Of a stretch of DNA of 64,000 nucleotides, positions 1 to 64,000 are shown in pieces. A program made the position numbers and the translations under genes. Source of the DNA: Thalassotalea sp. HSM 43 (GTDB lineage: Bacteria; Pseudomonadota; Gammaproteobacteria; Enterobacterales; Alteromonadaceae); assembly GCF_004752005.1 (NCBI RefSeq), contig NZ_CP038493.1:2752302-2816301 (forward strand), read 5' to 3'. Each line of letters begins with the position of its first letter. The first letter of the stretch is position 1. A model generated the notes under the pieces. It was not told where the DNA came from. It saw only the letters and a program-made list of their open reading frames with translations, and searched no databases.

Positions 1-69
1 GCAAAGAACAATTACAGCATCAAACTGTGAAAAAGTCTTTTTTGATACCAAGTTCCATTTCAATTGCAT
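1..69 (-). CDS. Partial integron cassette gene (5' end only)
   Basis: Only the first 23 codons lie in the window. The frame starts at an ATG whose complement is at 67-69 and stays open to the window edge, reading MQLKWNLVSKKTF and onward. It sits just past the attC at 85-181, in the same minus-strand orientation as every other cassette gene. A GGAG lies 2 nt upstream, which is tight for a ribosome binding site. Function cannot be judged from so short a piece. Confidence 0.5.
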   Translation of the reverse strand, partial: MQLKWNLVSKKTFSQFDAVIVLC

Positions 70-84
70 GACTCCATGGGCATA

Positions 85-181
85 TAACGCCCAAATAAGG
101 GGCTGATTAACTGTTGGCTAAAATGTGTAGCGAAGCGAAACCGAGCCAACTGTAAAAATTCCCGCTTTAACTGCTTGTTAT
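85..181 (-). repeat. attC recombination site 1 (farthest from attI)
   Basis: It runs from TAACGCC to TTGTTAT on the plus strand and encloses an imperfect inverted repeat (GTTGGCTAAAAT paired with GAGCCAAC). The boundaries and the central GGCTAAAAT...AGCC arms recur at every cassette junction here. This is the attC of the ankyrin cassette, whose stop codon lies inside its right end. Confidence 0.9.
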
Positions 182-513
182 ATGTACTTTACTACTGACA
201 TTATTGTTTTAAAAGGCTCTAATGTCATACCTTTAAAATCACCCGCAAACATTGCAATGTGATATGCATCATAACCGAAATTATCTTTCAGTTTGAGATC
301 AGCACCTTTTGATACAAGTAATTTGACAACTTCAATATGACCTGTACGACTAGCAACAATAAGAGCAGTAACCCCGTTTGCATCAGATACATTAATATCA
401 CAACCTAAAGCTAAGGCTTCATTAACAAGAGCTCTATCACCATTAGCAGAAAAACGAATAATATCGATATTTTGCTCAGGTGATTTAGGTTTTAATAGTG
501 GGAAATTGCGCAA
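178..513 (-). CDS. Cassette gene: small ankyrin-repeat protein
   Basis: A 111-aa cytoplasmic protein with two clear ankyrin repeats and probably a degenerate one on either side. The motifs NGVTALIVASRTGHIEVVKLLVS and GADLKLKDNFGYDAYHIAMFAG, about residues 46-90, show the usual helix-turn-helix pattern. Ankyrin repeats mediate protein-protein contacts; the partner is unknown. The start is a TTG at 511-513, preceded by AGGA with 6-nt spacing, and no in-frame ATG lies nearby. The TAA stop falls inside the attC core, so the attC supplies the end of the gene. Its length suits a single-gene cassette. Confidence 0.8.
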   Translation of the reverse strand: MRNFPLLKPKSPEQNIDIIRFSANGDRALVNEALALGCDINVSDANGVTALIVASRTGHIEVVKLLVSKGADLKLKDNFGYDAYHIAMFAGDFKGMTLEPFKTIMSVVKYI

Positions 514-530
514 TTACTATCCTGTACATA

Positions 531-627
531 TAACGCCCCGCTAAGGGGAAATTTATAAGTTGGCTAAAATAACGAACGGAGTGAGAAAAAGCCAACTGTA
601 AATTTTCCCACTTGAGCGACTTGTTAT
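531..627 (-). repeat. attC recombination site 2
   Basis: It runs from TAACGCC to TTGTTAT with internal arms GTTGGCTAAAAT and AGCCAAC. It is the attC of the 133-aa cassette, whose TAA stop lies in the TTGTTAT core. Confidence 0.9.
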
Positions 628-1025
628 ATGCCTTTTTGCCAAACTTTTAACGTATACGGCTCCGCAACATCTGAAGTTTCAAAGTTAATATTTTTAATTA
701 ACTCATTAAGTTTGACATCGTGAATGATGCAACCAAACGGAAGCTTTCCATGGGACTCACTTACCGCCGATATCCTAATCTGCCCAGCCATATCATCGAA
801 CCACGAGTAAAAGATCATGGTTTTTTTCGTATTTTTTGAATTAAACAGTTCGGCACATTTACCAATGAAATCTTCAAGAGAGCCACGCCCCCATTCTTTA
901 AGCAAGCTTTCGTTAATTCCAAAGGTTACTAAATTTGAATTAGCTTCTTCATTAATGTCAGTTGACTGGACTATTTCTGTTTCAACCTCTAGTTCATTGA
1001 GCCATTGATTTAGAGTGGTATGCAT
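624..1025 (-). CDS. Cassette gene: hypothetical protein, 133 aa
   Basis: I do not recognise this protein. It is acidic, with no signal peptide or membrane helix, and looks cytoplasmic with mixed alpha/beta character. It contains one GRGS segment and two cysteines. The ATG is preceded by GAGGAA at a 2-3 nt spacing. A shorter ATG that forms at the attC junction hits a stop after two codons, so it is not the start. The stop codon is the TAA within the attC core. It is a lone gene between two attC sites, as expected for a cassette. Confidence 0.75.
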   Translation of the reverse strand: MHTTLNQWLNELEVETEIVQSTDINEEANSNLVTFGINESLLKEWGRGSLEDFIGKCAELFNSKNTKKTMIFYSWFDDMAGQIRISAVSESHGKLPFGCIIHDVKLNELIKNINFETSDVAEPYTLKVWQKGI

Positions 1026-1041
1026 AATTCCTCAAGGCATA

Positions 1042-1142
1042 TAACGCCTCGATAAGAGGCAATAAAATAATTGGTTATACTTTAGCGAGGTACGAGCGCC
1101 AAGCCAATGATTTTATGTCCTTTTACTTCATCGACTTGTTAG
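1042..1142 (-). repeat. attC recombination site 3
   Basis: It runs from TAACGCC to TTGTTAG. The internal arms (TTGGTTATAC and AAGCCAATG) differ slightly from the usual GGCTAAAAT type. It belongs to the left copy of the duplicated 434-bp cassette and matches the attC at 1476-1576. Confidence 0.9.
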
Positions 1143-1144
1143 GG

Positions 1145-1465
1145 TTAATCTACCACCGCGGTATTGATTATGAAATTACAGAAACGCCGAATATTATGAT
1201 TACTGTTACTTTCTAATGCTTTAACCTTAAGTAAATACCCTTCAATATATGCCGATAAATTAGGGTATTCGTACCAATCTAATTTTGCTTTCCCCGCCAC
1301 CGAATCTGATAACCTTTTAATTGCTAACTCTGCGTTGTGTTTCGTAAAGTCACTTTCTTTCCACTGGTGATCAGGCTCAATCTTATTTTCGTATTTACCG
1401 CAAAGTTCTACCGTGTATCCGGGGAGAGATAGAAGAATGATAAAGGCAGTTATAAGCGATTTCAT
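1145..1465 (-). CDS. Cassette gene: predicted secreted protein, copy A
   Basis: A 106-aa protein with a clear N-terminal signal peptide (MKSLITAFIILLSLPGYTVE), probably cleaved near residues 18-19. The mature part is about 88 residues, with two cysteines (CGKYENK and RRFCNF) that could pair in the periplasm. I do not recognise the family. The ATG is preceded by TTAGGG at about 6-nt spacing; that GGG comes from the attC flank, so the attC may supply the ribosome binding site. The gene is identical to the one at 1579-1899. Confidence 0.75.
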   Translation of the reverse strand: MKSLITAFIILLSLPGYTVELCGKYENKIEPDHQWKESDFTKHNAELAIKRLSDSVAGKAKLDWYEYPNLSAYIEGYLLKVKALESNSNHNIRRFCNFIINTAVVD

Positions 1466-1475
1466 GAATTAACCC

Positions 1476-1576
1476 TAACGCCTCGATAAGAGGCAATAAA
1501 ATAATTGGTTATACTTTAGCGAGGTACGAGCGCCAAGCCAATGATTTTATGTCCTTTTACTTCATCGACTTGTTAG
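1476..1576 (-). repeat. attC recombination site 4
   Basis: An identical copy of attC site 3, from TAACGCC to TTGTTAG, belonging to the right copy of the duplicated cassette. Confidence 0.9.
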
Positions 1577-1578
1577 GG

Positions 1579-1899
1579 TTAATCTACCACCGCGGTATTG
1601 ATTATGAAATTACAGAAACGCCGAATATTATGATTACTGTTACTTTCTAATGCTTTAACCTTAAGTAAATACCCTTCAATATATGCCGATAAATTAGGGT
1701 ATTCGTACCAATCTAATTTTGCTTTCCCCGCCACCGAATCTGATAACCTTTTAATTGCTAACTCTGCGTTGTGTTTCGTAAAGTCACTTTCTTTCCACTG
1801 GTGATCAGGCTCAATCTTATTTTCGTATTTACCGCAAAGTTCTACCGTGTATCCGGGGAGAGATAGAAGAATGATAAAGGCAGTTATAAGCGATTTCAT
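1579..1899 (-). CDS. Cassette gene: predicted secreted protein, copy B
   Basis: Identical in sequence to the protein at 1145-1465: 106 aa, signal peptide, two cysteines in the mature part, unknown family. Its promoter-proximal position relative to copy A means it would be read first by transcription entering from attI. Two identical copies could raise dosage or simply reflect a recent, neutral duplication. Confidence 0.75.
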   Translation of the reverse strand: MKSLITAFIILLSLPGYTVELCGKYENKIEPDHQWKESDFTKHNAELAIKRLSDSVAGKAKLDWYEYPNLSAYIEGYLLKVKALESNSNHNIRRFCNFIINTAVVD

Positions 1900-1909
1900 G
1901 AATTAACCC

Positions 1910-2005
1910 TAACGCCGCAATAAGCGGAGAGTAATAGTTTGCTATAATGTGAAACGAAGTGGAACCGAGCAAACTGTTACGAATCCGACTTTATTGCCTT
2001 GTTAT
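1910..2005 (-). repeat. attC recombination site 5
   Basis: It runs from TAACGCC to TTGTTAT with arms GTTTGCTATAAT and GAGCAAAC. The arms keep the general attC shape with a base change paired on both sides (GGCT to TGCT, AGCC to AGCA). Such compensation indicates that the folded single strand, not the sequence, is conserved. Confidence 0.9.
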
Positions 2006-2411
2006 ATTCTATTGGGTAAATGACCTCAATACCGCATTCTGCTCCATATGATCCAGTAACGTAGCTATCGGAAGATAAATCTGCACTAATCGAGTATGAA
2101 ACAAAAACTTTATTATCTTCTTGGGTGGTTGCTAAGGGAATTAATAATTCAGGTTTGTCCCAATTATTCCCTTTTAATAGCAACGCACCATGAAATTTTT
2201 TGCCTTCAACTTTCGTTGGAAAGCTAACAGTAACAAAAAAATCAGAGCCGTATGCATCAACCGTAATGTTGATTAAGTCTTGATATTCATCGCTCCACTT
2301 TTTTAAGTCATCCTTAGCGACATAACAAGAGCTTGAATAACTTGAAGCACTATATAAAGCAAAAAATAGTAATAAGGCAAATCTTCTCAATTGTTGCACC
2401 AAACTCTGCAT
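1977..2411 (-). CDS. Cassette gene: predicted secreted protein, 144 aa
   Basis: The protein begins with a positively charged segment and a hydrophobic stretch (RRFALLLFFALYSASSYSSS), a typical signal peptide ending near residue 27. The mature part has beta-strand character and two cysteines (SCYVAKDD and AECGIE). No family is recognised. The ATG lies a few bases from the attC end with no visible ribosome binding site. The frame reads through the attC core into the attC and ends at 1977, so the last codons are attC sequence. Confidence 0.7.
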   Translation of the reverse strand: MQSLVQQLRRFALLLFFALYSASSYSSSCYVAKDDLKKWSDEYQDLINITVDAYGSDFFVTVSFPTKVEGKKFHGALLLKGNNWDKPELLIPLATTQEDNKVFVSYSISADLSSDSYVTGSYGAECGIEVIYPIEYNKAIKSDS

Positions 2412-2417
2412 AGAATA

Positions 2418-2515
2418 TAACGCCCTGTTAAGGGGCTGATTAATGTTTGGCTAAAATGTGTAGCGGAGCGAAACTGAGCCAAACTTTAGCAGTCCCGTCT
2501 TAAACAGCTTGTTAT
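2418..2515 (-). repeat. attC recombination site 6
   Basis: It runs from TAACGCC to TTGTTAT with arms TTTGGCTAAAAT and GAGCCAAAC. It is the attC of the 124-aa secreted-protein cassette. Confidence 0.9.
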
Positions 2516-2562
2516 ATGGAATTACAAACCAAGCTCAAGGAACGTTTCTCTTAGCTCTTGGT

Positions 2563-2937
2563 TTAACTCAGGTCTACTGCTAGTGGGTGTGTTGCAAGCT
2601 TTTGCTTAATGGCAGTAAATGATTTTTTTATATTATCATCCAGTTTCTCATACTTGAGAATAGAGTTAATTTTAATTAATAAATTTGCATCCAAGACCCT
2701 CTGAGAAGTGATAGCACCTTCATCGATAAGTAGTTCTCTTAAGTTTAAATCTGAATCTATATTATCCATTTCCATTAAAATAATGTGACGATGAAAGTCT
2801 TTAGTTATTTCAGTGTTATACCGCTCAACATCAGGTTTACATGCTTCATCAACATCTTGTAAGAATGTTGTGATTTTTGGAACTACTGTTGCATTTACAT
2901 TTAAAGAAATTAACACCAAAACCAAAAGTAATCGCAT
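2563..2937 (-). CDS. Cassette gene: predicted secreted protein, 124 aa
   Basis: A short signal peptide (MRLLLVLVLISLNVNA) is followed by a mostly helical, charged mature part of about 108 residues with a single cysteine. No family is recognised. A good AAGGAG lies 7 nt before the ATG, so this cassette carries its own ribosome binding site. The stop lies 47 bp short of the attC core, leaving a short untranslated stretch at 2516-2562. Confidence 0.75.
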   Translation of the reverse strand: MRLLLVLVLISLNVNATVVPKITTFLQDVDEACKPDVERYNTEITKDFHRHIILMEMDNIDSDLNLRELLIDEGAITSQRVLDANLLIKINSILKYEKLDDNIKKSFTAIKQKLATHPLAVDLS

Positions 2938-2954
2938 AATGTGCTCCTTGCATA

Positions 2955-3053
2955 TAACGCCATGATAAGAGGCGTATTAATGTTGGCTAAAATCTGTGAG
3001 GAACGAACATCTAGCCAACGTTTAGACATCCTTATCCTTTATCATCTTGTCAT
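2955..3053 (-). repeat. attC recombination site 7 with altered core
   Basis: The left boundary TAACGCC is normal and the arms GTTGGCTAAAAT and TAGCCAAC are present. The right core, however, reads TTGTCAT instead of TTGTTAT. This T-to-C change lies next to the conserved core bases and could weaken integrase recognition. Confidence 0.85.
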
Positions 3054-3057
3054 ATTT

Positions 3058-3447
3058 CTATTGTGCAGCTCTATAAAAAAACCAACAACCACATGCTACC
3101 CATACTGCAAAGTACAACATAAATAGATAGCCTAGAAATGAACCGCCCATAATTAATGCATAAATAGAAACCACCAAAGCAGAAACCAGTAGTAGATTAA
3201 TTAAGTTAAACTTACCAAGTTTTTCCAATAAAACACTACATGGTAATCCAATAATTAAAGTAACAGGATAAGCGATTAGCAGGCCGAAAATAATAAATAA
3301 CGGTGCTACTGAACCTTGATCGTAGTTAGCTACGGGATCAATAAATTTAAAAGCAACCGCATACAATATCGTTGCAGGAATAACAGCTAATGGCCCTAAC
3401 AAAAATGCCAGTAGATTTTTTCTGAATAGATCGCCAAATGTTCTCAT
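3058..3447 (-). CDS. Cassette gene: small integral membrane protein
   Basis: A 129-aa protein with four predicted membrane helices (around LLAFLLGPLAVIPATILYAV, PLFIIFGLLIAYPVTLIIGL, LINLLLVSALVVSIYALIM and GYLFMLYFAVWVACGCWFF). A longer reading frame extends into the attC, but the ATG at 3445-3447 gives a protein that fits inside the cassette. No ribosome binding site is visible before that ATG, which lies 7 bp from the attC. Function unknown; it could sit in the inner membrane as a small channel-like or sensory protein. Confidence 0.7.
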   Translation of the reverse strand: MRTFGDLFRKNLLAFLLGPLAVIPATILYAVAFKFIDPVANYDQGSVAPLFIIFGLLIAYPVTLIIGLPCSVLLEKLGKFNLINLLLVSALVVSIYALIMGGSFLGYLFMLYFAVWVACGCWFFYRAAQ

Positions 3448-3453
3448 GAAATA

Positions 3454-3548
3454 TAACGCCCCAATAAGCGGCGGATAACAGTTGGCTATAATTGTGAACG
3501 AAGTGAACGCAGCCAACTGTTAGGCGTCCGACTTGATTAACTTGTTAT
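3454..3548 (-). repeat. attC recombination site 8
   Basis: It runs from TAACGCC to TTGTTAT with arms GTTGGCTATAAT and AGCCAAC, at the same spacing as its neighbours. Confidence 0.9.
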
Positions 3549-3997
3549 ACGACGAATTGCACCTTAAAACACTCGATATCAGTTTCAATGTCTTCAAGAA
3601 TCTCTAAGTCAGTTTCAGTACCCGCACTTTTTAATTGATTAACCCAATTCTCATATAAATTAATTACAGCGTTCTTTTCTTGAGGCACCCAAGTTTCTAT
3701 CTTGGCATATTCAAGCTTGGATAGAAACAGACCGAAATCATAAGGTGCATTCCAATAGTCCGAGATATACAACTCAAATATTCTAGGCAAGAAATGTTTA
3801 AAGTCTTCAACATCGCCAAATGTAGTCATAGATTTAAAAACGAATATCTGCAAGTCATCCCAAGAAAGCAAACCAAGTGCTTTCGAATGAAGGCTCGTTT
3901 CTGCATTTTCGAGTTCACAGTGTGGGCAGCCTTCAATTTTTTCTTTTAAAGGATACTTCTTAAACTCATGGTATATATTTTGAAAGTCTATACTCAT
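3545..3997 (-). CDS. Cassette gene: hypothetical protein with CxxC
   Basis: A 150-aa soluble acidic protein. A CPHC motif near residues 24-27 could bind metal or be redox active, but no partner pair is obvious. The aromatic-rich centre (FELYISDYWNAPYDFGLFLSKLEY) suggests a helical fold. I do not recognise the family. The ATG is preceded by a weak AGAG, and the TAA stop is the one provided by the attC core at 3545-3547. Confidence 0.7.
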   Translation of the reverse strand: MSIDFQNIYHEFKKYPLKEKIEGCPHCELENAETSLHSKALGLLSWDDLQIFVFKSMTTFGDVEDFKHFLPRIFELYISDYWNAPYDFGLFLSKLEYAKIETWVPQEKNAVINLYENWVNQLKSAGTETDLEILEDIETDIECFKVQFVV

Positions 3998-4012
3998 CTC
4001 TGACTAGTCGTA

Positions 4013-4109
4013 TAACGCCCCAATAAGGGGCTGATAATGCTTGGCTATGCTGTGTAGCGCAGCGGAACCAAGCCAAGCTTTAGCAGTCCCGCCTTAATTG
4101 GCTTGTTAT
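4013..4109 (-). repeat. attC recombination site 9
   Basis: It runs from TAACGCC to TTGTTAT with arms CTTGGCTATGC and AAGCCAAG. Confidence 0.9.
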
Positions 4110-4477
4110 ATTTCGTTTTCAAAAAATCGTGTGATGTATGAACCTATTGTTCTATCAAGTTTAACCAATTCAGCTTTAGGTACATGATTTACAAAACGAG
4201 ACTCTGCTACGCCACCATTTAATGCTAGTTCTCGTAAAACCTCTTTCACCATTCGTTCTTTTGGTAAGCCTCTAGACAATACATTTAGTCGAGCACTGAT
4301 AGAACTATGAATAACGGGGCGATCAAAACGTGAATTTGAAAATAATTCTGCTCCGAGAACAACTTGATTTATTTGATTTTTCCACTCTTTGGGCACTAGG
4401 GCAAAGATTTTTTTAACGTCCTTAGCTGTTAGAGAGTGGTAAGGCTCTTTGTTTAACCTTGCTACAACTATTTTCAC
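4106..4477 (-). CDS. Cassette gene: hypothetical basic protein, 123 aa
   Basis: An unrecognised soluble protein, rich in lysine and arginine, with predicted helices and no cysteines, signal peptide or membrane segment. The GTG at 4475-4477 is preferred as start because GGGGAG lies 4 nt upstream; a TTG one codon earlier would be too close to it. The stop is the TAA in the attC core. Its basic charge would allow nucleic acid binding, but no known domain is visible. Confidence 0.65.
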   Translation of the reverse strand: MKIVVARLNKEPYHSLTAKDVKKIFALVPKEWKNQINQVVLGAELFSNSRFDRPVIHSSISARLNVLSRGLPKERMVKEVLRELALNGGVAESRFVNHVPKAELVKLDRTIGSYITRFFENEI

Positions 4478-4495
4478 CAAACTCCCCTAGAAATA

Positions 4496-4590
4496 TAACG
4501 CCCTGTTAACAGGCAAAATATAGTTGGCTAAAATAAGCGACCAAGGAGCAAAAGCCAACTGTATTTTGTCCTTGTTTAACAGCTTGTTAT
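4496..4590 (-). repeat. attC recombination site 10
   Basis: It runs from TAACGCC to TTGTTAT with arms GTTGGCTAAAAT and AAGCCAAC. It is identical to the attC at 4882-4976. Confidence 0.9.
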
Positions 4591-4880
4591 ATGCACTTTT
4601 CAATTTTTAATCGGTGCTTTTTACAAGCCTGACCTAATTTACAAACTTTACTTGGCCAATCCCAGCCTTCAAAAGACTCTAGATAAAGATCCCCAAAAGC
4701 TTTCACATGACACAAGCCTTCGATCTCATTTAAAGCATTAATTTGATTGTCAGCTTGGTCAAGCAAATCTATTTGAGACTCAAGCATTAAAGCTTGTTCT
4801 AATAGATCATGCGTTCGCAAGTCTAAAGCAATTTCTGTGGCTAGTGATTTAATAGATTCGAGCATACTTTCCATGTGCAT
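4587..4880 (-). CDS. Cassette gene: hypothetical helical protein, copy A
   Basis: A 97-aa (or 95-aa, from the second ATG) soluble protein dominated by amphipathic helices (MLESIKSLATEIALDLRTHDLLEQ), with three cysteines towards the C terminus. No family is recognised. The first ATG arises at the attC junction (TTATATG) and has no ribosome binding site. The second ATG two codons on gives MESMLES. The stop TAA lies within the attC core. It is identical to the gene at 4973-5266. Confidence 0.7.
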   Translation of the reverse strand: MHMESMLESIKSLATEIALDLRTHDLLEQALMLESQIDLLDQADNQINALNEIEGLCHVKAFGDLYLESFEGWDWPSKVCKLGQACKKHRLKIEKCI

Positions 4881-4881
4881 A

Positions 4882-4976
4882 TAACGCCCTGTTAACAGGC
4901 AAAATATAGTTGGCTAAAATAAGCGACCAAGGAGCAAAAGCCAACTGTATTTTGTCCTTGTTTAACAGCTTGTTAT
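4882..4976 (-). repeat. attC recombination site 11 (nearest attI)
   Basis: It runs from TAACGCC to TTGTTAT, identical to attC site 10. It belongs to the first cassette of the array. Confidence 0.9.
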
Positions 4977-5266
4977 ATGCACTTTTCAATTTTTAATCGG
5001 TGCTTTTTACAAGCCTGACCTAATTTACAAACTTTACTTGGCCAATCCCAGCCTTCAAAAGACTCTAGATAAAGATCCCCAAAAGCTTTCACATGACACA
5101 AGCCTTCGATCTCATTTAAAGCATTAATTTGATTGTCAGCTTGGTCAAGCAAATCTATTTGAGACTCAAGCATTAAAGCTTGTTCTAATAGATCATGCGT
5201 TCGCAAGTCTAAAGCAATTTCTGTGGCTAGTGATTTAATAGATTCGAGCATACTTTCCATGTGCAT
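4973..5266 (-). CDS. Cassette gene: hypothetical helical protein, copy B (first in array)
   Basis: The same protein as at 4587-4880. It directly follows attI, so it is the cassette most likely to be expressed from any cassette promoter located in the attI/intI region. Its start codon is formed where the cassette joins attI (TTATATG on the minus strand). Translation may therefore rely on leaderless initiation or on a signal supplied by attI; none is evident. Confidence 0.7.
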   Translation of the reverse strand: MHMESMLESIKSLATEIALDLRTHDLLEQALMLESQIDLLDQADNQINALNEIEGLCHVKAFGDLYLESFEGWDWPSKVCKLGQACKKHRLKIEKCI

Positions 5267-5335
5267 ATAACAGTATATTATGTAGCCGGCTCTATAATGT
5301 CCGGTTCATAATTGTTTTAATATAAAGCGTTAATA
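5265..5335 (-). other. attI, primary cassette insertion site
   Basis: The array changes from cassette to non-cassette sequence at about 5268-5271, where the plus strand reads GCATATAACAG instead of the attC TAACGCC. This is the place and orientation expected for attI: between the first cassette and a divergently read integrase gene. The inner limit is an estimate, because attI accessory integrase sites cannot be defined by eye. The degenerate palindrome around AGCCGGCT (5284-5291) lies inside. Confidence 0.75.
5278..5297. repeat. Degenerate third copy of the GAGCCGGCTC palindrome
   Basis: TTATGTAGCCGGCTCTATAA shares the AGCCGGCT centre and the outer TTA/TAA of the two perfect palindromes downstream, with two mismatched pairs. 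It is followed by ATGTCC, like the copy at 5396-5415. Confidence 0.6.
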
Positions 5336-5395
5336 TCACATAAATTCAATAGCTTAAAAAGAGGTTTTAGGTTCCTTTTTTTATTTTTTGAGAAT

Positions 5396-5415
5396 TTACT
5401 GAGCCGGCTCAGTAA
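5396..5415. repeat. Perfect 20-bp palindrome, copy 1
   Basis: TTACTGAGCCGGCTCAGTAA is its own reverse complement. It is followed by TGTCC. Its centre is about 118 bp from the degenerate copy at attI and 94 bp from the second perfect copy. Such symmetry suggests a dimeric protein binding site or a folded site. Confidence 0.8.
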
Positions 5416-5489
5416 TGTCCTTTCTTTAAGTTTTAATAATTTTACATATTTTCAAATGCTTATCTGCTTGTTTGGGTTGGATAGATAAT

Positions 5490-5509
5490 TTACTGAGCCG
5501 GCTCAGTAA
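5490..5509. repeat. Perfect 20-bp palindrome, copy 2
   Basis: The same 20-bp palindrome as at 5396-5415, followed by CGTC. It ends 8 bp before the proposed -35 of the integrase promoter, so a protein bound here could affect intI transcription. Confidence 0.8.
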
Positions 5510-5517
5510 CGTCTTAT

Positions 5518-5561
5518 TTGTGGTTCTAGCTAAATATTACCTATACTGTTTATTTATACAG
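5518..5561 (+). promoter_or_regulatory. intI promoter with overlapping LexA box
   Basis: A plausible -35 TTGTGG (5518-5523) and -10 TATACT (5542-5547) are separated by 18 bp. The sequence CTGTTTATTTATACAG at 5546-5561 matches the gammaproteobacterial LexA consensus CTGT-N8-ACAG and overlaps the -10 and start region. SOS control of integron integrases is established in Vibrio and class 1 integrons. The recA box in this window (60932-60947) has the same form. Confidence 0.85.
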
Positions 5562-5572
5562 TTGGAGGGTGT

Positions 5573-6535
5573 GTGAGCAAATCACCATTTCTTGAATCAA
5601 TTCGACAAATTTTAAGAACTAAGCACTACAGTATTCAAACTGAAAAGGCTTATTTAGTCTGGATTAAGCGTTTTATCTTGTTTAACAATAAGCGTCACCC
5701 TAAAGATATGGGGGAGCAAGAGGTCAGTGCCTTTTTAACCTATTTGGCTGTCAATCGCAGGGTGACATCTTCTACGCAAAACTTGGCTTTGTGTGCGATT
5801 GTGTTTATGTACAAGCATGTCTTTAATCGCGAGTTGACGTTACTCGATGAAACCGTTAGAGCGAAGCCACCTAAGCGCGTGCCAACGGTCTTATCGAAAG
5901 AAGAAGCAAAAAGAATTATAAGCAAGATGAAATTTCCTTATACCTTAATGTTTAGCCTATTGTTTGGTTCAGGAATGCGCAAAGCTGAATTACTACGCTT
6001 GCGAATCAAAGATATCGATTTTTCTGCGCAGTCTATTTATGTTTTTCGCGGTAAAGGTCGCAAGGATAGGGTAACGGTGCTACCTAGCTCACTAATTGAT
6101 GATGTAAAACTCCAAATCGAGAAAGTGAAAAAAGTACATGCTAAAGATCTTGCTGAAGGCGAGGGCAAAACCAGTTTACCAATAGGGCTGGCAAGAAAGT
6201 ATCCGTATGTAATCACTGATTTAAAATGGCAATACCTGTTTCCGGCCTCGGTTCGTTGTAAGCATCCGACCGATGGTTATTTTTGTCGTCATCATTTGCA
6301 CTGGACAGCTTTGTCCAAAGTACTTCGTGCTGCTGTGCGTGAAGCGGATGTACACAAGCATGTTACTGCCCATACCTTTCGACACAGTTTTGCCACTCAA
6401 TTACTCTTAAATGGCACCGATATTCGCACGGTACAAGAATTACTCGGTCATTCCGATTTGAAAACCACACAAATATATACGCATGTTATAGGTCAGCATT
6501 CATCAGGAATACGCAGCCCAATTGATAGCGCTTAG
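5573..6535 (+). CDS. intI: Integron integrase (tyrosine recombinase)
   Basis: A 320-aa site-specific recombinase that inserts and excises cassettes at attI and attC. The N-terminal SAM-like core-binding domain spans about 1-95 ([18 protein letters not shown]). The catalytic domain carries R136 (GSGMRKAE), K161 (GKGRKDR), H267 and R270 (HTFRHSF), H293 ([10 protein letters not shown]) and nucleophile Y302 (IYTHV). An extra segment around residues 190-245, including KWQYLFPA, is the patch that distinguishes IntI from XerC/D. The length equals that of Vibrio-type integrases. The start is GTG; GGAGGG lies only 3 nt upstream. The enzyme looks intact, and the array reads divergently from it in the standard layout. 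Confidence 0.97.
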
Positions 6536-6570
6536 TAAGTATTAAGTCGTTATTTGGTTGTCGAAAAAGA

Positions 6571-6595
6571 AAAAAGCGCCTTGCGGCGCTTTTTT
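6571..6595. terminator. Bidirectional terminator between intI and purL
   Basis: AAAAAGCGCC-TTGC-GGCGCTTTTT forms a GC stem with an A tract before and a T tract after. It can serve both convergent genes. Confidence 0.9.
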
Positions 6596-6615
6596 ATGAG
6601 TAGTGTGTTTATGGC

Positions 6616-9600
6616 TTAACCAATAAACTTACGGGCGTTGCGGAACATACGTACCCATGGTGAATCTTCTAACCATTCATCAGGGTGCCATGAGTTAGCA
6701 ACGGTTCTAAATACACGCTCAGGGTGAGGCATCATGATAGTAACGCGACCGTCAGTTGTGGTTAGTGAGGTAATACCATCTGGTGAACCGTTCGGGTTCG
6801 ACGGGTATGTCTCAGTCACTTGACCGTAGTTGTCTACGTAACGCATCGATACGGTACCAGAATCATTGGCTGCGCCAATGGCTTCTTCTGATTTGAATTC
6901 TGCGCGACCTTCACCGTGTGAAACAGCGATTGGCATGCGGCTGCCTTCCATACCTTTGAAGAAGATAGACGGTGACTCTTGGATTTCAACCAATGAGAAA
7001 CGTGCTTCAAAACGTTCTGAGCGGTTTTGCACAAAGTGTGGCCAGTTCTTAGTACCAGGGATGATTTCTTTCAAGTTAGACAGCATCTGACAACCGTTAC
7101 AAACACCTAATGAGAAAGTGTCTTCGCGGTGGAAGAAGGTCTTGAACATCTCACGCGCTTTGTCATTGAACAAGATTGATTTTGCCCAACCTTCACCAGC
7201 ACCCAATACGTCACCGTAACTGAAACCACCACATGCTACTAAGCCGTTAAAATCGGCTAAATCAACACGTTCGCCAAGAATATCAGACATGTGCACATCA
7301 ACGGTGATAAAACCAGCACGGTCAAATGCGGCGGCCATTTCAACGTGTGAGTTAACACCTTGCTCACGCAAGATAGCCACTTTAGGGTTGGTCTCGGCGT
7401 CGGCGTCTTTGGCGATTAGGTCGGCAACGATATCTTCGTTAATGTCGAAGGTAAGTTCTGCATTTAGACCTGGATCTTCAGTATCAAACTTCAAGGTGTG
7501 TTCTTGTTCTGCACACTCTGGGTTATCACGCATAGATTGCATTTTGAAGGTCGTCTCTGCCCAAACAGTACGGTAGTAAGTTCGGCTATTTGCCAAAATT
7601 TCTTCACCGTCGCGGCTAAAGCGGATCATGTCTTCGTTATTGATGCGACCAATATCAGTGAAACATTCCATCAAGCCGTATTGTTCGATAATCGCGTGAA
7701 CGGCGTCAACGTCGTCTTCACGGATTTGCACAACCGCACCAAGCTCTTCACTAAATAGTGCACTTAGGTTGTCGCCAGCAAGTTTGCTGATGTCAATATC
7801 TACACCGGTGTGACCGGCAAACGCCATTTCAGCAACCGCTGTGAATAAACCACCGTCTGAACGGTCATGGTAAGCAAGTAGCTTCTCATCACGAACCAAG
7901 TGTTGCATCAAGTTGAAGAAGTTTTTCAGATCTTCTGCACTATCAACGTCTGGGGTGTCAGTACCCAATTGCTTGTATACCTGAGCGATACAAGAACCAC
8001 CTAAACGGTTCTTACCTTTTGATAAATCGATGGCAACAATGCGGCTATCGCCTTTATCAGTGCGTAGCTCTGGAGTAACTGTTTTGCGAATGTCTTCAAC
8101 ACGACCAAAAGCGGTGATAACCAATGATAGAGGTGCGGTTACCGCTTTCTCTTCACCGTTTTCTTCCCACTTGGTTTTCATACTCATAGAGTCTTTACCA
8201 ACAGGGATGGTCAAACCTAGGGTTGGACATAACTCTTCACCAACGGCTTTAACCGCTTCGTATAGACCTGCATCTTCACCTGGGTGACCGGCTGCGGCCA
8301 TCCAGTTTGCAGACAACTTAATGTTGTTTAAGTCACCGATGTCGGCGCTGGCAATATTGGTTAGTGATTCAGCTACGGCAAGACGAGCTGACGCGCCATA
8401 GTTAAGTAACGCAACCGGTGTACGCTCACCCATAGACATCGCTTCACCGTGGTAGCTGTCTAAAGCCGCTGCGGTAACAGCACAATCTGCTACAGGTACC
8501 TGCCATGGACCAACCATTTGATCACGAGCAACCATACCGGTAACCGTGCGGTCACCAATGGTGATTAAGAAGGTTTTCTCTGCGATAGTAGGTAGACGCA
8601 ATAGACGATCGGCTGCATCGGCTAAATCAACGTTGCTAAGATCAAGCGCTTTACCTGTTTCTGTTTTCGACGCTACGTCTCGGTGCATCTTAGGTGCTTT
8701 ACCTAGTAATACGTCTAACGGCAGGTCGATAGGCTTAGCTAACGCTTCGTTGTCAGCAAAATGGCTGTCGGTTAGTGTTAAGTGTTCTTCTTCGGTGGCG
8801 TAACCAACGACTGCAAATGGTGCGCGCTCACGCTCACACAATGCGCGGAATTCGTCAACACGCTCTGGTGCTACCGCTAATACGTAACGTTCTTGTGATT
8901 CATTACACCAAATTTCCAATGGTGACATGCTGCGTTCATCGTTTGGTACGTTGCGCAGTTCAAAGTTACCACCACGGCCACCATCAGATACCAACTCAGG
9001 GAATGCGTTAGACAAACCACCTGCGCCAACATCGTGGATAAATAGAATCGGGTTGTCATCACCCATCTGCCAACAGCGATCGATAACTTCCTGACAACGA
9101 CGTTCCATTTCTGGGTTGTCACGTTGTACTGAAGCAAAATCTAGGTCTTCATCAGATTGGCCTGATGCCATTGATGATGCTGCACCGCCACCTAAACCGA
9201 TGTTCATTGCTGGACCACCAAGGGCGATTAGTGCTGCACCAACAACGATTTCACCTTTTTCAACGTGCTCGCCGCGGATATTACCTAAACCACCTGCAAT
9301 CATAATTGGCTTGTGGTAACCACGAACTTCTTCACCGTTAAACGAGTTAACTTGCTCTTCGTAAGTACGGAAGTAACCAAGAATGTTTGGACGACCAAAC
9401 TCGTTGTTAAAGGCTGCACCACCAAGTGGGCCTTCCATCATAATATCTAAGGCGGTTACGATGCGACTTGGCTTACCAAAATCCGTTTCCCAAGGTTGTT
9501 CAAAACCTGGGATGCGTAAGTTTGATACCGAAAAACCAACCAAACCTGCTTTTGGTTTTGAACCAATACCGGTTGCGCCTTCATCACGAATCTCACCACC

Positions 9601-10536
9601 TGAACCTGTTGCAGCACCTGGGAATGGTGAAATAGCAGTAGGGTGGTTATGGGTTTCAACTTTCATCAAAATGTTGATGTCTTCAACATTGTAAGCGTAT
9701 TCTTTGCTGTCAGGATCTGGGAAGAAACGACCGGCTTCAGAACCCACCATAACCGCGGCGTTATCTTTGTAAGCGCTTAATACATTGTCGGGATTGGTTT
9801 CGTAGGTGTTTTTGATCATTTTGAACAGCGACTTCGGCTGCGTCTGACCATCGATTGTCCAATCGGCGTTAAAAATTTTGTGACGACAATGTTCTGAGTT
9901 TGCTTGAGCAAACATGTATAACTCAATGTCGTGTGGGTTGCGGCCAAGGGCGTTGAAATTCTCGACTAAGTAGTCAATTTCATCTTCAGCAAGCGCCAGA
10001 CCCAAATCAAGGTTTGCTTTAACTAGGGCGTCTCGGCCACCGGCTAAAATATCAACTGACTTCAATTCACCAGGTTCTGCTGTTGCAAATAACACGTCAA
10101 CGTCGTTGGTGTCGGTGAAGATGGTTTCCATCATGCGGTCGTGAATCAATGCAGCAAGTTGAGCACTTTGCTGTTCGCTTAATTCAGCTGATGATTGCAC
10201 GTAGAATGCTAAACCGCGTTCAAGGCGAATGATTTTATCTAGGCCACAGTTGTGAGCGATGTCAGTCGCTTTAGATGACCAAGGTGAGATAGTGCCTGGA
10301 CGTGGAGTTACTAGCAAAAATGTGCCAGCAGGAGTGTGCTCTTCAATGCTTGGACCGTAGGTCAGCAGCTTTTCCAATTTGCTCAGCTCATCCGCAGACA
10401 ATGCCGCAGACTGATGACTAAAGTGCATGAATTCGGCGTAGATCTCAGTTACCGGCAGATCCAGCTGGGCGCACTGTGTTAACAGCTTATTAATTCTGAA
10501 ATCGGAAAGCGCAGGAGCGCCACGTAAGATTTCCAT
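6616..10536 (-). CDS. purL: Phosphoribosylformylglycinamidine synthase
   Basis: The large single-chain form of FGAM synthase, about 1306 aa, which converts FGAR, glutamine and ATP to FGAM in purine synthesis. The N-terminal part is PurS-like. Two AIRS-type ATP-binding halves follow (motifs [19 protein letters not shown] and [17 protein letters not shown]). A C-terminal class I glutaminase has nucleophile cysteine in [10 protein letters not shown] and the His/Glu pair in MMPHPERVF. The start was placed at [11 protein letters not shown], matching the E. coli protein, with GGTGAG upstream; an ATG five codons earlier has no such site. It is convergent with intI and marks the chromosomal edge of the integron. 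Confidence 0.97.
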
Positions 10537-10771
10537 AGTTTGTCTCACCATAGTTATTAATTAAATACCAATTCGATTGCAATTTTCGGTAAATCGCAAT
10601 GGAATAAATACTTATCATGCTAAAGGCGAAATATTCTTGTAAAGGTGCTGTTTTTTCGCGCGCATTATAAAAGAAAACGCGCCATTTAGTAAGAGCAAAA
10701 CAGATGGATTACATACTTATTGAAAAAAAAAGCTGTAAAATTTGTATAAATGCATTCACAATGAAATCGTT
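10537..10771. promoter_or_regulatory. Divergent intergenic region purL/mltF
   Basis: About 235 bp, A+T-rich, must carry promoters for both divergent genes. I see no convincing PurR operator, which might be expected before purL, and no other clear site. Confidence 0.4.
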
Positions 10772-12172
10772 ATGATAAGAATAATTAACAAAATTCAGAA
10801 CTTATTTACATTGTCGCGCCTGTTTTTTATTGTCATGTTGAGCCTTATATCCGGCTGCCAACAAGATCAACAACAGGTAAGCTTGCAGCAAGTAATCGAA
10901 CGTGAACAGGTCAATGTTGGTACCCTGTTTGGCCCGAACAGTTATTACCTTGGTGCCGAAGGCGCAAAAGGCTTTGAATACGAGCTGGCCAAGGCGTATG
11001 CCGACAGCATCGGCGTATCACTTCATATCGTGCCAACCTATTCTTTAGATGAATTATTTCTCAAACTTGAATCCGGTGAAGTGGACTTTCTTGCCGCTGG
11101 CTTATCGGTCACTCAAGAGCGCTTACAAAAATACCGTTTTGCACCAAGCTACAAAAATATCAGCCAAAAAATGGTGTTCAAACAGGGCCGTGAATGGCCT
11201 CGCAAAATAGAAGATGTGCAAGGCAGTCTGCAAGTCATTAAAAATTCCAGCCATGAAGAAAACTTAATCCGCTTAAAGCAACAACATGCCGATTTAACGT
11301 GGACGGTAACCGAAGAAATGGATGCCGATGAATTGCTGTTACAAGTGGTTGAAGGTCGCCTCGATTTTACCATTGCCGACAGTAATACCTTGGCGTTGAA
11401 TCGTCGTTACTACCCTGATATTTCGGTGGCCTTTACCGTCGAAGAGCCACAGCCAATTGCGTGGATGGTCAGCAAACAAAGTCATGATTCATTGTTAGCG
11501 TCTTTGGTTGAGTTTTTTGGTGATACTCACACCGACGGCACCATATTAACCCTTGATGACAAATACTATGGTCATATCCAAGAGTTCAATTATGTAAATA
11601 CGCGTACCTTTATTCAGGCCATCGACGAAAAGCTGCCTAAATATCAACACTTATTCCAACGCTATGGCAAAACATTAGATTGGCGTTTTCTTGCCGCAGT
11701 AAGCTACCAAGAATCACATTGGGAACCTCATGCACGCTCATATACCGGTGTGCGAGGTATGATGATGCTGACTTTGCCTACCGCCAAACAAATGGGTATT
11801 GAAAGCCGTCTTGATGCTGAGCAAAGCATTCGTGGTGGTGCCAAGTATTTAAATCAGTTAATTGAGCGTATTCCTGCGCGTATTCCTAACCCTGATCGTC
11901 GTTGGTTTGCGTTAGCCGCATACAATATCGGTTGGGGCCATATGGAAGATGCGCGGGTATTGACCCAAAAACAAGGCGGCGATCCGGATCGCTGGGTTGA
12001 TGTCAAACAGCGCCTGCCGTTGCTAAAACAACAGAAGTATTATAAAAATACTAAATATGGATATGCCAGAGGCGATGAGCCGGTTCGCTACGTCGAAAAT
12101 ATTCGCGCTTATTTTGATACCCTGGTGTTTATGGACGAAAAAAAAGTGATTGTTAACGCCAGCGCAGAGTAA
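10772..12172 (+). CDS. mltF: Membrane-bound lytic transglycosylase F
   Basis: An outer-membrane lipoprotein of about 466 aa that cleaves peptidoglycan glycan strands, forming 1,6-anhydromuramic ends. A type II signal peptide ends in LISGC, giving a lipidated Cys29. An ABC-type solute-binding domain (about residues 40-260) follows, then a C-terminal SLT domain with catalytic glutamate E314 in YQESHW and the motif GVRGMMMLT. The ATG at 10772 is preferred over an upstream ATG at 10742, because it gives a normal signal peptide. Confidence 0.93.
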
Positions 12173-12196
12173 GCTCTTAGCCGGTGTTGCTGTATT

Positions 12197-12220
12197 GATA
12201 ATAATAATAATAATAACGAG
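12197..12220. repeat. Short ATA trinucleotide repeat
   Basis: About seven consecutive ATA/TAA units lie just downstream of mltF. Such tracts can vary in length by slippage; no role is visible. Confidence 0.6.
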
Positions 12221-12230
12221 GACAGTGTCA

Positions 12231-12255
12231 TTAAAGTGTCATAAACACACTTTAA
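12231..12255. other. Hairpin downstream of mltF
   Basis: TTAAAGTG and CACTTTAA form a perfect 8-bp stem around a 9-nt loop. It has no T tract, so it is not a classical terminator. It might end mltF transcription weakly or sit in the leader of the small ORF that follows. Confidence 0.4.
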
Positions 12256-12278
12256 GCTATGGCAAACTGTATTAATCA

Positions 12279-12407
12279 ATGGCAAAAATGAGAGCTAGAA
12301 CCTGTAAAAACAATCAACGTCGCCGTATGATGCGTGTCAATCAGCGCAAGGTAAACGGTCGTTATCGCGTATACTATCGCGTGGTGTTATCTAACAAAGA
12401 CGATTAA
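12279..12407 (+). CDS. Possible small basic protein, 42 aa
   Basis: An open frame of 42 codons starting MAKMRARTCKNNQRRR and ending VLSNKDD. It is strikingly rich in Arg, Lys and Asn, with aromatic residues near the end (RYRVYYRVV). A second ATG at 12288 would give 39 residues. The 3' end overlaps the convergent tadA end by 4 bp. No good ribosome binding site is visible. Composition recalls small nucleic-acid-binding or ribosome-associated peptides, but this is only a resemblance. It may be non-coding. Confidence 0.4.
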   Translation: MAKMRARTCKNNQRRRMMRVNQRKVNGRYRVYYRVVLSNKDD

Positions 12408-12952
12408 CCGTCGTTATCGTCATTCTGTAAAGCGTGTTGCTGAGCTTCTTTTAAGGCTTTCTTCAAGGCTTTTTTTTCGGCACGACGTCGTCTAAAAAAA
12501 TTCGACAGCTTGCTCGCACATGGCTCTTCAAGTACCCCAGAAACTACCTCTAGTTGGTGGTTTAGGCGTTCATCCTGAGCCAAATTAAATAAGCTACCAC
12601 AAGCCCCTGTTTTTAAATCATTCGCACCAAATACCACTCTGTTTACCCGACTGTGAACGAGCAAGCCCGCGCACATAGGGCAAGGCTCTAACGTCACATA
12701 CAAGGTCGTATCTAACATACGATAGTTAGCAATATTTGCCCCGGCTTGACGCACCGCCTGCATTTCAGCATGCGCTGACGGGTCATTGAGCTGAATCGAT
12801 TGATTCCAACCTTCGCCAATGATTTGTCGATCACGCACAATTACTGCACCAACAGGGATCTCACCTTGCTGCTCGGCCTTATCGGCTAACTGCAAAGCGT
12901 ATTGCATGTAGAATTGATCTAATTCGGCTTGTGATTGCTTATCTTGGCTCAT
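12404..12952 (-). CDS. tadA: tRNA-specific adenosine deaminase
   Basis: A 182-aa zinc enzyme that deaminates adenosine 34 to inosine in the tRNA-Arg(ACG) anticodon wobble position. Zinc and catalytic residues are H61 and E63 (HAEMQA) with C91 and C94 (PCPMC). The C-terminal extension is basic and lysine-rich (RRRRAEKKALKKALKEA), longer than in E. coli. It is convergent with the small ORF after mltF. Confidence 0.95.
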   Translation of the reverse strand: MSQDKQSQAELDQFYMQYALQLADKAEQQGEIPVGAVIVRDRQIIGEGWNQSIQLNDPSAHAEMQAVRQAGANIANYRMLDTTLYVTLEPCPMCAGLLVHSRVNRVVFGANDLKTGACGSLFNLAQDERLNHQLEVVSGVLEEPCASKLSNFFRRRRAEKKALKKALKEAQQHALQNDDNDG

Positions 12953-13122
12953 AAAAAATTGTGGATTTTACTAATAAATCGTCAAAAACGGTCAGTGCTT
13001 ATTAAGTGCAATTATACAAGTTATTGAAAATCATTGCCTTTATTATATGGTCTGTAACTTGCTTAATTTAGATTAGGTGATATAAAAAGTTAATGATAGC
13101 TAAGCGTGAGAGGAAGTAAACA

Positions 13123-13341
13123 GTGCGGGTATTTGAATTTATTATTGTTATAACTGTGGTCTATGGCATTTTTGAGTATTTAAAACAACGTCAAAAGTTT
13201 CAGCAAGAACGCATTAAACATGAAAAAGTGACCGGTGACTTAGAAAGTGAGCTGACCAATATTAAAGAGAGATTGGTGGTACTGGAAAAAATTGTTACCG
13301 ACAAAGGCTATGACTTAAAGCAAGAAATAGACGACCTATAG
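13123..13341 (+). CDS. Small membrane-anchored coiled-coil protein
   Basis: A 72-aa protein with one N-terminal membrane helix (about 4-20, FEFIIVITVVYGIFEYL) followed by a charged region with heptad-like leucines (about 33-60), likely a coiled coil facing the cytoplasm. The layout resembles PspB-like or envelope-stress adaptor proteins, but sequence identity to PspB is not apparent. The start is GTG with a strong GAGAGGAAG 7-8 nt upstream. It is divergent from tadA. Function unknown. Confidence 0.75.
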   Translation: MRVFEFIIVITVVYGIFEYLKQRQKFQQERIKHEKVTGDLESELTNIKERLVVLEKIVTDKGYDLKQEIDDL

Positions 13342-13387
13342 CCTGTCTCTATAGGCGTTTTATTGTCTTCAAACGTACGCTGTGACC

Positions 13388-14533
13388 CTATAAAAATAGG
13401 GTCAACAAGTCATTGAGGTAACGTCGACCTAAGTCGGTTATTTGCCAGCCATCATCCTGTTGCTGCAATAGCCGCTTGTTAACGGCAGTTGCTAGTGCAC
13501 CATCAATATGAGAGATGGGCAGGCCAGTGGCTGCTTCAATGTCAGCTTGGCTAAAGGCACTAAATAAGCGTAAGCGATTCATCATATATTCAAACGACCG
13601 CTCACTTTGCGCAACGTCATGTATCTGGTCAAGATAGTCGCGTCCCTCTTGCATGTATCCTTTCGGGTGTTTGACTTTAACGGTGCGAGTAATACGGTCG
13701 CTTTCACCATGGGTTATTTTGCCGTGCGCACCACAGCCGATACCAAGGTAATCACCATTTTGCCAATAATTTAGGTTGTGACGACAGCGAACTTGCTCAT
13801 GTTTGGCAAAGGCTGATACTTCATATTGCTGATAGCCCGCCGCTTGCAACAAGGCAAAACCTTGCTCTTGTATATCCCAAAGCACGTCATCTTCAGGCAA
13901 GGTGGGTGGTTTTGAATAGAACGACGTATTAGGCTCAATGGTTAATTGATACCAAGATAAATGATCCGGTGACAAGGCGATGGCTTGTTTTAAATCATCG
14001 AGCGCGCCGGCGACATTTTGTTGTTCTAAACCGTGCATTAAGTCCAGATTAAAGCTGTTGATACCGCATTGCTTGGCAATTTCGGCGGCACGGATAGCTT
14101 GTTGGCTGTCATGAATACGGCCAAGCTTTAGCAATTTATCTGAGGCAAAACTTTGCACGCCAATCGACAAACGATTTATGCCTGCTTCGGCAAAGCCCGC
14201 AAATTTTTTCGCTTCAACGGTACCTGGATTCGCCTCCATGGTAACTTCCATATCCTCACTGTGGCGAAAGCGCTGTTTTATGCCGCGCAATAAGCTGTCA
14301 ATGGCCTCACTTGAGAACAAGCTTGGTGTGCCACCACCAATGAAAATCGAATACAGCGGGCGATCAATAGCAAAGCGTTGCATATCGCTATCTAAGTCGG
14401 CCAACAAATGTTGCACATAAGCAACTTCATCTATGTCAGCCTTTAGCGCGTGCGAATTAAAGTCACAATAAGGGCACTTTTGCACACACCATGGGATATG
14501 CACATATAAGGATAATGGGGGCGTTTTTAACAC
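13388..14533 (-). CDS. hemW: Radical SAM heme chaperone HemW
   Basis: A 381-aa cytoplasmic protein of the HemN-like radical SAM family, thought to deliver heme to respiratory enzymes; it is not a true coproporphyrinogen oxidase. The 4Fe-4S cluster cysteines are C16, C20 and C23 in the C-x3-C-x2-C motif (WCVQKCPYCDF). GGGTPSLF is the conserved SAM-binding glycine motif, and the C-terminal HemN-type domain is present. The cysteine spacing and the N terminus fit HemW. It follows rdgB by 9 bp, so they are probably co-transcribed. Confidence 0.94.
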   Translation of the reverse strand: MLKTPPLSLYVHIPWCVQKCPYCDFNSHALKADIDEVAYVQHLLADLDSDMQRFAIDRPLYSIFIGGGTPSLFSSEAIDSLLRGIKQRFRHSEDMEVTMEANPGTVEAKKFAGFAEAGINRLSIGVQSFASDKLLKLGRIHDSQQAIRAAEIAKQCGINSFNLDLMHGLEQQNVAGALDDLKQAIALSPDHLSWYQLTIEPNTSFYSKPPTLPEDDVLWDIQEQGFALLQAAGYQQYEVSAFAKHEQVRCRHNLNYWQNGDYLGIGCGAHGKITHGESDRITRTVKVKHPKGYMQEGRDYLDQIHDVAQSERSFEYMMNRLRLFSAFSQADIEAATGLPISHIDGALATAVNKRLLQQQDDGWQITDLGRRYLNDLLTLFL

Positions 14534-14542
14534 GAGTTTTCT

Positions 14543-15133
14543 CTACGCCTGTAAGGCTTTGACCAATTGTTGTAACGCTTTACCGCGGTGGCTTAACGTA
14601 TTCTTTATCTCGCGCGGCAATTGCGCTGATGTTTGTTGGTGTTGCGCAACCCAAAATAGTGGGTCGTAACCAAAACCTTGCTCGCCGTGTGCTTCGCTGG
14701 TGATTTCACCTTCCCAAGTGCCTTGGCAAATTATTGGTGTCGGATCATCGCCATGGCGCATAAACACCAAAACGCATTGAAAACGTGCTGTTCTTTGTTC
14801 GCTAGGCACGCCATGTAATGCCTGCAGCAACTTGGCATTGTTGTCTTGGTCATTAGCGCCTTCGCCAGCATAGCGGGCAGAGTAGATGCCAGGTGCGCCC
14901 TGTAAATAGTCGACTTCTAAACCTGAGTCGTCAGCGATTGCCGGCAGGCCAGTTATTTTCGCCGCATGACGTGCTTTAATGATGGCGTTTTCAACAAACG
15001 TGGTGCCGGTTTCAGCAACATCAGCGACGTTAAAATCACTTTGTGGTAATACCTCGATATGTTGTTTGGCTAATAACTCGGCCAACTCTTTTACTTTACC
15101 TTTATTACCGGTAGCTAAAACGATTTTTTGCAT
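14543..15133 (-). CDS. rdgB: XTP/dITP pyrophosphatase
   Basis: A 196-aa house-cleaning enzyme of the Ham1/RdgB family, which hydrolyses dITP, ITP and XTP to monophosphates and so keeps deaminated purines out of DNA. The N-terminal [11 protein letters not shown] is the nucleotide-binding loop, [11 protein letters not shown] holds catalytic aspartates, and FGYDPLFW and LSHRGKAL are family signatures. It lies in the order yggS-proC-yggT-DUF4426-rdgB-hemW seen in many gammaproteobacteria. Confidence 0.96.
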
Positions 15134-15219
15134 AGGGATTTATCAATAATCTTTTGGGTTAATTAAATGAAAAAGTGCGACTAAGCGCACTTTTGATACC
15201 TAGTTATAGAATTCAAACT

Positions 15220-15663
15220 CTACTGTTCTACATAAAACTTTTGAGTGAATTTTAAGGTGTGTTGCTGACCATTGTCATTAATTAAAATGTCGAACTTATA
15301 GGTTTCGTCATTGGGGTAATCAACGATAGCAATATAATAAATTGCATCACCTTCTTTAATTTGCTGAAATTCAAGGTTCATTGACTGGCCAACTAAGTTG
15401 ATTGCTTTACCGGAAATACCAACCGCTTTTGCCGGCTTACCGTCGGCACTGCCATCGAGCACAGAAATATTGACAAAACCTTTGTAACGGCTGCGTTCAA
15501 TACCATAACTCTTGGCGATTTCAGGCTGTAAAATTGACGTTGATAAGCCAATATAGTGTACTTCTAAATCACCAAGCTTCTTCATTTGTTCGGCGTGGAC
15601 AGCAACGCTCATTAAACAAAAACACAGAACTGTTGCAACAACTTGGGTTATTCGTTTAAGCAT
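15220..15663 (-). CDS. DUF4426 periplasmic protein
   Basis: A protein of about 147 aa with a signal peptide (VVATVLCFCLMSVAVHAEQ) and a beta-rich mature domain matching the DUF4426 family, which typically sits between yggT and rdgB. Function is not established. The start was set at MLKRITQ because GAGAGG lies 6 nt upstream; an ATG eleven codons earlier lacks such a site. Confidence 0.85.
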   Translation of the reverse strand: MLKRITQVVATVLCFCLMSVAVHAEQMKKLGDLEVHYIGLSTSILQPEIAKSYGIERSRYKGFVNISVLDGSADGKPAKAVGISGKAINLVGQSMNLEFQQIKEGDAIYYIAIVDYPNDETYKFDILINDNGQQHTLKFTQKFYVEQ

Positions 15664-15746
15664 AATTGCCTCTCTATTTTGTACATTGATGTACAAGTGA
15701 TACTAAGTATAGACGTTTGTTGTCGGTAACGATGATTGCTTGCGCG

Positions 15747-16304
15747 TTAGAACATGCGTAACACAGACCAATAAGGCACTGTGGTATTTAAAAACGCATT
15801 AAGCATGCTCAGCGCCAAAAACGCAATGACGACAGACAAATCAATACCACCTAGATCAGGCAATATACGTCGAATAGGACGTAAAAATGGTTCGGTCAGT
15901 TGGTGAAACACTAAACGAATTGGCGTTGGATTTTGTACGACCCAGCTCATCAGCGCCATGATCAACATCACCATAAACAGCAAGTAGCCGCTTTCTTTGA
16001 TCAGGTACAATAAGCCAAGATACAACAATAAGCCGAATTCAATAATGCCGCCTTGTAAGCTAGACATGGTATACAGTTTTAACGTACCGACTATATAGGC
16101 GACGAGAATGGTGGCCACATCAACACCGGCAAAGCCTGGAATAAAGCGCCTAAAAGGCACCACCACCGGGTTACTTACCTTGACCACAAATTGACTTAAC
16201 GGGTTATAAAAATCAGCGCGAACCGCTTGCAACCAAACTCGTAAAATTAACACCATAAAAAAAGCGTCAAATAAAAAGTTCAGTAAAATCAGCAATGCTT
16301 CCAT
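15747..16304 (-). CDS. yggT: YggT family membrane protein
   Basis: A 185-aa integral membrane protein with two YGGT repeats, each with two membrane helices and the motif NPVVVPFRRFIPGFAGVD or EPFLRPIRRILPDLGGID. YggT proteins are linked to osmotic tolerance and membrane organisation, without a defined activity. It lies downstream of proC in the same direction. Confidence 0.93.
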   Translation of the reverse strand: MEALLILLNFLFDAFFMVLILRVWLQAVRADFYNPLSQFVVKVSNPVVVPFRRFIPGFAGVDVATILVAYIVGTLKLYTMSSLQGGIIEFGLLLYLGLLYLIKESGYLLFMVMLIMALMSWVVQNPTPIRLVFHQLTEPFLRPIRRILPDLGGIDLSVVIAFLALSMLNAFLNTTVPYWSVLRMF

Positions 16305-16396
16305 TATTACTCCATGCGCAAATGCATTGTTTTTTAGTTTTTGTTAAAAGCTATTGTTAAAAAGCTTATTTTTAATCTTATACCATGGCGGCAAAA

Positions 16397-17212
16397 TTAG
16401 TTGTTACTTTCTGTCATTTCTTCAGCACGTTTTTTACAGTTAATCATCGCCTTAGCGACTAAATCTGTTAAACCACCGTCAAAAAATGTGTTTAGCGCTG
16501 CTTGCGTGGTGCCGCCTTTGGAGGTGACATTTTCGCGCAAGGTGGCGATAGATTCAGGGTTTTCGATGACCATTTGAGCCGCACCTAATGCGGTTTGTTG
16601 TACCATCTCACGTGCAGTTTGTTGATCAAAACCAAACGCCATCGCTTGTTTTTGCATGGCTTCCATAAAGGCAAAAAAGTAAGCTGGACCTGATCCCGAT
16701 ACCGTGATCAGATTATCAATCTCTGCTTCATTGGCAAGCCATAATGTCTTACCTACCGCGACAAACATGGCATCGATAAACGCTTTGGTCTCATCACTTA
16801 CGCTGTCGTCAGCGAATAAGCCTGCCATACCGACACCAAGTTGCGACGGTGTGTTTGGCATGCAACGCACAAGACCTGCTTGCTCACCAAGTACACTGCG
16901 CATTTGCGCCATAGACACTCCAGCGGCAACAGAAACAAAACATTTGTCGCTGATATCCATCGCATCGGCCAGTTGTTGGCATACGGTTTTGATCAAATGC
17001 GGCTTCACGCCAAGAATGATGATATCTGCTTGCTTGGCCGCCTCAATATTGTCGGCACTTTGATTGACACCATAGTCATTTGCCAAGGCAACACGCTTTT
17101 CTGGACTTGGGTTGGTGACGGTGATTAATGCCGCATCAAACCCCGCTTTAACCATACCAATTAATATGCAGCGGTTCATGTTACCAGCACCAATAAAAGC
17201 TACTTTTTTCAT
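16397..17212 (-). CDS. proC: Pyrroline-5-carboxylate reductase
   Basis: A 271-aa enzyme of the last proline synthesis step: NADPH-dependent reduction of pyrroline-5-carboxylate. The N-terminal Rossmann motif is FIGAGNMN and the C-terminal dimerisation domain carries the signature VTSKGGTTQAALNTF. The start ATG lies 3 bp beyond the yggS stop, so translation of the two may be coupled. Confidence 0.96.
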   Translation of the reverse strand: MKKVAFIGAGNMNRCILIGMVKAGFDAALITVTNPSPEKRVALANDYGVNQSADNIEAAKQADIIILGVKPHLIKTVCQQLADAMDISDKCFVSVAAGVSMAQMRSVLGEQAGLVRCMPNTPSQLGVGMAGLFADDSVSDETKAFIDAMFVAVGKTLWLANEAEIDNLITVSGSGPAYFFAFMEAMQKQAMAFGFDQQTAREMVQQTALGAAQMVIENPESIATLRENVTSKGGTTQAALNTFFDGGLTDLVAKAMINCKKRAEEMTESNN

Positions 17213-17215
17213 TAT

Positions 17216-17896
17216 TTAATCTCTACTTCCAAATATCGCGGTACCGACTCGCACCATAGTTGAACCACATTCTACAGCAATATCCATATCACCGCTCATG
17301 CCCATAGATAATGTATCGACACTGCTATATGTTTGTTGTAATTGCGCAAATAACTCAGCCATTTTTAAAAAGCTTTGTTTGGTTTGCTCAACATCGCCTT
17401 TTGCCGGGATGCACATTAAGCCGCGTAATACCAAATTAGGGCAACCATCGACAAAAGCGGCAAGGGCGTTTAATTGTTCGACACTTGTACCCGATTTGCT
17501 GTCCTCAGCACTAATATTCACTTGTAAACAAACTTGCAGCGGGGTAATGTTAATATCACGTTGTTCGTTAAGGCGTTTTGCCGTTTTTTCTCGGTCAATA
17601 GAGTGCACCCAATCGGCATGCTCTGCTATCAAACGAGTTTTATTACTCTGAATAGGACCGATAAAATGCCAGATGATATCCAAATCGGATAATTCATCGG
17701 CTTTACTCGCAAGCTCCTGAACGTAGTTTTCGCCGAAATGGCGTTGCCCCGCAGAATAAGCCGCGGCGATGTTTTCAGCAGGTTTGGTTTTACTTACTGC
17801 CAATAAATTTACAGAATTAACCTGGCGGTTAGACTGGCAGCATGACTGCTCAATAGATGTCAAAACCTTGCGCAGATTATCAGCGATTAGACTCAT
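17216..17896 (-). CDS. yggS: PLP homeostasis protein (YggS family)
   Basis: A protein of about 226 aa with the alanine-racemase-like TIM barrel fold that binds pyridoxal phosphate without known catalysis and buffers cellular PLP. The PLP lysine is in LLAVSKTKPA, and HFGENYVQEL, WHFIGPIQSNK and SMGMSGDMDIAVECGSTMVRVGTAIFG are conserved blocks. The start was placed at ATG (MSLIADNL); a TTG seven codons upstream is possible. It is divergent from pilT. Confidence 0.94.
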   Translation of the reverse strand: MSLIADNLRKVLTSIEQSCCQSNRQVNSVNLLAVSKTKPAENIAAAYSAGQRHFGENYVQELASKADELSDLDIIWHFIGPIQSNKTRLIAEHADWVHSIDREKTAKRLNEQRDINITPLQVCLQVNISAEDSKSGTSVEQLNALAAFVDGCPNLVLRGLMCIPAKGDVEQTKQSFLKMAELFAQLQQTYSSVDTLSMGMSGDMDIAVECGSTMVRVGTAIFGSRD

Positions 17897-17935
17897 AGTT
17901 TTTATTCTGGATAACAATAATTAATTAGGAATATT

Positions 17936-18979
17936 ATGGATATTACCGAACTTTTAGCGTTTAGTGTTGAACACAACGCATCAGATTTACACCTTTCCAC
18001 TGGTATGCCACCCGCTATTCGTGTTGATGGCGATGTACGTAAGATTAACATTCCACCGCTAGAAGACAAAGATGTAAATGCTCTAGTGTATGACATCATG
18101 ACCGATCGTCAGCGCAAAGAATACGAAGAAAATCTTGAAGTGGATTTCTCCTTTGAAGTGCCAAACCTAGCTCGTTTCAGGGTAAATGCGTTCAATCAGA
18201 ACCGAGGCCCTGCTGCTGTATTTCGTACCATCCCAAGTAAAATTTTATCATTGGATGAGTTGGGTTGCCCAGATATTTTCCGCCAAATCTCTGAAAACCC
18301 TCGTGGTTTAGTATTGGTCACCGGTCCAACGGGTTCGGGTAAATCAACAACCTTGGCAGCGATGGTAGATTACATCAACGAATCTAAGCGCGATCACATT
18401 CTAACCATCGAAGATCCAATCGAATTCGTGCACGACAACAAGCAATGTCTGATTAACCAACGTGAAGTGCACCGTGATACGTTAAGCTTTAGCAACGCGT
18501 TGCGTAGTGCGCTACGTGAAGATCCCGATGTTATTCTGGTTGGTGAGATGCGTGACCTTGAAACCATTCGTCTTGCGATGACCGCGGCAGAAACCGGTCA
18601 CTTAGTATTTGGTACCTTGCATACCACCTCGGCACCAAAAACCATTGACCGTATTGTTGATGTATTCCCTGGTGAAGAAAAAGACATGGTTCGCTCTATG
18701 TTGTCTGAATCATTGCGTGCGGTAATTTCGCAAACACTGATTAAGAAAGTAGGTGGTGGCCGAGTTGCTGCACACGAAATCATGGTCGGTATCCCGGCGA
18801 TTCGTAACCTGATTCGTGAAGATAAGATTGCGCAAATGTACTCGGCAATTCAAACCGGTATGTCACATGGTATGCAAACCATGGATCAATGTTTACAAGG
18901 CTTATTAAGTCGTGGCCTGATCACCCGTGAAGACGCTATGGCAAAAGCAGCTGATAAGAATCAGTTTAAAGTTTACTAA
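17936..18979 (+). CDS. pilT: Type IV pilus twitching ATPase PilT
   Basis: A 347-aa hexameric retraction ATPase that powers pilus disassembly, twitching and DNA uptake. An N-terminal PAS-like domain is followed by a RecA-like core with Walker A GPTGSGKST (130-138), Asp box (LTIEDPIEFVH), Walker B (PDVILVGEMRD) and His box (GHLVFGTLHTTSA). The AIRNLIRE motif typical of PilT is present near the C terminus. pilU follows after 9 bp. Confidence 0.97.
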   Translation: MDITELLAFSVEHNASDLHLSTGMPPAIRVDGDVRKINIPPLEDKDVNALVYDIMTDRQRKEYEENLEVDFSFEVPNLARFRVNAFNQNRGPAAVFRTIPSKILSLDELGCPDIFRQISENPRGLVLVTGPTGSGKSTTLAAMVDYINESKRDHILTIEDPIEFVHDNKQCLINQREVHRDTLSFSNALRSALREDPDVILVGEMRDLETIRLAMTAAETGHLVFGTLHTTSAPKTIDRIVDVFPGEEKDMVRSMLSESLRAVISQTLIKKVGGGRVAAHEIMVGIPAIRNLIREDKIAQMYSAIQTGMSHGMQTMDQCLQGLLSRGLITREDAMAKAADKNQFKVY

Positions 18980-18988
18980 GGTTGAGAG

Positions 18989-20104
18989 ATGTATTTACAC
19001 GAACTGTTAAGCAATATGGTCAGCCAAGATGCATCGGATTTATTTATAACCGTTAATCTAGCTGCCAGTGCCAAAATCAATGGCGAGCTAGTCGCCATTG
19101 ATGAAAAGGTTCTCAGTTATGATGAGGCACTTGATCTTGTCTTAAGCTCGATGAATGACAAGAACAAAGCTGAATATGAAGCCACCAAAGAATGTAACTA
19201 CGCTATCGCCGTAGATGGTATTGGCCGTTTTCGTATTTCAGCGTTTTGGCAACGCGAAATGCCCGGCATGGTTGTTCGTCGCATCGTTACCGATATACCG
19301 GATGTCGACAAGCTAGGCTTGCCACAGGTATTGAAAGACTTGGTGATGTCAAAACGTGGCTTGGTATTGTTTGTCGGTGGTACCGGTACGGGTAAGTCAA
19401 CGTCAATGGCGTCGTTAATTGGTTATCGTAACCGTAATGCGCGTGGTCACATATTAACCATCGAAGATCCGGTGGAATTTGTTCATGAGCATGCCCGTTC
19501 AATGATCACTCAACGCGAAGTCGGCATGGATACTGAATCCTTTGATGCTGCTTTGAAGAGCTCATTGCGACAAGCGCCAGATGTTATTCTGATTGGTGAG
19601 ATTCGCTCGCAAGAAATCATGGAGCATGCACTAAGCTTTGCTGAAACCGGCCATTTATGTATTGCTACACTGCATGCTAACAACGCCAACCAAGCAATTG
19701 ACCGAATTATGCACTTGGTACCCGCTGAGCAACATCAAAAATTACAGTTTGATTTAGCCTTGAACTTACGCGGCATTGTCGCCCAACAGTTGGTACCGAC
19801 CCGTGACGGTCATGGTCGCCGCGCTGCTATCGAAATTCTATTGAACTCACCTTATATCGCTGAGTTAATCAAAAAAGGCGATGTCGGTCAGATCAAAGAG
19901 GTAATGACGAAGTCTCGTGAATTGGGCATGCAAACCTTCGATCAGGCGCTGTTTGATTTGTATGAATCCGGTGATATCAGTTACACCGATGCATTGCATC
20001 ACGCCGATTCACCAAACGATCTACGCTTAATGATCAAACTTCGCAGTAACGATCAAACCGGTATTGGTGGCTTAAAAGGCGCAACACTGGACGGCGTTGA
20101 ATAA
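18989..20104 (+). CDS. pilU: PilT-dependent retraction ATPase PilU
   Basis: A 371-aa PilT paralogue that assists pilus retraction. Walker A is GGTGTGKST, with Asp box LTIEDPVEFVHEHA and His box GHLCIATLHANNA. The C-terminal tail is longer than in PilT. It shares an operon with pilT. Confidence 0.96.
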   Translation: MYLHELLSNMVSQDASDLFITVNLAASAKINGELVAIDEKVLSYDEALDLVLSSMNDKNKAEYEATKECNYAIAVDGIGRFRISAFWQREMPGMVVRRIVTDIPDVDKLGLPQVLKDLVMSKRGLVLFVGGTGTGKSTSMASLIGYRNRNARGHILTIEDPVEFVHEHARSMITQREVGMDTESFDAALKSSLRQAPDVILIGEIRSQEIMEHALSFAETGHLCIATLHANNANQAIDRIMHLVPAEQHQKLQFDLALNLRGIVAQQLVPTRDGHGRRAAIEILLNSPYIAELIKKGDVGQIKEVMTKSRELGMQTFDQALFDLYESGDISYTDALHHADSPNDLRLMIKLRSNDQTGIGGLKGATLDGVE

Positions 20105-20137
20105 ACACTGATCCATACTGGTCTTAACATAGTAATT

Positions 20138-20163
20138 AAAAGAGCACCTTAGGGTGCTCTTTT
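20138..20163 (+). terminator. Terminator of pilTU
   Basis: AGAGCACC-TTAG-GGTGCTCT flanked by A and T tracts, 33 bp after the pilU stop. Confidence 0.9.
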
Positions 20164-20170
20164 GCTTCTT

Positions 20171-20220
20171 TCAAGGGGTCAGAACACTTGAAAAAGAGAT
20201 CAAGTGTTCTGACCCCTTGA
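20171..20220. repeat. Large perfect inverted repeat, REP-like
   Basis: TCAAGGGGTCAGAACACTTG and its exact reverse complement flank a 10-nt spacer (AAAAAGAGAT), forming a 20-bp stem. The core GGGGTCAGA resembles the palindromes associated with REP-type tyrosine transposases (RAYT) in marine gammaproteobacteria; that link is from memory and not checked. It lies between the pilU terminator and the metK promoter and has no T tract. Confidence 0.85.
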
Positions 20221-20262
20221 AATGAAAAACAATCAGAGAAAATTTTTTCCAGAAAAAAGTTT

Positions 20263-20278
20263 AGACGTCTAGACGTAA
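20263..20278. promoter_or_regulatory. MetJ operator upstream of metK
   Basis: AGACGTCT followed directly by AGACGTAA: two tandem met boxes, the first a perfect match to the MetJ consensus AGACGTCT. MetJ with S-adenosylmethionine would repress metK here. It lies about 140 bp before the metK start, which implies a long leader. Confidence 0.88.
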
Positions 20279-20353
20279 AAGTGTAGATTTATGAAAGAAA
20301 GCAAGGTAAAATTCTCTCAATTCCGAATTCCTTGTCTATTATTTAGGCATTTG

Positions 20354-20388
20354 TCAGCAGGCAAACGTAACGACGTTATCCCTGCTGA
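20354..20388 (+). other. Hairpin in the metK leader
   Basis: TCAGCAGG and CCTGCTGA pair, with an inner AACGT/ACGTT pair between them, between the MetJ site and the metK ribosome binding site. No terminator T tract follows. It could affect mRNA stability or translation; no known SAM riboswitch class is evident. Confidence 0.5.
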
Positions 20389-20414
20389 ATGTATAGTTTT
20401 TAAAAAGAGGCGTC

Positions 20415-21605
20415 ATGGCTAAACATTATTTTACTTCTGAGTCTGTATCTGAAGGTCACCCTGATAAAATTGCTGATCAGATTTCTGATGCAGTACTTGA
20501 TGCGATAATCGCCCAGGATAAGCACGCTCGCGTTGCTTGTGAGACCATGGTTAAGACAGGTGTGGCAATCATTTCTGGCGAAGTCACCACAGAAGCGTGG
20601 GTTGATTTGGAGTCTATCACCCGTAAAGTGATTACCGATATCGGTTATACCTCATCAGATGTTGGTTTTGACGGTGAAACCTGTGGCATCATGAACTTGA
20701 TTGGCCAGCAATCACCTGAGATTGCGCAAGGTGTCGATCGTGCTAAGCCAGAAGAACAAGGTGCAGGTGATCAGGGGTTAATGTTTGGTTATGCAACCAG
20801 CGAAACGCCATCACTTATGCCAGCTCCGCTTTATTATTCGCATCGCTTGGTAGAACGTCAGGCTGAAATGCGCAAATCTGGTGTGCTACCTTGGTTGCGC
20901 CCAGATGCAAAATCGCAAGTAACGTTTGTTTATGAAGATAACAAGCCAGTGGCCATTGATGCGGTTGTATTATCAACCCAACATAACCCTGATATCAGCC
21001 AAGAAGATTTGTATGAAGCGGTAATGGAAAACATCATTAAGCATGTGTTACCAGCTGAGCTACTAACCGAGCAAACCAAATACTTCATCAACCCAACAGG
21101 ACGTTTTGTTATTGGTGGTCCGGTAGGTGATTGTGGTTTAACCGGTCGTAAAATCATTGTTGATACATACGGCGGTATGGCTCGTCACGGTGGTGGTGCG
21201 TTCTCAGGTAAAGATCCATCTAAAGTTGATCGCAGTGCCGCCTACGCTGGTCGCTATGTTGCCAAAAACATTGTTGCATCAGGCCTTGCCGAGCGTTGTG
21301 AGATTCAAGTGTCTTACGCGATTGGTGTCGCAGAACCGACCTCTATCTCAATTGAAACCTTCGGCACCGGTAAGGTTGATGAAGATACATTGATTAAATT
21401 GGTACGAGAGAATTTTGACTTGCGTCCATACGGCATTACCAAAATGTTGGACTTACTGCATCCGATGTATCAAATGACAGCAGCGTATGGCCATTTTGGT
21501 CGCGAACCATTTGAAATGACGGTGGGTGATGACAGCTTCACCGCCTTTAGTTGGGAAAAAACCGATAAGGCAGATGCATTACGCGATGCTGCCGGCTTAA
21601 AGTAA
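20415..21605 (+). CDS. metK: S-adenosylmethionine synthase
   Basis: A 396-aa cytoplasmic enzyme making S-adenosylmethionine from methionine and ATP. Signatures: [13 protein letters not shown] at the N terminus, [12 protein letters not shown], and the phosphate-binding loop [19 protein letters not shown]. It is slightly longer than the E. coli protein. The ATG is preceded by AAGAGG. The MetJ operator upstream indicates feedback repression by its product. Confidence 0.98.
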
Positions 21606-21630
21606 GCCGTTAAAATATATCATTGTTTTA

Positions 21631-21663
21631 AATAAGCCAGATTCATATCTGGCTTATTTTTTT
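21631..21663 (+). terminator. Terminator of metK
   Basis: AATAAGCCAGAT-TCAT-ATCTGGCTTATT followed by a run of T. Confidence 0.92.
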
Positions 21664-21761
21664 GTCTTTAATCTATTCATATATTTGCCGCGCCATCTCT
21701 TGTTTTTTGCATCCATCGCCCCTATCTTGTAAGGCAGATAGCAGCAATAAGTGCCAATTCA

Positions 21762-22490
21762 GTGAGCAACAATCGATTCTACCAACCTGGAGCATTAACA
21801 ACCGGCAGCGAAGTCGCCCTTAGCGATGATGTTTTTGGCCATGTGATCAGGGTACTGCGCTTAAAAACCGACGATATTATTTATCTGTTTAATGGCGATG
21901 GTCATGACTACCAAGCGAAGCTGACCCAAGTAAGTAAAAAGCAGGCCTTTGCCAGTATAGAAAACTCGGTTGCCGTGGATAATGAGTCACCATTGCGCAT
22001 TCATTTAGGTCAGGGCATTTCTCGTGGCGATCGAATGGACTTTACCTTACAGAAGTCTGTTGAACTGGGGGTCAATCAAATTACCCCATTGTTTACCGAG
22101 CGTTGTGGTGTCAAACTCAGTGGCGAACGCCTTGAGAAAAAGCGTCAACAATGGCAAAAGATTGTCATCAGTGCTTGTGAACAAAGTGGTCGTGCTCAAG
22201 TGCCAGAAGTGATGCCGGCGCAACCGTTATCGCAATGGTTGAGCGAGAACACCGATGAATTGAAACTAAATCTACACCCCAAAGCACAATACTCTATCTC
22301 GACACTACCGATGCAAGCGGATGCGGTAAGATTACTTATCGGTCCGGAAGGTGGTCTTTCAGATGATGAAATCAGTGACGCAGGACATGCCGGATTCACC
22401 GATGTTTTGCTTGGCCCTAGAGTATTAAGAACGGAAACCGCGGCTCTTACCGCGATTACCGCATTACAATGCAAGTTTGGCGATTTATAA
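21762..22490 (+). CDS. rsmE: 16S rRNA m3U1498 methyltransferase
   Basis: A 242-aa SPOUT-family enzyme that methylates N3 of U1498 in 16S rRNA. An N-terminal PUA-like domain precedes the knotted SAM-binding domain with LLIGPEGGLSDDEI and LGPRVLRTETA. The start is GTG (MSNNRFYQPG) and no good ribosome binding site is visible. The gene precedes gshB by 29 bp. Confidence 0.95.
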   Translation: MSNNRFYQPGALTTGSEVALSDDVFGHVIRVLRLKTDDIIYLFNGDGHDYQAKLTQVSKKQAFASIENSVAVDNESPLRIHLGQGISRGDRMDFTLQKSVELGVNQITPLFTERCGVKLSGERLEKKRQQWQKIVISACEQSGRAQVPEVMPAQPLSQWLSENTDELKLNLHPKAQYSISTLPMQADAVRLLIGPEGGLSDDEISDAGHAGFTDVLLGPRVLRTETAALTAITALQCKFGDL

Positions 22491-22519
22491 ATACAAGCCA
22501 ACCCTAGTTAGGAATTATT

Positions 22520-23476
22520 ATGACGTTAAAAATTGGCGTGGTTATGGACCCGATTGAAAACATTAATGTCGCGAAAGACTCAAGTCTGGCGATGATGTTG
22601 GAAGCACAAAGTCGCGGCCATGAGTTGTACTACATGCAAATGCAGGATTTGTATATGTTGCACGGCGAAGCTCGCGCAAGTGTTAGCAAAGTGACTGTCT
22701 TTGATGACGCCAAGCATTGGTATGATATTGAGTCGACAGATGATGTTGCTCTGGCCGATATGGACGCGATTTTAATGCGCAAAGATCCGCCATTTGATAC
22801 TGAGTTTATTTACGCAACATATATGCTTGAGCGAGCAGAAGAGCAAGGCACATTAATCGTTAATAAGCCACAGAGTCTGCGTGACTGTAATGAAAAGCTG
22901 TTTACCGCTTGGTTCGCAGAGTTCACACCTAAAACCTTAGTCACTCGCGATGCAACGCGTATTCGCGATTTTCACGCGCAACACAAAGATGTGATCATCA
23001 AGCCGCTAGATGGCATGGGTGGCTCATCAATCTTTCGTATGAAAGACGGTGAAGCCAATGTCGGGGTCATTATCGAAACCTTAACCGCGCATGGCTCTAT
23101 GTATGCCATGGTGCAAGAATACATGCCAGAGATTGTCGATGGTGATAAGCGTATTCTTATCGTTAATGGTGAGCCAATGCCGTATTGTTTAGCGCGTATT
23201 CCAGCACAAGGCGAAACCCGAGGCAATCTTGCCGCAGGTGGTCGTGGCGAAGCTCGACCGTTATCGGCGTCGGATAAATTAATTGCTGAGACCATAGGCC
23301 CAGAATTGAAAAAACGCGGCTTATATTTTGTTGGTCTTGATGTTATTGGCGATAAAATCACTGAAATTAATGTCACCAGTCCAACCTGTATTCGCGAAAT
23401 TGAAAAGGCCTATCCAATAAATATTAGCGGTAAATTATTTGATGCAATCGAAGAAATAGTCGCTAACGCCAAGTAA
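22520..23476 (+). CDS. gshB: Glutathione synthetase
   Basis: A 318-aa ATP-grasp enzyme joining gamma-glutamylcysteine and glycine. Signatures: VMDPIENINVAKDSSLAMM at the N terminus, KPLDGMGGSSIFR (ATP-grasp loop), VQEYMPEI and INVTSPTCIREIE. AGGAA lies 7-8 nt before the ATG. The conserved gamma-proteobacterial order rsmE-gshB-yqgE is kept. Confidence 0.97.
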   Translation: MTLKIGVVMDPIENINVAKDSSLAMMLEAQSRGHELYYMQMQDLYMLHGEARASVSKVTVFDDAKHWYDIESTDDVALADMDAILMRKDPPFDTEFIYATYMLERAEEQGTLIVNKPQSLRDCNEKLFTAWFAEFTPKTLVTRDATRIRDFHAQHKDVIIKPLDGMGGSSIFRMKDGEANVGVIIETLTAHGSMYAMVQEYMPEIVDGDKRILIVNGEPMPYCLARIPAQGETRGNLAAGGRGEARPLSASDKLIAETIGPELKKRGLYFVGLDVIGDKITEINVTSPTCIREIEKAYPINISGKLFDAIEEIVANAK

Positions 23477-23648
23477 CGTATAGGGTTTGTGTTTTTTTGC
23501 CTGTTTTGCCTTAAAACAGGCAGCTTGAAAAAATCTGTTTTTAGCGCCATGTTTATTAATAGGCAGAGAGAATTGTCATCGATATTAGCCGGTCATACTC
23601 TCTATAAGATAATTTCAAAACACAATGCCTAGCATTTAAGGAGGGGAC

Positions 23649-24203
23649 ATGGATAGTTTGGAAAACCATCTATTGATTGCCATGCCAAACATGCAAGACC
23701 CTTATTTTCACAAGACAGTAACCTACATCTGTGAACACAATGACCAAGGCGCTATGGGCTTGGTTATTAACGTACCTGTGCGCATAACCCTTAGTGAATT
23801 GTTAAAACAAATAGACGCTGAAAAAGTCACCGCTGGCCGATTAACGCAGCGGGTTCTTGCCGGTGGTCCTGTTGCACCTGACCGTGGATTTGTATTGCAC
23901 AATAGCCAAGGCGGTTGGAACAGCTCAATGGAACTGAGCTCAGATATTATGATCACCACCTCGAAAGACATTCTTGAAGCCTTAGGAACAGAAAGTGCAC
24001 CGGATCAATTTTTGGTGACCTTAGGTTATGCAGGGTGGGGCGCTGGTCAATTAGAGCAGGAAATTAAAGACAATTCTTGGTTGATTACACCGGCAGATAA
24101 AGAAATTTTATTTGATACACCGGTCGAGTTACGCTGGCAAAAAGCGGCAGAAAAACTGGGTATCGATTTAGGCCATTTATCGACTGATGTCGGCCATGCT
24201 TAA
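23649..24203 (+). CDS. yqgE: YqgE/AlgH family protein (UPF0301)
   Basis: A 184-aa cytoplasmic protein of the conserved YqgE/AlgH family, of unknown biochemical role. The family blocks HLLIAMPNMQDPYF, GAMGLVINVP and GYAGWGAGQLEQEI are present. A strong AAGGAGGGG precedes the ATG. In many relatives yqgF (ruvX) follows at once; here a terminator and slyD follow instead. Confidence 0.94.
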   Translation: MDSLENHLLIAMPNMQDPYFHKTVTYICEHNDQGAMGLVINVPVRITLSELLKQIDAEKVTAGRLTQRVLAGGPVAPDRGFVLHNSQGGWNSSMELSSDIMITTSKDILEALGTESAPDQFLVTLGYAGWGAGQLEQEIKDNSWLITPADKEILFDTPVELRWQKAAEKLGIDLGHLSTDVGHA

Positions 24204-24250
24204 CATCGCTAGTGCGTTAGCCTAGCCGTTGATGCATTAATAGCACATGA

Positions 24251-24285
24251 AAAAATCCCGTACAGTAACCCTGTACGGGATTTTT
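24251..24285. terminator. Bidirectional terminator between yqgE and slyD
   Basis: AAAAATCCCGTACAG-TAACC-CTGTACGGGATTTTT: a 15-bp stem with A and T ends, serving both convergent genes. Confidence 0.92.
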
Positions 24286-24418
24286 TAGTATGTGAACTGC
24301 GTTGTTACGCTGTAAAGGTGGTGGATGAACCACCCCTTTTACTTATTCTGCGCTCAGCTGTTTATCTGGCGTCATTGATGACCTAAGCATGACCTAAGTA
24401 ATGACTTAAGTAATGGCG

Positions 24419-24901
24419 TTAGTGGCCACAACCGCCTTCACCATGAACATGGCCGTGCGCTAGCTCGTCTTCGCTGGCGTCACGTACTTCGATGATTTCA
24501 ACATCAAATTTCAAGTCCATACCGGCCAAAGGATGGTTACCATCAACGGTGATTTCTTCTTCGTCCATACCAATAACGATAACTGTCTGTTCGCCTTGGT
24601 CCGTTTGGGCACGCAATTGCATACCAACATCAAGATCGTCAATGCTAGCAAATAGCGCTTTAGGTACTGTTTGTACTAAACCGTCATGGCGCTCACCGTA
24701 TGCGTCTTCAGCGGCAATATCGACGATAAAGCTGTCACCAACTTGCTTGCCTTCTAGTGCACTTTCCAGACCTGGAATAAGGAAACCTGAACCATGGATA
24801 AACGCCAATGGTTTGTGATCGTACGAGCTATCGATTAGGTTTTCATCTTTATCCATAACCGCGTAGTGCATGTTGACAACTTTGTTATTTGCAATTTTCA
24901 T
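24419..24901 (-). CDS. slyD: FKBP-type prolyl isomerase SlyD
   Basis: A 160-aa cytoplasmic peptidyl-prolyl isomerase with the FKBP domain (PLAFIHGSGFLIPGLESALEG) interrupted by an insert-in-flap chaperone domain, as in SlyD. The C-terminal metal-binding tail is short (ELAHGHVHGEGGCGH) compared with the long His/Cys tail of E. coli SlyD, so nickel capacity for hydrogenase maturation may be reduced. Confidence 0.92.
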   Translation of the reverse strand: MKIANNKVVNMHYAVMDKDENLIDSSYDHKPLAFIHGSGFLIPGLESALEGKQVGDSFIVDIAAEDAYGERHDGLVQTVPKALFASIDDLDVGMQLRAQTDQGEQTVIVIGMDEEEITVDGNHPLAGMDLKFDVEIIEVRDASEDELAHGHVHGEGGCGH

Positions 24902-24927
24902 ATTAGATCCAATGTTAATTATGCCGG

Positions 24928-25908
24928 TTACTCGGCTAATGAATAAGGTAAAGACATCAGCTTAAAGGTGACATCCGTGTGTTCTTTTAAGCGAAATACC
25001 GCGTCTTGCTCGGTATCACTAGCGAGTACCGCTTGTATATATAGCTCACCGCTGTCTGCTTGATAATGACTGATAATATTGCCACCACGGCGCCAATTTT
25101 CACCCATTTGTAGCTCTAGCATCGCGTCATCTGCAATAGTTACAACTTGGTCGGTATGACCTTGCAAAGCAAATAATGCACGTTTATTTTTACCTAAATA
25201 TTTCATACGTGCCACTGTTTCTTGGCCCATATAACAACCTTTAGAAAAGCTGATGCCATTAACCAATTGCAGATTGACCATTTGCGGTACATAGTCGCCT
25301 GCGGCTAGCTCATTTAAGTGGACAAAACCCGATTGAATTTCTATCGCCGTCCACAAGGTATGATCATAAATCGGTAACTGACATTGCTTAGCAATATCGT
25401 TCAGTTGCGCTTTATCGCTCACCACTAGGTAGCGGTCAAGGCTGCCGGGAAGATAGACAATACTGGTGCCATGCTCAGCAACGACCGGGTTAAACGAGTC
25501 AGGTACTTTGCCAAACTGTTGCTCTAAAAAAGCCACACCTTGTTGGCCTACCAGCGCCAGAAACGCTAAATCATCAGCTTCATTAATGTCTACTTTGGCA
25601 AATACGCCGTATTTTTGCAATTGCGTTAACGAGCTTGGTAAACAACCTTTACTTTGGATCATTAAACGATCCTGATTGTGGGTGATAAGCCTAAATGCTG
25701 AAAACATTTTGCCTTTGGCATCACAATGACCACCGATTAATAGCTGTTTTTCAACGAGCTGACTAAGGTCACAGGTAAGCTGGCCTTGCAAATAGCTGTT
25801 GGCATCATCACCACTAACGCGAATCGCTGAGATATTATCGGCAACGATGGCGAAACTTTCGGGTAACTGCTCTAGCGCTGGGTGCTGAGATTGAAGATTC
25901 ATAGGCAT
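24928..25908 (-). CDS. ygfZ: tRNA-modifying folate-binding protein YgfZ
   Basis: A 326-aa folate-dependent protein of the YgfZ/IBA57 family, acting in iron-sulfur cluster assembly for enzymes such as MiaB. It contains the signature KGCYMGQE. An ATG two codons downstream (MNLQSQHP) is an equally plausible start. It lies 26 bp before slyD on the same strand and is divergent from sdhE. Confidence 0.94.
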   Translation of the reverse strand: MPMNLQSQHPALEQLPESFAIVADNISAIRVSGDDANSYLQGQLTCDLSQLVEKQLLIGGHCDAKGKMFSAFRLITHNQDRLMIQSKGCLPSSLTQLQKYGVFAKVDINEADDLAFLALVGQQGVAFLEQQFGKVPDSFNPVVAEHGTSIVYLPGSLDRYLVVSDKAQLNDIAKQCQLPIYDHTLWTAIEIQSGFVHLNELAAGDYVPQMVNLQLVNGISFSKGCYMGQETVARMKYLGKNKRALFALQGHTDQVVTIADDAMLELQMGENWRRGGNIISHYQADSGELYIQAVLASDTEQDAVFRLKEHTDVTFKLMSLPYSLAE

Positions 25909-26071
25909 ATACTAAGGTTATGATAACTTGCTTTGGTTATCTTTGTTTAACTACTGTGGCTATTAATAGGGGCGATAGTCATAAAAATCAAGGATGTTGG
26001 TGATATTTGTAGTCATAAAGCATAGCAAGGGCTACAATAGCGCCAATTTTTCTCTTCGCAGTGGGGGCACA

Positions 26072-26323
26072 ATGTCTTTATCACATAACAAAGCAAGATT
26101 ACGTTGGGCTTGTCGTCGTGGCATGTTGGAACTAGACGTGCTGTTTTTACCTTTTGTAGACGAAGCCTGGGATAATTTAAACGACCAGCAAAAAGTGGAT
26201 TTCGACCGTTTACTTGAATGTGACGATCCTGAGTTGTTTGCCTGGTTTATGGGACATGAGGAATGCAAGGATGAAGCACTCAATGCCATGGTACAACACA
26301 TTCTCAAGCGAGTTAAAGTATAA
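26072..26323 (+). CDS. sdhE: FAD assembly factor SdhE
   Basis: An 83-aa protein that promotes covalent flavinylation of succinate dehydrogenase. The RGxxE motif (CRRGMLELD) essential for function is present. The start ATG (MSLSHNK) follows GGGGGCACA; a longer in-frame extension upstream to 25994 does not match the family and is rejected. Confidence 0.95.
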   Translation: MSLSHNKARLRWACRRGMLELDVLFLPFVDEAWDNLNDQQKVDFDRLLECDDPELFAWFMGHEECKDEALNAMVQHILKRVKV

Positions 26324-26810
26324 GCTTAATTTCCAAAAATCGGTCAATTCGAGACGATTTATAGCGGTGGTGATGAGCGGGTTTTTTATCACCACCTTTG
26401 CCTTGTTAGCAACCAGCCAGCCGTTACAATCTTTGACTATCACATTTGCCATGGCGTTTATTGTGGCAATAACCAGCGCCGCCATGTGCTTTTATATCGT
26501 CTCTAACGCTAGCCTTAACGGTGTTTTTTATGCCGATGATTCCGGTCATTTACGCGCACTAGATCATAAACTAGATCAACAGTTTAGCATTGCCCCTGGT
26601 AGTCGAGTATTACCTTATGGCTGCTTACTTTTGTTGCACCAGACAACCTCTACCTCGTCTACCTCATCTATCTCGTCTCTGAGCGAGTCGAAGGGGCATG
26701 CCATGCATCGCTATTATGTCTTTCGCGATGCCCTATCTCTGGCTGAATATCGGCATTTATGTCGTTTAGTGATTGGCGCAGCGAGGGCCGCAAACAAACT
26801 AGACAAGTAA
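26283..26810 (+). CDS. ygfX: YgfX-like membrane protein
   Basis: Two adjacent membrane helices (about 26-45 and 52-72) followed by a soluble C-terminal domain ending in AEYRHLCRLV, matching the YgfX/CptA layout and its position after sdhE. The start is uncertain: ATGs at 26214, 26271 and 26283 are in frame and all overlap sdhE. A Ser/Thr-rich stretch (about residues 121-138) interrupts the soluble domain; its DNA contains a repeat-like sequence. YgfX was reported as a toxin of cytoskeletal proteins in E. coli, which is disputed. Confidence 0.75.
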   Translation: MPWYNTFSSELKYKLNFQKSVNSRRFIAVVMSGFFITTFALLATSQPLQSLTITFAMAFIVAITSAAMCFYIVSNASLNGVFYADDSGHLRALDHKLDQQFSIAPGSRVLPYGCLLLLHQTTSTSSTSSISSLSESKGHAMHRYYVFRDALSLAEYRHLCRLVIGAARAANKLDK

Positions 26811-26827
26811 AATAACAGTAATTGTCG

Positions 26828-28462
26828 TTAACTACTGGCGTCGTCTACTTTTGTTGGCTGGGCGATGTCACCATTATTGCTGGCTAAAATGGTTGGCCCC
26901 GACTCGCTAAACTGCTCAGGATAATCAAGGGTATAATGCAAACCTCTCGATTCTTTGCGTTCCATCGCGCTTAAGATGATCAGCTCAGCCACTTGCACCA
27001 AGTTACGTAGCTCTAACAAATTATTACTGACTCGGAAATTCTTATAATATTCGTGAATCTCGGTTTGTAATAAATTGACTCGATTTAGCGCTCGTTCTAA
27101 GCGTTTTGTGGTACGAACAATGCCGACATAATCCCACATAAATAATCGCAGTTCGTGCCAGTTATGTTGAATGACAACCTCTTCATCAGAGTTGGCAACA
27201 CGGCTTTCATCCCAGGCTTTTATTTTGTGAATTTTGGCTTTGACGTTCAATTGGTTTTTGATTTGTTCAGCGGCAGAGCGTGCAAAGACCACACATTCAA
27301 GCAATGAATTACTGGCCATGCGGTTCGCACCATGCAAACCGGTGTATGAGACTTCACCAATTGCGTATAAATTGCTGACATCGGTTTGGCCAAATCGGTC
27401 GGTCATTACACCACCACAGGTATAATGCGCCGCAGGCACCACTGGCAGTGGCTGTTTGGTCATATCAAAGCCAAGTTTCTCGGTGCGCTTATATATGGTT
27501 GGAAAATGCGACTTAATAAAGTCTTCATCTTTATGACTGATGTCGAGGTACATACAGTCTGCACCAAGACGTTTCATTTCATAATCAATCGCTCGCGCAA
27601 CCACATCACGAGGCGCAAGTTCGGCACGCTCATCAAATTCGGGCATAAAACGAGAGCCGTCTGGGCGGCGTAAAATAGCGCCTTCGCCACGTAAGGCTTC
27701 GGTAAGTAAATAGGTACCGGCTTGTGGATGGAACAAGCACGTTGGGTGAAATTGATTAAATTCCATATTGGCGACTCGACATCCTGCTCGCCATGCCATA
27801 GCGATACCATCGCCACTGGCAATGTCTGGATTGGATGTGTATTGATACACCTTAGATGCACCACCTGTCGCTAAGATGGTCTTTTGCGCATGCACCGCTT
27901 CTACTTTTTCAGCGTTACGGTTCCATACATAGGCGCCTATGCACTGGCGCTCGCCCTGAATTGTTTTTTGAATCAAATCAACGGCATTAAAACGCTCAAA
28001 CACACGGATACGTGAATGCTTACTTACCCGCTCCGCTAATGTCAGCTGTACTGTCTTGCCGGTTGCATCTGCCGCATGAAGAATGCGACGGTGGCTATGA
28101 CCGCCTTCGCGCGTTAAGTGATATTGTGCTTGTCCTAGCTCATCGGTTTGTTGATCAAAGTCGACACCTTGATCAATAAGCCATTCCATTGCCGACTTAG
28201 CATTTTGTGCGGTGAAAGAGACGATATCACGATCACAAATACCGTTACCGGCAATCAAAGTGTCTTCGACATGGGATTCAATCGAGTCGTTTTCATCAAA
28301 AACAGCGGCAATACCGCCTTGGGCATAAAAAGTAGAGCCTTCGTTAATCGGCCCTTTACTTAATAAAATGACATCGGCGCTGGCAGCCAGTTTCAATGCC
28401 AAAGTCATTCCGGCAGCGCCACTTCCAATTATCAGAACATCGCAGTTATGTTGCTGTTTCAT
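26828..28462 (-). CDS. nadB: L-aspartate oxidase
   Basis: A 544-aa FAD enzyme of the succinate dehydrogenase flavoprotein family; it oxidises L-aspartate to iminoaspartate, the first step of NAD synthesis. Signatures: FAD-binding [24 protein letters not shown], the active-site block [19 protein letters not shown] and HYTCGGV. It is convergent with ygfX and divergent from rpoE. Confidence 0.97.
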
Positions 28463-28572
28463 ACGGTTTTATTATCGTTACTTGTGATCGAGGCAATTTT
28501 AACTTACTTTAAGCGCTAAAGGCAAAAACACACAGTATAGGTCATCGAAAATAAAAAAATTTCAGCTTTAGC

Positions 28573-28600
28573 GAACTTTTTCAAAAATGCCCAGTCCTAA
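28573..28600 (+). promoter_or_regulatory. Sigma-E-type promoter of the rpoE operon
   Basis: GAACTT (28573-28578), 16 bp, then TCCTAA (28595-28600). This fits the sigma-E consensus GAACTT-N16/17-TCtga/TCtaa and sits in the place of the autoregulated rpoE P2 promoter of E. coli. The leader to the rpoE start is about 140 nt. Confidence 0.75.
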
Positions 28601-28614
28601 CCAATGTGTTTGTG

Positions 28615-28683
28615 ATGAGCCAACAAGCTAAGTTGATAAAAGCCAGTAGCAAAGTAGTACCGTGGCCACACCCAGAACGTTAA
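28615..28683 (+). CDS. Possible leader peptide upstream of rpoE
   Basis: An open frame of 22 codons (MSQQAKLIKASSKVVPWPHPER, shown here in two parts: MSQQAKLIKAS then SKVVPWPHPER) in the rpoE leader. E. coli has a leader peptide gene, rseD, at this place, but no sequence similarity is apparent. No good ribosome binding site is seen. Weak candidate. Confidence 0.2.
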   Translation: MSQQAKLIKASSKVVPWPHPER

Positions 28684-28746
28684 CAAATAATAATGGGTAA
28701 CAGGTTGCACGGCTTGGCCAGTCAGAAGTAAGGAGAAACGGCTCGG

Positions 28747-29325
28747 ATGAGCAAACAGAATGTCGACCAGATGTTGGTAGAGCAGGTTCAACAGGGTGAT
28801 AAGAACGCTTACAACCTGTTAGTTCGAAAATACCAGCAGAAAGTGATGAATCTGGTGTCGCGTTATGTAAAGAATCAGGCCGATGTGGCTGATGTAACTC
28901 AGGAAGCATTTATAAAGGCCTATCGTGCCTTAGCAAACTTCCGGGGCGACAGTGCATTCTATACTTGGTTATATCGCATTGCGGTGAATACGGCTAAAAA
29001 CCATTTAATGGCAAGCAGTCGCAAACCACCAGGCAGCGATGTCGAAGTAGAGGAAGCCGAATTTTACGATAGCGGAGATGCCCTAAGAGAAAATGCATCA
29101 CCAGAGCGCTTGCTTTTAACGGAAGAAATCAGATCAATGATTTTTAAGACCATAGAGCAATTACCTGAAGAATTGCGCATTGCAATTAATCTAAGGGAAA
29201 TGGATGGTCTGAGCTATGAAGAGATAGCCGAAGTTATGGATTGCCCAGTGGGCACGGTTCGTTCACGAATCTTCAGAGCTCGAGATGCAATTGATAAGAA
29301 AGTTCGTCCGTTAATGCAAAGATAG
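28747..29325 (+). CDS. rpoE: RNA polymerase sigma-E factor
   Basis: A 192-aa ECF sigma factor for envelope stress. Region 2 (DVTQEAFIKAYRALANFRGDSAFYTWLYRIAVNTAKN) and region 4 (LPEELRIAINLREMDGLSYEEIAEVMDCPVGTVRSRIFRARDAI) are intact. A strong AAGGAG precedes the ATG. It is followed by rseA, rseB and rseC, its usual regulators. Confidence 0.98.
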   Translation: MSKQNVDQMLVEQVQQGDKNAYNLLVRKYQQKVMNLVSRYVKNQADVADVTQEAFIKAYRALANFRGDSAFYTWLYRIAVNTAKNHLMASSRKPPGSDVEVEEAEFYDSGDALRENASPERLLLTEEIRSMIFKTIEQLPEELRIAINLREMDGLSYEEIAEVMDCPVGTVRSRIFRARDAIDKKVRPLMQR

Positions 29326-29469
29326 CTAGCGAATGAGTGTAAATTTAGCGTGCAAAGGTGACAAAATCGCCTTTGCAGATAACAATAAAGGTAACGGTTG
29401 CTAAACTGCTGGTTAACTTTTTAACGAAAACGCAGTATGATTTAAGCAACTATATATGTGAGTATAGGT

Positions 29470-30063
29470 ATGAGTGATAATAAGTTTGAAACAGTATCAT
29501 CGTTACTTGATGAGCAGAGTGTCGATACAGATACACTCGATCAATTAAAACACGATGATAGACTGGCGCAGACCTACGGTCGTTATCAGCTGTATGGTGA
29601 TATCATGCGCAATGAAAGCGCTGATTTTATCGATAATGAATTGGCCGATGACATTGCTATGGCAATTGCTGCCGAGCCTACAGTGTTGGCTCCGAGAAAA
29701 TCCTCAAGCCTACAACAGTGGGCGAAAGCTAAGGTTGTTCAATTGGCCAAACCTGTCGGCCAAATGGCGATTGCCGCATCAGCTGCCGGTTTGATGGTGC
29801 TAGGTGTGCAACAGGCCAATACCAGCGATGATAAGCCACTTACTCCAACTCAGGTATGGCAACCATTACCTATTGGTGGTGTCGCTGACCCGGTAAGTTA
29901 TAACTACCCACAACCAAGCATTGGTGAACAACGCCAGCAAGCAGCCGAGCATCACAAAAAGCTGCAGTCATTGCTAAATGATCATCAACTGCAAATAAAA
30001 ATTCAAAACAGCGAAACTGCGGAGCAGCAACAAACCGTTAATCCGGAAGGCGCTGGCCATTAA
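29470..30063 (+). CDS. rseA: Anti-sigma-E factor RseA
   Basis: An inner-membrane protein of about 197 aa. The N-terminal cytoplasmic domain (FETVSSLLDEQSVD) binds sigma-E. One membrane helix lies about residues 95-112 (GQMAIAASAAGLMVLGV), and the periplasmic C-terminal part is Gln-rich. It is cleaved stepwise under envelope stress. ATG 29470 was chosen; a GTG four codons upstream is possible. Confidence 0.93.
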   Translation: MSDNKFETVSSLLDEQSVDTDTLDQLKHDDRLAQTYGRYQLYGDIMRNESADFIDNELADDIAMAIAAEPTVLAPRKSSSLQQWAKAKVVQLAKPVGQMAIAASAAGLMVLGVQQANTSDDKPLTPTQVWQPLPIGGVADPVSYNYPQPSIGEQRQQAAEHHKKLQSLLNDHQLQIKIQNSETAEQQQTVNPEGAGH

Positions 30064-30066
30064 TTA

Positions 30067-31077
30067 ATGAAAAAACTTTATATTTTCCTGACGGCGGCGC
30101 TACTGGCCGCCAACGCGCATGCCGAGCAGGCGCCTTCTCTTCCACAACCTGCAACCTCAGAATCAGAAAACGAACCGAATAACGACGCTAGCGAAGAAAG
30201 CAAAGCCACTGCCCAGCAGTGGATGGAACGCTTAAATCAAGCGATGCGTACACTCAATTTTGATACCTCATTTGTTGTTGTCCGCAACAACCGAGCTGAG
30301 CCATACCGTTGGCTTCACGGCATCAAAGAAGGGGAGCAATTGGAGTTGATCACCTTACTCAATGGTGCTCGACAAGAGGCAATCCGTTATAACTCAACGG
30401 TGAGTTACTTTGAACCTGATCGTGTTCCCTATTCGGTGCAAAGCAATACGATTCGTGGGCCGATACCTGCGTCTTTGTATACCGATTACAGCCTATTGCA
30501 ACAGACTTATCGATTTATCTTAGTCGGCAAAAGTCGCATTTTAGGACGTCAGGCGCAGTTAATTCGCCTTGAAAGCAAAGATAAAAATCGCTTTGGTTAC
30601 TGGCTATGGCTCGACGCCGAAACAGGTTTGATGTTGAAAATTGCGGTCGTCTCCAAGGACGCTGAGATTTTAGAGCAGATTCAGTTTACCCATTTGCAAC
30701 TAAAAGACGATGCCACAGAACTGTTCGCACAAATGCAGGAAATCAGCTTACCTAAATTGGTTAACGACAATAGCGCCGACGTGAGTCTGCCGTGGACGGT
30801 AACCTATCTACCCAAAGGCTTTGAGCAGGTCAGCTCACAAATTAGATACATCGCCAAAATTGGTGAGCGCGTACAAGCGATGATGTTTAACGACGGCTTA
30901 GTCGATGTTTCAGTGTACGTTACACCAAGTGCGGAACAACCAAGAGCGGCGACGGTAAATCAAACTGGCGCGACGGTATTATTGTCTTTGTTACGCGAAG
31001 GCCATGAAATAACCGTGATTGGTAAAATCCCTGCGAAAACAGCAGCGCATATTGCAGAGTCCGTGGTTTTTAATTAA
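30067..31077 (+). CDS. rseB: Sigma-E regulatory protein RseB
   Basis: A 336-aa periplasmic protein with a signal peptide (MKKLYIFLTAALLAANAHAE) and the MucB/RseB two-domain fold related to LolA/LolB. It protects RseA from the protease DegS and senses lipopolysaccharide intermediates. The start lies 3 bp after rseA, indicating coupled translation. Confidence 0.95.
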   Translation: MKKLYIFLTAALLAANAHAEQAPSLPQPATSESENEPNNDASEESKATAQQWMERLNQAMRTLNFDTSFVVVRNNRAEPYRWLHGIKEGEQLELITLLNGARQEAIRYNSTVSYFEPDRVPYSVQSNTIRGPIPASLYTDYSLLQQTYRFILVGKSRILGRQAQLIRLESKDKNRFGYWLWLDAETGLMLKIAVVSKDAEILEQIQFTHLQLKDDATELFAQMQEISLPKLVNDNSADVSLPWTVTYLPKGFEQVSSQIRYIAKIGERVQAMMFNDGLVDVSVYVTPSAEQPRAATVNQTGATVLLSLLREGHEITVIGKIPAKTAAHIAESVVFN

Positions 31078-31141
31078 ATCACGGATTTTATGTTAAACTA
31101 GCGCATCTGCAACACAACGCGAACTGGCTAAACAAACCTTA

Positions 31142-31645
31142 ATGATTGAAGAAACCGCATTTGTCACCCGTATTGATGGCGCTCGTGCTGACGTTGAAAG
31201 TCAGGTGAAATCGAGTTGTCATGGCTGTCAGCAACAAGATAATTGTGGCAGTGGCCAGGTTGCTAAAGCGTTTCCTCATCGCCGTATGACGCTTACCGTT
31301 GAACATGATATCAACGATCTTCAGGTCGGAGATGAAGTGGTTATCGCCCTTGATGAAAAATCTTTAATCAGCAGTGCCGCGGTGGTCTATTTATGGCCAT
31401 TAATGGCATTAATATTAGGCGCTGCCGTGGCGCAACTGTATTTGGTAGAGCAACTTGGTATGGCTGAGCCATGGGCATTATTGATGGCGTTAAGCTGCGC
31501 CTATATGGGCTGGTCTTTAGCTAGGCGACAACAGCGCGGCAAATTAAATCAGCAAAACTTACAACCCAAAATACTGCGTCGTTGTCATGACAAGTTGATC
31601 ACAAAGGTCAAAATTGAACCCGCCAACAGCGATAAAGCAATCTAA
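31142..31645 (+). CDS. rseC: SoxR-reducing/RseC family protein
   Basis: A 167-aa membrane protein with an N-terminal cysteine cluster (SSCHGCQQQDNCGSG) and two membrane helices (about 80-115). RseC modulates sigma-E weakly and is linked to the Rsx complex that reduces SoxR. It is the last gene of the rpoE-rseABC operon. Confidence 0.92.
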   Translation: MIEETAFVTRIDGARADVESQVKSSCHGCQQQDNCGSGQVAKAFPHRRMTLTVEHDINDLQVGDEVVIALDEKSLISSAAVVYLWPLMALILGAAVAQLYLVEQLGMAEPWALLMALSCAYMGWSLARRQQRGKLNQQNLQPKILRRCHDKLITKVKIEPANSDKAI

Positions 31646-31862
31646 TTAACGCCTCGCCAGCGTTGCTTATCAATAAATACTTACAAACTTTTAATTAGCG
31701 CCCTGTTGATAATTAATGTAAAATTCGCGCTAAGAATATTTATTAACCTATTTTAAGACGATAGCGAGACAAAATCTTACCTCCAGAATGGTTTTTGTCG
31801 ATTAAATCGAACGCTTTAAAAATATTATGGTCTTAAAAGCTAATATGAAAAAATTAATGTAA

Positions 31863-33653
31863 ATGAAGCATATACGCAACTTTTCAATTATCGCCCACAT
31901 TGACCATGGTAAATCAACGTTATCCGATCGTTTGATTCAATTTTGTGGTGGCCTAGCGGATCGCGAAATGGAAGCTCAGGTTCTTGATTCCATGGATATC
32001 GAACGTGAACGTGGAATTACCATCAAAGCGCAAAGTGTCACCTTAGACTACAAAGCCAAAGATGGTGAAACTTATCAACTTAACTTTATCGACACACCCG
32101 GTCACGTTGACTTCTCATACGAAGTATCGCGTTCATTAGCAGCCTGTGAAGGCGCGCTGTTGGTTGTCGATGCCGGTCAAGGTGTCGAAGCGCAAACCCT
32201 TGCCAATTGTTACACTGCCATCGAAATGGACTTGGAAGTTGTTCCGATTCTAAACAAGATTGACTTGCCACAAGCCGATCCTGATCGTGTCAGTGAAGAA
32301 ATCGAAGATATTATTGGTATTGATGCCACTGGCGCTGTGCAATGTTCAGCAAAAACCGGCATTGGTATTGAAGAAGTTCTAGAAAGCATTGTTGCAAATA
32401 TTCCACCACCAGTTGGCGAGACAGAAGATAATCTGCAAGCGCTGATCATCGATTCTTGGTTTGACAACTATCAAGGCGTTGTGTCCTTGGTTCGTGTTGT
32501 GAATGGTGAAATCAAAAAAGGTGACAAGATGACCGTTATGTCGACGGGTCAAAGTCACATCATTGATAAAGTCGGAATTTTCACACCAAAGCAAACCGAT
32601 ACGGGCATTTTAAAAACCGGTGAAGTTGGTTTTATTATCGCGGGTATCAAAGAGATTCATGGTGCACCGGTTGGTGATACCTTGACCTTAACGCGTCATC
32701 CGGCAGAGCAACAACTACCGGGTTTCCAAACCGTTAAGCCGCAAGTATACGCCGGTATTTTCCCGATAAGTTCTGATGACTTTGAAAATTTCCGTGATGC
32801 GTTAAACAAGTTAAGTCTGAATGATGCGTCATTATTCTTTGAACCGGAAAGTTCTGGTGCCCTTGGTTTTGGTTTCCGTTGTGGTTTCCTTGGCATGTTG
32901 CACATGGAAATTATTCAAGAACGTTTGGCGCGTGAATACGACCTTGACCTTATTACCACAGCACCAACGGTAAACTATGAGATTTTGACCACAGATGGTC
33001 AGGTATTGACCATAGATAACCCGGGTGATTTACCTGCGGTTAATAACATCGATGAAATTCGTGAGCCAATTGTTGAGGCCAATATTTTGGTACCACAGGA
33101 GCACCTTGGTAATGTTATTACCTTGTGTGTTGAGAAGCGTGGTGTGCAAAAAAACCTGACTTATCATGGCAATCAGGTTTCCGTTAAATACGAATTGCCA
33201 ATGGCCGAAGTGGTCATGGACTTTTTCGACAAATTGAAGTCTACCAGTCGTGGTTACGCATCGTTGGATTACAGCTTTGTTCGCTTCCAAGCATCAGACA
33301 TGGTGCGTTGCGATATTCTAATCAATGGCGATCGCGTTGACGCATTAGCAATGATTACTCACCGTACCAATTCGGTATCACGAGGTCGTGAGTTGGTGGA
33401 CAAGTTGAAAGAGCTGATTCACCGTCAAATGTTTGATATCGCAATTCAAGCTGCAATTGGTAACAACGTTATTGCCAGAACAACGGTCAAGCAACTGCGT
33501 AAAAACGTTATTGCAAAATGTTACGGTGGTGACGTTTCTCGTAAGAAGAAATTGTTGCAAAAACAAAAAGAAGGTAAGAAACGCATGAAGCAAGTAGGTA
33601 ACGTTGAAGTACCTCAAGAAGCGTTTCTGGCAGTATTAAAATTAGGGAAATAA
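31863..33653 (+). CDS. lepA: Elongation factor 4 (LepA)
   Basis: A 596-aa ribosome-associated GTPase that helps 30S subunit biogenesis and translation. The G1 motif is [10 protein letters not shown], then DTPGHVDF (G3) and NKIDLP (G4), with the LepA-specific C-terminal domain ([20 protein letters not shown]). Its length is normal. It is followed 6 bp later by lepB. Confidence 0.98.
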
Positions 33654-33659
33654 AACAAT

Positions 33660-34580
33660 ATGGCAGCCTATTTTTCAATTTTGTTGGTGGTGGTGACAAT
33701 GATCACCGGTTTTGTTTACGTGTTGGACAAAATGCTATATGCACCTAAACGCAAAGAAAATCTCAAAGCGACACAGCAGCAGTGCTCACAGCCTTTAGAT
33801 CAGGCTGCCGTTGATAAAATTTTAACGCCCAATGCTTGGATAGATACCTCAGTACAGGTATTTCCGGTTATTGCTTTTGTTTTGGTTTTGCGTTCGTTCC
33901 TGTGGGAACCGTTCCAAATTCCGTCGGGTTCGATGATGCCAACGTTATTGGATGGCGACTTTATTCTGGTGAATAAGCACACGTATGGTTTGCGTGATCC
34001 AATCGCCAGAAATAAATTCGTCGAAATGGGCGCACCAGAGCGCGGCGACGTTGTGGTATTCAAATACCCAATGCAGCCACAAATAGATTACATCAAGCGT
34101 GTTATTGGTTTGCCAGGCGACCGCATCATTTACAAAAACAAATCGCTATATATTCAGCCAAAGTGTGTTGATAAAAGCCAACCATGCCCGAAAATGACGC
34201 AGGTATTAACCGACTTTAAACAAACCGGTGAATACTTCCACAACGGTATGGCACTGACTCGTTATGAGTCGCGCATGGGTGAGAAAACCCATGAGATTTT
34301 GATCAACAACAACACGCCGGCGCAAACCATGCGCTTTTTCAATCAGCCTGGCCGCAATAAAGGCGAATGGCTGGTACCAGAAGGCGAGTACTTTGTTATG
34401 GGTGATAATCGCGATAATTCTCTTGACGGTCGTTTCTGGGGCTTTGTGCCTGAAGAAAACCTAGTAGGTGAAGCGGTAGCAATCTGGATGAGCTTTGACT
34501 TTGAACGCAATGAAAGTGATTTCTTGCCGGCATGGATCCCAACTGGCGTGCGTTTTTCTCGAATTGGCGGTATTGAATAA
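33660..34580 (+). CDS. lepB: Signal peptidase I
   Basis: A 306-aa inner-membrane serine protease that removes signal peptides. Two N-terminal helices (about 4-22 and 62-78) precede the catalytic domain with serine in [10 protein letters not shown], lysine in the GDVVVFKYP and [12 protein letters not shown] blocks, and [14 protein letters not shown]. The usual lepA-lepB-rnc order is kept. Confidence 0.97.
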
Positions 34581-34581
34581 C

Positions 34582-35265
34582 TTGAGCAAATCATTGTTAA
34601 TGCAGCAACTGCAAAAAAAACTAGGTTATCAGTTTAATGACCAGAAGTTACTGGTCACAGCCCTGACGCATCGCAGCGCCAAAGGCGACAACAATGAACG
34701 CCTGGAATTTCTTGGTGACTCTATTTTAGGCTATATCATCGCCAGAGCGTTATTTGATCAATTTCCGAAAGCATCGGAAGGTGAATTGACTCGCATGCGC
34801 TCAACGTTAGTGCGAGGCGTAACCTTGGCAGAACTTGGCCGCGACTTTGAGTTAGGTGAAAGTTTGGTGCTTGGTCCAGGGGAGCTAAAAAGCGGTGGTT
34901 TTCGCCGTGACTCGATACTCGAGGACGCCATAGAAGCTATTATCGGCGCGGTGTTCCTTGATTCTGATATGGACACTTGCCGCGACTTAGTGCTCAGTTG
35001 GTTTGCACCAAGGCTGGCACAAATTAGTCCGGGACAATCGCAAAAAGATCCGAAAACACGCTTGCAAGAATACCTACAAGGACGAAAATTAGCCTTGCCT
35101 AAATACGACGTTATCGACACCAGTGGTCAAGCTCATAATCAGCAGTTCACGGTCAGTTGTCAGGTCGAGTCGATCAAAAATGCTATTATTACCAAAGGCA
35201 CATCTCGCCGTAAGGCTGAACAGGCCGCCGCAGAGCAGGCGCTGGAGCAGTTGAATGTCAAATAA
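34582..35265 (+). CDS. rnc: Ribonuclease III
   Basis: An enzyme of about 227 aa that cuts double-stranded RNA, processing rRNA and mRNA. The catalytic signature is [11 protein letters not shown] with the second acidic site in [17 protein letters not shown]-terminal dsRNA-binding domain ends in [16 protein letters not shown]. The start is a TTG 1 nt after lepB or an ATG at 34600; a longer upstream frame overlaps lepB and is rejected. It overlaps era by 11 bp. Confidence 0.95.
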
Positions 35266-36166
35266 TGAAAATTACTGTGGTCTGGTGGCAATTGTCGGCC
35301 GACCAAATGTAGGTAAGTCCACACTACTTAATGCCATGTTAGGGCAGAAAGTGAGTATTACCTCGCGTAAACCACAAACCACCCGTCATCGCATTCTTGG
35401 TATCCTTACCGAAGGCAATCGTCAGGCGGTATTGGTAGACACCCCAGGTTTACACCAAGAAGAAAAGCGCGCCATTAACCGCTTAATGAATCGTGCTGCA
35501 TCGAGTTCAATTGCCGAAGTTGAATTGATCATCTTTATGGTCGAAGGCACGAATTGGACTGATGACGATGAAATGGTGCTGGGCAAAATTCAGCAATCGA
35601 AGCGCCCGACCATTCTTGCGGTAAATAAAGTCGATAATGTTCAGGATAAGGAAGAGTTATTACCTCATCTGCAACAGCTCGCAGCTCGCTATGACTTCCA
35701 AGAAATTGTACCAATCAGTGCCACCAAAGGTGATAAAGTTGGTCGCATTCGTGAGATTTGTCTGCAAAGCCTACCGCAAAGTGATTTTTGGTTCCCAGAA
35801 GATTACATTACCGATCGTTCGTCTCGTTTTATGGCGTCAGAAATTCTGCGTGAAAAGCTGATGCGATTTACCGGTGACGAATTACCGTATTCAACGACCG
35901 TTGAAATTGAGCAGTTTCGTTCCGATGAAAAAGGCATATTGCATATCAACGCCTTAGTTTTGGTTGAGCGCAATTCACAAAAGCGTATGGTGATCGGTAA
36001 CAAAGGCGAAAAGATGAAAGTTATTGGTCGTGAAGCACGCCGTGACATGGAAGAGCTATTCGAGCGAAAAGTCTATTTAGAAACTTGGGTTAAAGTGAAA
36101 TCCGGTTGGGCTGATGACGAGCGTGCGCTGCGTAGCTTGGGCTACGGGGACGATTACTCCGGTTAA
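35255..36166 (+). CDS. era: Ribosome-associated GTPase Era
   Basis: A 303-aa GTPase that binds the 3' end of 16S rRNA for 30S maturation. G motifs: [19 protein letters not shown]. The C-terminal KH domain carries [21 protein letters not shown]. Translation is probably coupled to rnc through the overlap. Confidence 0.97.
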
Positions 36167-36171
36167 TTTAG

Positions 36172-36945
36172 ATGAGGAGTAAGCCAGTGCAATTGCAGCG
36201 AGCTTATTTGCTGCATTCCAGACCATATCGCGATAACAGCCGCTTACTCAATCTGTTTACCGAAAATGATGGCCATATCGGCGTCATCGCCTATACCTCA
36301 TCCAGTGGCAAGAATGCCAAAGCAGGGCAGCTGCAACCCTTTGCAGCGCTCGAACTTGAGCTCAAAGGCGATGCATCGCTAAAAACCTTATCCAAAGTAG
36401 AGCGCGCTGAAAAAAGCCTGATGCTGCAGCAAGAGTATTTATACAGCGGCTTTTATTTAAACGAACTTTTGGTTCGCTTACTTCCTGAAAATATAGCCGC
36501 TAACGAACTTTTCTATCTTTACGCGCAAACCCTAAAGGCCCTCGCTGATGGTCAGGCGATGGAGCCATTATTGCGTCGTTTTGAAATGACCTTGTTGCAA
36601 GAGTTAGGGCAGGGCATCGATTTCTCTGAGTTACAGCCGATGGCAGAGGCTGTTGCCATGCCGACAGATGAGCAGGTTGCTCAGCCTGATGCCGGCTATT
36701 CATCAGGCAATGAATTATTTTATCATTACCGCTCACAAAGTGGTTTTGTGGTGGCGGATAACCGCAAAGAAGCCCGCTATGCCAGCTCACACTTGCAACA
36801 AATTGGGCTTGGTAATTTATCCCAACCAGACGTATTATTGACGTGTAAGCGTTTGATGCGACAAGTATTAAATCAACAATTGGGCGATAAACCACTGCAC
36901 AGTCGCAGTTTGTTCGCCAGTCATTTAAACAAAGGCAAAAAATGA
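36172..36945 (+). CDS. recO: DNA repair protein RecO
   Basis: A 257-aa protein with an N-terminal OB fold ([22 protein letters not shown]) and a helical C-terminal part. It works with RecR and RecF to load RecA onto SSB-covered DNA. The zinc-finger cysteines of some bacterial RecO proteins are absent, as in other enterobacterial-type RecO. It overlaps pdxJ by 4 bp (ATGA type). Confidence 0.95.
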
Positions 36946-37682
36946 ACGATATTTTATTAGGTGTTAATGTAGATCATATTGCAACCTTGCGTCAGGCGCG
37001 CGGTACAACCTATCCTGATCCGGCACATGCCGCGGCTGTTGCTGAGCATGCGGGCGCTGACGGTATCACCATTCACCTTAGAGAAGACAGACGTCATATC
37101 TGTGATCGTGATGTTGACGTGATGGCGCATACCATTCAAACGCGCATGAACTTGGAAATGGCGGTAACCGACGAGATGCTCGATATCGCCTGTCGCATTA
37201 AACCTGCGTTTGTTTGCCTAGTACCAGAAAAGCGTGAAGAGTTAACCACCGAAGGTGGCTTAGATGTCGCAGGGCAACTGGATAAAGTCAGCGCCGCGGT
37301 TAAACGTTTAGCGGATGCAGGTATTACCGTCAGTTTGTTTGTTGATGCAGATACCGCGCAACTTGATGCCTGTCAGCAAAGTGGTGCACCTTTTATTGAA
37401 ATTCACACCGGTCATTATGCAGATGCAGAAACGGAAGCTGAGCAAATGGCGGAACTGGCGAAGATTGAGCAAGGTGTGGATTACGCCGTGTCTTTGGACT
37501 TAAAGGTCAATGCAGGACATGGTTTGCATTACTTTAACGTTAAACCGATTGCTGCCATAAGAGATATTATTGAGCTAAATATTGGTCATGCGATTATTGC
37601 CCGTGCCGCCATTGATGGTATGGACAAAGCGGTACGCGATATGAAACGTTTGATGGTTGAAGCTCGTAGCCAAAACCTATAA
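36942..37682 (+). CDS. pdxJ: Pyridoxine 5'-phosphate synthase
   Basis: A 246-aa TIM-barrel enzyme that makes pyridoxine phosphate from 3-amino-2-oxopropyl phosphate and deoxyxylulose phosphate. Signatures: [37 protein letters not shown] and [12 protein letters not shown]. It lies in the conserved recO-pdxJ-acpS run. Confidence 0.97.
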
Positions 37683-37696
37683 TTAAGGAGACGCAG

Positions 37697-38077
37697 GTGT
37701 CAGTACTGGGCATAGGCAATGACATTGTTGAAATTGAACGCATTGCATCGATGAGTGAGGCGGCGCAAGAGCGACTGGCCAAACGCGTGCTGACCGAGCG
37801 TGAATATCAGCGCTACCTGTCTCTTAATTTTAAGGCACCTTATTTAGCGAAACGCTGGGCGGGCAAAGAAGCGGCGGCGAAAGCCCTTGGCCGTGGCATT
37901 GCCGACGGCGTTTCCTTTCAGCATTTTGATATTGTCAGTCTTGACTCGGGGCAACCAACACTGCACTTAACCGGTCGCGCTGAGCAAATTGCAACGCAGA
38001 TGGGTGTTGCGTCAGTGCACATTAGTTTGTCCGATGAAAAGCACTACGCCATGGCGTTTGTGGTGCTTTCCCGTTAA
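37697..38077 (+). CDS. acpS: Holo-[acyl-carrier-protein] synthase
   Basis: A 126-aa phosphopantetheinyl transferase that activates acyl carrier protein. Motifs: GIGNDIVEIERI (Mg-binding Asp) and KRWAGKEAAAKALG. The GTG start has AAGGAG upstream. It is convergent with barA and separated from it by 63 bp with no clear terminator. Confidence 0.97.
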   Translation: MSVLGIGNDIVEIERIASMSEAAQERLAKRVLTEREYQRYLSLNFKAPYLAKRWAGKEAAAKALGRGIADGVSFQHFDIVSLDSGQPTLHLTGRAEQIATQMGVASVHISLSDEKHYAMAFVVLSR

Positions 38078-38140
38078 ACAGCAGAATACGCTAACAACAG
38101 CCAATACAACCTGCAGCAACACAAATCATAACCGTAGCGA

Positions 38141-40960
38141 TTAGGGTTTGTGCTTATGCGACTCGATACTCTTTTCGACTTTTTGTAAAAAGTCTTGTTG
38201 ATGGGTCATGACCGATTCGATTTGATCAAACAACTCAAAAAACTCCGGCTCTAGATCCGCTAATATCGCGCCTTTCTTAATTTGCGTTTCAATATCATTG
38301 ACGACCTTTTCAAGTCGCGGAATACCTACATAGCAACAGGCGCCATTAAGCTTGTGAACCAAGCTGGCAATACTGGTCAAATCGTCGACGTCGATATAGT
38401 GGCGCAACTCAACCGTGGTTTGCTCTAATGAATCGAGCAACATCTTAAACATCTCCAGCGCCAATTGTGGATTGGTGCCACTGCGTTGCAATGCTAACGG
38501 CCAATCAAACACTGGTGAAGTTGGCCCAACATCGACCATACCTTGCTCATGCTCAACCATGGTCCGTTCCATACGTGGCGCAGCAAACGTCGGTGCGTAT
38601 TCAAAAATGATGTGTTCGAGTAAGCCTTCATCGATGGGTTTTGCTAAATAGCTATCAAAGCCATCTTTAATGAACTTTTCTTTTTCACCGGGCAGTGCAT
38701 GCGCGGTAACAGCGATGATTGGCGTATCCACATTAAGCGTGTTATCACGGATTTTTTCCATCGCCATACTGCCATCCATAATCGGCATTTGTACATCCAT
38801 TAGGATCAGGTCGTATTTATGGAAACGACATAACTCCAGTGCCGCACGGCCATCAGTGGCGGTATCTAAGTCACTGACTTTTTGCTTAAGTAAGCTCATC
38901 AACAGTTTAAGGTTGGCTTCGTTATCATCAACCGCCAATACCTTCATATGGGTTAAATCTTCGCTGTTGTTATCACCTAAGGCGATGGCTTCTACATCCG
39001 TGTCTGGCACGCCAAGCAAGGCACGGCGTAAGTTTTTATAGGTTATTGGTTTACTGATCACGTCGCGAGCGCCGGCTTTGATAAAGGTCTCTTTCATTTT
39101 AAGCGATGACGAGTTAATCGCTAACGTGGTACGCGGTATCACGCTGGCAATGGATTCTGTTAGCGCCTTAATATCGCCGATATTGACCGGCGATACTTGG
39201 GTACCAATCAAAGCATAATCGTATTTATGGGCGTGCAGTATTTCCACTAAACGAGACATCTCACTGACTTCAACAACATCCATATGCCAATGCTTGAGTT
39301 GGCGCGTGATTGCTGAGCGGGTATTGTGCTGCGGCTCGTAAAAGAGAATGCGTTTTTGCTCAAGCTCAAACGGCTCGATAATGGCATCAACCGGCAACTG
39401 GTTAATGCTACTGTGGAAACTGAACTTAAAGGTGGACCCTTGGTGAATTTTACTGATGTAATTAATATCACCGTCCATTTCATTGGCCAACCGTTTGGCA
39501 ATAACCAAGCCTAAACCGGTACCACCATATAGGCGAGTGATACTCTTATCGGCTTGGTTAAACGCCTCAAATAACGTTTCGGCTTGCTTGTCAGAAATAC
39601 CAATACCGGTATCGCGAATGTCGGCGGTAATAAAAATGTCTTCTTCGTCAAGCAACTCATAATCAATATCGACAGCGACATGGCCTTGCTCAGTAAACTT
39701 GATGGCGTTACTGATCAGGTTGATAAGTACCTGCTTAATACGCAGCGCATCACCAATCAATGAGTTGGGCATGGTTGGGTTGATATTAATCGAAAATTCT
39801 AAGCCCTTGTTGTTGGCTGACTCTGCTAACAATGCCGTGGCTTCATCAATGGCTTCACGAAAACTAAATGGCACTTTTTCCAGCGCCATCTTACCCGAGT
39901 CGAGTTTTGAAAAGTCGAGAATGTCGTTAATAATCGACAATAGGTTGTTGGCTGAGTTTTCAATGGTATATAAGAATTCTTGCTGATTGGTATCGAGTGG
40001 CGTTTTATACAGCTGTCTGGTGAAACCAATAACACCATTTAATGGGGTGCGCAGTTCGTGCGACATATTGGCAAGAAACTCAGACTTTACTTGGCTCGCT
40101 TCAACCGCGCGACGCTTAGCAAGTTCAAGCTGCACGTTTTGTGTTTCAAATTGCGATAAGTTTTGTCGCATTTCACGAGTAGACGACTCGATGTTCATTT
40201 CCATATCTCGTTGGAAGTCACCCATGGTTTGCGACAGGTTATTAAGACCTAGCCTTAATAGATCGACTTCCCCCTCGAACTTGCCGGAAATTTTTGTTCC
40301 GGCCTCGCCATGGCGAATATTGAGAATCGCTTTGTTTAGCTCTTCCACCGGCCTTGATACAAAGCGAACGATATTATGACCAAAGGCGATAGAGATAAGG
40401 ACGGTAACAACGAATGCGGCAAATGAAAATGCAAAGGCGGCGCGCATCTCCGCCTGATACGGTAGTTTACTGACTTCAAAAACCACGTAGCCTAGATAGT
40501 TATAGCGAAAGTCGAGTCGGCCTTCACCTAAACCTTCTTTTACCATAGGTACGTAGTAGAGATAACTGTTTGGGGTTTGATAAACGCGGCTGTTTTGATA
40601 ATTACCAGGTTCTGGTTCGCCAAAGGCACGAACCATAAGATGTTCTTCAGGGTGGAACGTCGGCGTTGCATTGTATAACACGGTGTCGTCATCGGCGATA
40701 ATCGCCAAGTTTTTAAGGATACCACTGTGACGAGATAACACGTATTGGTAGATCGGATGTAAATTTTCTAGCTTGCCTGATTCTATGATCAAACGGGTCT
40801 GCATGGTCAATACATCAACCAAGGCTCCGGCTTTGTCTTCGATATGTTCATCAACGGTGACATAACGGTCCCAAGCGTAAAACAAACTAAGCCCGGAGCC
40901 GACAAAAAGCAAAGGAATAACGGTAAACAGGATAACCCAATCCCTGAGCGTTATTTTCAT
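38141..40960 (-). CDS. barA: Hybrid sensor histidine kinase BarA
   Basis: A 939-aa tripartite inner-membrane kinase for the UvrY/GacA response regulator; the pathway controls Csr small RNAs. Membrane helices at about 8-28 and 174-195 flank a periplasmic sensor. HAMP follows, then the HisKA domain with H301 (MSHELRTPLNG), the HATPase domain (DTGIGIS, GGTGLGL), a degenerate receiver-like segment, a receiver with D722 (LILMDVQMPIMDG) and an Hpt domain with H869 (VHKLNGACCY). It is divergent from rlmD as in E. coli. Confidence 0.96.
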   Translation of the reverse strand: MKITLRDWVILFTVIPLLFVGSGLSLFYAWDRYVTVDEHIEDKAGALVDVLTMQTRLIIESGKLENLHPIYQYVLSRHSGILKNLAIIADDDTVLYNATPTFHPEEHLMVRAFGEPEPGNYQNSRVYQTPNSYLYYVPMVKEGLGEGRLDFRYNYLGYVVFEVSKLPYQAEMRAAFAFSFAAFVVTVLISIAFGHNIVRFVSRPVEELNKAILNIRHGEAGTKISGKFEGEVDLLRLGLNNLSQTMGDFQRDMEMNIESSTREMRQNLSQFETQNVQLELAKRRAVEASQVKSEFLANMSHELRTPLNGVIGFTRQLYKTPLDTNQQEFLYTIENSANNLLSIINDILDFSKLDSGKMALEKVPFSFREAIDEATALLAESANNKGLEFSININPTMPNSLIGDALRIKQVLINLISNAIKFTEQGHVAVDIDYELLDEEDIFITADIRDTGIGISDKQAETLFEAFNQADKSITRLYGGTGLGLVIAKRLANEMDGDINYISKIHQGSTFKFSFHSSINQLPVDAIIEPFELEQKRILFYEPQHNTRSAITRQLKHWHMDVVEVSEMSRLVEILHAHKYDYALIGTQVSPVNIGDIKALTESIASVIPRTTLAINSSSLKMKETFIKAGARDVISKPITYKNLRRALLGVPDTDVEAIALGDNNSEDLTHMKVLAVDDNEANLKLLMSLLKQKVSDLDTATDGRAALELCRFHKYDLILMDVQMPIMDGSMAMEKIRDNTLNVDTPIIAVTAHALPGEKEKFIKDGFDSYLAKPIDEGLLEHIIFEYAPTFAAPRMERTMVEHEQGMVDVGPTSPVFDWPLALQRSGTNPQLALEMFKMLLDSLEQTTVELRHYIDVDDLTSIASLVHKLNGACCYVGIPRLEKVVNDIETQIKKGAILADLEPEFFELFDQIESVMTHQQDFLQKVEKSIESHKHKP

Positions 40961-41061
40961 AATAATTTTACTCTATACGTGTTAAACTGATACTTTTAGC
41001 TGCGAGTCTATAATGACAGTTTTTGCAGCAAAGTCATAGCAAAAATACTTCGTAAAATTAA

Positions 41062-42399
41062 ATGGTTAAAATTTATAAACCGAAAAACGCCAAGGCCCTT
41101 GATAAGCAAACTCTGCAGCTGACAATCGAGCGGCTTGATATCAATGGCGATGGTGTTGCCCGTCATCAGGGAAAGCCTGTATTCGTCAGTAATGCTTTGC
41201 CCTTAGAAGTGGTTGAGGCGAAGGTTATTGAGCAAAAATCGAAATACCTCAGAGCTGACAGTAAAAAAATACTCACCTCAAATGCACAGCGGGTTAGCCC
41301 TGAATGTCGCCACTTTTATCAATGTGGTGGCTGTAATTTGCAGCATCTCGAGTACCAAGCGCAGCTTGATTTTAAACAACAAAAAGTAAGCGAGCTATTT
41401 CGTCGTAATACCAAGCTTGAGCAATTGCCTTGGCAAGCACCGTTAGTTGCCAAGCCGTGGCATTATCGCCGCAAAGCGCGAATTGGTGTGCAATATGATC
41501 GACAAGGCCAAGTAACCTTAGGCTTTCGTAAAAAACAATCGAATGTATTAACGCCAATCAAGCAGTGTTTGGTATTGCCCCAAGACGTCAGTGATGTTTT
41601 TGTGCCGTTGCAACAGGTATTGCAAAAAATAAGCCCATCCAAAGCCATTGGTCATTGTGAGTTTATCGCTGCCGATCGTAATGTCTTGGTATTGCGTACA
41701 TTAAAAAAATTGCCAGCGAAATCCATCGCCTTGTTATCGGAATTCGGCCAACAGCAGCAGCTGCAAATTATTTTGCAAGATGAGCAAGGCATCAGCACCC
41801 TCGATGGCGAGGATGTGGCTGATTTGTGGTTTCAAATGCACGGTTGCCAATTGTCTTTTTCGCATAACGATTTTTTACAGGTGCATGGCGAACTAAATGC
41901 GACAATGGTGCAGCAAGCCATCAGCTGGTTAGCACTTGAGCAAGACGATCGGGTGGTTGATTTGTTCTGTGGATTTGGTAATTTCAGTGTGCCGATGGCA
42001 AAACAATGCCAGCAGTTAGTGGGCGTTGAAGGTGTCGACAGCATGGTTGAGCGGGCTCAAAAAAATGCCGAGGCCAATGATTTGCGCCATTGTGATTTTT
42101 TTCAGGCAGACCTTAACGATGAAAACGTGCCGTGGCCGTGGCTTGAGCAATACCCTGTCGGGCATTTTAATAAGTTGCTACTTGATCCCGCGCGAGCCGG
42201 TGCACCTGGGGCAATAAAACGAATCGTCAGCATGGCGCCAGAGCTGATTGTTTATGTTTCATGCGATGCCGCGACCATGAGTCGTGACAGCGACGAATTA
42301 CTTAACAATGGCTATCGCCTCGAGAAAATTGCGCTTATGGATATGTTTGCGCAAACCCGTCATGTCGAAACCATGGCGTTATTTGTAAAGAATAAATAG
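41062..42399 (+). CDS. rlmD: 23S rRNA m5U1939 methyltransferase
   Basis: A 445-aa enzyme with an N-terminal TRAM domain, a 4Fe-4S cluster site (CRHFYQCGGCNLQH plus a later QCLVLP cysteine) and a C-terminal SAM domain (VVDLFCGFGNFSVPMA) with nucleophile cysteine in VYVSCDAATMSRD. It precedes relA by 8 bp, as in many gammaproteobacteria. Confidence 0.96.
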   Translation: MVKIYKPKNAKALDKQTLQLTIERLDINGDGVARHQGKPVFVSNALPLEVVEAKVIEQKSKYLRADSKKILTSNAQRVSPECRHFYQCGGCNLQHLEYQAQLDFKQQKVSELFRRNTKLEQLPWQAPLVAKPWHYRRKARIGVQYDRQGQVTLGFRKKQSNVLTPIKQCLVLPQDVSDVFVPLQQVLQKISPSKAIGHCEFIAADRNVLVLRTLKKLPAKSIALLSEFGQQQQLQIILQDEQGISTLDGEDVADLWFQMHGCQLSFSHNDFLQVHGELNATMVQQAISWLALEQDDRVVDLFCGFGNFSVPMAKQCQQLVGVEGVDSMVERAQKNAEANDLRHCDFFQADLNDENVPWPWLEQYPVGHFNKLLLDPARAGAPGAIKRIVSMAPELIVYVSCDAATMSRDSDELLNNGYRLEKIALMDMFAQTRHVETMALFVKNK

Positions 42400-42407
42400 G
42401 AACACCA

Positions 42408-44603
42408 ATGGTATCTGTTCGTAAATCTCATCAGCTATCAGCCGAAAATTTTGAAAGTTACTTGTCTGATTTAGCCCTAGCGAAGGACAAGGCTGCCAGT
42501 TTGGAATCGGCTTTTAGTAAGCTCAAGCCATTATTTGCTGAGCATCTATCCTGCCAAAGCAAAGCTCTGGAAATGGTGGAGATCCTCGCAGGCCTAAATA
42601 TGGATAGTGATTCATTAGTCGCTGCCATGTTGGTTCCCTTGTTGGAGCATCAGGTAATAAACCTCGAGTGGGTGCAAGAGCAGTTTGGTAACAACATTCA
42701 TACCTTAGCAAGCGGCGTGCATCAAATGGACGCCATTCGCAGTTTACAGCAACCCTCAGGTACGCGCTTTGCTAGTGGGCAAATAGATAATATTCGTAAG
42801 ATGCTATTGTCTATGGTTGAAGATGTCAGAGCGGTGGTGATCAAGCTCGCTGAACGCGTATGTAACCTTAAAGATGTGAAAAATTCTGAGGAAGACGTTA
42901 AGGTACTGACCGCCAAAGAAACCGCCAATATCTATGCGCCGTTAGCCAACCGCCTAGGGATCGGTCAAATTAAGTGGGAATTAGAAGATATCTCGTTCCG
43001 CTATCTGCACCCTGAGACCTATAAAACCATCGCCAAATTACTCGATGAAAAGCGTCTTGATCGCGAGCAATATATGCTTGATTTTGTGGCCGGCGTACAG
43101 CAACAACTAGACAACCTTTCGATCAAAGGCACCGTCTATGGTCGGCCAAAACACATTTATAGCATTTGGAAAAAAATGCAGAAAAAGTCGCTCGATTTTG
43201 ATCAACTGTTTGATGTCAGAGCGATTCGCGTCATCGTCGACCAGTTACAAGATTGCTACGGCGCACTTGGCGCAATACATACCTCATGGAAACATTTGCC
43301 AAGTGAGTTTGATGACTATGTCGCGACGCCAAAAGCGAACGGCTATCAGTCAATACATACCGTGGTGTTGGGTCCGGCGGGTAAACCGGTTGAAGTGCAA
43401 ATACGAACCCAGCAAATGCATGATGATGCCGAACTCGGTGTTGCGGCACATTGGCGTTATAAAGAAGGCTCAGCGTCAGGCAAAGCCGGCGGTTTTGACG
43501 AAAAAATTAATTGGCTACGCAAGTTGTTGCAGTGGCAAGAAGACGTACAGAACTCTGAAGAATTGGTGGATGAGATCCGCAATGAAGTGTTTGAGGATCG
43601 CATATATGTATTCACCCCAAATGGTGATGTCATTGATTTGCCAAACGGCTCAACGCCATTAGATTTTGCTTATTACATTCATTCTAATGTCGGGCATTGC
43701 TGTATTGGTGCCAAAGTCGATGGTCGTATCGTGCCGTTTACCTACAAACTCCATACCGGTGAGCAGCTGGAAATATTAACCAGTAAAAAGCCAAATCCGA
43801 GTCCGGATTGGGTTAACCCATCTTTGGGTTATATCCATACCGCGAGAGCTCGCTCAAAAGTACAAAGTTTCTTTAAATCACAAGATCGCGACAAACATCA
43901 ACAAATCGGTAAAGAGCAATTAGAGCAAGAGTTACTGAAAAATAACCTGCAAGACGCTGACTTAAAACCGGCCTTTAAGAAATTTAATGTTAAAGCCTTA
44001 GCGGATTTGCAAGCCGCAGTGGGCTCTGGTCATGTTAAAACCATTCAGGTGATTAACCTGCTAAATGCCATCGTTAATCGCAAAAAAGCTAAGGATGAAG
44101 TCGATCCTAAATTGCAGATTCGTCAAAGCAATGAAAAATCACGGGTCGACAAAAATGGCATTACCGTATCTGGTGTGGGTAACTTATTAACGCATATGGC
44201 CAAATGCTGTCAGCCAGTACCTGGCGATGACATTCTTGGTTTTATTACACAAGGGCGTGGTATCAGTGTCCATCGCAACGATTGTGAACAGTTAAAACAT
44301 GCCTTGCAACAATCACCTGAGCGTCAGGTTGAAGTGCAATGGGGCAAAACCTCAGAGCAGAGCTATCAAGTGGCGATCAAAATTATTACCGGAGAGCGAC
44401 AAGGTTTATTGCGCGATGTGACCACAATCATAGCCAATGAAAAAGTGAATGTTTTAGACATGTCTTCGCGCAACGACACCAAGTTAAGCTGCAACGAGAT
44501 GATGTTTAAACTGCAAGTGGCGAATTCCGATGTGTTGTCTCGTTTGCTCAATAAATTGGATCAACTTGACGATATTATCAGTGTCAAACGGATGCGCAAT
44601 TAA
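42408..44603 (+). CDS. relA: GTP pyrophosphokinase RelA
   Basis: A 731-aa ribosome-bound (p)ppGpp synthetase of the stringent response. The N-terminal HD hydrolase domain is degenerate: VAAMLVPLLEH stands where active enzymes have HD, as expected for RelA rather than SpoT. The synthetase motifs YGRPKHIYSIWKKM and NGYQSIHTVVLGP are intact. TGS (VFTPNGDVIDLPNGSTPLDFAY), zinc-finger and ACT domains follow. Its stop overlaps the mazG start by 1 bp. Confidence 0.97.
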   Translation: MVSVRKSHQLSAENFESYLSDLALAKDKAASLESAFSKLKPLFAEHLSCQSKALEMVEILAGLNMDSDSLVAAMLVPLLEHQVINLEWVQEQFGNNIHTLASGVHQMDAIRSLQQPSGTRFASGQIDNIRKMLLSMVEDVRAVVIKLAERVCNLKDVKNSEEDVKVLTAKETANIYAPLANRLGIGQIKWELEDISFRYLHPETYKTIAKLLDEKRLDREQYMLDFVAGVQQQLDNLSIKGTVYGRPKHIYSIWKKMQKKSLDFDQLFDVRAIRVIVDQLQDCYGALGAIHTSWKHLPSEFDDYVATPKANGYQSIHTVVLGPAGKPVEVQIRTQQMHDDAELGVAAHWRYKEGSASGKAGGFDEKINWLRKLLQWQEDVQNSEELVDEIRNEVFEDRIYVFTPNGDVIDLPNGSTPLDFAYYIHSNVGHCCIGAKVDGRIVPFTYKLHTGEQLEILTSKKPNPSPDWVNPSLGYIHTARARSKVQSFFKSQDRDKHQQIGKEQLEQELLKNNLQDADLKPAFKKFNVKALADLQAAVGSGHVKTIQVINLLNAIVNRKKAKDEVDPKLQIRQSNEKSRVDKNGITVSGVGNLLTHMAKCCQPVPGDDILGFITQGRGISVHRNDCEQLKHALQQSPERQVEVQWGKTSEQSYQVAIKIITGERQGLLRDVTTIIANEKVNVLDMSSRNDTKLSCNEMMFKLQVANSDVLSRLLNKLDQLDDIISVKRMRN

Positions 44604-45424
44604 TGACTCAAACTAACCTGCAGCATATGCTTAACCAACCTGACAGCATCAATAAATTGGTGTGGATCATGAGTAAATTACGAGACCCTGATGGCGGCTG
44701 TCCATGGGATCTCAAACAAAGTTACCAGAGTATCGTCCCATATACCCTGGAAGAAGCGTTTGAAGTGGCCGAAGCAATCGAAAATAAAGATTATCCTGAG
44801 CTGGAAAAAGAGCTTGGCGACTTGTTATTTCAGGTGGTGTTTTATTCACGTCTCGCCGAAGAAGAGCAGCGCTTTGATTTTGCCGATGTGGTGTCTAGCA
44901 TCTGCGAAAAGCTGATCCGCCGTCATCCCCATGTCTTTACTGAACAACAATTTGCCAATGAGCAGGAAATTAAAGCCAATTGGGAAAACGAAAAAATCAA
45001 AGAGCGAGCCAATAAGAATCAGCAGCAATCGTTACTTGACGATATCCCTAAGGCATTACCTGCGTTAATGCAGGCGGCAAAAATTCAAAAACGTTGCGCT
45101 CACGTTGGCTTTGATTGGCATGACATCCGTGATGTATTGGCAAAAGTTAAAGAAGAAGTTGATGAAGTCGAACAAGAACTGAACCATAGTGATATCAACA
45201 ACGAGGCATTGGCTGAGGAAATTGGTGATCTATTGTTTGCCGTGGTGAACTTAGCGCGTCATGGTAAATATGACCCTGAACAGTTATTGCGCCAAGCAAA
45301 CAAAAAGTTTACCCGCCGTTTTCAATATATCGAACAACATCATATTGATAATGATATGGATATTCGTCAATCCAGTTTGCAATACCTTGAATCACTTTGG
45401 CTGCAGGCGAAAAGGCTGTCATGA
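44603..45424 (+). CDS. mazG: Nucleoside triphosphate pyrophosphohydrolase MazG
   Basis: A 273-aa all-alpha NTP pyrophosphatase with two MazG repeats and metal-binding EExxE-type motifs (LEEAFEVAEAIE, ELGDLLFQVVF and the later VKEEVDEVEQEL, EEIGDLLFAVVN). It is reported to reduce (p)ppGpp-linked toxicity in E. coli. Translation is coupled to relA by the TAATG overlap. Confidence 0.96.
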   Translation: MTQTNLQHMLNQPDSINKLVWIMSKLRDPDGGCPWDLKQSYQSIVPYTLEEAFEVAEAIENKDYPELEKELGDLLFQVVFYSRLAEEEQRFDFADVVSSICEKLIRRHPHVFTEQQFANEQEIKANWENEKIKERANKNQQQSLLDDIPKALPALMQAAKIQKRCAHVGFDWHDIRDVLAKVKEEVDEVEQELNHSDINNEALAEEIGDLLFAVVNLARHGKYDPEQLLRQANKKFTRRFQYIEQHHIDNDMDIRQSSLQYLESLWLQAKRLS

Positions 45425-45504
45425 AACGATCTTGATTCTGTCACCTTGCTGACATTTTAGACAATTAACCTTAGCTCGTATCTAAGACACAAGGAGCGAA
45501 GGTT

Positions 45505-46653
45505 ATGCTACAAAGTCAATCGAGAATTGGGTTAATCCGCAAGCGCAGTGCCCAGCATAAGGTGTTGGTGCCAGCCAACGTCAGAGAAAACCAATACATA
45601 TTAGTCGAATTTAAGCCAAATCTAGCACTACTGGAATTGATTGCCGGCAGTCATGGCCATGGCGTATATTTTACCGATTTTTATCGTAACCTATCACATA
45701 GCTTTTTCAATCTGTGTGAACGCCATGGTTTCGAAAATGTCAGCTTTATTGGCAAAAATAAATTAGTGCGTGTTATGTATGCGCAAGAACAGCAGGTTTT
45801 GGAGACGGACCAACAAATCCTGTTTATGTACGATCCGAGCATGCATACCGGCTTGACCACCTTTTTTAATGCCGATGTATTAGCTGATAAAATCCAGCTG
45901 TTATTTTTAGCTACAGGTGATGAGTTACGGTTTAATGCCCCAGAATTTCACGCCGGTGTTACCGCCTTAATCGAAGAGTTTGCCAATTTATTGAAAGTTG
46001 ATGTGGGTAACTTTAAAGTGCGCGATCATCAGCATCTGACTTACGACGTGTTTGCTAGAAAAAAGGGTTGTGATAAGTCGGTAACGCACAGTTTCCGCCC
46101 GATCATCAAACGCTATCAGCAACAATCATTGTTATTGCCGGCTGAAAACAACGACATGACCTTTGCGGTGGTGAATTTACCTATTCATCGACAATTATTG
46201 CAATTTTGTGAGATAGATGAAGCTGCGCCGGATCCCTACAATCCACTGTATACCTTTGTCAGTGACAAATTTGTCAAAATTGCCAAGCAATATAACCTCA
46301 ACCAATTGGCGATTATCGCCAATGGCAAAATACCTATCATTCGCCGTGATAATGAAAACTATGTACTACCAAAAGGTGAGTTACTGAATCTTGGCTTTAA
46401 ACCGGTCGGCACCGAAGGGCTGTACGTGAGTCAGTGGGATAGTAAAAATCTAGTTGATAGTATACGTTTGGTATTTATCGCATCGCAAAATGATATCAAC
46501 AAATATGGTTATGGGCGTTTTGTTAACCATCTAAGTGAAGCGGTACGCCAATTGGCAAATGAATTAAACTACAGTCAAGTCAAAGACAGCATCGTATTGC
46601 GTTTTCATCAGCATTTGATGTACTCGATTCCGAGTAAAACGAATAATAGTTAA
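45505..46653 (+). CDS. Uncharacterised two-repeat protein, 382 aa
   Basis: I do not recognise this protein. It is soluble, without signal peptide or membrane helix. It consists of two diverged copies of a domain of about 160 residues: IQLLFLATGDE (130-140) matches IRLVFIASQND (320-330), and DHQHLTYDV (174-182) matches FHQHLMYSI (367-375), with a constant offset of about 190 residues. The conserved HQHL-x-Y could be structural or catalytic. AAGGAGCGAAGG precedes the ATG. It sits alone between mazG and yjbQ and ends at a good terminator. Confidence 0.85.
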   Translation: MLQSQSRIGLIRKRSAQHKVLVPANVRENQYILVEFKPNLALLELIAGSHGHGVYFTDFYRNLSHSFFNLCERHGFENVSFIGKNKLVRVMYAQEQQVLETDQQILFMYDPSMHTGLTTFFNADVLADKIQLLFLATGDELRFNAPEFHAGVTALIEEFANLLKVDVGNFKVRDHQHLTYDVFARKKGCDKSVTHSFRPIIKRYQQQSLLLPAENNDMTFAVVNLPIHRQLLQFCEIDEAAPDPYNPLYTFVSDKFVKIAKQYNLNQLAIIANGKIPIIRRDNENYVLPKGELLNLGFKPVGTEGLYVSQWDSKNLVDSIRLVFIASQNDINKYGYGRFVNHLSEAVRQLANELNYSQVKDSIVLRFHQHLMYSIPSKTNNS

Positions 46654-46674
46654 TCGCCATCAAAGGTAATTAAG

Positions 46675-46698
46675 ACAGGGCGATTTGGCCCTGTTTTT
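46675..46698 (+). terminator. Terminator after the two-repeat gene
   Basis: ACAGGGC-loop-GCCCTGT followed by TTTTGTTTTT. Confidence 0.85.
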
Positions 46699-46736
46699 GT
46701 TTTTAAATGTCTTTGTCGCTTGGTTGTTAGTGCAAG

Positions 46737-47156
46737 TTATTGACCTTGGATGGTGGCGATAAGGCGTCGGCCACCGCTTTGATTGCGATGTTCGCATAAA
46801 TAGATCCCTTGCCATGTGCCTAACGCCAATTGCCCATCGCGAATCGGTAGGGTTAACTCACAACCTATGGTCGTTGATTTGATGTGAGCAGGCATGTCGT
46901 CACTGCCTTCATAGTCGTGCTGATAATAGGGCGCATCTTCCGGCACAAAACGATTAAAGTGTTGCTCTAAATCATAGCGTACGGTTGGGTCGGCGTTTTC
47001 ATTGACGGTGATAGACGCCGACGTATGCTGCAAAAATAAATGCAATAAGCCCACATCAAGGTTATGTATTTGTGGACATTGTTGTATCACTTGATTGGTG
47101 ATCAAATGAAAACCACGACCCATGGCCGAAAGTTGAATGATATTTTGTTGCCACAT
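46737..47156 (-). CDS. yjbQ: YjbQ family protein (UPF0047)
   Basis: A 139-aa protein of the YjbQ family, for which a weak thiamine-phosphate synthase activity was reported. Signature: LHLFLQHTSASITVNENADPTVRYDLE, the long block with conserved His and Asn/Glu. The C-terminal GTWQGIYLCEHR block is also typical. It is convergent with the preceding gene. Confidence 0.93.
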   Translation of the reverse strand: MWQQNIIQLSAMGRGFHLITNQVIQQCPQIHNLDVGLLHLFLQHTSASITVNENADPTVRYDLEQHFNRFVPEDAPYYQHDYEGSDDMPAHIKSTTIGCELTLPIRDGQLALGTWQGIYLCEHRNQSGGRRLIATIQGQ

Positions 47157-49163
<2,007 letters not shown>

Positions 49164-49170
49164 CCAAACT

Positions 49171-50552
<1,382 letters not shown>

Positions 50553-50580
50553 TTTTACCCTTTGATTGAACAAGCATAAT

Positions 50581-50623
50581 GATGCCGATGACACTAGCGA
50601 TTGCTAAGGTCATCGGCATTTTT
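50581..50623 (+). terminator. Terminator of eno
   Basis: GATGCCGATGAC and GTCATCGGCAT pair around a 16-nt loop, followed by TTTTT. Confidence 0.85.
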
Positions 50624-50832
50624 GTATGTGCCTTTAGGCAATGGCAAAGCATTTATCTGCGGACTAATTCGCCGTCATTCAGATGCGCTGGCAAAAATGT
50701 GCTATACCAGAATAGTAAGCCTGAGAAATCGGTGCTTTTTAAATAATCAAATTTAGTTTATTATTCACTCGTTATATTTATTGGATATAAAGGCCTAATT
50801 CAAGTCCGTGATTTTGAATAGGATTTACTAAC

Positions 50833-51483
50833 ATGCAAGATTTGTTGTCGGACGCGCTTGAACACTCGTCACAGTTCTCAGAACTGTGCAGTGCTTTGTA
50901 TGAGCGGGAAATTCAATTACTTGCCAATCAGCCAAAAGATTTTGCGCAAAGCATTCAAGCGCGACTTAAAAGTCTACCTCACTATATCAAACAAACCGCC
51001 GGCTCGATGTTGGCCAGTGAAACGCCACTGGGACTCGATTTGCAAAATGCCAGTTGGAGTGAAAAGCAATCACATAAACTGCCATTAACAGGCCAAAGCG
51101 AGCAACAAGTTAGCCAATGGTACCTAAAGGCAGCGTTACCTTTGGGCTTAGTGGTGCCTGTTTTGGTGAATGAGGATGGCTTGCAGCGAATCGCCATCGA
51201 TTGCATTGATCGCGTCGACATCGAACAGCAGCGCATCCGATTGAACTACAGTGGTTGGTTTGAGCTCGAGCCTGTCCCTGTCAATAAAGACTCGCGTTTT
51301 ACTCTGCTTAAGCCATGTAAAAAAGCATTTGCCGCCGCTTGCAGTGGCCATCAATGGCGCGGCGTTGCAAGAACACAGCCTCATCCTTTGTCGTTACGCG
51401 AGTTATTATTGTCTTGCCAGATTAATTGGCAAAATATGCGTGCCACGGCATCTTTAAAATCAGGCTTTTTTTCACTAAAATAG
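50833..51483 (+). CDS. Uncharacterised protein, 216 aa
   Basis: Not recognised. A soluble protein with a helical N-terminal half (about 1-50) and a beta-rich C-terminal half (VNEDGLQRIAIDCIDRVDIEQQRIRLNYSGWFELE). No signal peptide or membrane helix. The upstream AATAGGATTTACTAAC gives a weak ribosome binding site. It lies between eno and ftsB, which are adjacent in many gammaproteobacteria, so it is a lineage-specific insertion or a fast-evolving local gene. Confidence 0.75.
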   Translation: MQDLLSDALEHSSQFSELCSALYEREIQLLANQPKDFAQSIQARLKSLPHYIKQTAGSMLASETPLGLDLQNASWSEKQSHKLPLTGQSEQQVSQWYLKAALPLGLVVPVLVNEDGLQRIAIDCIDRVDIEQQRIRLNYSGWFELEPVPVNKDSRFTLLKPCKKAFAAACSGHQWRGVARTQPHPLSLRELLLSCQINWQNMRATASLKSGFFSLK

Positions 51484-51606
51484 CCCATCTTCGAGCGCTA
51501 ATGCGTCAACTTCGCCATTAAATTCACATTAAACGATTTTAATGATGGACTTGTGTTAATCGCATTTTATAATGTGGTTAATACCTATAATAAATTAGTG
51601 CAAGGC

Positions 51607-51885
51607 ATGCGTATAATCACCGCCATTTTGGTTCTGTTTTTCATTTTGCTGCAATACCGTTTATGGTTTGGCAAAAACAGTGTGCCTGATTATTGGCAAC
51701 AGGTGGAACGCATTGAGGCACAACAGCAAATCAATGAGAAATTAAGTCAGCGAAATCAACTGGTTTGGGCTGATATTAAAGACCTACGTCATGGTTTAGA
51801 AGCTGTTGAAGAAAGAGCTCGCAATGAGCTAGGTATGATAAAGGATGGCGAAACCTTCATCCGCGTAATTCCGCAAGAGAAATAA
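51607..51885 (+). CDS. ftsB: Cell division protein FtsB
   Basis: A bitopic inner-membrane protein of about 92 aa, part of the FtsQLB divisome complex. One helix (about 2-18, RIITAILVLFFILLQY), then LWFGKNSVPDYW, a coiled coil and the conserved EERARNELGMIKDGETFIRV. The ATG at 51607 was chosen because the upstream extension (to 51553) does not match the family. It precedes ispD by 2 bp. Confidence 0.95.
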   Translation: MRIITAILVLFFILLQYRLWFGKNSVPDYWQQVERIEAQQQINEKLSQRNQLVWADIKDLRHGLEAVEERARNELGMIKDGETFIRVIPQEK

Positions 51886-51887
51886 TT

Positions 51888-52598
51888 TTGACTTTAACAT
51901 CTACTCCGCTTGGGTATACCGTTGTTGTGCCGGCCGCCGGTGTTGGTTCTCGTATGCAACAACCCCTTGCCAAGCAATATCTACAAATCAACGGCAGTAG
52001 CATCATAGAGCACACCTTAAATCGCTTACTAAGCTGCGATAAAATAAGCCAAGTGATTGTCGTCTTAAGTAAAGATGACCAACTGTTTAGTAAATTAGCC
52101 ATCGCAAGTCACCCGAACGTGCACACCGCCGTTGGTGGTACAGAGCGTGCCGACTCGGTGTTGGCCGGCTTGCAAGCAATGTCAGAGCAAGACTGGGTAT
52201 TAGTGCATGATGCCGCAAGACCTTGTGTCAGCCATGACGATATTGAACGCCTCATTGAATTTTGCGAACAAAGCCAAGAAGGCGCCATTTTGGCAACACC
52301 GGTGCGTGATACCATGAAACGTGCCAATAGCAGCGGTCAAATCGCCTATACCGAAGAGCGTGAAAATATGTGGCACGCATTAACTCCACAAATGTTCCCT
52401 CATCGTCTGCTTATTGACGCATTGGCCAATGGCTTGGCAGAGAATGCAGCAATAACCGATGAAGCGTCTGCGCTAGAGTATGCCGGTCAATCGGCCCACT
52501 TAGTCTCAGGGCGCGAAGATAATATTAAAATAACTCGGCCAGCGGATTTACCCTTGGCGGCGTTTATTCTTAGCCAACAGGAGTCATCATGCGAATAG
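51888..52598 (+). CDS. ispD: 2-C-methyl-D-erythritol 4-phosphate cytidylyltransferase
   Basis: A 236-aa enzyme of the MEP isoprenoid pathway that makes CDP-methylerythritol. Signatures: [11 protein letters not shown] at the CTP site, KQYLQI, and [12 protein letters not shown]. The start is TTG, the only start codon in place before the conserved core. It overlaps ispF by 10 bp. Confidence 0.96.
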
Positions 52599-53062
52599 GT
52601 CATGGTTATGACGTTCATAAATTTGGTGGACAAGGCCCGGTTACTCTCGCGGGTGTGCAAATAGATTACAGTGCAGGCTTTGTTGCTCACTCCGATGGTG
52701 ATGTCGCGATTCATGCTTTGTGCGACGCCATATTAGGTGCCTTGGCGTTAGGCGATATTGGTAATCACTTTCCTGATACCGACAGCGATTATGAAAACAT
52801 CGACTCGCGTATTTTATTGCGCCATGTGGTGTCGTTAATGACAAGCAAGCATTATCAAGTTGGCAATGTTGATATAACTATCGTTGCCCAAGCGCCTAAA
52901 ATAGCGCCGCATTTGCTCGCGATGCGCGAAATTCTCGCCAGCGATTTACAAACCGACATTGATAATGTCAACGTCAAAGCTACAACAACCGAAAAGCTTG
53001 GTTTTGTTGGTCGCAAAGAAGGGGTTGCCGTTCATGCGGTAGCACTATTAAAAGATGCATAA
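52589..53062 (+). CDS. ispF: 2-C-methyl-D-erythritol 2,4-cyclodiphosphate synthase
   Basis: A 157-aa zinc enzyme following ispD in the MEP pathway. Signatures: [11 protein letters not shown] with metal ligands D and [19 protein letters not shown], and [13 protein letters not shown]. It overlaps both ispD (10 bp) and truD (8 bp), indicating translational coupling. Confidence 0.97.
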
Positions 53063-54113
53063 CCTCGATGAACTTGCTTATGTCTATGGCAAGCCGCTAA
53101 GCACTGGCGACTTACGCAGTCGCCCTGAAGACTTTAAAGTAACTGAGCTATTACCCTTTTCGGCCAGTGGTGAAGGTGAGCACTTACTGGTTAATCTTCG
53201 CAAGACCGGTGCCAATACGGTGTATGTAGCCAAGCAATTAGCCAAGTACTTTAAAGTGAAACCACACATGGTTACCTACGCCGGTCTGAAAGATCGAAAT
53301 GCCGTTACCGAGCAATTTTTTGGCGTTCATGTACCAGGTAAAAAACAATACGATTTAAGTGACTTTGATTGTGACGGTGTCGAAGTTTTATCGTGGCAGC
53401 GACATAATAAGAAGCTTAAAACCGGCGCCTTACTGGGCAATCGTTTTGAAATCACCTTACGCAATGTCACCGACATCGAGGCATTACAACAAAGATGGCA
53501 AAAGATCACCGCAACCGGTGTTGCCAACTATTTTGGCGAGCAACGATTTGGTATTGATGGCAATAACCTAAATGGCGCCAAGCAACTGTTTGCCGGTAAA
53601 CGCATTCATGACAGAAACAAACGTGGCTTTTATTTATCAGCGGCGCGTTCTCATGTGTTCAACCAAATGCTCGATGCGCGTATTAAAAACGGCCATTTTA
53701 GCAACCCCGTTGATGGTGATGTGTTTATGCTAAGTGGCAGTCGCAGTGTGTTTCACTGCGATAAGATAGATGATCAGATTATCCAGCGCCTAGCTGAGCA
53801 AGATATTGCCGCGACCTTACCATTGTGGGGCGAAGGCGAGCTAATGAGCAGTGATCAAGCCAAACAGTTTGAATTGGCCATTGCTGAACAACTAAGCGAT
53901 TACTGCGACGGCCTTGAGAAGTTTGCCTTAAAACAAGAGCGTCGAGCGATAAGTCTATATGTACAAGCGGCAAAAATGACGGTTGATGGTGACAATGCCA
54001 CGGTAAGCTTTGTCTTACCGTCAGGCTGTTTCGCGACAACTGTGTTAAGAGAATTACTCGATTATACCGACATCAGCGTAAAAGAGCGTGAAAATGAACA
54101 TTCTGATAAGTAA
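53055..54113 (+). CDS. truD: tRNA pseudouridine(13) synthase
   Basis: A 352-aa enzyme modifying U13 in tRNA-Glu. The catalytic aspartate is in [13 protein letters not shown], and NYFGEQRFG is a family block. It overlaps ispF and surE. Confidence 0.96.
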
Positions 54114-54846
54114 CGATGATGGCGTTAGCGCCAAAGGCATTAAAGTTTTACATCAGCATTTAAGTCAGTTTGCCAATACCAAGGTCGTGGCACCAGATCG
54201 CAACTGTAGCGGTGCCAGTAACTCACTTACTTTGTTAAATCCGCTGCGTACAGAGACCCTTGATAATGGTTTTATAAGCGTAAACGGTACGCCAACGGAT
54301 TGCGTGCATCTGGGGATTAGTCAGTTGTATGAGCAAGAGCCAGACTTGGTTGTTGCCGGTATCAATCACGGTGCCAACCTTGGTGATGACGTGTTGTATT
54401 CAGGCACAGTGGCTGCGGCAACCGAAGGCCGTCATATGGGCTTACCGGCCATTGCGGTATCGTTGGTAGGTAAAGAGTACAAACATTTTGATACCGCAGC
54501 CGTCGTGGTGAGTCGGTTTATTGCTCGATTAAAGCAACACCCACTGAAAAGTGATCAAATCATCAATATAAATGTCCCTGATATACCTCTTGAGCAGTTA
54601 AAAGGTATCAGCGTGACGCGTTTGGGTCATCGCCATAAAGCCGAAACGATGAAACGTAGCCAAGATCCATGGCAACGTGATATTTACTGGTATGGCACGC
54701 TAGGATCAGAGCTAGATGCTGGACCAGGAACAGATTTTTATGCGGTTGCCAATAACTATGCATCTGTGACACCATTAACCGTTGATATGACAGCCTATAA
54801 CAGCATGAGCGAAATAAAAGACTGGATAAGTGAATTAGACATATGA
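54094..54846 (+). CDS. surE: 5'/3'-nucleotidase SurE
   Basis: A 250-aa metal-dependent nucleotidase active in stationary-phase survival. The metal site is ILISNDDGV, and [23 protein letters not shown] and [21 protein letters not shown] are family blocks. The ATG at 54094 was preferred over a GTG two codons upstream. It overlaps truD by 20 bp and pcm by 4 bp. Confidence 0.96.
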
Positions 54847-55499
54847 ATGCAACTCGAAGTATAAGTGGCAAATCATTGCGCAGTGGCGAATTATTAGCAC
54901 GGCAATTACACGGCCAGGGCATAAGCAATGAGCGAGTCTTACACGCCATCGCCAGTAGCCCTCGTCATATTTTCGTTCCGGAAATTTTAGCTCATAAGGC
55001 TTATGACAACACCGCATTGCCAATCGGGCAAGGGCAAACCATTTCACAACCTTACATTGTCGCTAAGATGACGGAACTATTATTGGCAGGCAATGACGCT
55101 GAAAATGTTTTAGAAATAGGTACTGGTTCGGGCTATCAGACATCCATTTTGGCGCAACTTTTTGGTAAAGTGTATTCGGTTGAGCGCATCAAGTCGTTGC
55201 AATTTCAGGCCAAACGTCGTTTGCAAAGCATTGATCAACATAATGTACAAATGAAGCATGGCGATGGCTGGAAAGGCTGGGCGAGCAAAGCTCCGTTTAA
55301 GGCAATTATCGTAACCGCAGCCGCCACTGAAGTACCGCAAAAATTACTTGAGCAACTGGCCGATGGTGGCAAGTTGATCATTCCAGTGGGCCAAGATGCG
55401 CAAGTACTTAAACTTATCCAGCGCCAAGGTGATACGTTTAATGTTAGCCAAATTGAAGCTGTGCGTTTTGTGCCTTTGGTACCTGGAGAATTGCTGTGA
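54843..55499 (+). CDS. pcm: Protein-L-isoaspartate O-methyltransferase
   Basis: A 218-aa SAM-dependent repair enzyme that methylates isoaspartyl residues in aged proteins. Signatures: [37 protein letters not shown] (SAM site) and VPVGQ-like IIPVGQDAQ. It lies in the classic surE-pcm-nlpD-rpoS run. Confidence 0.96.
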
Positions 55500-56074
55500 A
55501 GATATTCTCGCCTTTGTATCAATGGACGATGCGATGGGCTACCCATACTGCCGCTCCTAAAGTGTTGGCGGTATTGTCGTTTGCTGAGTCGGTATTTTTC
55601 CCAATACCACCGGATGTATTACTGGCGCCTATGGTGTTATCGAAACCTGAAAATGCTTGGCGTTTAGCAATGATCACCACCTTAGCGTCTGTGGTTGGTG
55701 GCGTACTCGGATACTTGCTTGGTTTTTGGCTATTTGAACCGGTAATTAAACCATTATTGATAGAGTTTAATTACATGGATAAATTCCAACACGCCATGGA
55801 TTGGTTCGCCGACTATGGGGTCTGGGTGGTGTTCTTAGCGGGCTTTTCACCAATACCTTATAAGGTATTCACGTTAAGTGCTGGCTTTTTACAAATGATG
55901 TTTTTACCGTTTCTTTTGGCATCGGCAATAGGTCGAGGAATGCGCTTTTATTTGGTCGCAGGATTGATTAAAGCAGGCGGTGAAAAAATGGAAGCGAAAC
56001 TCAGAAACAGCGTCGATATTATCGGTTGGGCTGTGGTCTTTGCAGCAATAGCGTTATATTTTATACTGAGATAA
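55496..56074 (+). CDS. yqaA: YqaA family membrane protein (DedA/VTT superfamily)
   Basis: A 192-aa inner-membrane protein with several helices and the SNARE-associated/VTT domain, including [18 protein letters not shown] and [10 protein letters not shown]. DedA-type proteins take part in lipid carrier transport and membrane homeostasis; this member's role is unknown. The GTG start overlaps pcm by 4 bp. Confidence 0.9.
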
Positions 56075-56120
56075 TAACCAATAAAAACTGTTAACTAACT
56101 GAATAACAATAAATATTTTT

Positions 56121-56951
56121 ATGAATTGGCGGGAACGAAAAAACAACTCTTACACTTTTGCAGTGATGATCACCGTGATCATGGCGTTATCGGCGTGCGC
56201 GGAAAGAACACGCCCAGCACCGGTCGTAAACCTAGAAACAAACAGCAGTTCACGCCAGGCTCAATCTCCGATCCAAGATAAGACATACAAGGTTAAAAAA
56301 GGCGAAACCTTATATTCTATCGCCTTTCGCGCGGGGACCGATGTGCGCACTTTGGCACAATATAATAACCTTAAGCCGCCATATCAAATCTATCCAAATC
56401 AAACTTTACATTTGACAGCGCAAGCCAGTAAAAATAACGGCTCAACAAACGCCAGTAAACCAATCGTTAAAACTGTGCAAAAAAACAGCAAAAAAACTGT
56501 TGCAAATGATAAAGCCGAGGAGTATGGTGAAGTTAAGGGTGGGAAATTCACTGCGGTGAAAGTACCATCATTAAAACAAAAAGTGAATCGTTGGATATGG
56601 CCTGTTAAAGGGCCGGTAATTTCAAACTTTTCAAGTGCCGAAAAAGGAAATCAAGGCATCGATATAGCAGGTAAGAAGGGGCAACCCGTCAAAGCTGCAG
56701 CCGATGGTTTGATAGTCTATTCCGGCAGTGCGTTACGCGGTTATGGCAACCTGATAATCATCAAACATAATGATGACTATCTCAGTGCTTACGCTCACAA
56801 TGATGAGTTACTGGTAAAAGAACAAGAAACAGTAAAAGCAGGAAGTGTGATCGCGAGAATGGGCAATACTGGTACAGATCGTACTATGTTGCACTTCGAA
56901 ATTAGATTTAGGGGCAAATCGGTAAATCCAATGCGTTATTTACCGAAATAA
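56121..56951 (+). CDS. nlpD: Murein hydrolase activator NlpD
   Basis: A 276-aa lipoprotein with lipobox ALSAC, a LysM domain (about 55-100, YKVKKGETLYSIAFRAGTDVRTLAQYNNL) and a C-terminal LytM/M23 domain. The metal ligands are lost (NQGIDIAG replaces HxGxD), as in E. coli NlpD, which activates AmiC rather than cutting murein itself. A promoter for rpoS is expected inside or just after this gene. Confidence 0.95.
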   Translation: MNWRERKNNSYTFAVMITVIMALSACAERTRPAPVVNLETNSSSRQAQSPIQDKTYKVKKGETLYSIAFRAGTDVRTLAQYNNLKPPYQIYPNQTLHLTAQASKNNGSTNASKPIVKTVQKNSKKTVANDKAEEYGEVKGGKFTAVKVPSLKQKVNRWIWPVKGPVISNFSSAEKGNQGIDIAGKKGQPVKAAADGLIVYSGSALRGYGNLIIIKHNDDYLSAYAHNDELLVKEQETVKAGSVIARMGNTGTDRTMLHFEIRFRGKSVNPMRYLPK

Positions 56952-57020
56952 TCGTTAATAAGTTAATAAAAAAAAGAGGCACGAGTGAACGTTTAATAAT
57001 AATTCCGCGGATATTGGGAG

Positions 57021-57950
57021 ATGTCGATGGATAATGCAAAAAGTACTACAGGCGCTGCAGTTGCAGAAGCAACTAAGACTACTGAAAAGAAAATCAGCAG
57101 CGAAGACACTGCATCAAATTTAGATGCAACTCAGATGTATTTGAGCGAGATAGGTTTTTCTCCGCTACTAAGTGCAGAAGAAGAGGTTTTCTTCTCCAGA
57201 AAGGCACTTAAAGGCTGTGAAGCATCCCGAGCTCGAATGATTGAAAGTAATCTCCGACTAGTCGTCAAAATTGCACGACGATATAACAATCGCGGTTTAC
57301 CATTATTAGACTTAATCGAAGAAGGAAACTTGGGCCTTATTCGCGCAGTCGAAAAATTCGACCCAGAGCGCGGCTTCCGTTTCTCTACCTACGCAACCTG
57401 GTGGATCCGTCAAACCATTGAACGGGCCATTATGAATCAAACCCGAACCATTCGCTTACCTATCCATGTGGTTAAAGAGCTAAACGTATATTTACGTGCT
57501 GCCCGCGAATTGGTGCAACAGTTAGATCATGAGCCAACCGCCGAAGAAATTGCCAGTAAATTAGAAGTGCCTGTTGCTGATGTCAGCAAGATGCTTAAGC
57601 TAAATGAGCGTATTACGTCAGTTGATACTCCGTTTGGTGGCGAATCAGACAAAGCATTGTTAGATGTTATTGCCGACGAGAAGAGCCAAGGCCCTGAATC
57701 TGATTTACAAGACTCAGATATTCGTCAAAATATTGTACATTGGTTGAATGAACTAAATTCTAAGCAACGTGAAGTATTAGCTCGTCGTTTCGGTTTACTT
57801 GGCTATGAGCCGGCAACATTAGAAGATGTTGGTCATGAGATTGGCCTAACCCGTGAACGCGTTCGTCAAATTCAGGTAGAAGCATTAAAACGCTTACGTG
57901 ATATCTTATCTGCGCAAAACTTGTCTATCGAGTCATTGTTTCAGCAGTAA
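57021..57950 (+). CDS. rpoS: RNA polymerase sigma factor RpoS
   Basis: A 309-aa stationary-phase and general stress sigma factor. Regions 1.2 ([21 protein letters not shown]), 2 ([34 protein letters not shown]), 3 and 4 ([27 protein letters not shown]) are intact. Length is somewhat shorter than E. coli RpoS. GGGAG lies just before the ATG. Confidence 0.97.
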
Positions 57951-57978
57951 GCTCAAGCACACTAGATTGAACAAAAAA

Positions 57979-58010
57979 GAGCCGCCAGTTTATTGAACTG
58001 GCGGCTCTTT
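57979..58010. terminator. Terminator between rpoS and mutS
   Basis: GAGCCGCCAGTT-TATTG-AACTGGCGGCTC followed by TTTCTTTT, with an A tract before it, so usable by both convergent genes. Confidence 0.92.
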
Positions 58011-58037
58011 CTTTTGCAGCTTATCGTAGCTATTTCG

Positions 58038-60605
58038 CTATAACGATTTTTTTAATTGATACAGTAAATCAAGTGCTTGTCTGGGGCTCAAATCATCGAT
58101 ATCTAGGCTGTCTAGCTGCTCTATGATTGGGTGTGCCTCATTAAACATATCGACCTGCATCGTATCGCTTGGCGCTTGCGACAATATTGTTGGTTTTGCT
58201 TGGCTTTCTAGCTCACCTAAACGCTGCTTCGCGCGAGTTATGACGACTTTAGGTACACCGGCCAATTGCGCAACTTGCAAACCAAAACTTTTCGACGCTG
58301 CCCCTTCTTGCACTGCGTGCATAAAGACAATAGAGTCGCCATGCTCAATGGCATCTAAATGCACATTGGCAAGATTATCCATTTGCTCGGCCAATTCGGT
58401 TAATTCAAAATAATGACTGGCAAATAAGGTAAATGCTTTTGAGTTTAAAGCCAGATATTCAGCACAAGCCCAGGCTAACGATAAGCCATCGTAGGTGGAT
58501 GTACCACGACCAATCTCATCGAGCAGTACCAATGACTTATCCGAGGCATTATTTAAAATATTGGCTGTCTCGGTCATTTCGACCATAAAGGTTGAGCGGC
58601 CACTTGCCAGATCATCTGAGGCGCCAATACGGGTAAAGATGCGATCCACTATGCCTATGGTCGCGCTGTCGGCAGGGACAAAGCAGCCAACATGAGCGAG
58701 TAGGGTGATCAATGCGGTTTGTCGCATATAGGTTGATTTACCACCCATATTTGGACCGGTAATGATCAACATTCGACGCTCATTATTTAATTCCACCGGG
58801 TTGGCGATAAAGGCGTCTTTACTGACTTGCTCAACCACTGGATGACGACCAGCATTAATGTGTATGCCGGGTTCATTGGTCAATGTTGGCTTTTGATAAT
58901 TTAATGTTTGCGAACGTTCAGCAAAGGTATTGAGAACATCGAGTGTAGCGACCGATTGCGCACATGTTTGCAATTGTTCGATATGATCAGCGATAAGATC
59001 AAATAACTCATCATAGAGGCGTTTTTCTAAGGCCAAATAACGACTTTGCGCGGTTAAAACCTTTTCTTCGTGTGATTTTAACTCTTGGGTAATAAAGCGT
59101 TCGTTATTCTTTAAGGTTTGCCGGCGAATATAATGATCGGGCACATCTTGTGACTGGTTGCGGCTGATCTCAATATAAAAACCATGAACTTTATTGTAGC
59201 CAACCTTCAAGGTAGAGATACCGGTTTGCTCTCGCTCTTTGGCTTCTAATTGCGCAAGGAACTCGCTAGCGCCTTTGCTTAAACCACGTAATTCGTCTAA
59301 CTCGCTGTGATAACCTTCGGCAATCACCCCGCCGTCTCGTATTAATACCGGTGGGTTATCGATAATCGCTTCGCTCAACAATTGCTGAACATAGTCTATC
59401 GGTGTGACTTGCTCTGATAATTGCTGCATCAATGTAGATTGACATAGGCCGCTCAATTCATTGAGCTCGGGTAATAAGGTCAGTGCATTACGCAATCGTG
59501 CAAAGTCTCGTGGGCGTGCACTGCGCAAGGCGATGCGTGAGACAATACGTTCAATATCGCCCATACCTTTAATGACATCAAACAAGTCTTCTTGGACATC
59601 GATATCTAGGATGCTACTAATGGCGTCTTGACGTTGCGCTAAGGTATCGATATCGCGTAACGGAAAATGTAGCCAGCGTTTTAGTAAACGAGAGCCCATA
59701 GCCGAGGCGCTTTTATCAAGTACCGATGCCAAAGTGTTATCGACCGTACCCGATAGGTTGACGGTTAATTCAAGGTTTTTACGAGTTGCTGCGTCAAGAA
59801 TAACGCCTTGTGAATAGGCTTCAGCTTTGATACTGCGAATATGTGGCAGCGCCGAACGTTGAGTATCTTTAACGTACTGCAATAAACAGCCTGCAGCGCA
59901 CAAGCCAAGCGGATAATCGTCAACGCCATAGCCTGATAATGCCGTTGTTGAAAACTGCTCATTTAGCACTTTTTTAGCCGTTGCTAAATCGTATTCCCAC
60001 TCTGGTCGACGTCGACTGCCTTTGATTTGTTCAATAAGTGCTTGTTGACTAAATGATTCTGGATACAGCAACTCGGCAGGATTCAATCGCTGCAATTCCG
60101 CCTGTAATTGTTCTTCTGTATTGGGTTCACAGATAACAAAGCGACCTGAGCTCATATCTAAATAAGCAACACCATAGCTATCTTGGTGCTCAAATACCGA
60201 GACCAATAGATTATCATGCTTGTCTTCAAGCAAGGCCTCATCTGAGATAGTGCCTGGGGTGATGATGCGCACCACTTTGCGTTCGACCGGACCTTTGCTA
60301 GTTGCTGGATCGCCTATTTGCTCACAGATAGCAACGGACTCGCCCAATTGCACTAATTTCGCTAAATAACCTTCTACCGCATGATAAGGGACACCGGCCA
60401 TGGGGATGGCATTGCCGCCGGATTTACCACGTGCGGTCAGTGAGATATCAAGTAAGTCTGCGGCTCTTTTAGCGTCATCATAAAATAACTCGTAGAAGTC
60501 ACCCATACGATAAAATAGCAGAATGTGTTTAAATTCAGATTTTATGGTCAAATACTGCCGCATCATCGGCGTCGGATTGGTATTTTTTAAGAGATCGTCT
60601 GTCAT
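58038..60605 (-). CDS. mutS: DNA mismatch repair protein MutS
   Basis: An 855-aa mismatch-binding ATPase. The N-terminal mismatch motif [11 protein letters not shown] includes the conserved Phe-x-Glu, Walker A is GPNMGGKST, Walker [13 protein letters not shown] and the His loop [11 protein letters not shown]. The C-terminal tetramerisation segment ends [16 protein letters not shown]. Full length. Confidence 0.98.
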
Positions 60606-60925
60606 TTATTAACTTATTTTTATTGGCTTGGCCCTAAATTGTTAATGCCGGCAAAGGCTTAGGAATCGCGCTACGGGGCCGAGAAATATCTAGTGAAATT
60701 GGTAATCTAAAGATGTTAAAATAATCTGCAGTAAAGCGCAAAGTTGTTTTGCTCTACAACGCGTAAACTTTGCCAAGTAAAACTACTGTATAAATACTGA
60801 ATTCCACTGTTGTAAACACTGTATTAAATCGTCTTTTAGCACTTTTTGATAAACTTGATGCGTATTTTATATTGTTATATATCAACGTCTTAGGTTGTAT
60901 TTTGAACGATTTAAAGAAAAAGGTG
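60606..60925. other. Intergenic stretch mutS/recA, no gene seen
   Basis: About 320 bp of A+T-rich sequence upstream of the recA promoter and mutS. It must hold the mutS promoter. No tRNA, small RNA or coding frame is evident. Confidence 0.4.
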
Positions 60926-60953
60926 TTGATACTGTACGATTATACAGTATACT
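60926..60953 (+). promoter_or_regulatory. recA promoter with LexA box
   Basis: -35 TTGATA (60926-60931), 16 bp, -10 TATACT (60948-60953). The whole spacer CTGTACGATTATACAG (60932-60947) is a LexA box, so LexA binding would block polymerase. Palindrome arms CTGT and ACAG are perfect. Confidence 0.93.
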
Positions 60954-60998
60954 ATTTCTCAACTACTGGATAAATTATAAAAATTACTGGAGACAACA

Positions 60999-62024
60999 AT
61001 GGATGCGAATAAAGAAAAGGCGTTAGCCGCAGCATTAGGCCAAATCGAACGTCAATTCGGTAAAGGTTCAATCATGAAATTAGGTGAGAACCGCAGCATG
61101 GACGTTGAAACAGTATCGACTGGTTCATTATCGTTAGACGTTGCATTAGGTGCTGGCGGTTTACCTATGGGTCGTATCATTGAAATCTACGGTCCAGAAT
61201 CAAGTGGTAAAACCACATTAACGCTAGAAGTTATTGCTGAAGCACAACGCAACGGCAAAGTCTGTGCGTTTGTTGATGCTGAGCACGCACTAGACCCTAT
61301 TTACGCTGAAAAGCTTGGCGTTAATATCGATGACTTACTTGTTTCACAACCAGATACGGGTGAACAAGCGCTAGAGATTTGTGACATGCTGACTCGTTCA
61401 GGCGCGGTTGACCTTATCGTGGTTGACTCGGTAGCGGCGTTAACGCCAAAAGCTGAAATCGAAGGTGATATGGGTGATAGTCACATGGGTTTACAAGCTC
61501 GTATGCTGTCACAAGCTATGCGTAAACTTACCGGTAACTTGAAACAATCAAACACCATGATGATTTTCATTAACCAAATCCGTATGAAGATTGGTGTAAT
61601 GTTCGGTAACCCAGAAACGACGACCGGTGGTAACGCACTAAAATTCTACGCGTCAGTACGTTTAGATATTCGTCGTATCGGTGCGGTAAAAGAGGGTGAC
61701 CAAATTACCGGTAACGAAACGCGTGTTAAGGTTGTTAAAAACAAAATTGCACCACCATTCAAACAAGCTGAGTTCCAAATCATGTACGGTGAAGGTATCA
61801 ACAACATTGGTGAGTTGATTGACCTAGGTGTACAACATAAGCTGGTTGAAAAAGCCGGTGCTTGGTATAGCTGTAACGGTGAACGTATTGGTCAAGGTAA
61901 AGCTAATGCATGTAAATTCTTGAAAGAAAACACCGCAATGGCAAAAGATCTTGATGCTAAGTTACGCGCTATGTTGTTAACGACAGTTAAGGACAGTGAA
62001 GAAGAAGCGGTTGAAGTTGAATAA
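60999..62024 (+). CDS. recA: Recombinase RecA
   Basis: A 341-aa ATPase for homologous recombination and LexA co-protease activity. Walker A is GPESSGKTT, and [28 protein letters not shown] and [28 protein letters not shown] are intact. GGAG precedes the ATG. A terminator follows at once; recX, which follows recA in many relatives, is absent here. Confidence 0.98.
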
Positions 62025-62047
62025 CATTAACGCTTAATCTTACAGAT

Positions 62048-62078
62048 AAAAAAAACCGCTCTTAAGAGCGGTTTTTTT
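62048..62078. terminator. Terminator between recA and the S9 peptidase gene
   Basis: AAAACCGCTCTTAAGAGCGGTTTT: an uninterrupted palindrome with A and T tails, bidirectional. Confidence 0.92.
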
Positions 62079-62102
62079 ATGTCTTATTTAGTGGTGTAAC
62101 CA

Positions 62103-64000
62103 TTAACCACCAATGTGTTGATTAAGAAAGTCGATGACTTTTTTGTTTGCTTTAACACGGTTAGATTCGATTCTAAAACCATGGTATTCATCATCCACAA
62201 ACAAGGTTTCCACTTTACGATCCATATCTTCTAATCGACTGGCTAAATCTTCAGCATGCTCGATTGGTGTGCGATCATCTTCAGAACCATGAATTAATAG
62301 CACTGGTGTTTTCAGTTTGTCTAAATTGTAATATGGCGATTGGCTACGTAATGTTTTCTCATCATCACTGATCGCTTCATTTAGATAATCTGCACCATAG
62401 GCTGAGTCAGGAATGTCACCTCGATCATAAGCCGCTTCTAGTTCAAAGATACCAGCTGCTGCAATAGAACACTTATACAAGTCCGGTTCCACTATAGAGC
62501 TTTGTAGCGCCGAGTAAGCGCCAAAACTCCAACCGTAGATACACAGTTTGTTGGCATCTGCGATACCGCTATTTACAGCCCACTTTGTCGCATCGATGAT
62601 GTCATATTGAATTTCGGTACCCCATTTTTTATCACCCATGTGCATGAAGTTTTCGCCGAAACCGTCTGACCCTCTAAAGTTAACTTGTAATACGGCAAAA
62701 CCGTTAGAGGTTAGGGTTTGTACGTGAGAATCATAACCCCAATAGTCTCGTGCTCTTGGGCCACCGTGTGGCATAACCACCAATGGTAAGTTTTTACCGT
62801 CAATATTATTCGGCAAGCTAATATAGCCTAGTAATTCAACACCATCTCTTGCTTTAAACCTAAACGGTTCCATTGCCGATAGTTCTTTTGTCTCCAACCA
62901 CTCATAGCTCTTGAACAAGAACTTCGCTTTGTTTTCAACCGTATCGTATAAATAGAAGGTACCAGGGTTTCTATCGCCGTGTGTTAATACAACGACGGTT
63001 GAACCGTCTTGTGTGGTACTCGTGATATCAACAGAGTCACCTTTGAAAGACTTATAAAGAATTTGATGAACATTGGCTAATGGTACTTTTTTAGTAAACA
63101 TTAGGTAATTTGAATAATCTTCATCAATTTTAATGCCGTAAGGTACGCGGTCTCTGTCATAAAGCATACGGCTTATAACGGCGGTCTCACTTTTAAAAAC
63201 CTTACTAGATTTTTTCTTTTTAAAGTTATACGAGTACAAGGTACCGTTGTCGCCATCATCAAAGAGGGTGTAGTAAAGCTTGTTATTGTCTGCGCTAAAA
63301 CCGTAGACGTCGACTTTGTCTTTGGCAAAATCCACATCGATATCAAATGGGAAATCGCCCCATTCACCGCCAGGTTCGCGGTAATAAAGCAACGTATCGT
63401 CATAACCGACCGTGCCTTTGGCAAAACGAACTTCTTTATCGTGATCAAGCCAGAATCTATTACCACGACCTGGTGATTTCATAATGCGTTTTTGCGCACC
63501 GGTATAAACGTTAAGACGAACTAACTCTGGTGCACGTTGTTCTTGATGTCTTGCTCTTAACCAAGGGCGAACCATGATTAAGATGTTATCGTCGTCGCCA
63601 TCTAGAGTATCAACGACCGTACCGTAACCACTGAAGGTTTTACGCTTTGATGTTGAACCAACGTCACCGTTATGATTATTTGAGAAGATAGGTTCACGTC
63701 TACTACCATCGTAGTTTATGGCAAATAAACGACCTGTCAGAGCCTCTACGCCTAACGCACCGGTCTCAGTCAATAGCGAGACGACGACGCGCTCGTTATT
63801 CACCCAGTGGTAATTACCGACACTTTCTTTACCACCCATGATTAAGGTAAATACCAGCTTTTTGGATTCTGTTTCCATAAATGCCAATACATATTCGCCT
63901 TCATGATAGGTTCTAACGGCCAAGTGTTTTCCATCTGGAGATATTTTTGCGGAGGTGTACATAGGCTTTTTGGCATACTTAGCAAGCTCTTCTAGATCGG
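62103..64000 (-). CDS. S9 family prolyl oligopeptidase-type hydrolase (partial)
   Basis: The gene runs off the window: the frame stays open past the ATG at 63962 to the edge, adding DLEELAKYAKKP before MYTSAKISPDGKHLAVR, so the true N terminus, probably with a signal peptide, is missing. The N-terminal part is a beta-propeller-like region. The C-terminal alpha/beta-hydrolase has catalytic Ser in YGWSFGAYSAL, Asp in HGSEDDRTPIEHA and His in EYHGF. It likely cleaves peptides in the periplasm. It is convergent with recA. Confidence 0.92.
   Translation of the reverse strand, partial: DLEELAKYAKKPMYTSAKISPDGKHLAVRTYHEGEYVLAFMETESKKLVFTLIMGGKESVGNYHWVNNERVVVSLLTETGALGVEALTGRLFAINYDGSRREPIFSNNHNGDVGSTSKRKTFSGYGTVVDTLDGDDDNILIMVRPWLRARHQEQRAPELVRLNVYTGAQKRIMKSPGRGNRFWLDHDKEVRFAKGTVGYDDTLLYYREPGGEWGDFPFDIDVDFAKDKVDVYGFSADNNKLYYTLFDDGDNGTLYSYNFKKKKSSKVFKSETAVISRMLYDRDRVPYGIKIDEDYSNYLMFTKKVPLANVHQILYKSFKGDSVDITSTTQDGSTVVVLTHGDRNPGTFYLYDTVENKAKFLFKSYEWLETKELSAMEPFRFKARDGVELLGYISLPNNIDGKNLPLVVMPHGGPRARDYWGYDSHVQTLTSNGFAVLQVNFRGSDGFGENFMHMGDKKWGTEIQYDIIDATKWAVNSGIADANKLCIYGWSFGAYSALQSSIVEPDLYKCSIAAAGIFELEAAYDRGDIPDSAYGADYLNEAISDDEKTLRSQSPYYNLDKLKTPVLLIHGSEDDRTPIEHAEDLASRLEDMDRKVETLFVDDEYHGFRIESNRVKANKKVIDFLNQHIGG

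Follow-up and report, generated by a model that had tools for sequence, protein, structure and literature searches.

Which role do the palindromes have that stand between the attI site and the integrase gene in Thalassotalea sp. HSM 43? The window, i.e., the whole stretch of 64,000 nucleotides that was analysed, carries an integron with intI, a crossover triplet and cassettes on the minus strand. Coordinates are positions within the window unless a locus or contig is named. The following parts were identified:

178–5266, minus strand: cassette side, ORFs with attC-like repeats between them (ORF list, sequence)
4973–5266, minus strand: first cassette ORF
5269–5271, no strand assigned: attI crossover triplet AAC (minus strand: GTT) (sequence)
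5278–5297, no strand assigned: palindrome 1, degenerate, overlapping attI, TTATGTAG-CCGG-CTCTATAA
5344–5356, plus strand: IHF-like site 1, ATTCAATAGCTTA, one mismatch to WATCAANNNNTTR, which we take to be the IHF consensus (consensus match)
5396–5415, no strand assigned: palindrome 2, perfect
5450–5462, plus strand: IHF-like site 2, TTTCAAATGCTTA, one mismatch (consensus match)
5490–5509, no strand assigned: palindrome 3, perfect, closest to intI
5546–5561, no strand assigned: LexA box CTGTTTATTTATACAG, exact (motif match)
5573–6535, plus strand: intI, integron integrase of 320 amino acids (TIGR02249, 415.7 bits, cut-off 265)

The attI site is placed between intI and the cassette array and has an AAC/GTT crossover, which a 13-bp profile located at the equivalent place in relatives. 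The attC-like repeats of the cassette side were judged by eye from position 3500 rightward. The LexA box overlaps the end of a −10-like TATACT (5542–5547, by eye); the LexA motif was used as in the accessible part of PMC3108266. Two pairs of cassettes have identical predicted proteins: 4587–4880 and 4973–5266 (97 amino acids) as well as 1145–1465 and 1579–1899 (106 amino acids).

The preliminary description had reported a 20-bp palindrome that occurs in two perfect copies and in a third, degenerate one at attI, with spacings of 118 and 94 bp. Coordinates and shuffles bear this out. TTACTGAGCCGGCTCAGTAA is present at 5396–5415 and 5490–5509 with 0 mismatches, and 100 dinucleotide shuffles of the window contained no match to it at up to three mismatches. 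The degenerate copy TTATGTAGCCGGCTCTATAA at 5278–5297 is located 9 bp inside the crossover triplet (5269–5271), and the start-to-start spacings are 118 and 94 bp. The likeness runs a few bases beyond the palindrome: over 30 nt, it is 93% between the perfect copies and 67% for the attI copy. A common dispersed repeat without a link to integrons, the finding that the preliminary description had named as its refutation, was rejected for the own genome (4.01 Mb) by a genome-wide search with the inner 16-mer, which is perfect at palindromes 2 and 3 only. With two mismatches, one further place was found, inside a second attI leader that has no integrase match within its 3 kb locus. With the centre left free, there is one additional place with one mismatch, C1:2608136, which looks unrelated to an integron by eye and has no integrase match. 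The palindromes were also rejected as LexA boxes: they do not follow the LexA operator CTGT-N8-ACAG, and a separate exact LexA box is present at 5546–5561. A serine-resolvase res site was considered on general grounds and set aside.

When 395 genomes from the family were searched, the 32 best integrase matches included 30 loci (L004–L033, the window among them). Their integrases are 70–100% identical. L029 comes without upstream DNA, and attI of L008 lies off the contig. The palindromes recur in the leaders, with 15 loci being nonredundant at 85% IntI identity. The last palindrome, the one towards intI, deviates from TTACTGAG-NNNN-CTCAGTAA at no more than 2 of 16 positions in 23 of 29 loci, at 3 in one, at 4 in two and at 5 in three. 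Offsets from the crossover are +8/9, +125 to +127 and +217 to +231 in most of the 15 nonredundant loci. Extra palindromes are located at +313/314 and +406 to +408 in four of the 15; the scan found only two palindromes in L025, L028 and L031.

Pairwise identity in the leaders of the 15 loci, all of common ancestry, is 0.83–0.85 for the arms, counting only sites with at most 5/16 mismatches from the consensus, 0.52–0.56 for the centre and 0.33–0.34 elsewhere. Taking the best place per position window without a mismatch filter, arm identities are 0.79 and 0.80. Unfiltered decoys with permuted arms (200) had means of 0.42 and 0.41; the best decoys, with arms resembling the real ones, equal 0.79–0.80. 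Fixed arms and a free centre would suit a dyad that is bound by a protein as duplex. In a sister group (13 loci, 54–60% identity), half-sites are visible by eye instead of palindromes. The repeats are a real, conserved leader architecture and probably functional, with a putative role.

A candidate ligand came from a comparison with the class 1 integron. A profile of arms and flank, CTCAGTAATATCC, was built from 83 arms and run over the class 1 attI1 region (L235). Two direct repeats take the first two ranks among 280 windows, the top window being CTCCATAACATCA and the second CTGCGTAACATCG, and their orientation to the crossover is that of the leaders. The repeats are visible in the sequence, and we take the top window to be DR2 and the second to be DR1. 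The shuffle P values of the single hits are modest (0.05 and 0.12); the chance of both repeats on top is about 3 in 100,000 by simple arithmetic, if windows are exchangeable. According to the accessible part of PMC12901181, DR1 and DR2 are bound by IntI1. The arm profile gave nothing convincing on attI2 (P 0.30) or on three Vibrio upstream regions in which attI was not located (P 0.34 or more; scan without the fourth Vibrio locus, L088).

Leaders were also compared with their own attI. The set started from 131 loci that matched intI; 82 of them reached an attI score of at least 11 between −520 and −220, and thinning at 85% reduced these to 55. In these 55 loci, the match between own attI and own leader scored 10.49, versus 7.51 for other loci below 60% identity and 7.36 for shuffled sequences; none of 20,000 permutations reached the observed value. 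A score of at least 10 was obtained for every one of the 15 clade loci, for 12 of the 27 other loci and for two of the 13 loci in the sister group (L041, L088). Upon thinning, the signal decreased from z 3.2–5.8 at 60% to 2.6–3.6 at 55% and 1.9–2.7 at 50% (4–5 loci). Two observations speak against a dyad of IntI sites: the best own-attI match of L031 is away from any palindrome, and the crossover-side arm at attI in the window, TTATGTAG, differs from TTACTGAG at three of eight positions. IntI is the likeliest ligand of the palindromes, as judged from these comparisons. Among the three roles considered in the preliminary description, accessory integrase sites have the strongest support: the arms are similar to the attI1 direct repeats, palindrome 1 shares sequence with the attI core and, over the 55 loci, leaders match their own attI better than that of other loci; the small signal in the sister group stands against it.

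Between the palindromes, IHF-like sites were found. Matches to the IHF consensus with at most one mismatch number 34 in the leaders of the window clade (15 loci; shuffled 12.3 ± 3.9), 25 in the sister group (13 loci; 11.7 ± 3.4) and 40 in other leaders (27 loci; 16.8 ± 4.4). Perfect matches are 5, 3 and 9 in the same order, versus 0.45, 0.59 and 0.59 in shuffled sequences. Controls on the cassette side gave 12 versus 8.6 ± 2.8, 13 versus 7.4 ± 2.8 and 9 versus 13.7 ± 3.1, and seven decoy consensuses reached at most 17, 21 and 24 matches in the leaders. The enrichment in the sister group appears weak, because a decoy reaches 21 versus 25 and the cassette-side control is two standard deviations above the shuffles. 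In the window clade, the matches stand roughly midway between palindromes, on the plus strand at +71 to +75 in 12 and at +178 to +181 in 8 of the 15 loci. A fixed position among kin is not independent evidence alone, but the spacer around it is near random. At the level of the consensus, IHF-like sites are fixed between the candidate recombinase sites. In the window, both sites have one mismatch each and a third match with one mismatch is located at +54, which counts against the reading with IHF bends. The genome has ihfA. IHF sites are known near class 1 promoters, as stated in the accessible part of PMC8876359.

The position of the last palindrome relative to intI tends to vary with the presence of the LexA box. 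An exact LexA box is present in 14 of 29 loci, and the last palindrome starts there at −83 to −107, counted from the start implied by the alignment. In 12 of the 15 loci without an exact box, it starts at −47 to −69, and 10 of these 12 palindromes are perfect; L025, L031 and L032 are the exceptions. To judge by eye, the promoter-proximal palindromes often directly follow a TATAAT-like hexamer. This exchange suggests that a palindrome took over intI control where the LexA box was lost, probably in one or few events; L020–L022 are near-identical.

Leaders also occur without intI. The palindrome pattern with at most one mismatch is present in 117 of 395 genomes. Single weak matches are partly due to chance, because the reversed control matches 22 of 395 genomes, once each. 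Thirty matches were fetched, 16 perfect and 14 with one mismatch. Of the perfect copies, 13 are accompanied by an integrase match or another palindrome and L062 has a clear attI; L061 and L071 hold leader remains only (by eye). Of the one-mismatch copies, seven show no sign of a leader, and the lax attI criterion means that the other seven are not all leaders. Genomes G259, G222, G007 and others contain attI and palindromes without intI at dispersed places (L181–L207), many ending in a shared sequence. These leaders accompany cassettes and are sometimes in tandem, with three in L182. G000 C1:3539100–3539400 (L003:1280–1520) is another leader without intI. The left and right ends look like imperfect inverted repeats of about 21 bp (by eye). 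Among the 30 loci, a similar end is located directly behind intI in L005 and, weaker, in L014. No clear target duplication was seen by eye in L202, L204 and L205. The intI-less leaders may be non-autonomous integron elements, possibly of transposon-like origin. Integrase fragments of the window type (65–84% identity over the best fragments) are present in G259, G247 and G322, and several genomes with intI-less leaders also encode a different full-length integrase (39–43%). G087, of the genus of the window, has four pattern matches and no integrase match. In L182 (107–1761), an intI-less element immediately follows two genes, one umuD-like (by eye) and one umuC-like, the latter with 336 bits below the curated cut-off of 431. 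L184, L190 and L199 each contain a leader with one palindrome unit fewer, in which the left flank of palindrome 2 continues directly into the right-hand flank of palindrome 3 (both by eye).

The arms are conserved in intI-less leaders as well. With at most five mismatches, 20 and 15 of 22 leaders had arm identities of 0.92 and 0.95 versus 0.48 and 0.44 in the rest. Unfiltered, all 22 leaders had 0.83 and 0.70 versus decoy means of 0.47 and 0.41. The set excludes L197 and L198, and L003 was also excluded from the arm counts. The arms seem to be kept for more than an adjacent intI promoter, or were so until recently. Control of the adjacent intI is therefore unlikely to be the whole role.

The matched 4-bp centres are a peculiarity for which a separate mechanism is needed. 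Centres of palindromes 2 and 3 of one leader agree to 0.92 in 13 intI-carrying and 0.85 in 15 intI-less leaders, versus 0.60 and 0.64 for palindrome 2 centres between leaders. The own match was better in 13 of 13 and 13 of 15 leaders, and the observed value was reached in none of 5000 permutations in each set. The agreement is blind to orientation (ACTT/AAGT). Flanks agree to 0.35 within a leader, versus 0.35 and 0.49 for orthologous flanks; the sole excess is on the inner left side of intI-less leaders (0.57 vs. 0.47), with the opposite on the right side (0.37 vs. 0.44). G222 has leaders of the CCGG and of the ACTT type in one genome, an argument against a trans-acting specificity behind the agreement. 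The palindromes of a given leader may be required to match, or else very short tracts are exchanged between them. Compared with recombinase action, template switching would be a sober alternative.

At a probability of roughly 0.6, we read the palindromes as accessory IntI-binding dyads that together with IHF form a complex, attP-like attI, and the promoter-proximal copy may control intI. Each palindrome would consist of two inverted boxes of the attI1 DR1/DR2 type, back to back and 4 bp apart, and the dyads would repeat about every 93–118 bp from attI towards intI. IntI may bind the dyads as accessory sites. Host IHF is likely to bend the DNA about halfway from one palindrome to the next, which would fold IntI on palindromes 2 and 3 back onto the attI core. 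Such a looped, attP-like attI would favour cassette capture. The copy closest to intI is placed such that the same binding could repress intI. Binding by either protein, loop formation and any influence on recombination or transcription are deduced here from the sequence features.

A rival account takes the palindromes as operators only: a repressor, IntI or a host protein, would control intI and/or the cassette promoter, and recombination would be uninvolved. Fixed arms around a free centre are a usual operator form, and the last palindrome starts at −47 to −69 in 12 of 15 LexA-less loci. We consider this account doubtful. The first copy overlaps the attI core, the arms resemble the attI1 direct repeats, and intI-less leaders keep the arms, though the cassette promoter could still be a target there. 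Unlike sites of a general host regulator, the perfect copies track leaders (13 of 16 and L062, with remains in L061 and L071), and the LexA split includes the near-identical L020–L022 and probably reflects few events. The earlier suggestion of a regulator of intI or the cassette promoter is favoured by the location at the intI promoter of LexA-less relatives, and the conserved arms of intI-less leaders stand against it as the whole role; the palindromes may serve as regulator sites for intI or Pc, perhaps in addition. Far less probable are structures formed by the strand itself, either folded single-strand hairpins like attC, as had also been proposed, or bidirectional terminators between Pc and intI. 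A perfect copy can fold into an 8-bp stem with a 4-nt loop, and a scan called three terminator-like sites versus 0.2 ± 0.5 in shuffles. The stem has only three G-C pairs, the tails are broken T runs and the attI copy is degenerate. Compensatory changes rarely restored the pairing: 226 of 272 pair positions in 34 sites have the consensus and 46 are changed. The changes were one-sided in 41 cases (31 break the pairing, 10 keep a wobble), compensatory in only four, and two-sided and broken in one, which disfavours foldable attC-like sites.

The matched centres point to another explanation, in which the palindromes are sites, or relics of sites, of strand exchange that recombine mutually, with the 4-bp centre as recombinase overlap. 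The centres of one leader agree more closely than those of different leaders and do so in either orientation, the flanks show no consistent excess within leaders, and L184, L190 and L199 have lost one unit with the junction at a palindrome (by eye). This is improbable in our view. If the arms bind IntI like the L box of attI, the cleavage edges would face outward; spacer inversions did not stand out by eye in the leaders read; and short-patch template switching, or slippage in the case of the deletions, could leave the same traces. An equally long shot is the leader as a recombination machine, in which IHF-looped palindromes would swap DNA via IntI and the 4-bp centre would be a leader-specific overlap that has to be alike at all sites of a leader. 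If the leader recombines itself, many proteobacterial integrons would have a second, double-strand system beside attI × attC, and leaders without intI would be elements that spread with the help of functions supplied in trans.

If the complex attI with accessory dyads is the correct reading, a set of chromosomal integrons, as well as at least one dfrA1 integron, possesses a long composite attI. This site may require a DNA-bending protein of the host for its activity, which would bear on the question of why some integrons need host factors for cassette capture. Cassette capture would be linked to intI control where LexA control was lost.

The dfrA1 cassette is part of a Proteus mirabilis record (L234, 930–1200) with an integrase of 74.5% identity. 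Its leader closely resembles those of L020–L022, with a palindrome 2 shorter by 2 bp. In a search of plasmid DNA with the leader, only its intI end matched. Elsewhere, 18 leaders were inspected, a nonrandom sample of 17 of 80 loci, mostly picked by a noisy repeat score, and the class 2 integron. About 10 of the 18 carry a differently spelled palindrome at attI and another one beyond it (by eye), including leaders of Thalassolituus, Bacterioplanes, Shewanella chilikensis and Amphritea. In such leaders, the own-attI match ends between +119 and +142 in most cases and near +250 in some.

A description of such palindromes was not found in the open-access library searched, with subscription papers mostly outside this scope. 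In contrast to these leaders, the accessible part of PMC10609294 on a class 4-like integron of Aeromonas reports no direct or inverted repeats. The integron of the window is like that of Vibrio cholerae in having a chromosomal attI, there attIA, beside a LexA-controlled intI; it differs in its repeats, as attIA has no DRs according to the accessible part of PMC8191803. The attI2 site is similar in having 313 bp between crossover and intI2 (L201) and a CATGC-centred palindrome at attI (by eye), and dissimilar in lacking an arm-profile match. A possible second palindrome of attI2 ends at +128; its score, taken from the similar leader L112, does not stand out from many other loci (14% equal or exceed it). 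According to the accessible part of PMC12901181, the binding sites of attI2 are not defined.

The attI1 site spans about 65 bp and has two direct repeats, as described in the accessible parts of PMC12901181 and PMC4792948. It shares with the leaders the accessory IntI boxes, putative in the latter, which flank the L/R core towards intI. Unlike in attI1, the boxes of the leaders are paired as palindromes, three to five over about 230–430 bp, with IHF-like sites between them. The insertion site looks more elaborate than a textbook attI. In the lambda attP intasome, recombinase sites are arranged at fixed spacing with IHF bends between them, and lambda Int has a separate arm-binding domain. The leaders resemble attP in their candidate recombinase sites, the IHF-like bend sites between these and the fixed spacing.
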